From: Peptococcaceae bacterium
Lineage (GTDB): Bacteria; Bacillota; Peptococcia; Peptococcales; Peptococcaceae
Length of the DNA stretch: 56,903 nt
Assembly: GCA_017547685.1 (NCBI GenBank)
Contig: JAFYPD010000062.1
Coordinates: forward strand, 1-56,903
Direction: 5' to 3'
A program made the translations under genes and the position numbers. The notes beneath the pieces are model-generated. The model saw only the letters and a program-made list of their open reading frames with translations, was not told the DNA's origin and did not search any database. This document shows positions 1-56,903 of the stretch, piece after piece (position 1 is the first letter of the stretch; each line of letters starts with the position of its first letter).

Positions 1-473
1 GTATAACATATGGAATAATTTTGTTGCTTGCAAATTGCTTTGATGTTGTGGCGTTAACGATAGCTTATTATGTTGGTTTTTTACCAATTAGATATGTGGC
101 TGGTGGTTATCATGCGAGTAACCATGTGAGATGTTTATTGCTGACCATAAGTGTATATGTTCTAGCAGTAATTATGTGTCTGCTGACAACACACACATTT
201 ATATATCCAGTTTTAGTATCGAATTTTATCATTTCTAGTGTGTTGATTATCTGGGCTGCACCAGTTGATCATAAAAATCGCCCATTTTCACCGCGGGAAA
301 AGAAACGATTCAGGAGACGAAGCTATATTATTACAATAGTAATCATTGTTTTGTCTTTAGTAGTATTGAAAATATCCGTAAAAATGTCAGTAGCCATGTC
401 ATTGGGAACATTAAGTGCAGCATGTTCTTTAGGTGCTGGCAGTATTCAGAGAAGAAAGGAGCAACTATGTTAA
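1..473 (+). CDS. agrB: AgrB-like autoinducer-peptide processing protease, 5'-truncated
   Basis: Membrane cysteine endopeptidase of the accessory gene regulator family, which trims and cyclises the AgrD propeptide. The frame is open from base 3 to a TAA at 471-473, so the N-terminus lies outside the window; about 157 residues are visible against roughly 190-210 for the family. The diagnostic Arg...Gly-Gly-x-His segment is present, with His (codon 111-113) and Cys (codon 132-134) seven residues apart, matching the catalytic His/Cys pair of Staphylococcus AgrB. Several hydrophobic membrane segments follow. The 3' end overlaps agrD by 7 bases, so the two are probably translationally coupled. No sensor or regulator of this agr locus is visible; they may lie to the left. 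Confidence 0.9.
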   Translation, partial: ITYGIILLLANCFDVVALTIAYYVGFLPIRYVAGGYHASNHVRCLLLTISVYVLAVIMCLLTTHTFIYPVLVSNFIISSVLIIWAAPVDHKNRPFSPREKKRFRRRSYIITIVIIVLSLVVLKISVKMSVAMSLGTLSAACSLGAGSIQRRKEQLC

Positions 474-604
474 AAAAATTAATTTCACGTTATGGACATG
501 TTTTTGCAGCAGTTACTTTATTAGTTGGCCAGCTTTCGGCTAATTTAGCTTGTGATGGTCCGTTTTATCAGCCGGAAGTTCCAAAACAGTCATTAAAAGA
601 TTAA
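467..604 (+). CDS. agrD: AgrD cyclic lactone autoinducer precursor
   Basis: A 45-residue precursor of a cyclic thiolactone signal peptide. The start is ATG 467, preceded by AAAGGAG at 455-461 and overlapping the end of agrB. A longer in-frame start at 422 lies inside agrB without a ribosome site and is rejected. The layout is classical: basic amphipathic N-terminus (MLKKLISRYGHVFAAV), a central hydrophobic stretch, one cysteine in NLACDGPF, then the acidic tail YQPEVPKQ that AgrB recognises. By analogy with clostridial AgrD proteins the mature signal is likely a small ring closed between the Cys and a residue just before YQPEVP (for example CDGPF). The exact cleavage sites are inference. Confidence 0.88.
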   Translation: MLKKLISRYGHVFAAVTLLVGQLSANLACDGPFYQPEVPKQSLKD

Positions 605-700
605 AATTTTAATAATGGAGAAATTCATAAATAATTGTACTTACATTAAAATGGGGTTCTAAACTGAGTTAAACATAGAATAGAAATGTAAGTATAAAGG

Positions 701-754
701 AAAATCGCCTTCGTAAAGTCGGAGGATAATCTGACTAGCGAGGGCGATTTTTTC
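701..754 (+). terminator. Rho-independent terminator after agrBD
   Basis: AAAATCGCCTTCG (701-713) pairs with CGAGGGCGATTTT (739-751) with one G-U pair. A second smaller stem (AGTC/GACT) lies inside the 25-base loop, and a T run follows. It closes the agrBD transcript about 100 bases after the agrD stop. Confidence 0.8.
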
Positions 755-990
755 TTTGCTGAGATTAATATGTCACCGCCGGGATATCATTGAGTCGGGC
801 CAAAATTGACCTGCTAAAAAAATAGACTAACCTTTCAAACTGGAGCCATACAAACCGTATCTGCAGGAGCTTATAAACCAGAGCACCCATTTCCGGAAAT
901 TCAGTGCAGGTGTTTCCGGAGATGGGTGCAGTTATCTTTAGAAGTATTATTTAACTTTTAAATGTAGCATCACTTTCTGTAACAGCTGGC
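755..990. other. Gene-free stretch with a long inverted repeat
   Basis: No credible ORF or RNA gene is seen. The main structure is an inverted repeat, 883-899 against 913-929 (17 positions, one mismatch that can form a G-U pair), without a T run on either strand. It sits just beyond the end of the minus-strand molybdenum accessory operon and could protect or end that transcript. The segment 778-830 has a broken, coding-like look in several frames and could be an insertion-sequence remnant, but no family could be assigned. Confidence 0.45.
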
Positions 991-2013
991 TTATTTTCCG
1001 AATCCGCAGTTCGGGAAGGTGCATACCGGGCAGGACAGGCATAAACCGCCGTGTCCCAACGCGGCCAGGTCGTCCTGGGTCAGGGTTTCATCGGCCATGA
1101 TACGAGGCAGCACTAAATCAAAAATGGTGCGTTTGGCGTACATCACGCAGCCTGGCAGGCCCAGAATCGGCACGTGCCCGTTCTGGTGGTAGGCCAGCAG
1201 GAACATGGCGCCTGGCAGTACCGGTGCACCGTAGGAGATAATTTCGGCGCCGGATGCTTTGATAGCGCTCGGTGTGGTATCGTCAGGGTCTACGCTCATG
1301 CCTCCGGTACAGCAGATTAAATCCGCGCCGGCTTCGATGAAATCGTTGATGGCTTTGCTGATGCGTTCCGGATTGTCATCGCAGATGGTCTGGCCCAGAA
1401 TATCCACATTGTATTCTTTTAATTTTTCAAAAATAACAGGGCCGAAGGTGTCTTTGATGCGGCCGTGGAATACTTCGCTGCCGGTGGTGACAACGCCGGC
1501 TTTTTTATGTTTGTAAGGCAGAATGTCCATCAAAGGAGTGTCGCCTGCCAGTTCTACAGCTTTGTCCATTTTTTCTTTGGCGATAATCAGCGGGATAATA
1601 CGGGTACCGGCAACTTTATCGCCTTTGCGCACAGGGAAATTGCTGTGACGGGTGGCAATGATCATTTCGCCCAGACTATTGATGGCTTTCAGCCGCTCGG
1701 TATCGATTTTCAGCAGGCCGTCTTCGGCAGCAATCAGTTCGATTTTCCCTTCTTTGACTTCACTCGGTGTCATGTGGTCATTTTTGCAGATGCTGTATAA
1801 AATTTCAGCTGCTTCGTTTTCGTGCAGCATCCCTTCTGTTTTCTCCCAGATATAGAGATTTTCTTTTCCCATGGAAAGGAGCACAGGGATATCTTCTTCG
1901 GTTACAATATGTCCTTTACGGAAGGCGGCGTCTTTGGTAACGCCTTTGATAATCTGGGTCAGGTCATGACAGAGTACATGGCCGACCGCTTCGGTGGTTT
2001 TGATTAATTTCAT
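991..2013 (-). CDS. Molybdopterin-binding protein (MoeA/MoaB-like domain)
   Basis: A 340-residue protein whose middle (about residues 170-310) carries a MoCF/molybdopterin-binding fold, with a TTGSEV segment and a CTGGMSVDPDD segment like the MPT-binding and catalytic loops of MoeA/MogA proteins. It probably handles molybdopterin during cofactor assembly or insertion. The extreme C-terminus is Cys-rich (LSCPVCTFPNC), which could bind a metal. The start has GAGAGG about 8 bases upstream. It is last in a minus-strand set after xdhC (69-base gap) and divergent from the Mop gene, so a role in maturing that enzyme is likely. The exact reaction is not shown by sequence, and it is shorter than full MoeA. 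Confidence 0.82.
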   Translation of the reverse strand: MKLIKTTEAVGHVLCHDLTQIIKGVTKDAAFRKGHIVTEEDIPVLLSMGKENLYIWEKTEGMLHENEAAEILYSICKNDHMTPSEVKEGKIELIAAEDGLLKIDTERLKAINSLGEMIIATRHSNFPVRKGDKVAGTRIIPLIIAKEKMDKAVELAGDTPLMDILPYKHKKAGVVTTGSEVFHGRIKDTFGPVIFEKLKEYNVDILGQTICDDNPERISKAINDFIEAGADLICCTGGMSVDPDDTTPSAIKASGAEIISYGAPVLPGAMFLLAYHQNGHVPILGLPGCVMYAKRTIFDLVLPRIMADETLTQDDLAALGHGGLCLSCPVCTFPNCGFGK

Positions 2014-2082
2014 AGAAATCCTCTCCCGGCAATATGAATAAAAATGGTGATTGTTCTGGCTGGGCTGTCTTCCTGTTGTCCG

Positions 2083-3087
2083 TCAGGAAAGTTCTGCCCG
2101 AACCAGAATCAGTTCTCCGGCAATGCTGATTGCAATTTCTTCCGGTGTGACTGCTTTGATGGCAAGGCCAATCGGGGCATGTACCCGATTAAAATCGTCA
2201 TCGGTAAATCCGTCGGCGTACAGCTTTTCCCGTGTGGTTTTCAGTTTGCTGCGGCTGCCAATCATACCGATATAGCAGGCATCTGTCCGTAATGCCTGTA
2301 CCAGTACGTCGTAGTCGTTGGCGTGACCCCGTGTCATAATAATGACATAATCGGAGGCCTGAATCTGTACTGCATCGGAAAAGTCGGTAAACGGTACCTG
2401 GATGGTTTCCTCGGCCAGCGGAAAACGGGCGGTATCGGAAAATTCCGGTTTATCGTCCACCACAACACAGCGGAAGCCCAGCGGATGTAATACCGGCACC
2501 AGGCTTTTGCTGATATGGCCGCCGCCGAAAATATAAACACGGCCTGCCGTCTGCAACGGCTCGGCATAATATTTGCCGCCTTCATAATCGACGATAGCTG
2601 TTTTATTTGTCAGCGGAGCAGGGAAGCCCATCTGAGAAAGCAGCCTGCGGTCTGCCAGCTGCGTCTGCGCGGCCCAGTGCCCGTCGCCGGCAATTTTTGT
2701 GATAAGCCAGCTGTCAGCATTTTTATTCAGTGCCTGCAGAATTTCCTGCAGTAATATACCAGTTTCAGATGCTGCACAGTCCAGATACTGAAAATATACT
2801 TCCACATCTCCGCCGCAGACCATGCCAAGATCGGCCACCTGATTTGGATGCAGCTTGAATTCCATCGTATAGGTTTTCTGCGTTTGCAATGCTTCCATGG
2901 CCATCTGCTGGGATTTATACTCCAGTGCGCCGCCGCCGATGGTGCCGGTGGTGGTTCCATCTGGAAAGACGGCCATTTTTGCTCCTGCACCTCTCGGGGT
3001 AGAACCTGACCCTGCAATGACGGTGACCAGCATACAGCTCTGCTGACGCTGAATAGTTTGCTGTAATGCTTCAAATAGAGATTTCAT
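2083..3087 (-). CDS. xdhC: XdhC/CoxI-family molybdenum cofactor maturation protein
   Basis: A 334-residue XdhC/CoxI family protein. Family members bind molybdenum cofactor and deliver or help sulfurate it for xanthine-dehydrogenase-type hydroxylases. The N-terminal XdhC_CoxI domain shows AGSGSTPRGAGAKM and GTIGGGALE. The C-terminal Rossmann domain shows VYIFGGGHISKSL and ends with the typical IGLAIKAVTPEEIAISIAGE segment. The frame extends 70 codons further upstream, but ATG at 3087 has a GAGGTG ribosome site and matches the family N-terminus, so the longer start is rejected. It lies between an unknown small gene and the molybdopterin-binding protein and most plausibly serves the divergent Mop enzyme. 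Confidence 0.9.
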   Translation of the reverse strand: MKSLFEALQQTIQRQQSCMLVTVIAGSGSTPRGAGAKMAVFPDGTTTGTIGGGALEYKSQQMAMEALQTQKTYTMEFKLHPNQVADLGMVCGGDVEVYFQYLDCAASETGILLQEILQALNKNADSWLITKIAGDGHWAAQTQLADRRLLSQMGFPAPLTNKTAIVDYEGGKYYAEPLQTAGRVYIFGGGHISKSLVPVLHPLGFRCVVVDDKPEFSDTARFPLAEETIQVPFTDFSDAVQIQASDYVIIMTRGHANDYDVLVQALRTDACYIGMIGSRSKLKTTREKLYADGFTDDDFNRVHAPIGLAIKAVTPEEIAISIAGELILVRAELS

Positions 3088-3278
3088 CCATAAAACACCT
3101 CGTTTCCATTTATGAAAAATAAAAAATTTTAGTTTAGTTTGATTTGGTTCAGTTTGGTTTTGATGCATATAGATGCAAGGAGCTTGGCGCAAACCGGGTT
3201 CCAAAAAAGAAAGTCCATTGTATAAAAAATTCCCTTGTGATATACTGCATATAGAATATGTTTCTTTTTTTCGATGGT
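3088..3278 (-). other. Intergenic spacer upstream of xdhC with T-rich heptad-like repeats
   Basis: No gene. Around 3128-3162 the plus strand carries repeated TTTAGTTT/TTTGATTT/GGTTCAGTTT units, so the mRNA strand reads as CAAA/CTAAA-type repeats lacking obvious hairpins. This is probably an unstructured leader before xdhC, or a promoter region, but no convincing -35/-10 pair was identified. Confidence 0.4.
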
Positions 3279-3662
3279 TTAACTGTGGGTATGACACCGG
3301 TCTTCATCCGGTCCGTTTCCCATTAAATCATTGATACGGCGGATGCTTTCTGCTGTATAGAAAACCATCTGCAGCGGTTTTCCGTATAAGTCCTCGGCGG
3401 TCAGTTTGATACCGTTTCCGTTTTCCTCAACATCAATCGGGAGCTGACGACGGTATAACAGGCCGGAGGTTTTATCGATAAATTCCACAGTTACTTCCTG
3501 TGCCGACAGGTGACTGACTGGCTGCGGCTGAACGGGCAGCTGGTCGAAAAACTGATTGATGCATTCCATGCACTGGACACGCAGGGATGCAGCCTGTTCC
3601 GGCGCAAGCCCTTCGGTGTGATGCTGAAGAAGATGCTGTATCTGTGATGTAATGGTTTCCAT
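3279..3662 (-). CDS. Uncharacterised 127-residue protein, first gene of molybdenum accessory set
   Basis: Function not recognised. It is a soluble, acidic 127-residue protein with a predicted helical N-terminal third containing one Cys, then a beta-rich middle (EVTVEFIDKTSGLLYRRQL) and a C-terminus ending in a short His/Cys segment (DRCHTHS). There is no signal peptide or membrane segment. An AAAGGAG ribosome site lies 9 bases before the ATG. It is first in the minus-strand set followed by xdhC and the molybdopterin-binding gene, with a 191-base gap before xdhC. Position alone suggests an accessory role for the molybdenum enzyme. Confidence 0.7.
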   Translation of the reverse strand: METITSQIQHLLQHHTEGLAPEQAASLRVQCMECINQFFDQLPVQPQPVSHLSAQEVTVEFIDKTSGLLYRRQLPIDVEENGNGIKLTAEDLYGKPLQMVFYTAESIRRINDLMGNGPDEDRCHTHS

Positions 3663-3739
3663 GAAGAAACACTCCTTTCAGAAACTGTGAATTGTTCTGT
3701 ACCCATTATAGCGAATTGGGGCGCAAATGAAAAGGACAA

Positions 3740-3768
3740 TTGCGAAAGAACATTTTTCATGCTATATA
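3740..3768 (+). promoter_or_regulatory. Probable sigma-A promoter for mop
   Basis: TTGCGA (3740-3745), a 17-base spacer and TATATA (3763-3768), followed about 60 bases later by AAAGGGGAGAGG and the mop ATG. On the opposite strand TATAAT reads at 3710-3705, facing the minus-strand accessory set, so the intergenic region probably holds divergent promoters. The minus -35 is weak. Confidence 0.5.
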
Positions 3769-3828
3769 AACGGATTCCGTTTTTTATAGAATACATTTTA
3801 TTTTAATATTTGCAAAGGGGAGAGGCAA

Positions 3829-6567
3829 ATGATTAAAAAAAGATTGACCATCAATGGTGTTAGCCGTACTGTATTCTGCGAAGCAGATGAAATGCTGGCT
3901 GACGTATTGAGAAAAAGACTGATGCTGACCGGCTGTAAAGTGGGCTGTCGTCAGGGCCAGTGCGGTGCCTGCAGCATCGTTCTGGACGGTAAAGTGGTTC
4001 GTTCCTGTATCACCAAAATGAGCCGCGTGGCTGATGATGCAGTGATCGAAACAATCGAAGGAATCGGTACTGCAGATGATCTGCATCCACTGCAGGTGGC
4101 ATGGATGGCACACGGCTGTGCACAGTGCGGTTTCTGCAGCCCTGGTTTTATCATGTCTGCAAAAGGTTTACTGGATGAAAATCCATCTCCAACCAGAGAA
4201 GAAGTTCGCGACTGGTTCCACAAACATCGCAACCTGTGCAGATGTACCGGTTACAAACCATTAGTGGATGCTGTTATGGACGCAGCAAAAGTAATGCGCG
4301 GCGAAATGAAAAAAGAAGATCTGCTGTTCAAACAGGTTGACAACAACAGTATCGTTGGCAGCAAATATGTTCGTCCGTCTGCAGTCGCAAAAGTTACCGG
4401 CACCTGGGACTTTGGTGCCGATATGATTCTGCAGATGCCGGAAGATACTTTACATCTGGCTCTGGCTCAGGCTGAAGTACCGCATGCAAACATCATCAGC
4501 ATTGATACTTCTGAAGCAGAAGCAATGCCAGGTGTTGAAAAAGTTCTGACTTACAAAGATGTAAAAGGGAACAACCGTATTTCCGGTCTGATTACTTTCC
4601 CGACCAACAAAGGGGACGGGAATGAACGTCCTATTCTGGTTGACAAAAAAATCTTCCAGATTGGTGATGCCTATGCAATCGTAGCCGCTGATACGGAAGA
4701 ACATGCAAAAGCAGCAGCAGCAAAAGTGAAAATCGAACTGGAAGTTCTGCCGGCTTACATGGACGCTATGTCGGCAGCTGCTCCGGATGCTATCGAAATT
4801 CACCCTGGCACACCAAACGTTTACTTTGAAACCAACTGTATCAAAGGGGACGAAACCGCTCCAATCATGGATAACCCGGACAACGTGGTTGTTAACATGA
4901 AAGGTTACTCCAGCCGTCAGCCTCATCTGCCGCTGGAACCAGACGTTGGGTTTGCGTACATTGACGAAGAAGGCGTGCTGAAAATTCATTCCAAATCTAT
5001 CGGGATCCATTTACATCACCTGATGATTTGTGCCGGTTTAGGTGTTGAACCGGATAAAATGCATATCGTTCAGAACCATGCCGGCGGTACATTTGGTTAC
5101 AAATTCAGCCCTACTATGGAAGGTCTGCTGGGTGTAGCTGCTCTGGCAACCGGCAAACCGGTTGCGCTGAACTACAACATGTATCAGCAGCTGATTTATA
5201 CAGGGAAACGTTCTCCTGTATTTATCGATGTAAAACTGGCAGCTGACAAAGAAGGTAACTTCCTGGCTCTGGAAGGTGAAAACTATCTGGATCATGGCCC
5301 ATACTCCGAATTCGGTGACCTGGTAACCATGCGTCTGACTCAGTTTGTAGGTGCTGGTTATGATATCCGCAATATCAGAAACAAAAACTTCACTGTATGC
5401 ACCAACCATCAGTGGGGTTCCGCATTCCGCGGTTACGGCGGGCCGCAGTCTGCACTGGCTACGGAAGTAGCGGTTGACATGATGGCTGCTGAACTGGGCA
5501 TGGATCCATGGGAACTGCGTTATAAAAATATCTACCGTGAAGAAAGAGAATCTACCACACCAACCGGCTGCAAACCAGAAGTTTATTGTCTGGAAGCAGT
5601 TATGGACAAAGCAAAACCTCTGTATGATGCTGCGAAAGAACGCGCAGCTGCAAAACAGAAAGACGGCTATAAATACGGTGTTGGTCTGGCAATCGGGGTA
5701 TACGGCTGCGGTCTGGACGGCGCTGACTCTGCAGAAGCTTATGTAGAGCTGACAAAAGACGGCGTAACCGTTTATGACTCCTGGGAAGATCATGGTCAGG
5801 GTGCTGATATGGGTACACTGGCAATGGCGCATGAAACTCTGCGTGCAGCTGGCTTCAAACCAGAAGATTTCAAACTGGTTATGAACGATATGGCTGTAAC
5901 TCCAAACTCCGGCCCTGCCGGCGGCAGCCGTTCCAACGTTGTTGTTGGCAACGCAATCCGTGTGGGCAGTGAAATGCTGCTGAATGCAATGCGTAAAGCA
6001 GACGGCACCTATCGTACCTACGATGAAATGGTTGCAGAAAACATTCCTCTGAAATACTCCGGCAAATGGGTAGCTTCCAGCTGCACGGACTGCGATCTGC
6101 AGACAGGTCAGGGTGCTCCGTTCAGCAACTACATGTACGGCGCATTTATTCCAGAAGTAGAAGTTGAACTGGCTACCGGTAAAGTGAAAATTGAAAAAAT
6201 GACAGTTGTTGGTGACTATGGTGTTATCATGAACAAACTGGTTGTAGATGGTCAGATTTACGGCGGTGTTACCCAGGCAATGGGTCTGGCACTGAGCGAA
6301 GATTTCGAAGACTACAAAAAACACAACACCCTGGCTGGCTGTGGTATTCCATATCCAAACGATGTTCCGGATGACTTTGAACTGCACTATGTGGAAACTC
6401 CGCGTCCAGAAGGCCCTTACGGCGCAGCTGGCTGTGGGGAAGGTCCACTGGTAGGTCCTGCACCGGCAATCCTGAATGCAATCTACAATGCAACAGGTGC
6501 TCGCATTACAACCATTCCAGCAAGACCGGAAGTTGTAAAAGCAGCTCTGGATGAATTAGAAGCGTAA
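3829..6567 (+). CDS. mop: Molybdenum-dependent aldehyde oxidoreductase (Mop/AOR, xanthine oxidase family)
   Basis: A 912-residue single-chain molybdenum hydroxylase that oxidises aldehydes to carboxylic acids at a molybdopterin cytosine dinucleotide centre. It lines up end to end with Desulfovibrio gigas Mop (907 residues). Two [2Fe-2S] sites match position for position: Cys40, 45, 48 and 60 (plant-ferredoxin type) and Cys100, 103, 137 and 139. The molybdopterin domain fills residues about 190-905, with QGADMG, GGSRS and a GCGEGPL segment whose Glu (about residue 871) corresponds to the catalytic Glu869. There is no FAD domain, so electrons must pass to a separate partner, plausibly the next gene. 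It has its own promoter and is followed by a terminator. Confidence 0.95.
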   Translation: MIKKRLTINGVSRTVFCEADEMLADVLRKRLMLTGCKVGCRQGQCGACSIVLDGKVVRSCITKMSRVADDAVIETIEGIGTADDLHPLQVAWMAHGCAQCGFCSPGFIMSAKGLLDENPSPTREEVRDWFHKHRNLCRCTGYKPLVDAVMDAAKVMRGEMKKEDLLFKQVDNNSIVGSKYVRPSAVAKVTGTWDFGADMILQMPEDTLHLALAQAEVPHANIISIDTSEAEAMPGVEKVLTYKDVKGNNRISGLITFPTNKGDGNERPILVDKKIFQIGDAYAIVAADTEEHAKAAAAKVKIELEVLPAYMDAMSAAAPDAIEIHPGTPNVYFETNCIKGDETAPIMDNPDNVVVNMKGYSSRQPHLPLEPDVGFAYIDEEGVLKIHSKSIGIHLHHLMICAGLGVEPDKMHIVQNHAGGTFGYKFSPTMEGLLGVAALATGKPVALNYNMYQQLIYTGKRSPVFIDVKLAADKEGNFLALEGENYLDHGPYSEFGDLVTMRLTQFVGAGYDIRNIRNKNFTVCTNHQWGSAFRGYGGPQSALATEVAVDMMAAELGMDPWELRYKNIYREERESTTPTGCKPEVYCLEAVMDKAKPLYDAAKERAAAKQKDGYKYGVGLAIGVYGCGLDGADSAEAYVELTKDGVTVYDSWEDHGQGADMGTLAMAHETLRAAGFKPEDFKLVMNDMAVTPNSGPAGGSRSNVVVGNAIRVGSEMLLNAMRKADGTYRTYDEMVAENIPLKYSGKWVASSCTDCDLQTGQGAPFSNYMYGAFIPEVEVELATGKVKIEKMTVVGDYGVIMNKLVVDGQIYGGVTQAMGLALSEDFEDYKKHNTLAGCGIPYPNDVPDDFELHYVETPRPEGPYGAAGCGEGPLVGPAPAILNAIYNATGARITTIPARPEVVKAALDELEA

Positions 6568-6640
6568 GCTTTCTGATGATTTCCATTGACAGACGATTCA
6601 TTGGAATATATACTTTGTGTGCGTTTGTCTGAATCATAAT

Positions 6641-6676
6641 AGAGGGTGTTTCCTTTTGGGGGACACCCTCTTTTTA
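6641..6676 (+). terminator. Hairpin terminator/attenuator between mop and the accessory operon
   Basis: AGAGGGTGT (6641-6649) pairs with ACACCCTCT (6663-6671), followed by TTTTT. It lies between the mop stop and the next ribosome site (AGGAGGAGG, 6691-6699). With no evident promoter between, it probably lets only part of transcription continue, giving more Mop than accessory proteins. Confidence 0.8.
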
Positions 6677-6702
6677 CAAATGATTGTAGAAGGAGGAGGC
6701 TT

Positions 6703-8988
6703 ATGTTTGAACTGACTCAGGAATCACTTCATGAGTGGGAGGCGCTTTGTACACAGGATCAGCCTCCGTACTGTACTGCGCAATGTCCATTGCATGTGGA
6801 TGCCAAAGGGATCTGTGCTGCGGTGGAACAGGGCAATTTTAACAAAGGTCGGGAAATCCTCGAAAAATATATGGTGCTGCCACGAATTTTATCGGCAGTT
6901 TGTGAAGCCCCGTGCCGAAATAAATGTCGGCGGGGAGAAAAAGGAGATGCTGTTCAGCTTCAGCTTCTGGAGCAGGCCTGCATGACTTACGGGAAAAAGA
7001 AATCTACAGGGAGCCGGTTGGCATTTCTGCGTAAGAAAGAAGAGAAAATTGCTGTGGTCGGTGCCGGTATGGCCGGATTATGCACTGCTATGGAGCTTGG
7101 AAGCCGAGGATATCAGGTAACACTGTTTGAAAAAGCAAATGGGCCTGGCGGCCGGCTGTTACTTTTGGATGAACAGGTGCTGCCAAAAGAGGAACTGGAA
7201 AAAGATTTCAAAAAACTAGAGCAGACGGGAATTAAAATAGAATGTAACAGCCATGTGGATTCGGAAAAACTGAAAGCGTTATGCCGGCAGTACAATGCCG
7301 TGTATCTGTCGCAGGCGGTGCTGGATGAATTAAAACTGGACATTCAGATTGACCGTACCACATTGCTGACCAATATAGAGAAAGTGTTTGCCGGAAATAC
7401 CAGTCTGGATGAAACCAGCTTTATCGGTGATGCAAGTGATGGCAAGAAAGCGGCTATCTCGATTGAGCGCTATCTGCAGAATGCTTCGCTGACATTGAAA
7501 CGTGAACTGGAAGGCTCTTATGCGTCAAAACTTTTCACCCGGCTGGACCGTATTGAGCCGAATAAAGAAATTGTACCGGAAACGATACATTATACGGAGG
7601 CAGAGGCGAAACAGGAAGCTGCCCGATGCATTCAGTGCCGCTGCACCGAATGTCTGGATGCCTGTGCCTTTTTAAGAAACTATAAACGATATCCGAAACT
7701 GTACGCCCGCGAGGTATTTAATAATTTTACCATCGTTATGGGGTTCCACGGGGCAAATGGCATGATTAATTCCTGCAGTTTGTGCGGTCAGTGTAAAGTA
7801 CTCTGTCCCAATGGATTTGATATGGGTGAAATTTGCAAAGTAGCCCGGGAAGACATGGTAACCAGAGGAAAGATGCCGCCGTCCACCCATGATTTTGCGC
7901 TGATGGACATGGCGTTCAGCAATGGCGATGATTATTTTATGGTGCAGCATCAGCCAGGAAAACAGGAAAGCCGGTATGCGCTGTTTCCGGGCTTCCAGAT
8001 GGGGGCATCGCTGCCGGATACGGTGAAAGCGGTGTATCAGGATTTAAGCGAACGTCTGGATGGCGGAGTTGGCCTGATTCTGGGCTGCTGCGGCGCTATT
8101 GCGGACTGGGCCGGGAATCAGCCGCAATTAAAGCAGGAGCTGGAGAAAATCCGCACAGCCTGGAATCAGTTAGGACAGCCGAAGATGATTACGTTGTGTC
8201 CGAGCTGTTATATGACGTTCCAGCAGGCGGGAATTCCGGTGGTGGGCATCACAGAAATTCTGCTGCAGATTGGTGTACCGCCGCAAATGATGACACAGAG
8301 TGGTATGCTGGCAGTGCATGATTCCTGCATCACCCGGTTTGACCGTACGCTGCAGGATGCGGTGCGGGAGCTGGCCCGTCAGGCAGGTTATACCATCGAA
8401 GAACTGCCGTATTCCCGCGAGAAAACTCATTGCTGCGGGTATGGCGGATTGACCAGTCTGGTAAACAGAGAGGTGGACGCAGAAACGGTAAAACAGTGTA
8501 TCAGCCAGAGTGACAAGGATTATCTGACATACTGTGTCAACTGCCGCGACCAGTTTATGAAACAGGGGAAAACCACGCATCATATTCTGGAACTGTTATA
8601 TGGCGTGCAGGAGCGGCCAGTGGCTGATTTGAGTGAACGCCGCCTGAACCGGCAGCGATTAAAATATGAGATGCGAACGGAAATCTGGGGGGAAACAATC
8701 ATGATGCCTGAGCCAAAAATCAAGTACGAAATTGCCGATGATGTACGGTGGCAGATGCATGACCGTATGATTCTGGAAACCGATATTATTCAAGTGCTGG
8801 AACATGCGGATGCCACCCGGGAAATGATTTTCAACAAGACAAAACAGGTGTATTTCAGCAGTTTGCGCATCGGTAATGTGACCTTCTGGGTAGAATTCCG
8901 GAAACAGGATAATGTGTATCAGGTGATACAGGCCTACAGTCACCGTATGAGTTTTGAGGAGTGTGATGTCAATGGCGCAGTATTATGA
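6703..8988 (+). CDS. Multidomain FAD / dicluster Fe-S / CCG-domain oxidoreductase
   Basis: A 761-residue redox protein. Domains in order: an N-terminal Cys-rich Fer4_20-type domain as in glutamate synthase small subunit (about 15-100, CTAQCPLHVD and CEAPCRNKCRRGE); a FAD/NAD Rossmann segment (VVGAGMAGL then GGRL); two [4Fe-4S] ferredoxin motifs near 310-385; a heterodisulfide-reductase-type CCG region (GCCGAIADWAG, LCPSCYMTF, HDSCITRF, CCGYGGLTS); and a 90-residue extra C-terminal domain. It matches the family called pyridine nucleotide-disulfide oxidoreductase/dicluster-binding protein. Probable role: moving electrons from Mop to pyridine nucleotide, ferredoxin or a disulfide. ATG 6703 has an excellent AGGAGGAGG; the longer in-frame start lacks one. 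Confidence 0.85.
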   Translation: MFELTQESLHEWEALCTQDQPPYCTAQCPLHVDAKGICAAVEQGNFNKGREILEKYMVLPRILSAVCEAPCRNKCRRGEKGDAVQLQLLEQACMTYGKKKSTGSRLAFLRKKEEKIAVVGAGMAGLCTAMELGSRGYQVTLFEKANGPGGRLLLLDEQVLPKEELEKDFKKLEQTGIKIECNSHVDSEKLKALCRQYNAVYLSQAVLDELKLDIQIDRTTLLTNIEKVFAGNTSLDETSFIGDASDGKKAAISIERYLQNASLTLKRELEGSYASKLFTRLDRIEPNKEIVPETIHYTEAEAKQEAARCIQCRCTECLDACAFLRNYKRYPKLYAREVFNNFTIVMGFHGANGMINSCSLCGQCKVLCPNGFDMGEICKVAREDMVTRGKMPPSTHDFALMDMAFSNGDDYFMVQHQPGKQESRYALFPGFQMGASLPDTVKAVYQDLSERLDGGVGLILGCCGAIADWAGNQPQLKQELEKIRTAWNQLGQPKMITLCPSCYMTFQQAGIPVVGITEILLQIGVPPQMMTQSGMLAVHDSCITRFDRTLQDAVRELARQAGYTIEELPYSREKTHCCGYGGLTSLVNREVDAETVKQCISQSDKDYLTYCVNCRDQFMKQGKTTHHILELLYGVQERPVADLSERRLNRQRLKYEMRTEIWGETIMMPEPKIKYEIADDVRWQMHDRMILETDIIQVLEHADATREMIFNKTKQVYFSSLRIGNVTFWVEFRKQDNVYQVIQAYSHRMSFEECDVNGAVL

Positions 8989-9187
8989 GTCGATTGACCC
9001 GAACGGGGAATTAATCTGTGAGAAATGTGGCGTGCCTTTTGAAAAAATGGAAGTAACACTGGCTTATATGGGAAACAGTTTCCCGGTAGAATTACCGCGG
9101 TGCCCGATTTGCAAGATGGTGTATGTGCCGGAAGACCTGGCTATGGGAAAAATTCTCCGCGTAGAGAAATCGCTGGAGGATAAATAA
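8972..9187 (+). CDS. Small CxxC redox protein (DVU_1557-like)
   Basis: A 71-residue protein with two paired-cysteine motifs, CEKCGVPF and CPICKMVYVPEDL, typical of a zinc ribbon or rubredoxin-like metal site. It resembles the small redox protein that follows the FAD/dicluster protein in Desulfovibrio (DVU_1557 family). It may be an electron carrier or zinc-bound partner. The gene starts inside the upstream gene (17-base overlap) after an AGGAG at 8957-8961; ATG 8966 (spacing 4) and ATG 8972 (spacing 10) are both possible. Its stop overlaps the next start by one base, indicating translational coupling. Confidence 0.75.
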   Translation: MAQYYESIDPNGELICEKCGVPFEKMEVTLAYMGNSFPVELPRCPICKMVYVPEDLAMGKILRVEKSLEDK

Positions 9188-9810
9188 TGGCCGGGTGTCT
9201 GCATCCCGGCGGCCTGGATTTTACAGCACGTCTTGTAAAAGAATCTGAGCTGCAGCCGGGTGCCGCGGTGCTGGACGCCGGATGCGGTTCCGGCAGTACA
9301 GTGGAATGGTTCAGGGAAAACGGTTACGATGTCTGCGGGATTGACCGCAATCCGGAGAAGACCAGTGCATGGATGCAGCAGGGGGACTTACGGCAGATGC
9401 CTTATGCAGCGGAATGCTTTCATGCTGTCATCAGCGAATGTACCGCTTTTATCTGCGGCGGCACCAGAACGATGCTGCTGGAATGCAATCGCGTATTAAA
9501 GCAGGATGGCTGGCTGCTGCTGGCCGATGTATATTTTACCGAAGAACAGCCATTGCCGTGTTTCTTCGATGGCCGGCCTGTTACGATGGAACAGTGGCAG
9601 CAGGTGCTGCAGGATTGTGGATTTACGATTGAGAAGATAGAAGATGTGTCAGCGGCCTGGAAGCCCTTTGTTATCGAACAGCTCTGGGCCGGACGAACAC
9701 TGGAGGATTTGTGGGGCGGCTGTTTTGCCGACGGGCAGACCGGCCCGTCCCGGTACAAGCCCGGATATTTTCTGCTCTGGGCGAGGAAAGGAGCGAACAG
9801 CAATGAGTGA
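9187..9810 (+). CDS. Class I SAM-dependent methyltransferase (DVU_1556/TrsM-like)
   Basis: A 207-residue methyltransferase with motif I VLDAGCGSGSTVEW, an acidic residue after beta-2 (VCGIDRNP), DLRQMPY before motif II, and a methyltransferase-11 type core. The substrate is unknown. The gene corresponds in position to the DVU_1556 family methyltransferase, named TrsM in some annotations (from memory). The first base of its ATG is the last base of the previous stop, and its end overlaps the next gene by 8 bases. Grouping with a radical SAM enzyme and redox proteins suggests modification of a small molecule or cofactor rather than nucleic acid, which is inference. Confidence 0.8.
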   Translation: MAGCLHPGGLDFTARLVKESELQPGAAVLDAGCGSGSTVEWFRENGYDVCGIDRNPEKTSAWMQQGDLRQMPYAAECFHAVISECTAFICGGTRTMLLECNRVLKQDGWLLLADVYFTEEQPLPCFFDGRPVTMEQWQQVLQDCGFTIEKIEDVSAAWKPFVIEQLWAGRTLEDLWGGCFADGQTGPSRYKPGYFLLWARKGANSNE

Positions 9811-10243
9811 ACAGGATTTATTCATGCGTATGCTGGATCTGACTTCGCAGGGATATGCCTGCAGTCAGATTCTGCTGATGCTGGGGATGGAACTGAATGG
9901 TGAGGAAAACAGCGCGGTGGTGCGCACCATGGCTGGACTCAATGAAGGGATGTATGGCAGTGGACGTCTGTGCGGCTGTTTAACCGGCGGCAGCTGTCTT
10001 CTGGGTTATTTTTCCGGAAAAGGGCTGGAGGAAGACGAACTGGAGCATCCGGCATTCCGCAAAATGGTGGCTGAGTTTTCCGCCTGGTTTGAAGAAACCT
10101 GGGGCGGGCAGTACGGCGGCATCAACTGTGATGATATTTTAGAGGATAACCGCGCCAATCAGATGACCCGCTGCCCGGAAATTGTACAGTCCAGTTTTGA
10201 AAAATGTCTGGAACTGCTGGAGAAAAACGGATGCCTGGCGTAA
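9803..10243 (+). CDS. C-GCAxxG-C-C family protein (DVU_1555-like)
   Basis: A 146-residue helical protein of the C_GCAxxG_C_C family, whose conserved cysteines suggest a bound redox metal or disulfide centre. Visible Cys positions are in YACSQI, GRLCGCLTGGSC (the GCxxG-C core), GINCDD and TRCPEIV. No enzymatic role is established for the family. ATG 9803 has GGAAAGGAG upstream and overlaps the methyltransferase end by 8 bases. In-frame codons further upstream lie inside the methyltransferase gene and are rejected. The conserved position in the operon suggests a redox or scaffold partner. Confidence 0.82.
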   Translation: MSEQDLFMRMLDLTSQGYACSQILLMLGMELNGEENSAVVRTMAGLNEGMYGSGRLCGCLTGGSCLLGYFSGKGLEEDELEHPAFRKMVAEFSAWFEETWGGQYGGINCDDILEDNRANQMTRCPEIVQSSFEKCLELLEKNGCLA

Positions 10244-11334
10244 AAGCGGCAGGGCTGATTTCGGTTGCAGGTCTGTCTTCACGGATGGGGGCTTTTAAAC
10301 CGCTGCTGGATTTAAGCGGAAAACCTTTAATCTGCCGCACCATAGAAAGCCTGTTACGAGGTGGTGTTCAGCAGGTGACTGTGGTAACCGGACGTAATAG
10401 AGATGCTATTGCCAGAGTGGTGCACAAGTACCCGCAGGTAAGGCTGGTACACAATGCGGATTATGCAGCGACAGCCATGTTTGATTCCATTAAGCTGGGT
10501 CTGCAGCAGATGCATGATATGGATGCAGTTGTGTTTTTACCTGCTGATGTGCCGGCTGTGCGTCCGGAAACTGTGCGTGTGTTGTTGCAGCAATGGGAGA
10601 AACAGAAACCTGATGTGCTGCTGCCTGTCTATCAGGGGCAGCCATGGCATCCGCCAGTGATTTCTGCAAGGCTGTTGCCGCAGTTATTGCAGTATAACGG
10701 CACAGGCGGATTAAAAGGTGCGCTAAAAGTGCTAGGCACATCCAGAGAGCATATGCTTGTTCCAGATAAGGGATGTACCATGGACGCCGATTATGTGGAA
10801 GACTATCAGAGGTTGTGTCAGTACTGGCCGCTGCGGGATGTGCCGGATACGGAAGTGTGTCAGATTCTGTATCAGCTGGCGGGGACACCGGAACCGGTGC
10901 AGCAGCATTGCGAGGCTGTGGCGCAAAAAGCGATGGAACTTGGTGAACAGCTGCAGCAGAACGGGAATGCACTGGAGCTGCATCTGCTGGAAAGCGCTGC
11001 CCGTCTGCACGATATCTGCCGGACGGAACCTAGCCATGCACAGGCGGGGGCGGAATTTTTGCGGCAATATGGTTTTTATCGGATTGCTGATCTGGTAGCG
11101 GTTCATATGGACTGGCCGGAAGAACGAATCATTCAGCTGGATGAAGCAGCCGTTCTTTATCTGGCAGATAAGCTGGTATCCGGCAATCAGAATATCCCGC
11201 TGGATCAGCGCTTTGTTGAAAAAATGAAGAAGTTTGCGGATAATCCGGAGATTGTTACAGCAATCAAGCGGCGATATGAAATTGCAGCAGAAATCTTGTG
11301 TCAAATGGAACAAGAGGTGACAAAAAAGGAATGA
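10231..11334 (+). CDS. MobA/MocA-like NTP transferase fused to an HD domain (DVU_1551-like)
   Basis: A 367-residue fusion. Residues about 5-190 form a nucleotidyltransferase of the MobA/MocA type (SVAGLSSRMGAFKPLL and FLPADVPAVRPE, the metal-binding Asp). About 200-365 form an HD-type hydrolase (ARLHDICR and a later VAVHMDW). MocA adds CMP to molybdopterin to make the cytosine dinucleotide used by Mop-type enzymes, so this is the best local candidate for that step. The HD half may hydrolyse a nucleotide intermediate. ATG 10231, with GGAG 8 bases upstream and a 13-base overlap with the previous gene, is preferred over 10204. Confidence 0.82.
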   Translation: MPGVKAAGLISVAGLSSRMGAFKPLLDLSGKPLICRTIESLLRGGVQQVTVVTGRNRDAIARVVHKYPQVRLVHNADYAATAMFDSIKLGLQQMHDMDAVVFLPADVPAVRPETVRVLLQQWEKQKPDVLLPVYQGQPWHPPVISARLLPQLLQYNGTGGLKGALKVLGTSREHMLVPDKGCTMDADYVEDYQRLCQYWPLRDVPDTEVCQILYQLAGTPEPVQQHCEAVAQKAMELGEQLQQNGNALELHLLESAARLHDICRTEPSHAQAGAEFLRQYGFYRIADLVAVHMDWPEERIIQLDEAAVLYLADKLVSGNQNIPLDQRFVEKMKKFADNPEIVTAIKRRYEIAAEILCQMEQEVTKKE

Positions 11335-12755
11335 AAAAAATAATCAGTACAACAGAAAGTATCTGCCCGGTTTGTCTGCGGCGAATTGCTGCGCAGCGCG
11401 TGGCAGAGACTGACGGAATCTATATGGAGAAAACCTGCCCGGAACACGGCGATTTTCGTGTACTGCTGTGGCGCGGCAGTGAACAAACCTATCGAAACTG
11501 GGAGCGACAGAAACAGCAGCCGGCAGAACATTACTGCCATACCCATGTAGAGAAAGGCTGCCCGTATGACTGCGGTTTCTGTGAAGATCATCTGCAGCAG
11601 ATTTGCTGTGTACTGCTGGAAGTGACCCAGCGGTGCAATCTGCACTGTCCGGTTTGCTTTGCCTCGGCTGGCGGTCCATCTGTGGATCCGACACTGGAGG
11701 CGATTGGCAGATGGTATGATGAACTGATGAAAGCAGGCGGACCGTTCAATATTCAGCTGTCCGGCGGTGAACCGACTATGCGGAATGACCTCGCCGACAT
11801 TATTCGATTAGGGAAGGAAAAGGGTTTTACTTATTTTCAGCTGAATACCAATGGATTGCGCATTGCAGAAGAGTATGATTATCTACAGGAACTGGTACAG
11901 GCAGGATTGCGTAATGTATTTCTGCAGTTTGACGGCTTGACGGAACATCCCTATGAGGTGCTGCGCGGAAAGCCTTTGCTGGAGAAAAAAAAGGCAGCCA
12001 TCGAGAATTGCCGCAAGGCAAAAGTGGGGTTAACTCTGGTGCCTACCGTTGCTCCTGGTGTCAATGATAATCAGGTGGGAGATATTCTGAATTTTGCGTT
12101 GGAACATATGCCGGTGGTTCGCGGCGTACATTTTCAGCCGGTCAGCTATTTTGGACGCTGTGATTTAGAGCAGAATGAACAGCGTATCACGATTCCGGAT
12201 ATGCTGCATTATATGGAAACACAGACAGGCGGTATCATGAAGGCATCTGATTTCTTAGGCGGCGGTGCGGAAAACTCCTATTGTTCTTTCCACGGTAATT
12301 TTATGCGGATGCCGGACGGCACCATCAAATCAATAAAAAGCGATACCACGGGCTGCTGCTGCACGTCATCCAAACAGTCGCGGGAGTTTGTGGCAAAACG
12401 GTGGTCTGCGGCGCCCGTTCTGACAACCGCTCAGGAAAGCAGCTGCTGTTGCGGAACAGCGGAATCTGCGGTGCGGGAAAGCAGTTGCTGCAATGGAACA
12501 GCATGTGCAGAAAGTCAGGAAAACACTTGCTGCAGCAGTACGCCGCAGCCTTCGCTGTTTGATGTATTCCTGGAGCGGATGGAGAACTATACGCTGGCTG
12601 TTTCCGGCATGCTGTTTCAGGATGCATGGAATTTTGATTTAGAGCGAGTGAAATCCTGCTATCTCTGCGAATTCAGTCCGCAGATGAAAATTGTACCGTT
12701 CTGCGCCTATAATTTATCCAGTATCAGCGGAGAAACACTGTACAGGGGGAAATAA
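11331..12755 (+). CDS. Radical SAM protein with Cys-rich insert (TrsS-like)
   Basis: A 474-residue radical SAM protein. The cluster motif CNLHCPVC follows LLEVTQR near residue 100, and a SAM-binding SGGEPT follows. The N-terminus has ESICPVCLRRI and CPEHGDF, a combination I associate with the MJ0619/tetraether-synthase-like branch. From about residue 338 to 405 there is a remarkable Cys-rich region (TGCCCTSS, ESSCCCGTAES, ESSCCNGTACAES, NTCCSSTP), and a last cluster sits at CYLCEF. Relatives of this position are annotated radical SAM (seleno)protein TrsS. No in-frame TGA occurs here, so this copy is cysteine-only. The start overlaps the previous stop. The substrate is unknown. Confidence 0.82.
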   Translation: MKKIISTTESICPVCLRRIAAQRVAETDGIYMEKTCPEHGDFRVLLWRGSEQTYRNWERQKQQPAEHYCHTHVEKGCPYDCGFCEDHLQQICCVLLEVTQRCNLHCPVCFASAGGPSVDPTLEAIGRWYDELMKAGGPFNIQLSGGEPTMRNDLADIIRLGKEKGFTYFQLNTNGLRIAEEYDYLQELVQAGLRNVFLQFDGLTEHPYEVLRGKPLLEKKKAAIENCRKAKVGLTLVPTVAPGVNDNQVGDILNFALEHMPVVRGVHFQPVSYFGRCDLEQNEQRITIPDMLHYMETQTGGIMKASDFLGGGAENSYCSFHGNFMRMPDGTIKSIKSDTTGCCCTSSKQSREFVAKRWSAAPVLTTAQESSCCCGTAESAVRESSCCNGTACAESQENTCCSSTPQPSLFDVFLERMENYTLAVSGMLFQDAWNFDLERVKSCYLCEFSPQMKIVPFCAYNLSSISGETLYRGK

Positions 12756-12757
12756 TC

Positions 12758-14041
12758 ATGTCCAGACTGGACGGCTACATGGCGAAACAATTTCATATTG
12801 CACTGGAACAGCTGAGCCGCAGCGTCATAGAGGCAAAACAGCTGGGTGCCGTGAATCAGCTGCTGCAGTGGTGCAAAAGCCATAGCGGGTATTATGATGA
12901 TTATCCGGAACAGCTGCAGTCACTGGATGAAATCACGATGCTGCCTTTTCTGACTGCGCAGACGCTGGCAGAGCATTGTCAGGAGCTGGTCTGTGTGTCT
13001 CAGAGCGAAATCAGTCGTGTGGTGACGATGCAGACATCAGGCACCAGCGGCTTGCAGAAACGACTGTATTTTTCTGAAGCAGACCAGCAGCTGACCGTTG
13101 ATTTTTTTGCCTGCGGTCTTTCTGAACTGAACGAGCCTGGTGACCGCTGTATGATTCTGATGCCGGGTCATCGGCCAGGCGGCATGAGTTATCTGATTGG
13201 GCAGGCGCTGGAACAGATTGGGGCAATACCGGTTCCGTGCGGATATGATAAAACCTTTGCAGAAATGGCAGAGCTGCTGCAACAGCAGCAGGTGACCACT
13301 ATGGTGGGCAGTCCGGTGCAAATTCTGTCGCTGGCCCGCTATCTGCGGCATTATCAGCTGCCGCACCGGATAAAAGCGGTACTGGTCAGCAGTGATTATC
13401 TGCCGGAAACGGTGCGCCATGCTATTGAAGAAACCCTGCACTGTGATGTGTATGACCATTACGGTATCACCGAGGCAGGGCTTGGCTTTTCCATTGAATG
13501 TGAGTGCCATCAGGGATTGCATATGCGGGAGAATGATTTGCTGGTGGAGATTATTGAGCCGCAGACCTTGCAGCCGGTTCCCGACGGCCAGTGGGGCGAG
13601 ATGGTATTTACCACGCTGACCCGCCGTGCCATGCCGCTGATTCGGTATCGTACCGGCGATAAAGCGCGGCTGCTGGCGGAGCCTTGTGCCTGTGGTTCCA
13701 TCGTGAAACGGATGGATAAAATTCCGGGCAGAATACAGCAGCTGGAGGATTGTTACTGTATGCCGGTGCTGGATGAACTGTTGTTCCAGCTACCGCAGGT
13801 GATGGACTATCAGGCAAGATACAGCAGTGTAAAAAAACAGCTGTATCTGCATCTGCTGCTGACAGAGAATGTTATGCATCTGGAACAGAAAGTTGATACA
13901 TTGCTGCGCTCGGTATTGCAGAAAGGCGATACTTTGCAGTTAACGATGGATGTATTGTGTGAAATCAACCGGTATGCGGTGAAAAGCCTTTATGCTGCAA
14001 AGAGAAAACTGATACAGGAGGATGGCCATGAAACAGAATGA
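12758..14041 (+). CDS. AMP-dependent CoA ligase-like adenylating enzyme (DVU_1553-like)
   Basis: A 427-residue member of the acyl-adenylate superfamily, closest in layout to phenylacetate-CoA ligase. It shows the phosphate loop QTSGTSGLQKR (about residues 90-100), VYDHYGITEAGLG in the adenylate-binding region, the YRTGDKARLL hinge Asp segment, and a Cys cluster CACGS afterwards. It would activate a carboxylate as an acyl-AMP and possibly pass it to CoA. The substrate is unknown; it could be the acid produced by Mop, or a cofactor precursor. It starts 3 bases after the radical SAM stop. Confidence 0.82.
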   Translation: MSRLDGYMAKQFHIALEQLSRSVIEAKQLGAVNQLLQWCKSHSGYYDDYPEQLQSLDEITMLPFLTAQTLAEHCQELVCVSQSEISRVVTMQTSGTSGLQKRLYFSEADQQLTVDFFACGLSELNEPGDRCMILMPGHRPGGMSYLIGQALEQIGAIPVPCGYDKTFAEMAELLQQQQVTTMVGSPVQILSLARYLRHYQLPHRIKAVLVSSDYLPETVRHAIEETLHCDVYDHYGITEAGLGFSIECECHQGLHMRENDLLVEIIEPQTLQPVPDGQWGEMVFTTLTRRAMPLIRYRTGDKARLLAEPCACGSIVKRMDKIPGRIQQLEDCYCMPVLDELLFQLPQVMDYQARYSSVKKQLYLHLLLTENVMHLEQKVDTLLRSVLQKGDTLQLTMDVLCEINRYAVKSLYAAKRKLIQEDGHETE

Positions 14042-14648
14042 ATCAGTGAAAACAATTTATCTGGTGCGGCATGGTCATGTGCAGATGCCGGATTATCGTA
14101 AATACTATTTGGGCTCTACCGATCTGTCACTTTCTGAAACAGGGAAAATACAGGCAGAGTGGCAGAAAAATTTTTTTTTAGATAAGAATATCGAGGCAGT
14201 TTATCACAGTCCATTAATGCGCTGTGTTCAGACAGCGAGGATGATTGCCGACAAAACCATTCCGTGCATTTCAGTTTCTGCGCTGCGGGAGATTGAGATG
14301 GGCCAGTGGGAGATGGTTCCCATGGAGCAGGTAAAAAAGGAACAACCGGAGGCCTATTATTTACGTGGGGAACAAATGGACATATTCTGCCCGCCAGATG
14401 GAGAGAGCTTTGCGGAGTGTCAGAAGCGGAGTGTAAAGGCATTTCAGGATCTGACGGATAACCAGAAAGCGGATTCTTCGATTATGATTGTGGCACATGC
14501 CGGAGTGAACAGGTGTATCTTAAGCTGGATATTGCAGAAGCCTTTAAAAAACCTGTTGGCGATTCCTCAGGCGTATGCCTGTGTCACAAAACTGATAGAA
14601 CAGGATGGCATCTGGCAGATTGTCGATTACATAGAGTGTCCGGTGTGA
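14028..14648 (+). CDS. Histidine phosphatase family protein
   Basis: A 206-residue phosphoglycerate-mutase-like phosphatase. The nucleophile motif LVRHGH lies near residue 11, a second basic motif follows (SPLMRCVQTA), the acid residue is in REIEMGQWE, and the second catalytic His is in IVAHAGVNR. ATG 14028 stands 6 bases after GGAGG; ATG 14022 is too close to it. The gene overlaps the previous one by 14 bases and ends the operon before a terminator. Family members dephosphorylate small molecules such as phosphosugars or cobalamin precursors. Here it may act on a phosphorylated intermediate of the same unknown pathway. Confidence 0.85.
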   Translation: MKQNESVKTIYLVRHGHVQMPDYRKYYLGSTDLSLSETGKIQAEWQKNFFLDKNIEAVYHSPLMRCVQTARMIADKTIPCISVSALREIEMGQWEMVPMEQVKKEQPEAYYLRGEQMDIFCPPDGESFAECQKRSVKAFQDLTDNQKADSSIMIVAHAGVNRCILSWILQKPLKNLLAIPQAYACVTKLIEQDGIWQIVDYIECPV

Positions 14649-14661
14649 ATAGGAATAAATG

Positions 14662-14714
14662 AAAAAACCTTCTGTTTCAAAAGGGTTTCCTGAAGAGACA
14701 GAAGGTTTTATTTA
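14662..14714 (+). terminator. Bidirectional terminator
   Basis: AAAACCTTCTGT (14664-14675) pairs perfectly with ACAGAAGGTTTT (14698-14709). A-rich and T-rich flanks allow function on both strands. It separates the Mop accessory operon from the convergent rubrerythrin gene. Confidence 0.85.
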
Positions 14715-14742
14715 AGAGAAATAACAAAGTGGTAATTATATC

Positions 14743-15903
14743 TTAATAGTTTTCTTTGCGGATTTCAAAGAAACTCTGGGCATATTTACATACCGGGCAT
14801 ACTTCCGGAGCCGATGTGCCTTCAGCCAGATGACCGCAGTTGCGACATTCCCATACCTGAGGAGCATCTTTCTGGAATACTTTACTGTCTTTCACATTCT
14901 GTAGTAGAGCCAGATAGCGTTCTTCATGGGCTTTTTCAACAGCAGCTACACCGCGGAACTGGGCAGCCAGCTCATAGAAGCCTTCTTCTTCGGCATCTTT
15001 TGCCATACGTTCGTACATATCAGTCCATTCAGAATTTTCGCCTTCCGCTGCATGGAGCAGATTTTCAGCAGTGTCACCGATTTCGCTCAGTGCTTCAAAC
15101 CATAATTTTGCATGTTCTTTTTCATTTTCTGCAGTCTGCAGGAATAACGCCGCAATCTGTTCAAATCCCTGTGCTTTTGCTACGGCTGCAAAGTAGGTAT
15201 ATTTATTGCGGGCCTGAGATTCTCCTGCAAAAGCTTCCCACAGGTTTTTCTCTGATTTGGTGCCTGCGTATTTATTTTTCTTAGGCGCTTCCTCTTCCAG
15301 TTTTATAAATACACTTGCCGGCTGTTTGCAGCGAGGGCATTTAAAATCTTCGGTCATAGGACCTTCGTGAATATAACCGCATACGGTGCATTTCCATTTT
15401 TCCATTGCTGTTTCCTCCAGTTTTTTATTTTCTGGTTCATTAAATTGAATGAGATGTAATAATTTTCCGATCGTTTCTTTCGGCATATCCTCTGCAGATT
15501 CCTTTAGCAGAGATTCTAAAAATTGTTTTGTATTAGCACTTTGCGGCAGCATATAACCAGCCTCACGGTTTAAATCCTCAGCCATCAGCCGGTTGGATTT
15601 TTCCAGTGCCGCGCCCAGCTTATTCGGCAGTTGGGATGCAATCTGTTCCTGTGTATTTTTACTGTGAACCAGTGCCCGCATAGCATTTACAACAGGATCA
15701 GTTTTCGGCTGCTGTGGAGGCAGGCTGTTCGGCACCATAGAGATTGCTTTGGAAGGACATGCATCCGCACAGGCTCCGCATCCGATACATTTTGTTACAT
15801 CGATGATACTGTTTTCGGTATCTGTCGCACCAGTTGGACAGACATATAAGCAAAGGCAGTCTTTTTCACAAAGACGAAGATTTCTTACAGCATAGCGTTT
15901 CAT
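14743..15903 (-). CDS. Ferredoxin-rubredoxin-rubrerythrin fusion protein
   Basis: A 386-residue oxidative-stress protein. Order of parts: a two-cluster ferredoxin (residues 10-55; the second motif is [12 protein letters not shown], the first the unusual [12 protein letters not shown]); a helical linker (65-160); a rubredoxin-like domain (about 168-200, CTVCGY/CPRCK); a ferritin-like diiron rubrerythrin domain (about 210-345, with [24 protein letters not shown] ligand motifs); and a final rubredoxin (CRNCGH/CPVCKY). Rubrerythrins reduce hydrogen peroxide in anaerobes; the attached ferredoxin could feed electrons directly. ATG 15903 has AAAGGAG. It lies 5 bases downstream of the double-rubredoxin gene, in one operon. 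Confidence 0.88.
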
Positions 15904-15908
15904 GTACG

Positions 15909-16574
15909 TCAGCTCCTTTCCGCTTTTTCAAATTTTCTGCTTGGTACTTTACATACCGGGCACAGTTCTGGAGGCTGATTTCCTAAATAAACAAAACCGC
16001 AAACAGTGCATACATATAATTCGTTTGCCTCCAGCATCGCATCGCCTTCTTTTTCATAGCGAGATAACAGCGAATTCACAATGCGTGTTACTTTTTCATT
16101 CCAGGTTAATGCGCGAAGCGCGCCGCGGTCTTTCTGGTCTCTGGCAGTGGCCTGTGCGTAAGGCAGCCCTTGTTCCAGATCATTGGTTACCAGTTTCAAC
16201 AACTCGGCAGCATCACCGGATACCGGCTCCGCTTTTGCCTTGAAATAATCGGCCAGTTCAAAAAACAGCGAAGCCTCTTCCGGCAGATACTGTTTTTCGC
16301 ATCCCCTTGCCAGATTAGAACAGAGAATACTCATTTCATATGCGGAAAGTTCCGAATTCAGTTCCAATACAGCATCTGATACTGCCACCTGTTTTTCCGG
16401 TGCTTCGTTCTGCTTTAAGCGGAATTCCGATTTACCAGCTCCGCACCACGGGCAAACCCATTCATGCGGAATATCTTCCCATTTCGTACCGGCAGCAATC
16501 CCTGATTCCGGAATTCCTTTTGCTTCATCGTAGGTGTAACCGCAAACCGAACATACGTAAATATTCATAGCCAT
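15909..16574 (-). CDS. Protein with N- and C-terminal rubredoxin domains and helical centre
   Basis: A 221-residue protein. The N-terminal 50 residues are a classical rubredoxin ([11 protein letters not shown] then [13 protein letters not shown]). The C-terminus is a second, rubrerythrin-type rubredoxin ([21 protein letters not shown]). The middle (about 70-185) is helical and looks like a degenerate ferritin-like region without a convincing set of diiron ligands. It is likely an electron carrier or partner for the adjacent rubrerythrin fusion. ATG 16574 has GGAGG 8 bases upstream; longer starts lack it. Confidence 0.82.
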
Positions 16575-16708
16575 ATAATCGCCTCCTCGGATTGTTATCA
16601 AAAATTGCTCTTGATGCTGTATATATACACCGATTAGTGGAATATTAAACCAGAAAAATGAAAAAATTTTAGAAAAATTACGAAAAAAATTCTAAATACA
16701 AAATAAAG

Positions 16709-16753
16709 TTGACATATATAGGTTATCTATATATTATTATATGTAGATAATCC
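16709..16753 (+). promoter_or_regulatory. Promoter and palindromic operator of the padR operon
   Basis: A near-perfect sigma-A promoter: TTGACA (16709-16714), 17-base spacer, TATTAT (16732-16737). An inverted repeat overlaps the -10 and start region: GGTTATCTA (16721-16729) against TAGATAATCC (16744-16753). The position suggests autorepression by PadR. A separate 12-base palindrome (16618-16629) lies nearer the divergent rubredoxin gene. Confidence 0.75.
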
Positions 16754-16774
16754 ATTGAATGGCGGGGTGAAAAT

Positions 16775-17125
16775 ATGGCAATTGATAAAAGCCTACAGAC
16801 CGGCAGTACCACTATGCTGCTGTTAAAACTGCTGGAAGAAGAGGATTTATACGGCTATCAGATGATTGAACGGCTGCAGCAGCGCTCTAACAATATATTT
16901 GCACTGAAAGCGGGAACGCTTTATCCTTTGCTGCACAGCCTGGAAGAGCAGGGGCTGGTACAGAGCTATGAACAGACGGCGGAAACAGGCCGTAAACGAA
17001 AATACTACACTCTGACGAAAGCCGGTCAAAAAATGCTGGCAGCAAAAGAACAGGAATGGAATACATTCACAGGGGCAATCAGCCGGGTATTGCAGGGAGG
17101 TGGAGGAATTGCAACCATCCAGTAG
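16775..17125 (+). CDS. PadR family transcriptional regulator
   Basis: A 116-residue winged-helix regulator of the PadR type. It shows LLKLLEEEDLYGYQMIERL, the recognition region GTLYPLLHSLEEQGLV and the wing GRKRKYYTLTKAG. It is short, with the single C-terminal helix of subfamily 2 members. A GGGGTG ribosome site precedes the ATG. It probably represses its own operon through the palindrome over the -10 element. The gene overlaps the membrane protein gene by 26 bases, the common pairing of PadR with a prefix-domain membrane protein. Confidence 0.92.
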   Translation: MAIDKSLQTGSTTMLLLKLLEEEDLYGYQMIERLQQRSNNIFALKAGTLYPLLHSLEEQGLVQSYEQTAETGRKRKYYTLTKAGQKMLAAKEQEWNTFTGAISRVLQGGGGIATIQ

Positions 17126-18494
17126 AGCAAAAGAATATGTAGAACAGGTCTGTGGTGAAATTCGCTGGCAGAAAGCACATGCTGTGGTGCGGGAAGAATT
17201 ATATGCACACATGGAAGATCAGCGGGAGGCGTATCTTTCTGCTGGAATTGCAGAGGAAGAGGCAGATATTCTGGCGGTGGAGGAAATGGGAAATCCTCTG
17301 GAAACCGGAAGTCATTTTGATAACCTGTACCGGCCTCATATGGAGTGGGGCGTACTTTTGTTTACAGGTATTATTGTGGCTGTTGGAATGGTTATGCGTA
17401 TTCAGCTGCTGCGGGAAACCGGCGCAGAAATTGTATGGGAATCTGAATTTCTAATTCTGGCTTTTGGCATGGCTGTTATGATTTACGGCTATAAGCTGGA
17501 TTATACGGCATTGTTTCAGCACTATTTCAGCGGAAAGGTATCTGGTGTTATCTGGGCACTGCTTTGTACATTGGCGGTATATTTTGTTTTTTTCGCAGGA
17601 TGGCATGCGGTTAATGGAAGCATGGGCTGGATTCTGGTAAACGGCAACGATATAATATTTCATTATCTGGGTTTATTGTGGCCTGTTGTTATGTGTGCCT
17701 TTTTATATATGCAGTATCAGAAAGGTGCGAGCGGATATCTGTACAGTTTTACCTTTCTGCTGTTTACCCTGTGTCTCTTTGAAGGCTCCAGCAGTGCGTT
17801 TTTTCTGCTGATGGGAACAGGTTTTTTCATGCATGGGTATGCATTGTGGAAAAACTGGTTTGGCTGCAGCAGAAAATGGGGACTTACTTTTCTGCTGTTT
17901 CCCTTTGTTCTGATTGTGATGATTATACGTTATCCATATCGGCTTGGCAGATTATATGCTGTGTTGCATCCATTTGCCGACCCTGTAGGCTACGGGTATG
18001 CATCTGTACAGATTATGACAACACTGCAGGAGGCGCGAATCATTGGCGAGGGTGGAAAAAATCTGCAGTATGCACTGGAATATATTCCAAATCTGATGAC
18101 CGACCATATTCTGACCGCTGCAGTCAGCCACTGGGGATGGGTTAGCCTTTTGCCGCTGTTTCTGGCTTATGGTATGCTGTTTTATCTAGGATGGCGAGCC
18201 TGCTATCGTGTAAAAAGTCAGGCAGGAAAATTGCTGGTGGTAACTGTCAGCGCCCTATGGCTGCTGCAGATTGCGGGATATCTGTGCAATAATTTTACCA
18301 CCCTGCAGATGGGATGGTATTCTCTTCTGTTTGTGCAGGGGCGGTATAGTTTACTGGCCAATCTGTTTCTGCTGGGCCTTGTGCTTTCGGTGTTTAAAAC
18401 CGGTGCTGTACAGAAAGACGAATGGGAACAGAACAGAAATTTTGAAGAGAAACAGGTGTTTTTGAAAAAGCCTATCCCACAAAACGGGGATTAG
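17100..18494 (+). CDS. FtsW/RodA/SpoVE-like membrane protein with N-terminal prefix domain
   Basis: About 464 residues. The first 80 residues are a soluble helical permease prefix domain (KAHAVVREELYAHMEDQREAYL...EEEADILAVEEMGNP), often seen next to PadR regulators. The rest has about ten hydrophobic segments, ending with SEDS-like features (SHWGWVSLLPLFLAYGMLFY and a terminal LGLVLSVF). True SEDS proteins polymerise peptidoglycan; whether this copy keeps the catalytic Asp was not established. The start is unclear: GTG 17100 and TTG 17109 both sit too near GGAGG-like sequence. A coding-like tail in another frame follows the stop (18494-18568). Confidence 0.72.
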   Translation: MEELQPSSRAKEYVEQVCGEIRWQKAHAVVREELYAHMEDQREAYLSAGIAEEEADILAVEEMGNPLETGSHFDNLYRPHMEWGVLLFTGIIVAVGMVMRIQLLRETGAEIVWESEFLILAFGMAVMIYGYKLDYTALFQHYFSGKVSGVIWALLCTLAVYFVFFAGWHAVNGSMGWILVNGNDIIFHYLGLLWPVVMCAFLYMQYQKGASGYLYSFTFLLFTLCLFEGSSSAFFLLMGTGFFMHGYALWKNWFGCSRKWGLTFLLFPFVLIVMIIRYPYRLGRLYAVLHPFADPVGYGYASVQIMTTLQEARIIGEGGKNLQYALEYIPNLMTDHILTAAVSHWGWVSLLPLFLAYGMLFYLGWRACYRVKSQAGKLLVVTVSALWLLQIAGYLCNNFTTLQMGWYSLLFVQGRYSLLANLFLLGLVLSVFKTGAVQKDEWEQNRNFEEKQVFLKKPIPQNGD

Positions 18495-18603
18495 AAGCCT
18501 TTCTGAAACTGGAATATAATCTGGAAGAACCATTGTTTCACGACTGGAACAGGAAACAAGAGAAATAAAGCAAGATACAGAACATCGAAAGGAGCAGATT
18601 ACA

Positions 18604-18810
18604 ATGGAAAAGACCATGATAATCTCCGGAATGACCTGTCCGCATTGTTATCTGCGGGTGGAACATGCGTTAAACAATCTGAACGGTGTACAGGCTCGCG
18701 TGAATGCGGCAGCAAAAAGCGCGGTTGTTTACTGTGATGATTCGGTGGATGAGGTGACGCTGATTCGTGCCGTGCAGAAAGCAGGATATCAGGTTGTGTC
18801 GGTGAAGTAG
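18604..18810 (+). CDS. Heavy-metal-associated (HMA) domain protein, CopZ-like
   Basis: A 68-residue single HMA domain with the metal-binding loop GMTCPHC near the N-terminus and the family pattern ending ALIRAVQKAGYQV-like. Such proteins bind Cu(I) or other soft metals and pass them to ATPases or regulators. The His between the two Cys is less usual than Ala/Gly in CopZ. The ATG follows AAAGGAGC. No copper ATPase lies nearby, so the partner is unknown. Confidence 0.87.
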   Translation: MEKTMIISGMTCPHCYLRVEHALNNLNGVQARVNAAAKSAVVYCDDSVDEVTLIRAVQKAGYQVVSVK

Positions 18811-18831
18811 CAATGGAAATGGAGATGGAAT

Positions 18832-19776
18832 ATGCGTTTATCTCAGCTGGAATATTTCATTAAGGTTGCGGAATGCGGCTCTATTACAAAAGCGGCGCAG
18901 GAGTTGTTTTTAAGTCAGCCGAGTCTGACGAAATCGATTGCAGGTTTAGAAGCACAATATAATGTGCGTTTATTTGAACGCACTGCAAAAGGAATTACGG
19001 TCACTCTGCAAGGGCAGGAGTTTCTGGAATATGCAAAAACGGCTGTGGATGCCTGTAAAGCTCTGGATAACACGTTCGGCAGCAGAGGGATTCAGAAACT
19101 GCAGAGACTTCGTATTGCCAGCCAGCAGTTTGCATTTTTGTATCCGCTTGTAGAAAAAATCTGTCGGGAAACCCTGGGAGCAGTACACTTCGATATTGAA
19201 GAAACGGATCGCGGACATATTCTTGACCGTATTCTAAAACGAGAAGCGGATATCGGGATTCTGGTTCTTTCGGAAAATGACAGCCGCTATTTTGAACAGG
19301 AAGTACAGAGACAGTCTTTACAGATTCATACACTGGATTATTCTCCTACGTATGTTAGTATGGGAGTGCATTCTCCGTTTTTTGGGCAGTATGGCATTAC
19401 AGCAGAGCAGGCATCTACTCAACTGCATGTTGTACTGGACACTGAAAAAAGCATGCGTCGAAATTATTCATTGGATTCGGAAAATCATTACGTGAATCCG
19501 TCCCGACTGATTTTTTGCAATACAATCGGTGCATGTATCTATTTTCTGCAGAAAACAGATGCCATGCTCTATACACCGAAATGGGTGCTGGATATGATGC
19601 CGCAGCAGGATATCTTTTCGACTATCTTACAGAATGCGGATGGTTCTGTTACAATGAAGCAGAATCGTCTGGTCTGGGTTAGCCGGAAAGACGAGATACT
19701 TGCACCGTTAGCCAGCCAGTTTTTGCAGTATCTGCAGGGGATTTTTCCGGAAAAACACGAGTGTGGATTGGGATAA
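18832..19776 (+). CDS. LysR family transcriptional regulator
   Basis: A 314-residue LysR-type regulator with an N-terminal winged helix (LSQLEYFIKVAECGSITKAAQELFLSQPSLT) and a C-terminal periplasmic-binding-like effector domain. It lies just upstream of the split transketolase genes, separated by a terminator-like hairpin and in the same direction. It may control them, although the usual LysR layout is divergent. A weak ribosome site (GGAGATGG) precedes ATG 18832. The inducer is unknown. Confidence 0.9.
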   Translation: MRLSQLEYFIKVAECGSITKAAQELFLSQPSLTKSIAGLEAQYNVRLFERTAKGITVTLQGQEFLEYAKTAVDACKALDNTFGSRGIQKLQRLRIASQQFAFLYPLVEKICRETLGAVHFDIEETDRGHILDRILKREADIGILVLSENDSRYFEQEVQRQSLQIHTLDYSPTYVSMGVHSPFFGQYGITAEQASTQLHVVLDTEKSMRRNYSLDSENHYVNPSRLIFCNTIGACIYFLQKTDAMLYTPKWVLDMMPQQDIFSTILQNADGSVTMKQNRLVWVSRKDEILAPLASQFLQYLQGIFPEKHECGLG

Positions 19777-19784
19777 ACAGTTTG

Positions 19785-19814
19785 AAAAGCATGGCAGTCA
19801 AGTCATGCTTTTTT
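19785..19814 (+). terminator. Terminator after lysR
   Basis: AAAAGCATG (19785-19793) pairs with CATGCTTTT (19804-19812), with a T run to 19814. It separates the LysR gene from the transketolase operon. Confidence 0.75.
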
Positions 19815-19909
19815 GTTATGACGATTTCATAGTTTTTTGTTATTTGTCTTTCCTTTTTTTACTCGTTAAAATGGAACTACAGGTTTATATACAAGAAAGG
19901 ATGATTTTT

Positions 19910-20788
19910 ATGGCACAAGTTCGTTTAGAAACTGTTCCGGAACTGATTGAAAAAGCTGGCGAGATTCGTAAAGCGATTGCACGCAGTGCAAGATATGCTG
20001 GTAATGTTCACATTGGTGGTCCAATGTCTGCTTCTGACATCACAGTGGCACTGTATTACAAATATTTGGGGTTTGACCCGGAGGATACCGAAAAACCAGA
20101 TCGTAACATGTATATTTTGAGCAAAGGACATAACGGTATTCTGCTGTATTCCATTTTCTGTGATATGGGAATGTATACCTGGGAAGAATTATGGGACAAC
20201 TACAACCGTATTGGTCATACATTTGGCGCGCATCCAAACCGTAAGCTGGTACGCGGTATTGAAGTTTCCACCGGTTCTCTGGGTCATGGCTTAAACTGGG
20301 CTGTAGGTTTTGCACATGCAAACCGCAATGAAAAAATTGATTCCCGCATTTACTGCATGCTGGGTGACGGGGAAATGGAGGAAGGCTCTAACTGGGAAGC
20401 GATTATGTATGCAGGTTCTCATAATCTGGATAATATTGTTGCCATCGTGGACAACAATCATTGTTCTGCTTCTTTCCTCAGCGGTGAAAATATTAAATGG
20501 AATACTATGGCTGACTGCTGGCGTGCATTTGGCTGGAATGTATATGAAATTGACGGTACGAACATGTATGAAATCGATAAAGTATTATCTGAACTGCCGG
20601 CTGTAAATCTGGAAAACCCAGGGAAACCGGTATGTATCATTTCGAATACTACCAAAGGTCAGGGTGTTTCCTATATGATGGAACGTTCTTATGCGTGGCA
20701 TATTGGTGGTCTGGATGATGAAAAATTAGCGGAAACAGAAGCGTTAATCGATGAATATACCGCACAGCAGCTGCAGAGGGGGATGTAA
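19910..20788 (+). CDS. Transketolase, N-terminal (thiamine diphosphate-binding) subunit
   Basis: A 292-residue N-terminal half of a split transketolase. The ThDP/Mg motif GDGEMEEGSNWEA...IVDNNH and the early substrate/phosphate histidine segments (GNVHIGG, SKGHNG, GSLGHGL) are present. Together with the next gene it would move two-carbon ketol units between sugars or related substrates. ATG 19910 stands 9 bases after AGAAAGG; the ATG at 19901 abuts it. In sequence SASFL replaces the usual text after DNN, suggesting a non-housekeeping substrate. The neighbours include a phosphatase-superfamily enzyme and a transporter. Confidence 0.9.
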   Translation: MAQVRLETVPELIEKAGEIRKAIARSARYAGNVHIGGPMSASDITVALYYKYLGFDPEDTEKPDRNMYILSKGHNGILLYSIFCDMGMYTWEELWDNYNRIGHTFGAHPNRKLVRGIEVSTGSLGHGLNWAVGFAHANRNEKIDSRIYCMLGDGEMEEGSNWEAIMYAGSHNLDNIVAIVDNNHCSASFLSGENIKWNTMADCWRAFGWNVYEIDGTNMYEIDKVLSELPAVNLENPGKPVCIISNTTKGQGVSYMMERSYAWHIGGLDDEKLAETEALIDEYTAQQLQRGM

Positions 20789-20789
20789 G

Positions 20790-21755
20790 ATGGCAGGTTT
20801 TACTTTTAATATTACCGATATGGCGGAAATGATGAACGCAAAGGACATCGTTACAAAAAAAATCGTGGAACTGGTAAGAGCAAATCCAAAAGTTTGCTAT
20901 ATTAACTCAGACGGAACAGGTCACAGCGGGATTATTCGTGATATTTATGAGGAGTTTCCGGATCGCGTACTGGATGTCGGGATCGCGGAAATGAATCTGG
21001 TTACAGTAGCAGCAGCAATGGCAAAAAAAGGCTATATTCCGTTTGGTCAGACTTTTGGTCCATTCCTGTGTGTTCGTGCGTTAGATCAGATTCACAATGA
21101 TCTGGCGTACAATGATCTGCCGGTTCGTCTGATTGGCACCCATGGCGGTTTAACATCCGGTTATGGTCCAACTCATAATACCATTGTTGAATTCGGGATT
21201 ATGAATTCCATTCCAAACATGACTATGATTGCACCTTGTGATGCCAACCAGTGTGCAAAAATGCTGGAAGCTTCTCTGACCTATCCTGGTCCAATTTATA
21301 TTCGTATTCCGCGCGGGGAAGAACCTGCAGTTTACAATGAAGATTACGAATATGTAATCGGGAAAGCTATCGAAGTAAAAGACGGGAAAGATGCGACTAT
21401 TATTGCAACTGGTTCCGGTGTGTACAATAGCTTGCAGGCTGCATTGCGGTTACAGGAAAAAGGAATGGATGCAGCTGTAATTGATATGCATACCATTAAA
21501 CCAATTGATAAAGAAGCAATTCTTAATGCTGCACGGAAAACAGGTACCATTATTACTGTGGAAGACCATAATGTTCTGGGCGGTTTAGGCAGCATCGTAG
21601 CAGATGTACTGATGGAAGCTGGTGTTCCGGCAAAACTGAAAAAAATCGGTATTCCAGACACCTTTATTTCTTTGGGTTATCCGGAAGAAATTTATCCATA
21701 TCTGGGTTTTGATGCAGCGGGTATTGCAAAAACGGTAGAGGAATTCTGCAAATGA
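20790..21755 (+). CDS. Transketolase, C-terminal subunit
   Basis: A 321-residue partner subunit with the pyrimidine-binding domain (DVGIAEMNLVTVAAAMAKKG, catalytic Glu in IAEMN), the central GTHGGLTSGYGPTHN segment and a C-terminal transketolase domain (TVEDHNVLGGLGS). It begins one base after the stop of the N-terminal subunit, with GAGGGGG upstream, so the two are made together. Residues that contact sugar phosphate could not be judged by eye. It ends before a strong terminator. Confidence 0.9.
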   Translation: MAGFTFNITDMAEMMNAKDIVTKKIVELVRANPKVCYINSDGTGHSGIIRDIYEEFPDRVLDVGIAEMNLVTVAAAMAKKGYIPFGQTFGPFLCVRALDQIHNDLAYNDLPVRLIGTHGGLTSGYGPTHNTIVEFGIMNSIPNMTMIAPCDANQCAKMLEASLTYPGPIYIRIPRGEEPAVYNEDYEYVIGKAIEVKDGKDATIIATGSGVYNSLQAALRLQEKGMDAAVIDMHTIKPIDKEAILNAARKTGTIITVEDHNVLGGLGSIVADVLMEAGVPAKLKKIGIPDTFISLGYPEEIYPYLGFDAAGIAKTVEEFCK

Positions 21756-21782
21756 TAAATGTATGAAATCTATAGAATAAGC

Positions 21783-21824
21783 AATGAGCGCTCCCACCTT
21801 GAAGGTGGGGGTGCTCATTTTTTT
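21783..21824 (+). terminator. Strong terminator after the transketolase pair
   Basis: The core CCACCTT (21794-21800) pairs with AAGGTGG (21802-21808). The stem extends outward to AATGAGC/GCTCATT and is followed by seven Ts. It lies between convergent genes. Confidence 0.9.
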
Positions 21825-21826
21825 CA

Positions 21827-22771
21827 CTACAGACCATAAAAATCATATTTTTTTAGCATACTGATAAATAATTGTGCTGCCGGACTGAGAGCAGAAGTTG
21901 TATTTGTTACCAGTGTAATGACAGATTTCGGGGAATCAATGATTGGAAGTGCTGTTATATCTTTGTGCTTGAAATACAGTTTTCGGAACTCAAAAGAAGT
22001 AATGAGAGAAACTGCCATTCCGCGACGAATAAGCGCTTTGTGGAAAGCCATATTTTTGGAAAAATACTGGTGCGATGAGACAGGCGGCAATGGATTATCT
22101 TTCGTAGTCAGAATATTAGCGTTTGTATCAAATAAAATTGTTGGTACGGAAGAAATTTCCTTAAGTCTGATTGATTTTCGGTTTTTTAACGGATGGTTAG
22201 TGCTGCAGCAGATGATGAATTCATCAGAAAACAATTGTTCCAGATATACGGTATCAGGAAACTGATAATCAGCATTTTCTGTTACTAAAAAGTCAGGAAT
22301 AAAAATCAATCCAAAATCTCCTTTTTGCTGCCCAATGGCTTCGATTGTATCAATGTTTTCGTTTTCGTACAGCTGGATGTTAATTTTAGGATATTTCCTT
22401 GTATATTGATCCAGCAGACTGACAAGAAGAGGTTCCAGGAGTCTGGTATGGCTGCAAATTGTGAGTGAATCCTCTGCGAGCAATTCTTTATGGCTGAAAT
22501 CAGCGGTATGCAGGTATAAATCTTCTTTTAATTCCCGATAGGTAGCTAGAATCGATTTGCTTTTCTCAAGAAATAAAATACCTTCCTGTGTGAGTTCGGC
22601 ACCACGGTTTGTACGGTTGAGAAAGGTAACTCCAAACTCTTCTTCCAGCTTATTAAGTGAAAAACTAAGTGCCTGCTGGCTGATAAAAAAACGCTGTGCC
22701 GTCTGAGAAATAGAATGAGTTTTAGCGATGTCTTCCAGATAGATAATCTGTTCAGTTTTTATAAAAATCAT
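21827..22771 (-). CDS. LysR family transcriptional regulator
   Basis: A 314-residue LysR-type regulator with winged helix IIYLEDIAKTHSISQTAQRFFISQQALSFSLNKLE and a C-terminal effector-binding domain. The start is uncertain: ATG 22771 has AAAGGG directly before it, while ATG 22783 has no ribosome site. Longer frame extension to 22921 is not supported. It is divergent from the phosphatase-superfamily gene at 22997, the usual arrangement for LysR and its target, so it probably controls that gene and perhaps the transporter. Confidence 0.87.
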   Translation of the reverse strand: MIFIKTEQIIYLEDIAKTHSISQTAQRFFISQQALSFSLNKLEEEFGVTFLNRTNRGAELTQEGILFLEKSKSILATYRELKEDLYLHTADFSHKELLAEDSLTICSHTRLLEPLLVSLLDQYTRKYPKINIQLYENENIDTIEAIGQQKGDFGLIFIPDFLVTENADYQFPDTVYLEQLFSDEFIICCSTNHPLKNRKSIRLKEISSVPTILFDTNANILTTKDNPLPPVSSHQYFSKNMAFHKALIRRGMAVSLITSFEFRKLYFKHKDITALPIIDSPKSVITLVTNTTSALSPAAQLFISMLKKYDFYGL

Positions 22772-22996
22772 CCCTTTCTGCATGGTACTGAAATAAGATA
22801 TCGTCCTTTTAGAATTTAAGTGTAACATATCAGATATGCTTATACAACGAAAAAATAGCTGCCACAAAAAAGTCTTGATGCGAAAAGAAATGCAGCAGTT
22901 TTCCTCTGTTGGACGAAGCAAATATAAAGCGATATATTAAATTCATAAACAAAACTAATTCTTTTGTTAACTGTGTAGTGATGGGAGGAAAACACA

Positions 22997-24997
22997 ATGA
23001 AAAGAAAAAAAGTGCTGATTTTAGGTGTGGATGGTCTGGACCCGGGTTTAACAAATCGTTTCCGTTCCGAAGGAATTATGCCGAATTTTGATAAATTTAT
23101 TGCGCGCGGCAGTTCAGGAAAAGACCTGGTTATGCTGGGCGGTGTACCGACAATTACTCCGCCAATGTGGACCACATTGGCGACCGGTGCAACCCCAGCG
23201 ACACATGGGATTACCTGTTTCTGGGGACAGTCCAAAACAGATATGGCTACCATGACGTATAATCTGAATTCGATGAATTGTAAAGCAGAGCAGTTGTGGA
23301 ATGTGACGACAGCAGCAGGATTAAAAACACTGGTTTGGCACTGGCCTGGCAGTTCCTGGCCACCAAGCTCTCAGAGTGAGCTGCTGCATGTGGTAGACGG
23401 CACGCAGCCCAATGCCATTGGGAACGGTGACTGTGTTGTAGATGATGATAAGCTGGTGTATGCATCTGTAAATATTGAAAAAGTTCTATTTCAGGCGAAA
23501 GTGCCGAACACTTCAGGCGCCGGATGTGTGATTAATGATGTGCCGGTGGAAAAAAGTGATGATGTATCGGAAGCGGATTATGGCAGTGCGCTGGAAATGA
23601 AGAGCCTAATTTTAAGTGAGCATGAAGGTGATATGTCTGCTGATATGCTGCCGATTGATATTGTAAATTCTCCAATCACTGAACCAGTAAACTGGGAAAG
23701 TGAAGTACCGTCTGGCGCAAAAGAGATGACCATTCTTGTGAACAACGGTATGACCAGACGACCAGCTCTGATTTTGTGCAATGCAGATGGCAAATATGAC
23801 AGAGTTGCGGTTTATAAAAACAAGAAAGCTGCAGAACCAATGGCAGTACTGGCCGATAAAATGGTTTCAAATGTGCTGGATGAACTGAGTAAAGAGGATG
23901 CTGCGATTAAAGTAAATCGTCATATGCGTCTGCTGGATATCGCGGAAGACGGCAGTGAAGTGCGCCTGTGGTTTGGTGCTGCGAAGGACATTGAAAAGGA
24001 TGTTCTGTGGCATCCAAAATATCTGAAGAAAAGTGTGGTGGAAGCAGTAGGCCCTGTACCTGGCACTTCGATGAGTGAAGCGCGGAATGAAAGTCTGGTA
24101 AAATCGGTATTGCTGCCTTGCTGGGATATTTATACCCAATGGCAATCAGATGCTTTACACCATCTAATTGCTACAGAGAATTATGATATTATTTTCTCAC
24201 ATTTACACAATGTAGATGCCTGTGGTCATCTGTTCTGGTATCTGGCGAAAGATCGCGTAAAAATCGGTAACAACGGAAAACTGTATGAAGATGCTATTGA
24301 GTGGGCATATCGTCAGACAGACAGATATCTTGGCAGCTTCCTGCATTTGCTGGATGAGGGCTGGACAATTCTGGTTGTTTCCGACCATGGGCTGCTGTGT
24401 CCGCCGGAAGATGATATTCCATTACTGGGTGATGGGTTTGGCTGCAATATTCGTGTTCTGGAAGAACTGGGCTATACCGTTCTGAAGCGGGATGAAAATG
24501 GCAATGAATTGCGCGAGGTTGATTACAGTAAAACAAGAGCCGTGGCGAACCGAGGCAACCATATTCATATTAATCTGAAAGGCAGACAGCCGCACGGGAT
24601 TGTTGAGCCGGAAGACAAATACAATCTGGAAACGCAGATTATTAATGACTTGTATAGTTACCGCAATGCAGACGGGAAACGAATTGTATCAATTGCACTG
24701 CGCAATAAAGACGCAGCCATTCTAGGTCTGACTGGGGAAGAATGCGGGGATATTCTGTACTGGCTGGAAGAAGGGTATAACCGTCTGCATGGCGACTCGC
24801 TTCCAACATTCCAGGGCATGCACGGTACGACAGTATCACCAGTCTTTATAGCAGCTGGTCCGGGGATTAAAGAAAACTATGAAACAACCCGTACTATTCG
24901 TAGTACAGATGTCGCTCCAACTGTTGCAGTATTACTGGATGTTCCGATGCCGAAAGATTGTGAAGGTGCACCGGTATATCAGATTTTTGCAGAATAA
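22997..24997 (+). CDS. Alkaline phosphatase superfamily protein (type I phosphodiesterase-like)
   Basis: A 666-residue soluble enzyme of the alkaline phosphatase superfamily. The N-terminal metal site is VLILGVDGLDP, the nucleophile region TITPPMWTTLATGATPATHGI (nucleophilic Thr likely), and later metal ligands are in FSHLHNVDACGHLFW, VVSDHG and GMHG. It probably hydrolyses a phosphate or phosphonate ester, or transfers phosphate as in phosphoglycerate mutases. There is no signal peptide, so the substrate is inside the cell. GGGAGG precedes the ATG. It is divergent from a LysR gene and followed by an SLC13 transporter, suggesting uptake then hydrolysis of one compound. Confidence 0.85.
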   Translation: MKRKKVLILGVDGLDPGLTNRFRSEGIMPNFDKFIARGSSGKDLVMLGGVPTITPPMWTTLATGATPATHGITCFWGQSKTDMATMTYNLNSMNCKAEQLWNVTTAAGLKTLVWHWPGSSWPPSSQSELLHVVDGTQPNAIGNGDCVVDDDKLVYASVNIEKVLFQAKVPNTSGAGCVINDVPVEKSDDVSEADYGSALEMKSLILSEHEGDMSADMLPIDIVNSPITEPVNWESEVPSGAKEMTILVNNGMTRRPALILCNADGKYDRVAVYKNKKAAEPMAVLADKMVSNVLDELSKEDAAIKVNRHMRLLDIAEDGSEVRLWFGAAKDIEKDVLWHPKYLKKSVVEAVGPVPGTSMSEARNESLVKSVLLPCWDIYTQWQSDALHHLIATENYDIIFSHLHNVDACGHLFWYLAKDRVKIGNNGKLYEDAIEWAYRQTDRYLGSFLHLLDEGWTILVVSDHGLLCPPEDDIPLLGDGFGCNIRVLEELGYTVLKRDENGNELREVDYSKTRAVANRGNHIHINLKGRQPHGIVEPEDKYNLETQIINDLYSYRNADGKRIVSIALRNKDAAILGLTGEECGDILYWLEEGYNRLHGDSLPTFQGMHGTTVSPVFIAAGPGIKENYETTRTIRSTDVAPTVAVLLDVPMPKDCEGAPVYQIFAE

Positions 24998-25053
24998 GTT
25001 TTGAACGGAGCCTTTATCAGAAGGCGGTTAAACATCGTTAGTTAAACATTGTT

Positions 25054-25098
25054 ATTGCTGTTTGGGCAGAACCGGCGTGCTTCTGCCCGGGCAGCAAT
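25054..25098 (+). promoter_or_regulatory. Long hairpin between phosphatase-superfamily gene and transporter
   Basis: Bases 25054-25071 pair with 25081-25098 along all 18 positions when three G-U pairs are allowed, with a 9-base loop. There is no immediate T run, so it may be an mRNA-stabilising or processing hairpin, or a weak terminator, between the two genes. Confidence 0.6.
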
Positions 25099-25166
25099 TA
25101 TATCATGACATTTTTTGAAGCTTTTATTTTATACAATTTACATGTTTCATTAAGGGGGGGCTTGTT

Positions 25167-26612
25167 ATGAGCAGCAAAGTAAAAAACAGTAAAATGACCT
25201 ACATGCATATTGCTATTATGTTTGCAATTGTTTTTGTTGTATGGAATCTGCCGCCGTTTGGTCAGATTACAGAGATGGGGATGAAAGTACTGGGTGTATT
25301 CCTGGGAATTGTTTATGGCTGGATTTTTATTGATTTACTGTGGACAAGTTTCGCAGGCTTTGCCTTATTAACAATGACAGGTTACTGTTCTGCAACAGAA
25401 GCGTTTGCTTCTGGTTTCGGAAATGCGACATTCCTGATGGTATTACTGCCAGCGGCATTTGCAATTGCGTTAAACCAGATTGGTGTTTCCGACGGGATTG
25501 CATATTGGATTTTAAGCAGAAAAATATTTATCGGAAGACCTTGGATGCTGATTCTGGCAATCTGTGTAACAGCATTGTTGATGGGATTATTCAATGGCGG
25601 TATGGCAGCTGTGTTCCTGATGTGGACAATTGCATTGAAAATCGGGGAAATTAATGGTTATAAACCGGGATCTAGAGTGTTAAACATGCTGATTGCATTT
25701 ATTGTTTATATTGCAATGACTGCGCCGGCAATGGTTCCGTTCTATGGCAGTGTTCTGTTATACGGCGGTTTCTTTACACAGGCAACCGGGTTAGCGATTC
25801 CTGCCGGGCCTATGATGCTGTGTGGTCAGATTTATATGATTGGTACCATGCTGGTTATGATTCTGGTGAGCCGATATATTTTTAAAGTAGATGCAAAAAA
25901 TTTTACCACTACACCGGAACTGTGTGAAGAATATGGGAAATACAAAATGAATAAATATCAGAAGGTTGGTTTCATTCTGTTACTGTTCTATTTTGCAGTA
26001 TTAATGATTCCTGCGATTTTCACAACCTTGCCTGGCGCTGCATTCTGCAACAGTCTGGGTGTTATTGGCTGGACAATTGTTTATATGACTGTATTCTTAA
26101 TCTGGCATAAAGAAGATGGCAAACCGGTTATCGACCTGATGGAATGTTTTAACAGCCTGCCATGGGCAATGTTAATGCTGCTGGCAGTTACCTATCCACT
26201 GGCAGAAGCAATGGAATCTGCTGATATCGGGATTACAGCTACGATTACATCTGCATTAACTCCTGTCTTAACCCGGATGGATGTGACCGTACTGATTCTG
26301 GCTACAATGGTGGCACTGGGGATTATTACGCAGTTTATGCATAACATTGTTATGGGTGCGATTTTCATTCCGATTATTACCCCTATTGTACTGTCTATGG
26401 GCGGGAACCCTTATGTATGCTGGTTTATGATGTATGCAGCTCTGATGTGTGCATATGTAACACCAGCAGGCAGTATGATGGCCGGTATGGTATTTGGTCA
26501 TCAGACTATGAAAGCGAAAGATGCGTATCTGTTCGGGCTGCTGTTTCTTGCGGTTGCAATGGTTATGATGGTTATCATGATGCCGTTACTGAATGTACTG
26601 TTTGTTTTTTAA
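25167..26612 (+). CDS. SLC13/DASS-family permease
   Basis: A 481-residue integral membrane protein with about 11-12 hydrophobic segments, resembling the SLC13 group that imports di- and tricarboxylates or other anions, usually with sodium. The repeated helix-hairpin regions include GLFNGGMAAVF and ITQFMHNIVMGAIFIPII. AAGGGGGG precedes the ATG. It follows the phosphatase-superfamily gene after a hairpin and is followed by a terminator, so both are probably in one LysR-controlled unit. The real substrate is not shown by sequence. Confidence 0.85.
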   Translation: MSSKVKNSKMTYMHIAIMFAIVFVVWNLPPFGQITEMGMKVLGVFLGIVYGWIFIDLLWTSFAGFALLTMTGYCSATEAFASGFGNATFLMVLLPAAFAIALNQIGVSDGIAYWILSRKIFIGRPWMLILAICVTALLMGLFNGGMAAVFLMWTIALKIGEINGYKPGSRVLNMLIAFIVYIAMTAPAMVPFYGSVLLYGGFFTQATGLAIPAGPMMLCGQIYMIGTMLVMILVSRYIFKVDAKNFTTTPELCEEYGKYKMNKYQKVGFILLLFYFAVLMIPAIFTTLPGAAFCNSLGVIGWTIVYMTVFLIWHKEDGKPVIDLMECFNSLPWAMLMLLAVTYPLAEAMESADIGITATITSALTPVLTRMDVTVLILATMVALGIITQFMHNIVMGAIFIPIITPIVLSMGGNPYVCWFMMYAALMCAYVTPAGSMMAGMVFGHQTMKAKDAYLFGLLFLAVAMVMMVIMMPLLNVLFVF

Positions 26613-26654
26613 AAGAATGCGATAAAAAACTGGAGAAATTGATTTGAGTATAGA

Positions 26655-26706
26655 AAAGCACTGCAGATAATGAACTGTTAAAAGCATTATCTGCGGTGTT
26701 TTTTTG
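26655..26706 (+). terminator. Terminator after the SLC13 permease
   Basis: CACTGCAGATAATG (26659-26672) pairs with CATTATCTGCGGTG (26685-26698) with one G-U pair, followed by an eight-base T run. Confidence 0.9.
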
Positions 26707-26789
26707 TTATTGGAAAAAGGTTTGCATGTTTTACATAATTCTCATAGTTCTGTTTAGACTATTTGAAAAAGCTTTAGGGAGTGGTTTCG

Positions 26790-27575
26790 ATGACGGGTGC
26801 GTGGATTATTTTTTTGCAGACGGTGCTGTCTTTTGTGGTGCTGCTGGTGCTAACGCGAATGCTGGGGAAGCAGCAGGTGAGTCAGCTGACATTTTATGAA
26901 TATCTGAATGGCATTACGTTTGGTTCGATAGCGGCTAATATGGCAACAGACGATCTGGCCAATGCGCCGGATCATCTGGTGGGGTTGATTACCTATGGGA
27001 TTTTAACACTGGCGGTGTCGTGGCTGGCACTGAAAAATCGAAAATTTCGCAAGGCAGTGGCAGGAGAGCCGGTGATTGTGATTCAGGACGGCAATATTCT
27101 GGAAAGTAATTTACGCAAAATGCATCTGGATCTGGATGAACTGACCACGTTGCTGCGGGCGGAAGGTGTTTTCGATTATAAGGAACTGGAGCTTGCCATT
27201 GTGGAGACATCCGGTGAATTGAGCGTGCTGAAGAAACCGGCTTATCAGGAAGTGACGCAGAAAGATTTACACCTGCACGGCAAATCAAAAGGGCTGGCCA
27301 TTGAGGTCATTGTGGATGGTCAGATTATCTACGAAAACCTGCGCGCCATGGATTTAGACGGCAAATGGCTGGTAAAGCAGCTGCGGGAACGCAATATTTC
27401 TAATGCATCGCAGGTCTGTCTGGCCACAGTGAACAAAGAAAAGAAATTCCAGTATGATTTGTTTGATGATGTCATTCCGGGCATGATTGACATTTCTGAT
27501 GAGGATACGCCAAATCTTTCACTGGACGGCATACAGATGAAGCCAAAGGATGAACCGAGCAGTCAGCTGCCCTGA
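26790..27575 (+). CDS. YetF/DUF421 family membrane protein
   Basis: A 261-residue protein of the YetF/DUF421 family, common in Bacillota spore formers. It has three N-terminal membrane helices (to about residue 80) and two cytoplasmic DUF421/DUF3290-type domains; LTRMLGKQQVSQLTFYEYLNGITFGSIA is the typical family segment. The molecular role is unknown, though relatives affect spore or membrane properties. ATG 26790 has AGGGAG upstream; GTG 26781 overlaps that site and is rejected. It precedes the yqfC-yqfD sporulation pair. Confidence 0.9.
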   Translation: MTGAWIIFLQTVLSFVVLLVLTRMLGKQQVSQLTFYEYLNGITFGSIAANMATDDLANAPDHLVGLITYGILTLAVSWLALKNRKFRKAVAGEPVIVIQDGNILESNLRKMHLDLDELTTLLRAEGVFDYKELELAIVETSGELSVLKKPAYQEVTQKDLHLHGKSKGLAIEVIVDGQIIYENLRAMDLDGKWLVKQLRERNISNASQVCLATVNKEKKFQYDLFDDVIPGMIDISDEDTPNLSLDGIQMKPKDEPSSQLP

Positions 27576-27640
27576 ATATCTGCTGTCCATTCTGCATATA
27601 CATGGAGACAAGAGCATGTTGGCAGAAGGGAAGGATTTTC

Positions 27641-27910
27641 ATGGCAGAAGGGAAAGCTGGAAGGCTGGGAAAGCTGCTGGAGATGCCGAAGGATTCAGTG
27701 CTGAACCTGCCTCGGATATCTTTGTTTGGCAATCTGCAATGCTGTGTGGAGAATCATCAGGGCATTTTGCATTATAATGCAGAACAGATTGGATTGCAGG
27801 CTGGTAATTATCGTATCTATATTGACGGGCAGGAGCTGGTAATTACCTCACTGTCAGCAGAGGCTATCTATGTGGAGGGCAGAATCGGGCAGGTGCGCTA
27901 TGAAATTTGA
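27641..27910 (+). CDS. yqfC: Sporulation protein YqfC
   Basis: An 89-residue YqfC-family protein (PRISLFGNLQCCVENHQGI and a C-terminal VEGRIGQVRYE). YqfC and YqfD are conserved in endospore formers and required for normal sporulation in Bacillus. ATG 27641 has AGGGAAGG 6 bases upstream and is preferred over 27602. The stop overlaps yqfD by 11 bases. Its presence supports a spore-forming host or recent ancestor. Confidence 0.88.
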   Translation: MAEGKAGRLGKLLEMPKDSVLNLPRISLFGNLQCCVENHQGILHYNAEQIGLQAGNYRIYIDGQELVITSLSAEAIYVEGRIGQVRYEI

Positions 27911-29177
27911 CCAGTATCTGAACGGTATGGTGGAACTGCGGCTTCCAGCCCGGCGCACAGAAGAAGCGCTGCAGCAGCTTACAGCCGCTGGTGTGCATGT
28001 ATATCAGGTCAGGCGGCAGGATGATGTGCTGTATCTGTGCATTCATCTGGATGATTTTGCTGTGGTGCAGCATCTGCTGCGGGAGCGGCGCTGCCGGTTT
28101 CACGTGCACCAGCGTTATGGTCTGCCTTTTATCATCAGCCGGCTGAAACGAAGACGGGGGCTGTGGCTGGGCGCCGGATTGGGGCTGGCCATGGTATATC
28201 TGCTGTTATCCTTTATCTGGGGCTATGAGGTCAGCGGAAATGTGCAGTACAGCGATGAACATCTTATTGCACTGGTGCAGGAATACGGCATGATTCCTGG
28301 CTCCCGCACCGATAAATTTGACTACGCTGCACTGGCCAGTCAGATTGTGCTGGAACATCCCGAGTTTACCTGGATACAGCTGCAAACCAGCGGGACAACA
28401 CTGCAGATTACGGTGAAAGAGCGCTTAACCGGTGAACCGGGACAGCATAAAACGGGAAGTCTGGTTGCCCGGGCCGATGGAAAAATTACAGAGCTGCTGG
28501 TATTTCGCGGTACAGCTCTGGTAAAGCGTGGGGACTGGGTCACCAGAGGGCAGGTACTGATTGGCGGCTGGGATTATCCGGACCGGCAGCGTGGTCTGAA
28601 TGGGGAATTCGGGCCAGCGGGAGAACCTTATAGGGTGGAGGCACAGGCCGTTGTTTATGGGGAACAGGAGCGGTGCGCCATCGGGAGCTGTGCACTGGAG
28701 GAAAAGATACTGGTGCCCACCGGGCAGGAGGCACAGCAGATTTCTCTGGAGTGGAACGGCCATCATATGGTACTGTGGGGCCCAAAGGAGTCGCCCTATA
28801 CTTACAGCGGTCAGCAGACGGAGCAGCGAAGCCTGATACAGTGGAAACAGTATCAGGTACCGATCTATATAAAAACAACCACATTTACGGAAAAAAAAAT
28901 ACAGGCAGTCAGCTACACAAAAGAGGAAGCCTACGTGATGGCCGTGGAACGGGCACGGAAACGGCTGCAGGAACAGATGCCGTCGGGCAGTCGGTTTCTG
29001 CATGAGAGTACCGGCATCTATCAGCCGGAAAATCAGACGGTAATACAGGCAGAAGTTGTGTGGCTGGTGGAGGAAAATCTGGCACAGATGCTGCAGGAGC
29101 CGTTACCGGCTGCAGTCCCGACGGAAGAAACTGAACAGACGATGAAACAGGTGGAACAGGCGACAGGGGTACAGTAA
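27900..29177 (+). CDS. yqfD: Sporulation protein YqfD
   Basis: A 425-residue YqfD-family membrane protein. It has a cytoplasmic N-terminus, one membrane segment near residue 95-115 (GLGLAMVYLLLSFIWGYEVSG) and a long extracytoplasmic part beginning with a POTRA-like stretch (WIQLQTSGTTLQITVKER). It belongs to the mother-cell sporulation set. ATG 27900 follows CAGGTG. The C-terminus is rich in Gln and Glu. Confidence 0.9.
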   Translation: MKFDQYLNGMVELRLPARRTEEALQQLTAAGVHVYQVRRQDDVLYLCIHLDDFAVVQHLLRERRCRFHVHQRYGLPFIISRLKRRRGLWLGAGLGLAMVYLLLSFIWGYEVSGNVQYSDEHLIALVQEYGMIPGSRTDKFDYAALASQIVLEHPEFTWIQLQTSGTTLQITVKERLTGEPGQHKTGSLVARADGKITELLVFRGTALVKRGDWVTRGQVLIGGWDYPDRQRGLNGEFGPAGEPYRVEAQAVVYGEQERCAIGSCALEEKILVPTGQEAQQISLEWNGHHMVLWGPKESPYTYSGQQTEQRSLIQWKQYQVPIYIKTTTFTEKKIQAVSYTKEEAYVMAVERARKRLQEQMPSGSRFLHESTGIYQPENQTVIQAEVVWLVEENLAQMLQEPLPAAVPTEETEQTMKQVEQATGVQ

Positions 29178-29265
29178 TCCGGTCGCCTTTCCTGTCTGAC
29201 AGTTTTTTTACGGCAATCACACCGGCGATTTACGAAAAAAGATGGCTTCATCGATGGATTTATAG

Positions 29266-29271
29266 TATAAT
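29266..29271 (+). promoter_or_regulatory. Possible -10 element for phoH
   Basis: TATAAT at 29266-29271, about 50 bases before the phoH start. The -35 region 17 bases upstream is poor, so this is tentative. Confidence 0.35.
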
Positions 29272-29319
29272 AAATAAATTAAAGATTGATTGCTTATAAA
29301 CAAAAGGAGGCAGACATCT

Positions 29320-30285
29320 TTGCATCAGTTTGAAGACAGGGTTGTGTTGCAGGATATCGGACAGGCACAGCAGATTGGCGGACTGGCCGATGAAAATATC
29401 AGACTCATAGAAAAACGGACCGGTGCCCGTATCGTGGCCCGCGGTCAGGAAATTTTACTGGGCGGTTCCAAAGGCAGCATTGCTGCGGCCCATTCTGTGC
29501 TGGATTATCTGATTCAGTTGTCGGCGAAAAAAGAGTTAGCACCCAGTGATATTCAGTATGCGCTGACGTTAGGCGGCAGCGGAGAACATGAAAAAATTGC
29601 CGATTGCCTGGGCGAAGTGATTCACACCACCAGCCGGGGGAAACAGATTCGCGCCAAAACCATGGGGCAGTATCGTTATGTGAAAGCCATCGAGAAGAAG
29701 GACATCACGTTCGGCATTGGTCCTGCCGGTACCGGGAAAACCTATCTGGCGGTGGTAATGGCGCTGAAAGCGCTGAAAAACAAACAGGTGGAGCGTATTA
29801 TTCTAACCCGTCCGGCTGTAGAGGCGGGGGAAAAACTGGGCTTCCTGCCTGGTGATCTGCAGGATAAGGTAGACCCGTATCTGCGCCCGCTGTATGATGG
29901 TCTGTATGATGTGTTAGGCATGGATATGGCACAGAAGTATATGGAACGTCAGATTATCGAGATTGCGCCGCTGGCATACATGAGAGGCCGTACGCTGGAT
30001 GATGCCTTTATCATTCTGGACGAGGCGCAGAACACCACACCGGAACAGATGAAAATGTTTCTGACCCGTATCGGGTTCGGTTCCAAGGCGGTTGTCACCG
30101 GTGATATTACGCAGGTGGATCTGCCGCGGCACCATCAGTCGGGGCTGCTGCGGGCAGAAGATATTCTGGCCGGCATCGACGAAATCAGTTTTCATCATTT
30201 AACTGCGCAGGATGTTGTTCGCCATCCTGTGGTAGCGCGTATCATCGCCGCTTACGAAGCAGAGGAGAACCAACGAAAGGACTAA
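29320..30285 (+). CDS. phoH: PhoH family ATPase/RNA-handling protein
   Basis: A 321-residue PhoH protein with a KH-like N-terminal region (residues 20-80) and a P-loop helicase-like ATPase (Walker A GPAGTGKTYL, Walker B FIILDEAQNT). It is encoded just before pgpH and ybeY, the usual gene order in Bacillota, and is thought to act in RNA or ribosome maintenance. The start is TTG 29320, 9 bases after AAAGGAGG; upstream codons lie before the ribosome site. A TATAAT (29266-29271) lies in the leader. Confidence 0.92.
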   Translation: MHQFEDRVVLQDIGQAQQIGGLADENIRLIEKRTGARIVARGQEILLGGSKGSIAAAHSVLDYLIQLSAKKELAPSDIQYALTLGGSGEHEKIADCLGEVIHTTSRGKQIRAKTMGQYRYVKAIEKKDITFGIGPAGTGKTYLAVVMALKALKNKQVERIILTRPAVEAGEKLGFLPGDLQDKVDPYLRPLYDGLYDVLGMDMAQKYMERQIIEIAPLAYMRGRTLDDAFIILDEAQNTTPEQMKMFLTRIGFGSKAVVTGDITQVDLPRHHQSGLLRAEDILAGIDEISFHHLTAQDVVRHPVVARIIAAYEAEENQRKD

Positions 30286-30288
30286 TTT

Positions 30289-32457
30289 ATGGGCAAACTG
30301 AAACAGATTTATGCCAGTATCATAGATAGGTATTTTCAAGACAAAAAAAGACGCATGATTGTGTGGACTGGGCTGTTTTTTGCGGTTCTGCTGCTGATTT
30401 TATCCAGCCATTTTGTGCCGGAGCGCACCAGCTGGGAAGTTGGCCGGGTATCCAGCCAGGATGTACAGGCTGACCGGTATCTGACCTTTGTGGATGAACA
30501 GGGCACGCTGGACAGGCAGCAGGAAGCACTGGAAAGTTTCCAGGATATTTATAAAATCGACCTGGAGAAATTCAACAGCATCACCATCACCGATATTTCC
30601 GACTCTTTTGCAAAGCTGGAGGAGATTGCAGTTGACTCCCAGACGGATGAAGAGGCAACCACGGTGGATAAAATTGCACAGCTGCATGATGTGTTTGAGT
30701 TTACGCTGGGCGCTGATGAGTGGGCCGCACTGGCCAACCTGTCGGAAGCTGATATCCAGTGGCTGTATGAGCGGGGCATCGATTATGCCATCAATGTGAT
30801 GAGCAAAGGGGTTGCACAGGCCGACCTGGAAGGTGCCAGAGAAAAAATTGTGCAATCCATCAGCAATGACAAATATATCACCGGTGCAGAGGAAAAATTC
30901 CTGCTGGCCGTGATTAACAATGTAAACCTGTATCCAACCTATGTGCTGGATGCAGAGGCTACCGCCGAGAAAAAATCCGAAATTCTGGCTACGGTAGAAC
31001 CGGAGAAAATCACCGTGCAGAAAGGTGAACTGGTTGTCCGCAAAGGGGAAATTCTGACCGAACGGCAAAGTACCATTCTGCAGCAGCTGGGTTACAGCCA
31101 GTCGGCCTCTCCGGGGCTTGTTGTACTGGGTCTGGCTATTTTGGCAGCTATTATGATGCTTGTGGTGCGTGCATTTATGATGCACTTTACACCAAAGATT
31201 TACCGGGATGAGAAACAGATTGTGCTGCTGATGCTGTTGACGGTATCCACCATATTTCTGTATGATCTGTTCCTGTCACTGACATTGAGTTCCATTGCGG
31301 AGCGGGCGGCCCAGGTGGGATATCTGATTCCGGTTGCCATGGGTACCATGCTGATTACCATTCTGCTGGATGTGCGGCTTGGTATCGTGGCTGACCTGAT
31401 GTTTGCAGTATTTGTAGGGCTGTACACCGAAAACCCGTCCTTCGCCGTGGTTGCATTAATCGGCGGTCTGGCGGGAAGCCTGGGGGTAGCAACACTGGGG
31501 CAGCGCTCCGACATTTCCAGAGCGGCTCTCAGTATCAGCGCTATCAATGCCTGCGCTATCATTGCCCTTGGTATGGTGCAGAATCAGACACCGGATGTGG
31601 TTGCGTTCGGGGTGGTATTCGGGGTCTTCAACGGTCTGATTTCCTCTATTTTTACTATGGGAGTACTGCCGTATCTGGAAAATATGTTCGGGATTACCAC
31701 ATCTATCAAACTGCTGGAACTGGCCAACCCGAACCAGCCGCTGCTGAAGAAACTGATGACGGAAGCGCCGGGCACCTACCATCACTGTATTCTGGTGGGA
31801 AATCTGGGCGAGGCTGCTGCAGAGGCCATCGGGGCCAACGGGCTGGAAGTTCGTCTTGGTGCATATTACCACGACATCGGGAAGCTGAAACGTCCGTATT
31901 TCTTTGCGGAAAATCAGTTTTCCGGCCATAATCCGCATGATACCATTACGCCGCAGCTCAGCACACTGATTATCACCTCCCACGTGAAAGACGGGATTGA
32001 AATGGCAAAAGAAGCAAAACTGCCGCCGGTGATTATTCAGATGATTGCCCAGCATCACGGGGATAGTCTGGTATCTTATTTCTATGCGAAAGCAAAAGAG
32101 GCAGACCCGCAGGTGAAAGAACGGGATTTCCGCTATGAGCAGCCGAAACCGCAGACTAAAGAAGCGGCCATCCTGATGATGGCTGATACCGTGGAGGCAG
32201 CGGTGCGTTCCAAAAAGAATGCGACGCCGGGTCAGATAGAGGGCTTTATCCGCACATTAATCAAAGGAAAACTGAACGACGGCCAGTTCGATGAATGTGA
32301 ACTGACATTCCGCGATTTGGATCAGATTGCCACAGCTTTCACCCGGGTTATCAACGGGATTTATCACAAGCGAATTGAGTATCCGCCGCAGGCCAATGAA
32401 CTGCTGAAATTACAGGAAGGACAGGAAATGAAACATGACAGTAGTAATCACCAATGA
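30289..32457 (+). CDS. pgpH: PgpH/YqfF-type 7TM-HD cyclic-di-AMP phosphodiesterase
   Basis: A 722-residue protein with an N-terminal membrane anchor, a large extracytoplasmic 7TMR-HDED domain (about 45-270), seven membrane helices (about 275-480) and a cytoplasmic HD hydrolase (about 500-680; YHHCILVGNL, YYHDIGKLKRPYFF, HHGD). PgpH-type proteins degrade cyclic di-AMP. It starts 3 bases after phoH with AAAGGA and overlaps ybeY by 23 bases. Confidence 0.92.
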   Translation: MGKLKQIYASIIDRYFQDKKRRMIVWTGLFFAVLLLILSSHFVPERTSWEVGRVSSQDVQADRYLTFVDEQGTLDRQQEALESFQDIYKIDLEKFNSITITDISDSFAKLEEIAVDSQTDEEATTVDKIAQLHDVFEFTLGADEWAALANLSEADIQWLYERGIDYAINVMSKGVAQADLEGAREKIVQSISNDKYITGAEEKFLLAVINNVNLYPTYVLDAEATAEKKSEILATVEPEKITVQKGELVVRKGEILTERQSTILQQLGYSQSASPGLVVLGLAILAAIMMLVVRAFMMHFTPKIYRDEKQIVLLMLLTVSTIFLYDLFLSLTLSSIAERAAQVGYLIPVAMGTMLITILLDVRLGIVADLMFAVFVGLYTENPSFAVVALIGGLAGSLGVATLGQRSDISRAALSISAINACAIIALGMVQNQTPDVVAFGVVFGVFNGLISSIFTMGVLPYLENMFGITTSIKLLELANPNQPLLKKLMTEAPGTYHHCILVGNLGEAAAEAIGANGLEVRLGAYYHDIGKLKRPYFFAENQFSGHNPHDTITPQLSTLIITSHVKDGIEMAKEAKLPPVIIQMIAQHHGDSLVSYFYAKAKEADPQVKERDFRYEQPKPQTKEAAILMMADTVEAAVRSKKNATPGQIEGFIRTLIKGKLNDGQFDECELTFRDLDQIATAFTRVINGIYHKRIEYPPQANELLKLQEGQEMKHDSSNHQ

Positions 32458-32893
32458 ACAGGATAAAATTGAAATTCCAGCGGACTGGGAAGAAAAAATC
32501 AATAAAGTGGCAGCCATCTGCCTGAAAGAAGAACAGATTCCGGAAGAAGCGGAAGTAGACCTGCTGTTTGTGGACAACGAGGCAATCCGGGAAATGAACC
32601 TGGAATACCGCGATAAAGACAGTGCGACCGATGTGCTGTCGTTCCCGATGTATGAGGCCGATGAGGAGATTGACGATGAAGACGAAATCTTATTCGGCGA
32701 TATTGTCATTTCGCTGGAGCGGGCGCAGGAGCAGTGCGAGGAATACGGGCATAGCCTGGAGCGGGAAGTCATGTATCTGCTGGTGCACGGTTTGCTTCAT
32801 CTGGCAGGATATGACCACATGGAAGAAGAAGATAAAAAGCAGATGCGGGCGCAGGAAGAAAAACTGCTTGCAGTTATCGGTGCCATTCGCTAA
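32435..32893 (+). CDS. ybeY: Endoribonuclease YbeY
   Basis: A 152-residue YbeY with the zinc motif HGLLHLAGYDH (His-x3-His-x5-His) and the conserved RDKDSATDVLSFP segment. It functions in 16S rRNA 3'-end maturation and ribosome quality control. ATG 32435 lies inside the end of pgpH after GGAAGGACAGGAA-type sequence, giving translational coupling. Confidence 0.95.
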   Translation: MTVVITNEQDKIEIPADWEEKINKVAAICLKEEQIPEEAEVDLLFVDNEAIREMNLEYRDKDSATDVLSFPMYEADEEIDDEDEILFGDIVISLERAQEQCEEYGHSLEREVMYLLVHGLLHLAGYDHMEEEDKKQMRAQEEKLLAVIGAIR

Positions 32894-32952
32894 AATATAA
32901 AGATAAGCAAAATTAAGAGAATACGAGTTATCTATTTGGAGGTTGGTTTTAT

Positions 32953-34251
32953 TTGGATACGGACAGTTCGATGCAATTTGTGATTTTAGCAGTTTTGCTC
33001 GCGTTATCGGCAATTTTTTCATCGGCAGAGACAGCCTTTTTGTCAACCAATAAAATTCGCTTACGGAATCTGCAGGAAGACGGCGAAAAGAAAGCGGATC
33101 TTGTTCTGGATTTGCTGGAAAATCAGAATCGACTGATTTCTACGCTGCTGGTTGGCAACAACATTGTGAATATCAGCTCTTCGGCACTGGCCACCAAGAT
33201 GGCAACCGATTATTTCGGTGACCCGGGGGTCGGGATTGCCACCGGTATTATGACACTGCTGGTGCTGGTGTTTGGTGAAGTAATGCCGAAAAATCTGGCG
33301 GCTGCCCACGCAGAAGGCTGGGCAATGTTTATCGCACCGTTTATCCGTGTGGTAAGTGTGATTCTGACACCGCTGGTGTTTCTGCTGACAAAATTGTCTG
33401 ACGTTGTTGTTCGGTTCAGTAAAAAGAACGAAGAGGAAGACCCTACCATCACAGAGGATGAATTTAAAATTCTTGTGAACGTAGGGCAGGAGGAAGGTGT
33501 ATTTGACGAGTCGGAAACGGAAATGATCAACAGTATCATGGAATTCGACGAAACATACGTAAAAGCAATTATGGTTCCTCGTATCGATATTGTGGCTGTG
33601 GATGTGGAGGACAGCATCAACGATGCGCTGCGTCTGATTATCGACGGCGGTCATTCCCGGATTCCGGCCTATGAGGACAGTATCGACAACATTGTGGGGA
33701 TTCTGTATGCCAAAGATATTTTTGCGCATCTGGATGCCGATTTTGATGAATTAAAGGTAAAAGCGCTGATTCGGGATGCCTACTACATTCCGGAAACAAA
33801 AAAAGTCAGTGACCTGCTCAATGAACTGCGGCTCAAAAAGGTGCACATGGCCATTATTCTGGATGAGTACGGCGGGACCAACGGGCTGGTAACCATTGAA
33901 GACTTAATTGAAGAAATTATCGGTGATATTCAGGATGAATATGACGTGGAAGAAGATTTAATCGTTATGCACAGCGATAATCAGCTGGTGGCGGATGCCC
34001 GCGCACCAATCGGTGATGTGGAGGAAGCCTTTGACATGGAGCTGGACGAAGAAATTCTGGAAGACAGCGAAGCCGATACCATCGGCGGGCTGGCCTTTGA
34101 ACATCTGGGCGGCATTCCGGAAGTGGGCGACGAAGTTACTGTTGGCCGGTTTTTGATTCGCATTGTCAATGTCAGCGGACGCCGTATCACAAAAGTGGAA
34201 GTAACCTTGCTGCCGCCGGAGGAAGATGAGGATAACGATGATGATGAATAA
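32953..34251 (+). CDS. HlyC/CorC family transporter (CNNM + CBS domains)
   Basis: A 432-residue membrane protein. It has an N-terminal CNNM/DUF21 domain of about three helices (1-190, with SAETAFLSTNKIRLRNL), a CBS pair (about 205-325) and a CorC_HlyC domain (about 340-425), then a very acidic tail. Relatives export or regulate magnesium or other cations. The start is TTG 32953 with GGAGG about 11 bases upstream. Confidence 0.9.
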   Translation: MDTDSSMQFVILAVLLALSAIFSSAETAFLSTNKIRLRNLQEDGEKKADLVLDLLENQNRLISTLLVGNNIVNISSSALATKMATDYFGDPGVGIATGIMTLLVLVFGEVMPKNLAAAHAEGWAMFIAPFIRVVSVILTPLVFLLTKLSDVVVRFSKKNEEEDPTITEDEFKILVNVGQEEGVFDESETEMINSIMEFDETYVKAIMVPRIDIVAVDVEDSINDALRLIIDGGHSRIPAYEDSIDNIVGILYAKDIFAHLDADFDELKVKALIRDAYYIPETKKVSDLLNELRLKKVHMAIILDEYGGTNGLVTIEDLIEEIIGDIQDEYDVEEDLIVMHSDNQLVADARAPIGDVEEAFDMELDEEILEDSEADTIGGLAFEHLGGIPEVGDEVTVGRFLIRIVNVSGRRITKVEVTLLPPEEDEDNDDDE

Positions 34252-34675
34252 GCAGGATGCCGGCTGGGCACCGCTGATTGAAGCTGCCTGGCAGGCCAGA
34301 GAACAAGCCTATGCACCGTACTCCGGTTTTCAGGTGGGGGCAGCGGTACAGACGGCTGGCGGCGCGATTTACGGAGGCTGCAACATCGAAAACGTCAGCT
34401 ATGGATTGACCAGCTGTGCGGAGCGCACCGCCATGTTTCGGGCAATTGCCAGCGGCGAAAAGCAGCTGGTACGGCTGGTGGTATGTGCTGATACGCCGGA
34501 GCCGGTTTCGCCATGCGGTGCCTGTCGGCAGGTGATGCAGGAGCTGGGGCCGCAGATGGAGGTTTTATTAATCAACAAAGCAGGAAAGCAGATTCACACC
34601 ACGGTGGCGGCGCTGCTTCCTTACAGTTTTCATGACTTTCCGCAGCATGGAGAGCCTGATAAAGGGGACATGTGA
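34238..34675 (+). CDS. cdd: Cytidine deaminase
   Basis: A 145-residue homotetrameric-type cytidine deaminase. The catalytic zinc motifs are CAERTAMF and PCGACRQ, preceded by YSGFQVGAA. It converts cytidine and deoxycytidine to uridine forms for salvage. ATG 34238 or 34241, after GAGGA, fits better than ATG 34226. It overlaps the 3' end of the CorC-like gene and precedes era by one base, a standard order. Confidence 0.93.
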   Translation: MMMNKQDAGWAPLIEAAWQAREQAYAPYSGFQVGAAVQTAGGAIYGGCNIENVSYGLTSCAERTAMFRAIASGEKQLVRLVVCADTPEPVSPCGACRQVMQELGPQMEVLLINKAGKQIHTTVAALLPYSFHDFPQHGEPDKGDM

Positions 34676-34676
34676 T

Positions 34677-35573
34677 ATGAAGACAGGATTTGTAGCACTG
34701 GTGGGACGACCGAATGCAGGAAAATCCACCTTACTGAATCAGATTTTGGAGCGCAAAATTGCCATTGTGTCGGACAAAGCGCAGACAACGCGCCATCGTA
34801 TTACCGGTGTGCTGACCAATGAAACGGGGCAGATTGTATTTCTGGATACTCCGGGGATTCACAAACCGCGGCACAAGCTGGGTGAACGCATGGTGGAAAT
34901 CGCCCAGAGTTCGCTGTATGATGCCGATGTCATCTATTATCTGGTGGATGTGACCCAGGACTTCGGCCCTGGCGAACAGTATATTGTGCAACAGTTGAAG
35001 AAAACATCCGCTCCGGTATTTCTGATTCTGAACAAAATCGATCAGGTGGAAAAAGCTCGGGTTCTGAAGCTGATTGCCGAATGGCGGGACCGTCTGGATT
35101 TTGCAGAAATTTTCCCGTTATCGGCGCGAAAAGGTGACAATGTGGAACAGCTTGTGTCAACCACCTTTAACTATCTGGAGGAAGGGCCGCAGTTCTATCC
35201 GGCCGACTCGGTGACCGACCAGCCGGAAGAAGTGGTTATTGCTGAACTGATTCGCGAACAGATTCTGGAAGCCACCCGTGACGAGGTGCCGCACAGCATT
35301 GCTGTTATTGTGGAACAGATGAAGCTGCAGGATGACGGCAAAATTTATGTGGGGGCAACCATCTACGTGGAACGAGACAGCCAGAAAGGCATTATCATTG
35401 GCCGAGGCGGCATGATGCTGCGCAAAATCGGCAGTAAAGCCCGCAGAGAAATTGAATTCCTGTTAGGCGAAAAAGTGTATCTGGATTTGTGGGTAAAAGT
35501 GAATGAAGACTGGCGCAACAAGGAAACCGCTATCAAATCCTTCTACTACGACGATGACAGCGACGAATTTTAA
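34677..35573 (+). CDS. era: GTPase Era
   Basis: A 298-residue Era GTPase for 30S ribosome assembly. It shows G1 GRPNAGKS, G2 QTTRHRI, G3 DTPGIHKPRHKLGE and G4 NKID, followed by a KH domain with GRGGMMLRKIG and the C-terminal WRNKE. ATG 34677 has AAAGGGG; an in-frame upstream start lies inside cdd. Confidence 0.97.
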   Translation: MKTGFVALVGRPNAGKSTLLNQILERKIAIVSDKAQTTRHRITGVLTNETGQIVFLDTPGIHKPRHKLGERMVEIAQSSLYDADVIYYLVDVTQDFGPGEQYIVQQLKKTSAPVFLILNKIDQVEKARVLKLIAEWRDRLDFAEIFPLSARKGDNVEQLVSTTFNYLEEGPQFYPADSVTDQPEEVVIAELIREQILEATRDEVPHSIAVIVEQMKLQDDGKIYVGATIYVERDSQKGIIIGRGGMMLRKIGSKARREIEFLLGEKVYLDLWVKVNEDWRNKETAIKSFYYDDDSDEF

Positions 35574-35594
35574 TGATGTGATAAAAGGATTTTT

Positions 35595-35626
35595 ACAGAG
35601 GTCTGCACGGATCTCTGTTTTTTTTT
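35595..35626 (+). terminator. Terminator after era
   Basis: ACAGAGGTC (35595-35603) pairs with GATCTCTGT (35610-35618), one G-U pair, followed by a T run to 35626. It closes the phoH-era operon. Confidence 0.9.
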
Positions 35627-35671
35627 GCCGTTTTGTGATAAAGTTTTATCAGAATGGGTGAGGTGTGCAGA

Positions 35672-36388
35672 ATGAATAAAAAAGAGAAACGGCTGCGCGG
35701 GCAGCTTTCCATGATAGATGGATTTCTGATGATTCTTGTAATTTTTGTTCTAATGAACGGCTTGGTTGGCACTGGCCTGTTTCCAGCTGAACGGCTGGCG
35801 GGATTACTGCCGGGCGGTGCCACGATAGTAAATCAGATGCTGGTGCAGCAGATGCTGCAGACAGTTGTTATGGTGGGGATGGTATTATTGTTTCTGCGTC
35901 TGCGCGGCGCTACGCTGGATCAGATTGGGTGGAGGCCTTTTAAACAGCCAGGCTGGCTGATTCTGTCGGCATTGCTGGGTGTGGTTACCTTTTTTGTGAT
36001 GCTGTATGTCAGTGTGTGGATGGTGAAACTGTTTCCGCAGTGGGCACAGCCTCAAACTGCAACGGAACTGATTATGCAGGCCGAAGGCATGTGGGAGAGT
36101 ACCGCGGTGATTGTGATGGTTAGTGTACTGGCACCGGTTAGTGAAGAACTGTTGTTTCGCGGCTATATCTATCACAGCATGCGGCAGCAGAACAGCATGT
36201 GGTTCAGTGTGGCTGCGGCATCGCTGATGTTTGGATGTATGCATTACGATTTGTTTCGGCTGCTGCCGTTAACACTGGTGGGTGTGTGTCTGAATCTGGC
36301 AGCCATCCGTTCGGACTCTCTGTGGGGCTCCATTGTGATGCACGGCGTGTGGAACTTTCTGATGGCCGCCATTGTGCTGGCCGTTTAA
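35672..36388 (+). CDS. CPBP (CAAX/Abi-type) intramembrane metalloprotease
   Basis: A 238-residue integral membrane protein with about six to seven helices. The CPBP motifs are SEELLFRGYIY (Glu-Glu and Arg), a following FGCMHYD His and a last HGVWN His. Bacterial relatives act in membrane protein processing, bacteriocin immunity or Abi functions. The target here is unknown. ATG 35672 has GAGGTG upstream; ATG 35654 lacks a ribosome site. Confidence 0.9.
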   Translation: MNKKEKRLRGQLSMIDGFLMILVIFVLMNGLVGTGLFPAERLAGLLPGGATIVNQMLVQQMLQTVVMVGMVLLFLRLRGATLDQIGWRPFKQPGWLILSALLGVVTFFVMLYVSVWMVKLFPQWAQPQTATELIMQAEGMWESTAVIVMVSVLAPVSEELLFRGYIYHSMRQQNSMWFSVAAASLMFGCMHYDLFRLLPLTLVGVCLNLAAIRSDSLWGSIVMHGVWNFLMAAIVLAV

Positions 36389-36471
36389 CAAGGACATCGC
36401 ACCGGCATGGTCGAACATAGAAAGAGAAAAAATATCGTTCGTGATAATAGCTTATGTGAGGAGTGTTTTGT

Positions 36472-37812
36472 TTGAAAACAGGAGATGTGGTACAGCTGGC
36501 CATCACTGGGATTTCTCATCAGGGGTACGGGATTGGCCGTCATGATAATATTGTTGTGTTTGTACCTGGTGCCATGCTGGGAGAAACAGTACAGGCAGAA
36601 GTAATCGAGTACAAAAAGAAAATGGCTACAGCAGAATTGCTGGAAGTCATCGAGCCATCGAAACAGCGTATCGAAGCCCGATGTCCGCAGAGCAGTCAGT
36701 GCGGCGGCTGTGAGCTGCAGCATTGCGATTATGCCTATCAGCTCGAGGCCAAGCAGAAAATTGTGCAGGATGCCATGATGCGCCTGGGCCGTATTGATGT
36801 GCCGGTAGAGCCGGTGATTGGCATGCAGGAGCCGTGGCGCTATCGTAATAAAGGGATTTTTCATGTGGACTACAGCGGTAACACCGTGCGGCTTGGGTTT
36901 TATGAACAGGGCAGTCATCAGTTTGTACCGGCGGCTGCATGTCAGCTGTTCAGTGAAAAAATCAATCATCTGGTACAGCAACTGGAACAGATGATTCAGG
37001 ACAGCGGCCGTGCCTGCTATGTGCATAAAGTGATGATTCGGGAAAGCCGTTACAACGGTGAACTGATGGTGGTGTTTGTCACCAGGGAGGCGGCATGGCG
37101 GCTGCCGGAGCTGGCAAAACAGCTGATTCAGTATCCTGATGTGGTGTCCATTTATCATAATATCAACACCAATTTGAAAATCATGCTGGGCCGCAGCTTC
37201 CGTCTGCTGGAAGGAAAAGAAACCATCGAAGATACCATCGGCAAATTCCATTTTCAGATTTCGCCCCAGTCTTTCTTCCAGGTGAATAATGAACAGGCGC
37301 AGGTATTATACGAAAAAGCTTTGGAATTTGCTCAGCTGACTGGTCGGGAACAGGTGGCCGATGTGTACTGCGGTATCGGCACAATTTCACTGTATCTGGC
37401 AAAACAGGCCAATCATGTTACTGGCATTGAATCGGTCAGTCAGGCGGTGCAGGATGCCAGAGAAAATGCCGCGAACAATGGCGTGGAGAACTGCACCTTC
37501 GTGGCGGCAAAAGCGGAAGACTGGCTGCCGAAATGGGTGAAAAAAGGCAATAAAATTGATGTGGCTGTTATCGACCCGCCGCGCAAAGGCTGTGAACCGC
37601 CGGCACTGGATGCCCTGATTGCCAGTGGAGCCGAACGGATTGTGTACGTATCCTGCAATCCGTCCACACTGGCCCGTGATGCCAGATATCTGTGCCAGTG
37701 CGGCTACGAAGTGAAAAAAATCCAGCCCGTCGATTTATTCTGCCAGAGCTGGCATGTGGAAGTCGTGTGTTTACTGGAGAAAAAAGGTGATGCCCGTGCA
37801 GCTGAAAATTGA
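36472..37812 (+). CDS. rlmD: TrmA/RumA family 23S rRNA (uracil-5-)-methyltransferase
   Basis: A 446-residue RNA m5U methyltransferase. An N-terminal TRAM domain (1-60) is followed by a [4Fe-4S] motif (CPQSSQCGGCELQHC), a class I SAM domain (VADVYCGIGTISL, DPPRKGC) and the catalytic CNPSTLARD. Bacillota have several paralogues, so the specific base (U1939, U747 or a tRNA) is uncertain. TTG 36472, 8 bases after GAGGAG, is the preferred start. Confidence 0.9.
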   Translation: MKTGDVVQLAITGISHQGYGIGRHDNIVVFVPGAMLGETVQAEVIEYKKKMATAELLEVIEPSKQRIEARCPQSSQCGGCELQHCDYAYQLEAKQKIVQDAMMRLGRIDVPVEPVIGMQEPWRYRNKGIFHVDYSGNTVRLGFYEQGSHQFVPAAACQLFSEKINHLVQQLEQMIQDSGRACYVHKVMIRESRYNGELMVVFVTREAAWRLPELAKQLIQYPDVVSIYHNINTNLKIMLGRSFRLLEGKETIEDTIGKFHFQISPQSFFQVNNEQAQVLYEKALEFAQLTGREQVADVYCGIGTISLYLAKQANHVTGIESVSQAVQDARENAANNGVENCTFVAAKAEDWLPKWVKKGNKIDVAVIDPPRKGCEPPALDALIASGAERIVYVSCNPSTLARDARYLCQCGYEVKKIQPVDLFCQSWHVEVVCLLEKKGDARAAEN

Positions 37813-38131
37813 TTTTGCCAATCCGGTGATTGTGCCGGAGGATGTGCTGGAAATACAGCCGTCGGATATGGATGATTTTTATGTGACAGCGACGGACCTG
37901 GATAAAGCCAATCTGTTTTTTATGCTGCTGACGTCGCTGCATCATTATGAGGCATATCAGGATGATAGAAGGGCGGCGCATCTGAGTTTTCTGGCGGCTA
38001 ATTATCTCTTTGTTGCATTGACCCCTCCGGGGTCGCAGGAATTAGCCATGCATTATATAAAAAAAGCGCTGGTGCTGTATCCATGCGAGGAATATGCCCA
38101 GTGGCTGGCATTCATTAAAAAAGGAAATTGA
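37790..38131 (+). CDS. Uncharacterised TPR-like small protein
   Basis: A 113-residue acidic protein without signal or membrane segments. The central and C-terminal parts look like two helical repeats (NLFFMLLTSLHHYEAY, then AMHYIKKALVLYPCEEYAQWL), a TPR-like pattern. ATG 37790 overlaps the rlmD-type gene by 23 bases with AAAGGTG just upstream, so it is co-translated. Function is not recognised. Confidence 0.75.
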   Translation: MPVQLKIDFANPVIVPEDVLEIQPSDMDDFYVTATDLDKANLFFMLLTSLHHYEAYQDDRRAAHLSFLAANYLFVALTPPGSQELAMHYIKKALVLYPCEEYAQWLAFIKKGN

Positions 38132-38366
38132 AGCGAGGTGTAATCATGTAAATAGAAACGTCAGGCGTTAACAAACTGATTAACAGTAATAGACGAAACG
38201 CTGTGGTCTGAGTCACCTCGGAACAGTCAAAGCCGTAAAAGAATAGATACAGATCCACAGTGCTTAAATTATTATAACGGAGTATTCAATAGTACCCAAG
38301 AGATTGTGAGAAAGGAGAATAATCCATTACCCTCAAAAGAGGATAATTGGATTATACGTAAAGAAT
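38132..38366 (+). ncRNA. Gene-free leader with pseudoknot-like and hairpin structure
   Basis: No ORF fits. CGAGGTG (38134-38140) can pair with CACCTCG (38214-38220), and CGCTGTGG (38199-38206) with CCACAGTG (38255-38262, one G-U). The order A-B-A'-B' is that of a pseudoknot. Smaller hairpins lie at 38176-38188. A third stem, 38321-38334 with 38339-38353 around an AAAA loop, sits between an AAAGGAG (38312-38318) and ATG 38367. It could be a structured leader or small RNA; it matches no class I recognise. Confidence 0.4.
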
Positions 38367-39263
38367 ATGAGTAAAGAAATCGAACGCATTATTAATGAGA
38401 TGCATAAAGCGATGGAAGAACAGCAGTTTGAAAATGAAATGGAAGCCAATGCATTTATGCAGGAATTTATTCAGAAGTATAATAAAAATATCATGCAGGG
38501 TAAGAGCCAAAAACTGGATGCATACGATTATTTAGAAATGGCGGAAAATGCGATTGATCAGGAAGAAGCAATCCAGAACGCTAAAAAAGCATTAAAACTG
38601 GATCCGTTCTGTCTGGATGCGGAGTTAATCATTGCCCAGAATCAGGCAGTGGATATGGAAGAACTGAAAAAGAAAGTGGAAAAGATTATTCAAAAAGGCG
38701 AAAAACAGCTTGTGCAGAGAAATATCAGAAAAGAAGAGGACGCAGGACATTTCTATGGAATATTTGAGACCAGACCGTATATGAGAGTTCGAAAAGAATA
38801 TCTGGATTTGTTAATCGCTCAGGGAAGGTATGGCCATGCAATCCGTGAGGCTGAAGAACTGATACAGCTTAGTGAAAATGATAATCTGGGTGTGCGATAT
38901 TTATTAATGGCGTTATACAGTTGTTTTGAGGATGAAGATAAAGCAATCAACCTTATAAAAAAATATCCGGGAGATTCTGCATTCATGCTGCTCCCACTAA
39001 TTGCATTGTACTATAAGCTGGAAGATACGAAAAAGATGAAAAGCTATATCCGCCAATTGAAAAAAGCAAATCCCGAACTGCAGGAAGCATTAGAATCGCT
39101 TGAAAGCCCTAACGCTCCGGAAAATGTGGCTGAAATAATGCTTTCTCCAATGTACACTCCGTTTTCTATGGAGGAAATAGTGCTTGCGTATTCCAGTGCA
39201 ATGTTTTTGTATGCGCCAATGACAGGCTTTTTAGATATGTTGTATGATGAGGTTGTTCGATGA
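38367..39263 (+). CDS. Tetratricopeptide repeat protein
   Basis: A 298-residue soluble, helix-rich protein with TPR-like repeats (for example AIQNAKKALKLDPFCLDAELI, AIREAEELIQLSENDNLGVRYLL, MKSYIRQLKKANPELQEAL). The C-terminus, from about 255, is a more hydrophobic non-repeat segment. It is probably a scaffold; no enzymatic motif is seen. Base composition is more AT-rich than in the flanking housekeeping genes. It lacks a convincing ribosome site directly before ATG; the best AAAGGAG is about 50 bases upstream, beyond a hairpin. Confidence 0.78.
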   Translation: MSKEIERIINEMHKAMEEQQFENEMEANAFMQEFIQKYNKNIMQGKSQKLDAYDYLEMAENAIDQEEAIQNAKKALKLDPFCLDAELIIAQNQAVDMEELKKKVEKIIQKGEKQLVQRNIRKEEDAGHFYGIFETRPYMRVRKEYLDLLIAQGRYGHAIREAEELIQLSENDNLGVRYLLMALYSCFEDEDKAINLIKKYPGDSAFMLLPLIALYYKLEDTKKMKSYIRQLKKANPELQEALESLESPNAPENVAEIMLSPMYTPFSMEEIVLAYSSAMFLYAPMTGFLDMLYDEVVR

Positions 39264-39305
39264 TGATGTCGGCTTTGATGTGTAAAGGAAATTAAGGCGA
39301 AGAAC

Positions 39306-39620
39306 ATGAAAAAAGTAAAAATTACTGTGATGCGGATGGCGCATTATCAGGATTTAATGGCATTATACGAAAATCCGATAGAACATGCCTGTGATATGCA
39401 GCTGGGGCAGGTATTCATCGCCAATGGCTGGCAGCGGCCTGATGGCATGTGCGAGAGCGCCTGGGAGAGTATGTCACCTTTTGTGATGACGCTGGCGCAT
39501 GGCGGCGAGAATATTTACGACGGCTGGATGAAAAATAAAAAAGCCGCTATGATTTCCTGTAATGACGGGTTTCGGCCTGTCAGCTTTCTGCTGGAAGCGC
39601 TGGAAGAGGATGCGGACTGA
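39306..39620 (+). CDS. TIGR04076 family protein
   Basis: A 104-residue protein of the TIGR04076 family, recognised by VKITVMRMAHYQDL, CDMQLGQVF, the Cys-Trp segment MCESAWESMSPFVMTLAHGG and ISCNDGFRPVSF. Three conserved cysteines suggest metal or redox chemistry, but the family function is unknown. It has a weak AAGGCGA ribosome site. Confidence 0.8.
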   Translation: MKKVKITVMRMAHYQDLMALYENPIEHACDMQLGQVFIANGWQRPDGMCESAWESMSPFVMTLAHGGENIYDGWMKNKKAAMISCNDGFRPVSFLLEALEEDAD

Positions 39621-39662
39621 GGTTACAGAGAGGGCTGTCTGATATAGTCAGGAGGGTTATTT

Positions 39663-40478
39663 ATGACATTTGCAGAAACATTTAGCACATCTTTCTGGAT
39701 TCTGATTGCGCTGGCGCTGCTGGGCAGCTCCATGGGATTTTATAAGTTTGTTTATTTTATATCGCTGGGTTACGGGTTTTCGGTAGCTGTGACTGGCGTT
39801 GCTATGCTGGTGCTGTTCCGGGATAGTCTGAGTGCGGTTACCATTCTGATGTGCCTGCTGTTTGTAGTGTATGGCTGCCGGCTGGGCGGGTATCTGCTGC
39901 TGCGGGAGATGCGCAATGCATCTTACCGCGATCATATGAAAACAGAAATCAAGGATGGTTCCACTATGCCGCTTTTTGTGAAGCTGTGTATCTGGATTGC
40001 CTGTGCGTTATTGTATGTGCTGGAGGTATCGCCGGTATTTTTTCGGATGCAGAACGGCGGCGCAGTAGATCCTGTTGCAATGGCTGGTGTAGTGATTATG
40101 ATTTGCGGGCTTTTGCTGGAATCGCTGTCGGATCATCAGAAAAGTGCGGCAAAAGCTGTCAACCCGAAACGGTTCTGCGATACCGGCCTGTTTCGTATTG
40201 TGCGCTGTCCAAACTATCTGGGTGAAATTCTGTTCTGGACAGGGGTACTGGTATCCGGCCTGACATCAATGCAGGGGGGATGGCAGTGGGCAGCGGCTAT
40301 CCTCGGCTGGGTGTGTATTGTTTATATTATGTTCGGCGGTGCCAGACGGCTGGAGATTCGGCAGAATCGCAATTACGGCAATGACCCCGAATATCAGGCT
40401 TACGTGAAGAAAACACCGATTATTCTGCCGTTTATACCGCTGTACAGTGTGGAAAAATATACGTTTTTAAAAGGCTGA
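39663..40478 (+). CDS. DUF1295/isoprenylcysteine methyltransferase-like membrane protein
   Basis: A 271-residue membrane protein with about six to seven helices. The C-terminus carries the DUF1295/ICMT-steroid reductase signature (FCDTGLFRIVRCPNYLGEILFWTG and a terminal DPEYQAYVKKTP). Relatives are methyltransferases or steroid-5-alpha-reductase-like enzymes using SAM or NADPH. The substrate is unknown. AGGAGGG precedes the ATG. Confidence 0.85.
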   Translation: MTFAETFSTSFWILIALALLGSSMGFYKFVYFISLGYGFSVAVTGVAMLVLFRDSLSAVTILMCLLFVVYGCRLGGYLLLREMRNASYRDHMKTEIKDGSTMPLFVKLCIWIACALLYVLEVSPVFFRMQNGGAVDPVAMAGVVIMICGLLLESLSDHQKSAAKAVNPKRFCDTGLFRIVRCPNYLGEILFWTGVLVSGLTSMQGGWQWAAAILGWVCIVYIMFGGARRLEIRQNRNYGNDPEYQAYVKKTPIILPFIPLYSVEKYTFLKG

Positions 40479-40527
40479 CTATGGATGAGAACAATGCATT
40501 TATTTTTAATACAGGAGGTATGATAGT

Positions 40528-40722
40528 ATGATAGTGCAGTTTTCTAAATGTTATGTGTGCCGGCATTTTATTTCCGGCGGGGAACTGGCCAATTTTAAAT
40601 GCAAGGCATATCCGGAAGGGATACCAGCTGATATTGTGAACGGGAAAACCAATCATGACCGTCCGCTGGAAGGGGACCACGGATACCAGTATAAAAATAT
40701 TTTTGATGAAGACAGTAAGTAG
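40528..40722 (+). CDS. Small Cys-motif cytoplasmic protein
   Basis: A 64-residue protein with CYVCRHF and FKCKAYPEGIPADI, then a charged stretch ending GDHGYQYK. The pattern is that of a widespread small conserved Bacillota protein with three cysteines that may bind zinc. No function is established. ATG 40528 is 10 bases after AGGAGG; ATG 40519 is too close. Confidence 0.72.
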   Translation: MIVQFSKCYVCRHFISGGELANFKCKAYPEGIPADIVNGKTNHDRPLEGDHGYQYKNIFDEDSK

Positions 40723-40738
40723 CCGGGGGTAGATTTGG

Positions 40739-41254
40739 ATGAATCAGAAACAAGGTGCAATGCCAGTCATTCTGTTATTGATATTTTGCACTGTGCTGTC
40801 TGTCTGGGTATGGAAAAATGTACCCGTTGAACAAGAGAAATCGGTAGATATTGCAGGATTGAAACTGGAAACACTGGAGCTGGACAGTTTACTGGCAGAA
40901 GGAAAGCCGGTGCTGCTCAATGTAAGTTCGGATAACTGCCCGTACTGCGTGATGATGGCACCGGAACTGGCAGATATTTATGCCGGATATGGTGATGCGG
41001 TTCTCATTCGCGATATCAATGCAGATAAATATCCAGATGCATATCTGCAGCTGCCGGTGCGCGGCACCCCGATGCAGGTGTTTTATTATGCTGATGGTAC
41101 TCCGTACGTGCCCGGGGAAGCCGTTGCACAACAGATTTATTTTCTCCGCTATGTAACAAAAGATACCGGAGAACATGTGATGACCGTACATGAAGGTATG
41201 ATGACAGCAGAACAGATGGAACTGGTATTGCAGGATTTAGGAGTGGTACGATGA
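40739..41254 (+). CDS. Membrane-anchored thioredoxin-family protein
   Basis: A 171-residue thiol-disulfide protein with an N-terminal signal anchor (PVILLLIFCTVLSVWVW) and an extracytoplasmic thioredoxin fold with active site NCPYCVMM. The cis-Pro loop is RGTPMQVFY. It likely reduces or isomerises disulfides outside the membrane, fed by the CcdA-like protein encoded next with a 4-base overlap. Confidence 0.88.
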   Translation: MNQKQGAMPVILLLIFCTVLSVWVWKNVPVEQEKSVDIAGLKLETLELDSLLAEGKPVLLNVSSDNCPYCVMMAPELADIYAGYGDAVLIRDINADKYPDAYLQLPVRGTPMQVFYYADGTPYVPGEAVAQQIYFLRYVTKDTGEHVMTVHEGMMTAEQMELVLQDLGVVR

Positions 41255-41940
41255 TTGGCATATGGCTGGAACAGCTGGCAGGCTTCATCGGGCAGAGCGG
41301 ATGGCTAGGGCCGCTGCTGGCTTTTGCCGCCGGGATACTGACCTCCGTAAGCCCTTGTTCTTTATCCATGCTGCCGCTGGTGATTGGCTATGTAGGCGGT
41401 GGTGACGCAGTCGGGCGGAGAGCCTTTGGATTATCGGCAACCTTTGCGCTGGGTACGGCGATTACCTTAACCGCACTGGGCGCTGTGGCTGCTCTGGCAG
41501 GGAAGATGCTGTCCGGCATCGGCACCTGGTGGTATCTTGTTGCCGGCGTACTGATGATTCTGATGGCGCTGCAAATCTGGGAAGTGTATACATTTATACA
41601 GCCGTCAGCCCTGCTGGGGAAAACCAGAGCCAGAGGCTATGCCGGCGCTCTGGTGGCCGGGCTGCTGGGCGGCCTGTTTGCCTCATCCTGCGCGACACCG
41701 GTTCTAATGGCACTGCTGACTGTAGTGGTCAGCCAGGACAGCATTCAGTGGGGCGTTGTTCTGCTGTTCTGTTACGCACTGGGCAACGGCCTGCTGATTG
41801 TGGTGCTGGGGACTTGTTTCGGTGCAGTGCAGCAGATGAAACAAAACCCGCGTTATGCGGCATTCAGCCAAATCAGCCGCACGATACTGGGCCTGCTGGT
41901 ACTATTGCTGGGGCTGTGGTTTTTCTATCTGGGATTTTGA
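41251..41940 (+). CDS. CcdA/DsbD-like transmembrane thiol transporter
   Basis: A 229-residue protein with six membrane helices. The paired Cys sites are in TSVSPCSLSMLPLVIGY and FASSCATPVLMALL, the hallmark of CcdA. It carries reducing equivalents from cytoplasmic thioredoxin to extracytoplasmic partners. The start overlaps the thioredoxin stop (ATGA). No cytochrome c genes are nearby, so the outside target is probably a reductase or disulfide stress. Confidence 0.9.
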   Translation: MIGIWLEQLAGFIGQSGWLGPLLAFAAGILTSVSPCSLSMLPLVIGYVGGGDAVGRRAFGLSATFALGTAITLTALGAVAALAGKMLSGIGTWWYLVAGVLMILMALQIWEVYTFIQPSALLGKTRARGYAGALVAGLLGGLFASSCATPVLMALLTVVVSQDSIQWGVVLLFCYALGNGLLIVVLGTCFGAVQQMKQNPRYAAFSQISRTILGLLVLLLGLWFFYLGF

Positions 41941-41987
41941 ACAGGTATTGATTATTTTATGCAAGTTCTGTTTATACGCGCCTGTTG

Positions 41988-42017
41988 TTGTGTATAACTA
42001 CACCATGAAGATATAAT
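41988..42017 (+). promoter_or_regulatory. Probable promoter for the SDR gene
   Basis: TTGTGT (41988-41993), 18-base spacer, TATAAT (42012-42017), 39 bases before the SDR start codon. Confidence 0.5.
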
Positions 42018-42055
42018 AGAAAATCAATGGAACATAACGAAAGGCGGCGAACAAT

Positions 42056-42814
42056 ATGACAAATGTAATGGATTTAACAGGAAAAGTGGCAGTGGTAACC
42101 GGCGGTACCAGAGGGATTGGTTTTGAAATTGTGCGGAAATATCTACAGAACGGCGCAACTGTGGTGCTGTTTGGCTCCCGGCAGGAATCGGTGGACAAGG
42201 CACTGACCAAACTGAGTGCAGAAAATCCGGCGTGGAAGGCAGACGGCTTATGGCCGAATCTGGCCAATGCGGCAGACGTAGAGCAAGCCATTGTAAGTGT
42301 AAAAGAAAAATATGGCCGGTTGGATATTCTGGTGAACAATGCCGGTATTTCGCAGAGCACACCACTGTATCAGTACACCGCCGAAGAATTTGATAAAATT
42401 ATTGACCTGAATGTAAAGGCGGTATTCTACACAATCCTGCCTGCAGCAAAAATTATGAAAGAGCAGGGCGGTGGCTGCATCATCAATACCAGTTCCATGG
42501 TGAGCCTTACAGGCCAGCCCGCCGGTGTAGGGTATCCGGCCAGCAAATATGCCGTGAACGGCATTACCGTGTCTCTGGCCCGGGAACTGGCAAAGGATAA
42601 TATTCGTGTGAATGCAGTGGCACCGGGCGTGACCCGTACCGATATGGTGGCTGCTTTGCCGGAAGAGATGGTAAAACGCATCTCGGCGACCATCCCGATT
42701 GGCCGTCCGGGGGAACCGGAAGAAGTGGCCAACGCATTCCTGTTCCTGGCAAGCGACCTGGCAAACTATGTGACTGGTGAAATTTTATCGGTGGACGGTG
42801 CTGCAAAAGGCTAA
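42056..42814 (+). CDS. Short-chain dehydrogenase/reductase (FabG-like)
   Basis: A 252-residue classical SDR. It shows the cofactor motif TGGTRGIG, the structural NNAGIS, catalytic Ser in INTSSMVS, the YPASKYA Tyr-x3-Lys pair and a C-terminal YVTGEILSVDGA. It resembles 3-oxoacyl-ACP reductase, but a lone gene of this kind can act on other ketones or sugars. An AAAGGCGG ribosome site precedes ATG 42056. Confidence 0.88.
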   Translation: MTNVMDLTGKVAVVTGGTRGIGFEIVRKYLQNGATVVLFGSRQESVDKALTKLSAENPAWKADGLWPNLANAADVEQAIVSVKEKYGRLDILVNNAGISQSTPLYQYTAEEFDKIIDLNVKAVFYTILPAAKIMKEQGGGCIINTSSMVSLTGQPAGVGYPASKYAVNGITVSLARELAKDNIRVNAVAPGVTRTDMVAALPEEMVKRISATIPIGRPGEPEEVANAFLFLASDLANYVTGEILSVDGAAKG

Positions 42815-42829
42815 TAGGATGCTATAAAG

Positions 42830-42951
42830 AAGAGGCTGGGAAAAAACTAATTTAAGCTTCAAAAAAGCACCATATATAGTGAAACGATATGTTCAAATCG
42901 CTATGTATGGTGCTATTTAGTTGCTAGAAAATAGTTATGTCCCAGCCTCTT
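42830..42951. repeat. Nested inverted-repeat element, about 122 bases
   Basis: Outer arms AAGAGGCTGGGA (42830-42841) and TCCCAGCCTCTT (42940-42951) are perfect 12-base inverted repeats. Inside, AGCACCATATATAG (42866-42879) pairs with CTATGTATGGTGCT (42901-42914). The end sequence resembles a GAGGCTGGGA repeat I recall from many Bacillota, sometimes at IS1182-type ends. It may be a MITE-like unit or a large convergent terminator. Confidence 0.6.
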
Positions 42952-42979
42952 TGCATACTTTGAAAAAGGCAGAATTCTA

Positions 42980-43300
42980 TTACGGATGCATAATCATCCA
43001 GCCGCAAACCATAACCACAATACCGATGAGTAAATATGGCAGAACGTTGATGACAACGTAGCGCAGAATGCCTGCCTGTTCGCCGTGGTGTTTGATATGG
43101 TGGGCGATTTTGCTCGGCATTTTGCCGGAGCGCTGCCCCCAGTTTAATAAAATAATATTCTGTATGCCGAGATAGGTACTGATGATCCCGATCCCAAAGT
43201 AGCTCATGCCGACGGACAGTTTACCGCTGAGAACCAGTGCAAACCAGATCAGTGCCAGCGCAATGATGGTGCGGGAACTGTATTTCTGAAATTTTTCCAT
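42980..43300 (-). CDS. Small membrane protein of unknown function
   Basis: A 106-residue protein with three hydrophobic segments (about residues 12-26, 30-52 and 82-103) and a basic His-rich loop (SKIAHHIKHHGEQAG) between. GGAGGAATT precedes the ATG. Family not recognised. It is convergent with the SDR gene across the inverted-repeat element. Confidence 0.75.
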   Translation of the reverse strand: MEKFQKYSSRTIIALALIWFALVLSGKLSVGMSYFGIGIISTYLGIQNIILLNWGQRSGKMPSKIAHHIKHHGEQAGILRYVVINVLPYLLIGIVVMVCGWMIMHP

Positions 43301-43528
43301 GGAATTCCTCCTGCATCCTGTAAGAAATATAGTAGTCTGTTTAATAAACTATTATAGCATATTTTTTTCTGTATTGCAAAACATAGCAGAGGGTTGTAAT
43401 TATTTTAAAAGAAGATTGTATTCTGGTAAAAAACCTTTGTCCGTTTCTGGTGCATAAGAAAACAGCAAAATAAATTACATTTATATATTTTTGGCAAAAT
43501 AGGGCTGTGATAATCAAAATAAATGTAG

Positions 43529-43570
43529 TATAATCATATCAATATGTGACACATTTCTATAATTGTGACA
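43529..43570 (+). promoter_or_regulatory. Probable pycA promoter region with direct repeats
   Basis: TATAAT at 43529-43534 with a weak -35. Just downstream are two TGTGACA units (43545-43551 and 43564-43570) 19 bases apart, near the expected transcription start, which may be a regulator site. A related GTGATAA lies at 43507-43513. Confidence 0.4.
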
Positions 43571-43595
43571 ATAAATTATTCAGGAGGTACCAAGA

Positions 43596-46500
43596 ATGCA
43601 GAAATTTAAACGTGTGTTGGTAGCAAACCGTGGTGAAATTGCCATCCGTGTATTCCGTGCTTGTCGTGAGCTGGGAATCCGCAGTGTAGCCATCTATTCT
43701 GAAGAGGATAAAAATGCTCTGTTCAGAACACTGGCAGATGAATCCTATCAGATTGGGAAAGGAAAATCTCCAGTAGATGCATACCTGAGCATTGGGGAAA
43801 TCATTGCACTGGCAAAAGCAAAAGCTGTTGATGCAATTCACCCTGGGTATGGGTTCTTATCTGAAAACTCTGAGTTCGCAAAACAGTGTGAGGAAGCTGG
43901 TATCGCGTTCATTGGGCCTACCCATGAAATGATGGATGCCCTGGGCGATAAAATCCAGTCTAAAATTGTAGCAACATCTGTTGGTGTGCCAACCATTCCA
44001 GGTGTGGAAAAAGCTGCTGAAAATGAAGATGAAGTACAGGAATACGCGAAAGTTTGCGGATATCCGTTAATCTTGAAAGCGTCTGCTGGCGGCGGCGGCC
44101 GCGGTATGCGTATTGTACGCGACGAAAAAGATTTACTGCAGGAATACAGAAGCGCGAAGAGCGAAGCGAAAAAAGCATTCGGTATTGATACAATTTTCGT
44201 AGAAAAATATATTGAAAATCCAAAACACATTGAAGTACAGGTTCTGGGTGACAAACACGGTAATCTGGTGCATCTGTTTGAACGTGACTGCTCCATTCAG
44301 CGCCGTCACCAGAAAGTAATCGAATTTGGCCCGGCATTATGCTTAACCGACGAACAGCGTCAGGCAATCTGCGGTGATGCACTGAAAATTGCCGGTTCTG
44401 TAAACTACCGCGGTGCCGGTACTGTTGAATTCCTGGTAGATGCCAGCGGTCAGCATTATTTTATTGAAATGAACCCTCGTATTCAGGTAGAACATACCGT
44501 ATCGGAAATGATTACCGGTATCGATATCGTTCAGGCGCAGATTCTGGTGGCACAGGGCTATCCTCTGAACTCTGATGAAATCAATATCAAATCTCAGGAC
44601 GATGTAAAGGCGAACGGCTATGCAATCCAGTGCCGTGTCACAACAGAAGACCCTGCAAACAACTTTGCTCCTGACACAGGGGTTATTGATGTATACCGCA
44701 CCAGTTCCGGCAACGGGATTCGTCTGGACGGCGGCAATGCTGCTGCCGGCACTACTATCAGCCCATACTACGACAGCCTGATGGTAAAAATCATTTCTCA
44801 CGGCAGAACCTTCAATGATGCTGTGAACAAAGCACTGCGCTGCTTAAAAGAAACAAAAATCAAAGGCGTAAAAACAAATATCGGCTTTATCATGAATGTG
44901 TTAAACCATGAAGATTTCCGTAACGGGAACTGCGACACCAACTTCATTGGTAAAACACCGGAACTGCTGACTAGCAACAAAAAAGGCGATAAAGAACTGA
45001 AACTGCTGAAATTCCTGGGCGAAAAAGTGGTGAACGAAACAAAAGGAGTAAAACCAAAATTCGATGTACCGCATGTTCCAACTGATTACACTGTACCGGC
45101 AAATCTGAGCGGCACCAAACAGTATCTGGATGCCTATGGCCCTGAAAAACTGGCAAAATGGGTACTGGATCAGCAGAAACTGTTATTAACCGATACCACA
45201 TTCCGCGATGCCCACCAGTCTCTGATGGCAACCCGTGTTCGCACCAGAGATATGAGCCTGATTGCAGATGCAACATCTGTAATTGAAAAAGATGCATTCT
45301 CCCTGGAAATGTGGGGCGGTGCTACATTCGACGTAGCATACCGTTTCCTGAAAGAATCTCCATGGGAAAGATTAGATGTTCTGCGTGCGAAAATTCCTAA
45401 CATCATGTTCCAGATGCTGCTGCGCGGCGCCAACGCTGTTGGTTACAAAAACTATCCGGACAATGTAATCCGTGCATTTGTAAAAGAATCTGCAGAGGCT
45501 GGGATCGATGTATTCCGTATCTTCGACTCCCTGAACTGGCTGAGAGGTATGGAAGTTGCTATCGATGAAACTCTGAAACAGAACAAAGTCTGCGAGGCAT
45601 GCCTGTGCTACACCGGCGATATCATGGATGCAAAACGCGACAAATATACTCTGCAGTACTATGTAAGAATGGCAAAAGAACTGGAAAAAACAGGCACACA
45701 TATTCTGGGTATCAAAGATATGTCCGGTCTGCTGAAACCAGCTGCTGCGAAAAAATTAATCAGCACATTAAAACAGGAAATTGGTATTCCAATTCATCTG
45801 CACACCCACGATACCACCGGTAATGCGGTAGCCACCGTTCTGGCAGCTTCTGAAGCCGGTGTAGATATTGCCGACTGCGCAATCAACGCAATGGCAGGCT
45901 TAACCAGCCAGCCAGCGATGAACTCTATCGTAGCGGCGCTGGAAAACACCGATCGTGAAACAGGCATGTCTGTGGATGAACTGCAGAAAATTTCTGATTA
46001 CTGGGCAGCGGTACGCCCTGTATACGGCGGTTTCGAATCCGGTCTGAAAGCGACAAACGCTGAAATCTATAAATACGAAATTCCTGGCGGTCAGTACTCT
46101 AACCTGAAAGCACAGGTAGAAAGCTTCGGTCTGGGTCACAGATTTGACGATGTGAAGAAAATGTACCGCGATGTCAACATGATGCTGGGTGATATCGTAA
46201 AAGTTACACCGTCCTCCAAAGTAGTGGGCGACCTGACCATCTTCATGATTCAGAATGACCTGACACCGGAAAACATTTATGAAAAAGCTGCCAACATGGA
46301 CTTCCCGGATTCCGTAGTAACCTACTTTGAAGGTCAGATGGGTCAGCCGGAAGGCGGTTTCCCTGAAGAACTGCAGAAACTGGTTCTGAAAGGCAAACCA
46401 TTCATCACCTGCCGTCCTGGTGAAATTCTGCCGGCAGAGGATTTCGATGCAATCAAAAAACATCTGGACGAGGAATTCGGTCTGGATGCCGACATGAAAC

Positions 46501-47027
46501 AGGTAATGAGTTACTGCATGTATCCAAAAGTATATGAAGATTATCTGGAAGCAAAAATGGACAATGGCGAATTCGTTCACATGGGCAGTGATGTATTCTT
46601 CCATGCAATCACCGAAGGGGAAACCTGTGAAATCGCACTGAGCGAAGGGAAAATTCTGGTAACCAAACTGGTTGAAATCCGTAAACCAGACATGGAAGGT
46701 TTCCGCGAATTAATCTTCGAAGTAAACGGTAACAGAAGAACCGTAAAAATTCTGGATAAAGCTGCAAAATCTGTAGCAACCGTTGCTTCTACTGTAATGG
46801 CAGATGAAGGCAATCCAAACGAAGTTGGCGCTAACATCCCTGGCACTCTGATTAAACTGCTGGTAAAAGAAGGCGATGAAGTAAAAGAAAACGAACCAAT
46901 CGCTGTTCTGGAAGCTATGAAAATGGAAACCAACGTACTGGCAACTGCTAGTGGTAAAATTGCAAAAATCAATGCAAAAGAAGGTTCCCAGGTAGTAGCT
47001 GGTGAATTAATTGCGGTAATTGAATAG
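43596..47027 (+). CDS. pycA: Pyruvate carboxylase
   Basis: A 1143-residue single-chain pyruvate carboxylase that makes oxaloacetate from pyruvate, bicarbonate and ATP with biotin. Domains in order: biotin carboxylase with ATP-grasp (1-450; KASAGGGGRGMRIV, EMNPRIQVEHTVSE), carboxyltransferase (about 525-810; LTDTTFRDAHQSL, HTHDTTG), PYC/OADA domain, and biotinyl domain with EAMKMET, biotin on Lys1109. AGGAGG precedes ATG. It feeds oxaloacetate to anabolism or a reductive branch. Followed by a strong hairpin. Confidence 0.97.
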   Translation: MQKFKRVLVANRGEIAIRVFRACRELGIRSVAIYSEEDKNALFRTLADESYQIGKGKSPVDAYLSIGEIIALAKAKAVDAIHPGYGFLSENSEFAKQCEEAGIAFIGPTHEMMDALGDKIQSKIVATSVGVPTIPGVEKAAENEDEVQEYAKVCGYPLILKASAGGGGRGMRIVRDEKDLLQEYRSAKSEAKKAFGIDTIFVEKYIENPKHIEVQVLGDKHGNLVHLFERDCSIQRRHQKVIEFGPALCLTDEQRQAICGDALKIAGSVNYRGAGTVEFLVDASGQHYFIEMNPRIQVEHTVSEMITGIDIVQAQILVAQGYPLNSDEINIKSQDDVKANGYAIQCRVTTEDPANNFAPDTGVIDVYRTSSGNGIRLDGGNAAAGTTISPYYDSLMVKIISHGRTFNDAVNKALRCLKETKIKGVKTNIGFIMNVLNHEDFRNGNCDTNFIGKTPELLTSNKKGDKELKLLKFLGEKVVNETKGVKPKFDVPHVPTDYTVPANLSGTKQYLDAYGPEKLAKWVLDQQKLLLTDTTFRDAHQSLMATRVRTRDMSLIADATSVIEKDAFSLEMWGGATFDVAYRFLKESPWERLDVLRAKIPNIMFQMLLRGANAVGYKNYPDNVIRAFVKESAEAGIDVFRIFDSLNWLRGMEVAIDETLKQNKVCEACLCYTGDIMDAKRDKYTLQYYVRMAKELEKTGTHILGIKDMSGLLKPAAAKKLISTLKQEIGIPIHLHTHDTTGNAVATVLAASEAGVDIADCAINAMAGLTSQPAMNSIVAALENTDRETGMSVDELQKISDYWAAVRPVYGGFESGLKATNAEIYKYEIPGGQYSNLKAQVESFGLGHRFDDVKKMYRDVNMMLGDIVKVTPSSKVVGDLTIFMIQNDLTPENIYEKAANMDFPDSVVTYFEGQMGQPEGGFPEELQKLVLKGKPFITCRPGEILPAEDFDAIKKHLDEEFGLDADMKQVMSYCMYPKVYEDYLEAKMDNGEFVHMGSDVFFHAITEGETCEIALSEGKILVTKLVEIRKPDMEGFRELIFEVNGNRRTVKILDKAAKSVATVASTVMADEGNPNEVGANIPGTLIKLLVKEGDEVKENEPIAVLEAMKMETNVLATASGKIAKINAKEGSQVVAGELIAVIE

Positions 47028-47056
47028 TTTGAAAAGAAAAACCGGAAATGGTATAA

Positions 47057-47090
47057 CAAGAGCCCTGAAACAGTTGTTTCAGGGCTCTTG
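47057..47090 (+). terminator. Hairpin after pycA
   Basis: A perfect 15-base stem, 47057-47071 with 47076-47090, around the AGTT loop. A real T run is missing, so termination may be partial, or the hairpin may stabilise the mRNA. Confidence 0.65.
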
Positions 47091-47146
47091 TGTACCTCAT
47101 AGTATATTCGTTGAATATTGTGAAACGTAGTTTGCTAAGAAGCTTT

Positions 47147-47176
47147 TTGAAAGTTACATATATTGTTTGATATTAT
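47147..47176 (+). promoter_or_regulatory. Probable promoter for the AgrA/AgrC-like operon
   Basis: TTGAAA (47147-47152), 18-base spacer, TATTAT (47171-47176), 25 bases before the response regulator start. Confidence 0.55.
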
Positions 47177-47200
47177 TATAACATGGAAGGGAGGAGCACG

Positions 47201-47911
47201 ATGAGAGTAGCAATATGTGATGATGAACCAGTTGTTTTAGAAAGTTTAAGACTATGTATTGAAAAACAGCCACTTGTGAAATCGGTACAAGTATTTTCGA
47301 CAATGGAAAAATTCCAAAAAGAAATAGAGAAAGATTGTCGCTTTGACGTAGCACTGATGGACATTGAGTGGGAAAAAGAGAAAAACGGGATTGATTTTGC
47401 AGAACAACTGCTGGTACTGGCTCCTCAATTACAGGTGATATTTGTGACAGCATATAATGAGCGGTTTTCGCAACAGATTTTCCTGAAAAATACTAATTTA
47501 TGTGGTTATCTTGTGAAGCCGGTGCAGGAATCTTTACTGTCTGTACTTTTGGAAAAAGCACAACAGAAAAGATTCCTGGCAACAGATGAGAAATTATTAA
47601 TTCAGCAAAAAGGGATTGTTCATGCAATTTCTTTTAGAGATATCTTTTTTATTGAGAGTGTCGGGCATCAATTAATAATCCATACCAGTGAATCTAAAAT
47701 TATCTGTTATGAAAAAATAGATGATATGAAACAAAGACTTCCGGAACATTTTTTACAGTGTCATAAAAGTTATATTGTGAATATGCAAATTATCCGACGC
47801 ATTGAAAAAAATAAAATTATTCTGCAGCATGATAAAGAAATTCCAGTCAGCAAAGCACGTTATGCAGAAGTAAGAAATACGTTTTTTCGTTATATGGGTC
47901 AGATGTTGTAG
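47201..47911 (+). CDS. LytTR-type response regulator (AgrA-like)
   Basis: A 236-residue response regulator. The receiver domain (1-120) has the acidic pair CDDE, phospho-acceptor Asp in VALMDIEW, and Lys in LVKPVQ. The LytTR DNA-binding domain (about 135-236) includes LQCHKSYIVNMQIIRRI. It works with the adjacent GHKL histidine kinase. ATG 47201 follows GGGAGGAG; the frame's upstream codon at 47183 lies before it. No agrB/agrD is next to this pair. Confidence 0.92.
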   Translation: MRVAICDDEPVVLESLRLCIEKQPLVKSVQVFSTMEKFQKEIEKDCRFDVALMDIEWEKEKNGIDFAEQLLVLAPQLQVIFVTAYNERFSQQIFLKNTNLCGYLVKPVQESLLSVLLEKAQQKRFLATDEKLLIQQKGIVHAISFRDIFFIESVGHQLIIHTSESKIICYEKIDDMKQRLPEHFLQCHKSYIVNMQIIRRIEKNKIILQHDKEIPVSKARYAEVRNTFFRYMGQML

Positions 47912-47920
47912 GAGGTCGTC

Positions 47921-49198
47921 ATGTATTACTGGTTAAATTTTTTGATAGGCGGTGTGCTGTACGTATTCTGCATGGGACTGTTCTGGAGCTTTATGCTGGA
48001 GCCTCGATGGAAAAAATACTCTCGCTGGCAGCTTTGTACGATTTTTATGCTTGTTTCTCTGCCGCCCGGTATTGTCCGCAGTTTTTGCGATGAAATATCT
48101 ATGCTGTTTCGAATGATGGGGTATTTGCAGGTAGCAATTATTTTTCTTTTCCTGTTTGGCTGTTTTACGAGTGTATGGTGGAAAAAGATTTTAGCATTAT
48201 TACTTTATATGATAACAGCTCATCTAGCTGAAGGAATTATATTACCGGCATTCGAACTGGCAGGAATATACTATAATAGTGACTTTGCATCGTTGGAAAT
48301 CTTTTTATTACAAACAGCAACCTGCATGGTAACGTTAGCATTTAGTGCAATACAGGTTGCAGTGTGGAATTTTGTAGAGAAAAAACGTAAAATTCCATCT
48401 GGGACATGGGTATTTCTATTATTTCCAGTTAGTCAGCTGCTGATGGTATGGAATGTCGCAAAATCATTTTGGTTAGATGAGAGTTTAGCGATTCCTGTTA
48501 TCGGTGGATGTTTAATTGGCTTTTTAGCTGATATACTTCTGTTTTATGTATTAATGAATTATGGAGAAAAAGAGGAACTGAAAAAGCAGGTTCAGGAATT
48601 AAACTATATACGTGCTTTGGAGGAACAGCATTATCAGGAATTGCAGAGCAGGCAGGAACAAATAGCACGTATTCGTCATGACTTTAAAAATCACTTGATA
48701 ACAGCTTTACATCTTATTGAAACAGATAATCGGGAGCAGGCAGGAGTTCTTTTAGAACAACTAAGAGATGACGTTATCAAAACGGAAATGAAAATGTATA
48801 GTGAGAATTCAGTTGTGAATGCAGTATTATCCGAAAAAGCAATGGTATGTGAAACTGCAGGAATTGTTTTAGAATCACAAGTTGTTTTGCCAAAACAGCT
48901 GCCAATTCGACCGGTTCATTTATGCAGCCTTTTTTCTAATCTGCTGGATAATGCAATTCATGCAGCAGAAAAATGTTCCGAAGAGGAACGGGTAATTATA
49001 GTAAAATCTGCATTATACGGAGACTATCTGAATGTGAAAGTGAAAAATACGGTTGCTGATTTTAGAAAAAGTGAGAAACCAGAACGCAAAGGTTATGGGC
49101 AGAAAATTATCCGTGATATTGCAAAACAGTATCATGGAGAATGTTATACAGAGGAGAAACAGAACCGTTATATTGCTGTTGTCACACTGGAACTTTAA
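47921..49198 (+). CDS. GHKL-domain sensor histidine kinase (AgrC-like)
   Basis: A 425-residue sensor. Six or so membrane helices (1-210) are followed by a coiled-coil linker, a dimerisation His in IRHDFKNHLIT, and a GHKL ATPase with the N box LLDNAIHAAEK and G box KGYGQKIIRD. This is the AgrC/ComD layout for sensing secreted peptides. It starts 9 bases after the regulator. The ligand is not encoded beside it. Confidence 0.92.
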   Translation: MYYWLNFLIGGVLYVFCMGLFWSFMLEPRWKKYSRWQLCTIFMLVSLPPGIVRSFCDEISMLFRMMGYLQVAIIFLFLFGCFTSVWWKKILALLLYMITAHLAEGIILPAFELAGIYYNSDFASLEIFLLQTATCMVTLAFSAIQVAVWNFVEKKRKIPSGTWVFLLFPVSQLLMVWNVAKSFWLDESLAIPVIGGCLIGFLADILLFYVLMNYGEKEELKKQVQELNYIRALEEQHYQELQSRQEQIARIRHDFKNHLITALHLIETDNREQAGVLLEQLRDDVIKTEMKMYSENSVVNAVLSEKAMVCETAGIVLESQVVLPKQLPIRPVHLCSLFSNLLDNAIHAAEKCSEEERVIIVKSALYGDYLNVKVKNTVADFRKSEKPERKGYGQKIIRDIAKQYHGECYTEEKQNRYIAVVTLEL

Positions 49199-49213
49199 AA
49201 AATATTTAATTAT

Positions 49214-49243
49214 CGCTGCATCAAAAATGGTGCAGCGTTTTTA
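49214..49243 (+). terminator. Terminator after the AgrC-like kinase
   Basis: CGCTGCATCA (49214-49223) pairs with TGGTGCAGCG (49228-49237) around AAAA, with a T run to 49242. Confidence 0.85.
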
Positions 49244-49313
49244 TTCCAATTTTGATTGAATCGGGGTTATTTTTGCTATTAGACTTGTATTACAATTTGT
49301 GATTCTGATATTC

Positions 49314-49358
49314 TGTAACCATATGAATCTTAATGTAACCAGGATAGGAATGGTTACT
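49314..49358 (+). promoter_or_regulatory. TGTAACCA repeat cluster upstream of the large secreted protein
   Basis: TGTAACCA at 49314-49321 and again at 49334-49341 (20 bases apart), then the inverted near-copy TGGTTACT at 49351-49358. Spacing of about two helix turns is what LytTR regulators use, so this may be a site for the adjacent AgrA-like regulator. It does not closely match the classical AgrA consensus. Confidence 0.45.
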
Positions 49359-49392
49359 GTGTAAATAAGATTGACAACAAGGAGGAGAGTAA

Positions 49393-52300
49393 ATGTTAAA
49401 AACAAACACAAAGAAAAAAATCTGCATGATACTGATTGTCAGCATGTTGTTTAGCATTCTGCCTGTCAGTGCCTTTGCGGAGGAAAACTCTACTGTAACA
49501 AGTGGTTCCTGTGGTGAAAATACGACCTGGCAATTTGATAGTGCGACAGGAACTCTTACAATTACCGGAAATGGTGACATGGATGATTACCTGTTAGAGG
49601 AAAGACCATGGGAAGATCATATTCAGAACATTGAAAAAATAGTGATTGAAGATGGTGTTACTTCTGTAGGTAGCAGTGCCTTTGACAATGCTACTGAATT
49701 AAAAAATGTTTCTTTAGCATCAACAGTTAAAAGTATTAACCATGGTGCATTTTCCGGTTGTCGGCAATTAAAAGAAATTACCATTCCTGAAAGTGTAACA
49801 ACAATCGAATCAGGGGCATTTGCAATAACAGGATTGACTAGTATTACTATTCCGGCGATTACAGAATTAAAGTATCGTGAAGATTCTGGTGCGGGCTATA
49901 CATTTTATGCATGTCATGATTTAAAGAATATTTATGTAGATGAAGAAAGCATTTTGTATTCTTCGAGAGACGGTGTTCTTTACAGTAAGGATGGAACTGA
50001 ACTGCTTTGTTATCCAGCCGGAAAAACAGCATCGGAATTTGTAATTCCAAATCATGTAACGCATATAGCAAATGAATCAATAGATTTGTGTGATTCTTTA
50101 GAAAGATTGGTATTTGGAGAAAATGTAGTTTATTGCGGTGGATTTGGCACTAATTATAATTTACAGAAAATTCAGCTGAATGAAGGTTTGCAGACCATTG
50201 CAGCAATGAGCTGTTTATCAGACAATCTGACAGAACCATTATATATTCCAGAAAGTGTTACATTTATTGGTGGTCAATTTGCAGCGTATGATAATGCAGA
50301 TGTATATTTTTATGGAAATGCCCCAGCGGTAGATGAACGTTTCAAAGATAGTGGAAATGAACTGACAGAAGATGTAATGCTATATTACATTGAAGGAAAA
50401 GCTGGTTGGTCTACTCCTAAATGGAATGGTTACAACACAAAAACATGGGAGGGTAATTCAGAAGAAGGCGAGACTGTTAAAATCACAAAGTTAAGTCCGG
50501 CCAATGGAGCTGAAAATGTTGGCTATAACAGTACTAATCCACCGCTTTTCAAGATTACATTTAATACAGAACCATCACGTATCAACGGGGAAGCAGTACA
50601 GCTGGATGAAACTAAAGAGCCATTCCGGATTTATCGGGCCAAAGATGACAAATTAATTTATGAGGAATCGACCGATACCGATAATACAGCTGGTTATAGC
50701 AGTAATATTACCTCTGCAACTGAGAGTAAAACAGTAACCATTAAGCCAACCAATCGTCATATCTTACTGGAGAAAGATACCGAGTATTATATTACCATTG
50801 GTGAAGGCTACATGAAGTTTGCGGATGGAAGTGTCAGCCCTGCTATCGAAAAGGGGGACTGGAGTTTTAGAACGAAAAATCCGGATGTCTCGATTGTCAG
50901 TGATATTACCATTAAAACCGGGGATGATGATACCAAGAATGCAGTCGTAACCGTAGAATGGAAAGACATTTGGTTTAAAGAGCCGGCGACGACCTATCGA
51001 CATGAGCTTGCATGTACAGCTATGGCATTAAGCGGCGCTGCTTATGTAGAGAATTCTAATAAACAGCCAGCACCTGATGCTATTCAGGATGCGTTAACTG
51101 GTTTTGGCTTCGAGGAAATTACCTCGTACAATTATGATAAAATTCGGTCAGAAGAACGAAATGACATGGTATCGTATACATTTGCAACGAAAAAAGATGT
51201 TTTTTTAGAGAATGAAGTATACAATTTGGTTGCAGTAATAGTAAAAGGTACTAGTGGCGATGAGGAATGGTATAGTAATTTCAATATGGGACTCGAAAAT
51301 CGTCATGAGGGTTTTAATACGGCTGAACTAGAATTATGGGCAGATTTAAGTATATATTTAAATGAACATAATCTGACAAGAGAAAATACAAAATTTATTG
51401 TAACGGGTCACAGCCGTGGTGCTGCGGTAGCTAATCTGATTGCACGAGATTTGAGTTATCCGGATATTGGAAAAGCAAGAGCCTATGCAGATAATGTGTA
51501 TGCATACACATTTGCAACTCCGGCAGTAACGACAGATGAAAATGCTACAGCGGAAAAATATTCCAATATTTTTAATGTTGTAAGTGGTGAAGATTTTGTA
51601 ACACGTGTACCATTGAAAATGTGGAATTATGGTCGATATGGAGTAGATTTGCTGCTTCCAAGCAGAAGCTACTATGGAAGAGACTATAATAAAGTATATA
51701 CTGCAATGACTTCTCAATATAATAGTTTGATTAATAAAGCATATGAACCGTATAATGGTACTCAGCAAGTAGATAATCTTGTAATGAATGTAATTAGAGT
51801 GGCACCAACCATAACAGCGTTTTATAAAAATATAAATCAAAATCTTGTAACGCCATCTATTTACTTTAATAGTCTGGCAGAGTATCTTGTGACAAAAAAT
51901 CTAGATACATTTGTTGCATGTACTATTAGTAATGAATATATACCAATCACTGCATTTTTTATAGCGAATCATTTAGTTGATAAACGTGTATTTGCGGCTC
52001 ACAGCATGGCAACTTATTACAGCTGGCTGGATAGCTGCAGTGCCGAAGAACTCTTTGGTGATGCTAATGCAAGCACAGTCTACTGGTTTAAGCGTGCAAC
52101 GATTGCCTGCCCGGTTGATGTGTATGTATATGATGAAGGCGGTAATCTGGTAGCAAGTGTCGTGGATGAGACAGTGGGCGCAAATACACTGGCAGTAAGT
52201 GTAGAAGACGGTATAAAAACTATCGATATGCCGAATGATCAGGAATATACGATTAAAATTGTAGCAACTGATAAAGGTACTGTAACATATACCATTGAGG

Positions 52301-53148
52301 AAAATAAGGCTACGGCTGATGGCAATGATGTTCTTCGCACGATTCGGTTTAATAATATTGCAATTGAATCGGGGGACGAACTGAACGGTGAAGTGAATGA
52401 CGATACGTATACAGCTTCTAAAAATTATGCATTAACGAAAAACGATGGTACGGATGAGGAAACCGTTATTTATTCGGATTATGACAGCAAAACTCAATCT
52501 AATCCTTCTTCTCCATCCTCCGGTTCTGGTGGTGGCTTCAGTGGGGTATACAATTATCCGATAAAAGTGGATAAAGTAGACGGAGCGGAAATTGTTCTAA
52601 GCGATGAATATGCGTCCAAAGGTGAGGATGTAAGTATTCTCGTAAAACCTGATACAGGGAAAGAAGTCGGTGAAGTTACAGTTACAGATGCACGGGGTAA
52701 TGTTCTTAGCGTAACAAAAACAGCGGATAACCAGTACAGCTTTACAATGCCTTCTGGCAAAGTTAATGTACAGGTAAACGTAAAAGATGCAGAATATGAT
52801 TTGCGCATTGTGATGCAGATTCAGAATAAAAATATTCTGGCGGGTGACAAAACAATCGTGAATGATGTGGCACCAGTTATAGTGGATGACCGTACTCTGG
52901 TTCCAATTCGTGTTGTAACAGAACTTTTAGGAGGTTCTGCGCATTGGGATGCGGCCACTCGTACAGTAACTTTAATAATTGATGGTAAAGTATTATCCAT
53001 GACTATTGATAAACCGATTCCTGGCTTTGGAACCTCGGCTGTCATTATGAATAGTCGTACTTATGTGCCAGTGCGTTATGTGATGGAAGCATTAGGTGCC
53101 GATGTGGAGTGGATTTCAACCAGTCAGCAGGTTGTGATTGAAAAATGA
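49393..53148 (+). CDS. Secreted LRR / lipase-like / copper amine oxidase-like-domain protein
   Basis: A 1251-residue secreted protein. Signal peptide 1-29 (ends LPVSAFAEE). Then BspA-type leucine-rich repeats (about 75-310, such as ITIPESVTTIESGAF), an Ig-like domain (about 370-490), and a class 3 lipase-like hydrolase with Ser674 in GHSRG, Asp734 in SGEDFVTRVP and His870 in AHSMATYY, a plausible triad. After a Ser/Gly linker and a beta domain, a copper amine oxidase-like N-domain repeat (about 1160-1251; LVPIRVVTELLGG, YVPVRYVMEALGA) probably binds cell wall. Likely surface lipase or esterase/adhesin. Upstream repeats may allow control by the AgrA-like regulator. Confidence 0.88.
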   Translation: MLKTNTKKKICMILIVSMLFSILPVSAFAEENSTVTSGSCGENTTWQFDSATGTLTITGNGDMDDYLLEERPWEDHIQNIEKIVIEDGVTSVGSSAFDNATELKNVSLASTVKSINHGAFSGCRQLKEITIPESVTTIESGAFAITGLTSITIPAITELKYREDSGAGYTFYACHDLKNIYVDEESILYSSRDGVLYSKDGTELLCYPAGKTASEFVIPNHVTHIANESIDLCDSLERLVFGENVVYCGGFGTNYNLQKIQLNEGLQTIAAMSCLSDNLTEPLYIPESVTFIGGQFAAYDNADVYFYGNAPAVDERFKDSGNELTEDVMLYYIEGKAGWSTPKWNGYNTKTWEGNSEEGETVKITKLSPANGAENVGYNSTNPPLFKITFNTEPSRINGEAVQLDETKEPFRIYRAKDDKLIYEESTDTDNTAGYSSNITSATESKTVTIKPTNRHILLEKDTEYYITIGEGYMKFADGSVSPAIEKGDWSFRTKNPDVSIVSDITIKTGDDDTKNAVVTVEWKDIWFKEPATTYRHELACTAMALSGAAYVENSNKQPAPDAIQDALTGFGFEEITSYNYDKIRSEERNDMVSYTFATKKDVFLENEVYNLVAVIVKGTSGDEEWYSNFNMGLENRHEGFNTAELELWADLSIYLNEHNLTRENTKFIVTGHSRGAAVANLIARDLSYPDIGKARAYADNVYAYTFATPAVTTDENATAEKYSNIFNVVSGEDFVTRVPLKMWNYGRYGVDLLLPSRSYYGRDYNKVYTAMTSQYNSLINKAYEPYNGTQQVDNLVMNVIRVAPTITAFYKNINQNLVTPSIYFNSLAEYLVTKNLDTFVACTISNEYIPITAFFIANHLVDKRVFAAHSMATYYSWLDSCSAEELFGDANASTVYWFKRATIACPVDVYVYDEGGNLVASVVDETVGANTLAVSVEDGIKTIDMPNDQEYTIKIVATDKGTVTYTIEENKATADGNDVLRTIRFNNIAIESGDELNGEVNDDTYTASKNYALTKNDGTDEETVIYSDYDSKTQSNPSSPSSGSGGGFSGVYNYPIKVDKVDGAEIVLSDEYASKGEDVSILVKPDTGKEVGEVTVTDARGNVLSVTKTADNQYSFTMPSGKVNVQVNVKDAEYDLRIVMQIQNKNILAGDKTIVNDVAPVIVDDRTLVPIRVVTELLGGSAHWDAATRTVTLIIDGKVLSMTIDKPIPGFGTSAVIMNSRTYVPVRYVMEALGADVEWISTSQQVVIEK

Positions 53149-53271
53149 ATTAATCTGTCATTGATGGGCATGAGTCCAGTTCAATATAGAGAAAGTTTAG
53201 GGATTGCATGCTGAGAAAATCCAGGAAAATCTCCGTACTCCCTTTTCAAACTTTTCTTTCCGGCGTTGACA

Positions 53272-53327
53272 AAACCTCCCTCAGTAAAGTGGATTTTAAC
53301 AAAAATCTATTTTACTGAGGGAGGTTT
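53272..53327 (+). terminator. Large bidirectional terminator
   Basis: A perfect 17-base inverted repeat, 53272-53288 with 53311-53327, extended inward by TGGATTTT/AAAATCTA. It lies between two convergent genes. Confidence 0.85.
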
Positions 53328-53348
53328 CTCGTTTGGGGATAGAATGGA

Positions 53349-54272
53349 TTACCTTGTTATATTTATTCTCTTATGATCAGATAAATATGCTTCTGTATCA
53401 TTTAACAAGCTATATTCAAATATTTTGTATTGTGTTGCTAGTGACGGAGAAACTGGCTGACCAGTGGCATCTTTGTAATGAGTGATGATTAATGTACTGC
53501 CTTGATGTTGCATATGAACAGATGGTTCTGGCTGCGGCTCATGATTATAGATATGCTGATTAAAATGCGATTTTAATTGCAGGATGCTGGCAGCATTGTA
53601 GTTAAAGATGTCTGTATAGAGAGTAACTTTTGTATAATCATGTGTGGCGCTATATTTAATATTGTCCAGTAAAGACAGTTTGTGATTCAGTGATGGAAAA
53701 TAGTTTGTGTTGTACCACATTTGCCAGCATGCTGGGAACCAGATGTCTTCATTGAAAAAGTGCTTTTTCAATATATTTTCAGTAAGCGACTCAGCGTTAT
53801 ATTTTGTTTGCTGTATGTGCCGATAAAATTTAGGAGAAATATCAGAATAGTTCATCAGAAATTCGCCGTAATGGCAGATATAAGCTGTATAGGAAGCATG
53901 CATCTGAAAGCTTTTTTCAATATTAGAAAGGATAAAGTTTTCGTTTTTGATATAGGTTTCATATGGAACAAGAAAACTGATGATACAGTGTTTATTCAGG
54001 CGAACAATGGAACAGTAGTCTTCCCCGGATAATTCGACAAAGAAATTATTGGCTGAAAGTTTTTTTACTGCAGGCATAAAATTGCTGAAGGAATATTTTT
54101 TTAATGTTGTGAATAAATACTGTTCTTTTCGATGTTTCCATAAATCTCTCTGCGGATAATTACGGATAAAATATTTGTTTACATCCAGCAATTGAAGCAT
54201 GGAGGGAAACCAGTCGGTATAAATGAGTTTTGGTGCAACGCATAATTTGACTACAATTTTATTTTCACACAT
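53349..54272 (-). CDS. Uncharacterised protein divergent from an XRE regulator
   Basis: A 307-residue soluble protein, rich in Tyr, Phe, Asn and His, without signal peptide or membrane helices. The pattern is mixed alpha/beta. No family motif was recognised. ATG 54272 has AAAGGAG upstream; the extension to 54362 has no site. The gene is AT-rich compared with the core region and divergent from a small XRE regulator, next to a large YD-repeat protein. An immunity or defence role is possible from position only. Confidence 0.75.
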   Translation of the reverse strand: MCENKIVVKLCVAPKLIYTDWFPSMLQLLDVNKYFIRNYPQRDLWKHRKEQYLFTTLKKYSFSNFMPAVKKLSANNFFVELSGEDYCSIVRLNKHCIISFLVPYETYIKNENFILSNIEKSFQMHASYTAYICHYGEFLMNYSDISPKFYRHIQQTKYNAESLTENILKKHFFNEDIWFPACWQMWYNTNYFPSLNHKLSLLDNIKYSATHDYTKVTLYTDIFNYNAASILQLKSHFNQHIYNHEPQPEPSVHMQHQGSTLIITHYKDATGQPVSPSLATQYKIFEYSLLNDTEAYLSDHKRINITR

Positions 54273-54421
54273 GCTGCGCTCCTTTAAATCTGTAATTACA
54301 AAACTATAATACATTTTATTAGAATGAATTTCAATACAAAAATACATTCTGACACAACTCATGTGAATTTTGAAAATGGGTTATCATAGTATCAAATGAT
54401 GTTTGTGCAGAGGTGTTTTTC

Positions 54422-54739
54422 TTGGATGTTGCAGAGTTTATTAGAAAGAGGATAACCGAGCTACGCTTGAAAAAGAATGTATCTGAAAGACAGATGTCTG
54501 TTGATTTAGGAATGGGTGAAAACTATATTCAGGGCATCACTTCTGGAAATTCATTACCGTCACTTAAGGTGTTAGAAAAAATAGCTGGCTATTTCGAGTT
54601 GACGCTTAGTGAGTTCTTTTACGAAAATGAAAAGACGGCATTGGTTCAAACAGCTGCACAAATGATGACAGAGTTAAATGAAGAGGACATTATATTTGTA
54701 ATTTCCCTGATAAAACGGCTGAATAATGAGAAAGGGTAA
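54422..54739 (+). CDS. XRE-family helix-turn-helix regulator
   Basis: A 105-residue regulator with an HTH_3 domain (about 5-60: RKRITELRLKKNVSERQMSVDLGMG...SLPSLKVLEKIAGYF) and a short helical tail. TTG 54422 follows AGAGG by 8 bases; GTG 54413 overlaps that site. It may control the divergent unknown gene or the secreted YD-repeat protein. Confidence 0.88.
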   Translation: MDVAEFIRKRITELRLKKNVSERQMSVDLGMGENYIQGITSGNSLPSLKVLEKIAGYFELTLSEFFYENEKTALVQTAAQMMTELNEEDIIFVISLIKRLNNEKG

Positions 54740-54786
54740 ATCGGTACCGTATAAAGCAAACCTGTACTCTAAATAAGATTTTTATG

Positions 54787-54838
54787 AAAAAACATGCTAT
54801 ATTCAATTTGCAAAGATTGGATATAACATGTTTTTTTA
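54787..54838 (+). terminator. Terminator after the XRE gene
   Basis: AAAAAACATG (54787-54796) pairs with CATGTTTTTT (54827-54836), and TATATTCAAT (54798-54807) with ATTGGATATA (54816-54825). Confidence 0.85.
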
Positions 54839-54948
54839 TTTTGCCCGAATATCTATTCAGGCAAGACAATATCCGATTTTTAATAAACGGGAGAGGGGGA
54901 CAGTAGCGAGAAGTTATAGCTGAAAATAGAATGAAGGAGGTTTTTTAT

Positions 54949-56903
54949 ATGAACACATTTCAAAAGTCAAAGAAAGGCGTAGCCTTATTTGTACTGATTA
55001 TGTTTTTATGTACACTGACGCCAGTCAGTGCTTTTGCTGCGGAACCATCGGACAATGATATAGTCCCAATGGCAGAAAGCGGCGGCCCAAGTATTGAAGG
55101 GTTTAAGTATTTTAAGATTAATTCAGGCAGAGCATATTTTAATGCGTCAACTTGTATGGCAAAAGATATGTTAAACTGGTACTATGCTCCCATCAGTTTA
55201 AACGATATTGGCGTTATATCGTTTGCAATACAAATCACACAGCCAGTGGATTTGAAGGTATACAAAGCCAGTGACGATTATTGTTCTGAATATAATGCCA
55301 AAGAAGACAGCATGGTTTTGAAGAAAAATGTTCAATTAGGCGGCAGCTATGAAGACCAATTCTGTGCTGAATTTTTAGGATATATCCAAGGTTATGAAAT
55401 TCGGGGCGTGAATTCCCAGGAGGATATGAGTGAAGAAGACTTTCAGAGACTCCTGACCGAAATCGCTAACGGTGAAAAAGAAAATTTAAAAGATTATTAT
55501 AAAAATAAACGTGTACAAGGCTATACAGAGCAGGTATTTGAAGGCGGCCGGTCTTTGTTCGGATTATTGGCATTGAATGAAGATAACACAACGGGTGACG
55601 CTTTAGAAGTAACTTCCAGCAGTAGTCTGGCCTTTGAAATTACCGAAGACATGACCACTGAGCAGGCGATGCAATTGGTGGCGCTGGCAGAAGAAACGGA
55701 ACCGGAATATACGCCGATTGATTTTTTCCACAATCAGATTGCCTGGGATGGTACGGTAGTAGATGAGAATGGTGAAAATCCGCAAAAGCTGGAGCCAGAC
55801 CAAAATTATATTATTGTACTGGAACCAAGCCTGCCGGCTATGAATCAGTATAGAAGCTATGTGGCCTTTCGAACCTCAAATACGCCATTAGATGAAGTAC
55901 TGAAAAATGCGGTGGAATTTGAACAATTATTCCAGATGAAAACCGGTGACCCGGTAGATTTATTAACAGGCGCTTTCACATGGGAATATACCGATATTTC
56001 TATGTATGGAGATGAGGATTTACCATATACCAGATATTATAATTCTACAGCAGCCGAGAAAGTGGGCCGGTTAGGCTATGGCTGGAGCGATAACTATAGC
56101 TATCAGGTCAATATGGAGCAACTGTATGCGGAAGTTGTATTCCCGGGAAGCCAGACTTTATATTTTGAACTGGGCTATGATGGGCGTTACAAATCCAAGC
56201 CAGGCTCAGCCTTTACTTTTGAAGAAGGCGGCAGCGGTTATGTACTGACCCATAAAGACGGCACCGTATACGACTTTAATGCAGATGGTAACATTGTGAG
56301 CATTACAAAGCTGAACGGCGATGTAACAAGCTTTACCTATAACGGAGATAAGCTGAGCAGCGTTTCCACCGATACTGGTACTCTGAATTTCTCCTATTCC
56401 GGCGACTACGTAAGCACAGTTACCGACAGCACCGGCAGAAGCGTGACCTTCAGTTACAGTGACGATAACTTAATCAGCGCAGTCAATCCAGACGCTGATG
56501 ATTTACAGTACACTTATGATGCATATCACAGAATGTTAACCATTCAGAACTTTAACGGGGATGTGTATCTGTCCAATGTATATGATGACAAGGACAGAGT
56601 GGTGGAACAGTATGTAGAAGGGGAAGGCAATTTCTACTTTACCTATGACGGGGAATCGAGAGTGAATACCTGTACCGGTGAAAATGGCTACTTCCAGAGC
56701 ATTGAGTACGATGTATTCTATCGCATTATCTCGGATACCACCAATGACGGCACAGAATACTTTACCTATAACGAAAAGAACGAGCGTACAAGCTATACCA
56801 ACCGTCTGGGTCATACCTGGCAGTATGGACATGATGAGAATGGCAATGTTACCAGCATTACCTATCCGAACGGTGCAACCGAGTTTTTCGATTATGACGC
56901 AAA
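54949..56903 (+). CDS. Secreted YD-repeat (RHS-like) protein, 3'-truncated
   Basis: The frame opens at ATG 54949 (AAGGAGG 9 bases upstream) and is still open at the right edge, showing 651 codons. Signal peptide about 1-32 (LCTLTPVSAFAAEPS), very like the LRR-lipase protein's leader. Residues about 40-320 are a unique N-terminal region. GDPVDLLTGAF at residue 333 opens a DUF6531-type RHS domain, followed by YD repeats (YDFNADGNIVSITK, FTYNGDKLSSV, YTYDAYHRM, YFTYDGESRV). RHS proteins often form a shell around a C-terminal toxin, which would lie outside the window. Confidence 0.9.
   Translation, partial: MNTFQKSKKGVALFVLIMFLCTLTPVSAFAAEPSDNDIVPMAESGGPSIEGFKYFKINSGRAYFNASTCMAKDMLNWYYAPISLNDIGVISFAIQITQPVDLKVYKASDDYCSEYNAKEDSMVLKKNVQLGGSYEDQFCAEFLGYIQGYEIRGVNSQEDMSEEDFQRLLTEIANGEKENLKDYYKNKRVQGYTEQVFEGGRSLFGLLALNEDNTTGDALEVTSSSSLAFEITEDMTTEQAMQLVALAEETEPEYTPIDFFHNQIAWDGTVVDENGENPQKLEPDQNYIIVLEPSLPAMNQYRSYVAFRTSNTPLDEVLKNAVEFEQLFQMKTGDPVDLLTGAFTWEYTDISMYGDEDLPYTRYYNSTAAEKVGRLGYGWSDNYSYQVNMEQLYAEVVFPGSQTLYFELGYDGRYKSKPGSAFTFEEGGSGYVLTHKDGTVYDFNADGNIVSITKLNGDVTSFTYNGDKLSSVSTDTGTLNFSYSGDYVSTVTDSTGRSVTFSYSDDNLISAVNPDADDLQYTYDAYHRMLTIQNFNGDVYLSNVYDDKDRVVEQYVEGEGNFYFTYDGESRVNTCTGENGYFQSIEYDVFYRIISDTTNDGTEYFTYNEKNERTSYTNRLGHTWQYGHDENGNVTSITYPNGATEFFDYDA

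Follow-up and report, generated by a model that had tools for sequence, protein, structure and literature searches.

The window, a stretch of 56,903 nucleotides of a contig from a Peptococcaceae bacterium, contains an open reading frame (ORF; positions 49393–53148, + strand) that starts with ATG and encodes a protein of 1251 amino acids. A ribosome-binding site, AGGAGG (49380–49385, +), can be read from the sequence 7 nucleotides 5' of the start codon. The protein is composed, in order, of a signal peptide, BspA-type LRRs, a weakly matched Big_5 domain, a Lipase_3 domain, a beta-rich domain, and a C-terminal module that contains Cu_amine_oxidN1 stretches. Its N-terminus reads as a Sec signal peptide (residues 1–29; 49393–49479, +), in which the translation shows KKK, then a hydrophobic stretch, and then AFA ahead of E30/EE, where cleavage presumably occurs.

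The lipase gene appears to be a lone transcription unit with hairpins on both sides. A terminator-like hairpin (49214–49237, +) separates it from the upstream kinase gene, and a long hairpin with perfect 14-base ends (53275–53324, +; folding z −4.5) is located 3' of it, is present in a single copy in the window, and probably marks the end of the transcript. Alternatively, the latter hairpin could be a small dispersed element. Terminator-like sites are no more numerous in the window than in its shuffles, and each single hairpin is therefore weak evidence. Control of the lipase gene by the LytTR regulator and GHKL kinase encoded upstream was considered and dropped. Because the upstream hairpin intervenes, and because another secreted-type protein, not the LytTR/GHKL pair, is encoded directly upstream of the relative in locus L022, we claim no such link. 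Downstream of the gene are a 337-amino-acid ORF (53349–54362, −) that matches nothing in Pfam, NCBIfam, or PADLOC and, divergent from it, a gene for a small HTH protein (54413–54739, +) with weak RstR/CapH-like matches. Elsewhere in the window, positions 3829–14041 look like a selenium-related trs cluster, with above-cut-off matches to a molybdopterin aldehyde oxidoreductase (NF045668), a dicluster-binding oxidoreductase (NF045663), the radical SAM (seleno)protein TrsS (NF045646), and a DVU_1553 family CoA ligase (NF045666). No RNA families were found in the window, and a search for plasmid carriage of the locus returned no match.

The BspA-type LRR region spans residues 79–294 approximately (49627–50274, +). 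The protein matches LRR_5 (PF13306) well above the Pfam cut-off (E-value 2.8e-27; 95.6 bits versus a cut-off of 27.7), with one hit at 49627–49932 and another, itself below the cut-off, at 50032–50274, and phmmer relates the region to the solved BspA-like LRR proteins 4gt6 and 4h09. BspA-type repeats beside a lipase-like hydrolase, as proposed in an earlier sequence-only reading of this DNA, are borne out. Residues 362–494 (50476–50874, +) resemble the Ig-like Big_5 domain (PF13205) with an E-value of 2.3e-4, just below the cut-off; in the L022 relative, the same domain is above the cut-off (1.6e-6). Flg_new_2, a weak B-repeat-like domain, also remains below the Pfam cut-off.

The Lipase_3 (PF01764) core comprises residues 617–742 (51241–51618, +) and is recognized by Pfam with an E-value of 8.8e-14 and 52 bits (cut-off of 22); it is the only Lipase_3 match found in this genome. 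Searching solved structures with a profile of the core retrieves class 3 lipases, including Malassezia LIP1 (1.7e-8) and Aspergillus niger feruloyl esterase A (1e-4). Specifically, Ser674 (51412–51414, +), the nucleophile candidate in GHSRG, aligns with the serine of GHSLG in LIP1, and Asp734 (51592–51594, +), the acid candidate in GEDFVTRVP, aligns with the aspartate of NGRDW. The catalytic histidine candidate, His870 (52000–52002, +; H-x4-Y in AAHSMATYY), is covered neither by the Pfam model nor by the sequence match to solved lipases, and its support therefore comes from conservation and fold. The translation places all three residues where the sequence-only reading had put its triad.

Relatives were drawn from genome, viral-contig, and phage collections. 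Ser674, Asp734, and His870 are invariant across the eight sequences of alignment A2, whose other members are 26–59 per cent identical to the query and include a same-genus protein at 59 per cent. The same holds for the G-T and EEW motif that precedes the serine, for the H-x-x-F positions, and for a tyrosine five residues past the histidine. The alignment is thin, at nine sequences once L066, which also keeps the triad, is added. With L066, L028, and three human-faecal sequences, the triad is retained in the query and 12 other relatives, most of which are <35 per cent identical. Two short, distant viral-contig sequences (L065 and L067) are not alignable at the histidine, L004 ends short of it, and L029 has no histidine at the aligned column. 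The absence of the triad in homologs, named beforehand as grounds for refutation, was not seen: apart from L029, every aligned relative that reaches far enough keeps it. A test profile built from six distant relatives, with the query and its near relative left out, scores the query at 213.5 bits, whereas 1000 shuffles of the query score at most 10.5 bits; the match of the core is therefore not due to chance.

Lipase-core relatives were also found on contigs labelled viral or 'Bacteriophage sp.' (L062–L064 and L077–L079; labels unverified), and the contigs of L062–L067, labelled viral, could be either phage or bacterial DNA. Since the core relatives in L062–L064 resemble bacterial surface proteins, and those in L077–L079 start with a twin-arginine-type signal (MKRRDFCK or MDRRSFCK), some of these 'viral' records may be bacterial DNA.

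The catalytic domain was modelled with AlphaFold2 as residues 519–907 (50947–52113, +) from nine sequences (pTM 0.78, mean pLDDT 69; model positions 325–349, just before His870, have pLDDT <50). In this medium-confidence model, the domain is predicted to have a class 3 lipase fold. Foldseek places class 3 lipases at the top, those of Gibberella and Rhizomucor (E-value 5e-7), and the best VIA-align matches are a plant phospholipase A1 (Z 19.1, 259 residues, rmsd 3.9), feruloyl esterase A (Z 18.6, 203 residues, rmsd 3.1), and Rhizomucor lipase (Z 18.3, 222 residues, rmsd 3.5), with aligned ranges that extend beyond His352 of the model (His870 of the protein). EDS1 and PAD4 are also among the fold matches (Z 12–15). 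Together, the predicted fold and the conservation of the triad in relatives give good support to the lipase-like hydrolase of the sequence-only reading. Between Asp734 and His870, residues 741–869 (51613–51999, +) form a helical insert, mostly of medium to low pLDDT, whose length differs among relatives and which is possibly a cap or lid. An earlier model (residues 485–1020, five sequences) was too poor (pTM 0.46) and was not used for claims about the catalytic fold; strands in that low-confidence model point to the putative beta-rich domain (residues 905–1030; 52105–52482, +), which is 61 per cent identical in L022.

The C-terminal module (residues 1052–1251; 52546–53145, +) is common to other proteins of the genus. 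It includes two Cu_amine_oxidN1 (PF07833) stretches found by Pfam (52849–53145, +; E-value 1.8e-23, 83 bits versus a cut-off of 24.2). The last 200 residues are 63–67 per cent identical to the tails of L030, L031, and L034, unrelated proteins of the genus. A calcineurin-like phosphoesterase is among those that bear the module there, as is a beta-helix/Big_2 protein, and over the last 124 residues of the query, the identity to a choice-of-anchor I protein is 56 per cent. With 35 PF07833 matches in this genome and 27 in the sister genome, these tail comparisons show that the module is common to many proteins of this genome, including secreted-type ones. Pfam matches with E-values up to 0.1 include no amine oxidase catalytic domain in the ORF, and the label 'copper amine oxidase' is a misnomer, an artefact of the family name. 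The repeats described earlier as copper-amine-oxidase-like are present, under a misleading family name. Pfam also gives no SLH match in the ORF; SLH proteins occur elsewhere in the genome.

The same-genus relative (L022/L003) comes from the goat-caecum MAG Peptococcaceae RGIG1748, which indirectly supports the gut setting that had been suggested, and is 58–60 per cent identical to the query across the Big_5, catalytic, and beta domains. DUF5648 has seven matches in the sister genome and none in this genome. Three consecutive secreted-type proteins of the sister species (L022 positions 234–2003, 2105–6160, and 6445–9465) all have DUF5648 repeats at the end. LRR_5 and Lipase_3 are also paired in L022, L062, and L063, and VWA is paired with Lipase_3 in L004, L037, and L064. 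In another species of the genus (G002, locus L037), a 1113-codon open frame combines VWA with a different Lipase_3/Mbeg1-like domain. Across these relatives, the conserved core is combined with varying recognition parts (LRR or VWA) and varying C-terminal modules. We tentatively hypothesize, with considerable doubt, that in a clade of gut Clostridia the 'GHSRGAA' lipase core serves as an exchangeable extracellular catalytic head, with LRR or VWA modules swapped on one side and stalk or DUF5648 tails swapped between sister species, to yield adhesins that would cut esters on the very surface to which they attach.

Taken with the predicted fold, the sequence makes it likely that the protein is a secreted, probably surface-associated serine ester hydrolase with a class 3 lipase fold, and catalysis by the product of this ORF is probable. 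In the mechanism that we propose, Ser674 would attack an acyl ester after activation by His870 and Asp734, and the helical insert would cap the site and set the choice of substrate. By binding a protein or surface partner, the LRRs may deliver the enzyme to the substrate, and the C-terminal module may hold the enzyme at or near the cell, via wall association or self-association. The most likely substrates would be glycerolipids (phospholipid, galactolipid, or acylglycerol) in a herbivore-type gut, a guess from the enzyme family and the setting.

The fold could instead serve to cut a non-lipid ester, such as a feruloyl or acetyl ester of the plant cell wall, making the protein an accessory enzyme akin to feruloyl esterases in an anaerobe of the herbivore gut. 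The goat-caecum origin of the sister genome and the placement of feruloyl esterase A among the best fold and profile matches are in line with this role. However, lipases and phospholipases score equally within error, so that the tied top matches leave the fold unable to separate lipase, phospholipase, and feruloyl esterase, and the Pfam matches of the ORF include no carbohydrate-binding domain; we regard such an activity as unlikely. Even less probable, in our view, is that the domain is a pseudo-enzyme that, like plant EDS1 and PAD4, serves as a binding scaffold, in a protein that acts purely as an adhesin. The fold matches to these two proteins, the missing histidine of L029, and the early end of L004 would fit a scaffold, but a triad kept at the divergence seen among the 12 relatives is unlikely without selection for catalysis.

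Compatible with the preferred ester hydrolase reading, and quite possible although not what we would expect, is that the C-terminal module mediates dimerization or assembly and is not a wall anchor, leaving the enzyme released or multimeric. The sole solved protein matched by the tail sequence is a Paenibacillus CuZnSOD (PDB 8imd; E-value 0.014), whose PF07833-type domain dimerizes and has a fold unlike the amine oxidase domain of E. coli (PMC10432803). On the other hand, this match covers 34 residues only, PF07833 is carried by several surface proteins of Desulfotomaculum reducens, another anaerobe, and wall hydrolase domains accompany it in some of these (PMC4137172), and the abundance of the family in this genome also speaks against a purely dimerizing role. 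Wall binding and dimerization are not mutually exclusive; given the D. reducens proteins and the dimerizing Paenibacillus domain, the tail may bind the wall, self-associate, or both.

The enzyme family itself is ordinary, as Pfam, the PDB profile search, and the predicted fold all give class 3 lipase, and our understanding of the protein families is unchanged by this ORF. Less ordinary is the modular make-up of the secreted protein around that core, in which a lipolytic fold is joined to a protein-binding repeat in a gut-type anaerobe; the sister species offer a clear example of one core with different tail modules. If active, the protein is a candidate for surface ester or lipid breakdown in the herbivore gut. 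A literature search for an LRR-lipase surface protein found no paper, which says little given its partial coverage.

Among known systems, the BspA-type LRR surface proteins (PF13306; 4gt6 and 4h09) share the LRR consensus with the query, and the 'DGVLYSKDGTELLCYPAGK' stretch of the query has a similar form in 4h09, but the query also carries an enzyme domain. Like the 'stalk domain'/Cu_amine_oxidN1 proteins of Bacillota (PF07833), it has a tail with two stretches above the family cut-off; in contrast to them, its passenger is a lipase-fold enzyme, and no oxidase domain accompanies the tail. The L022/L003 relative has the same succession of LRR, Big_5, Lipase_3, and beta domains but differs in a longer, less similar LRR region with more repeats and in a tail of DUF5648 repeats where the query has the stalk module. 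With the class 3 lipases (PF01764: Rhizomucor miehei lipase, Malassezia LIP1/SMG1, Aspergillus feruloyl esterase A, and the phospholipase A1 DSEL), the query shares the predicted fold, the GxSxG serine, an aspartate before a proline, a histidine near the domain end, and the G-T and W motif ahead of the serine. Unlike these enzymes, it is bacterial and holds the domain within a modular protein of 1251 amino acids. The query reads GHSRGAA where Malassezia LIP1 reads GHSLGAA, and its Asp734 and His870 are 136 residues apart, a spacing that is roughly half as long in the fungal class 3 lipases.
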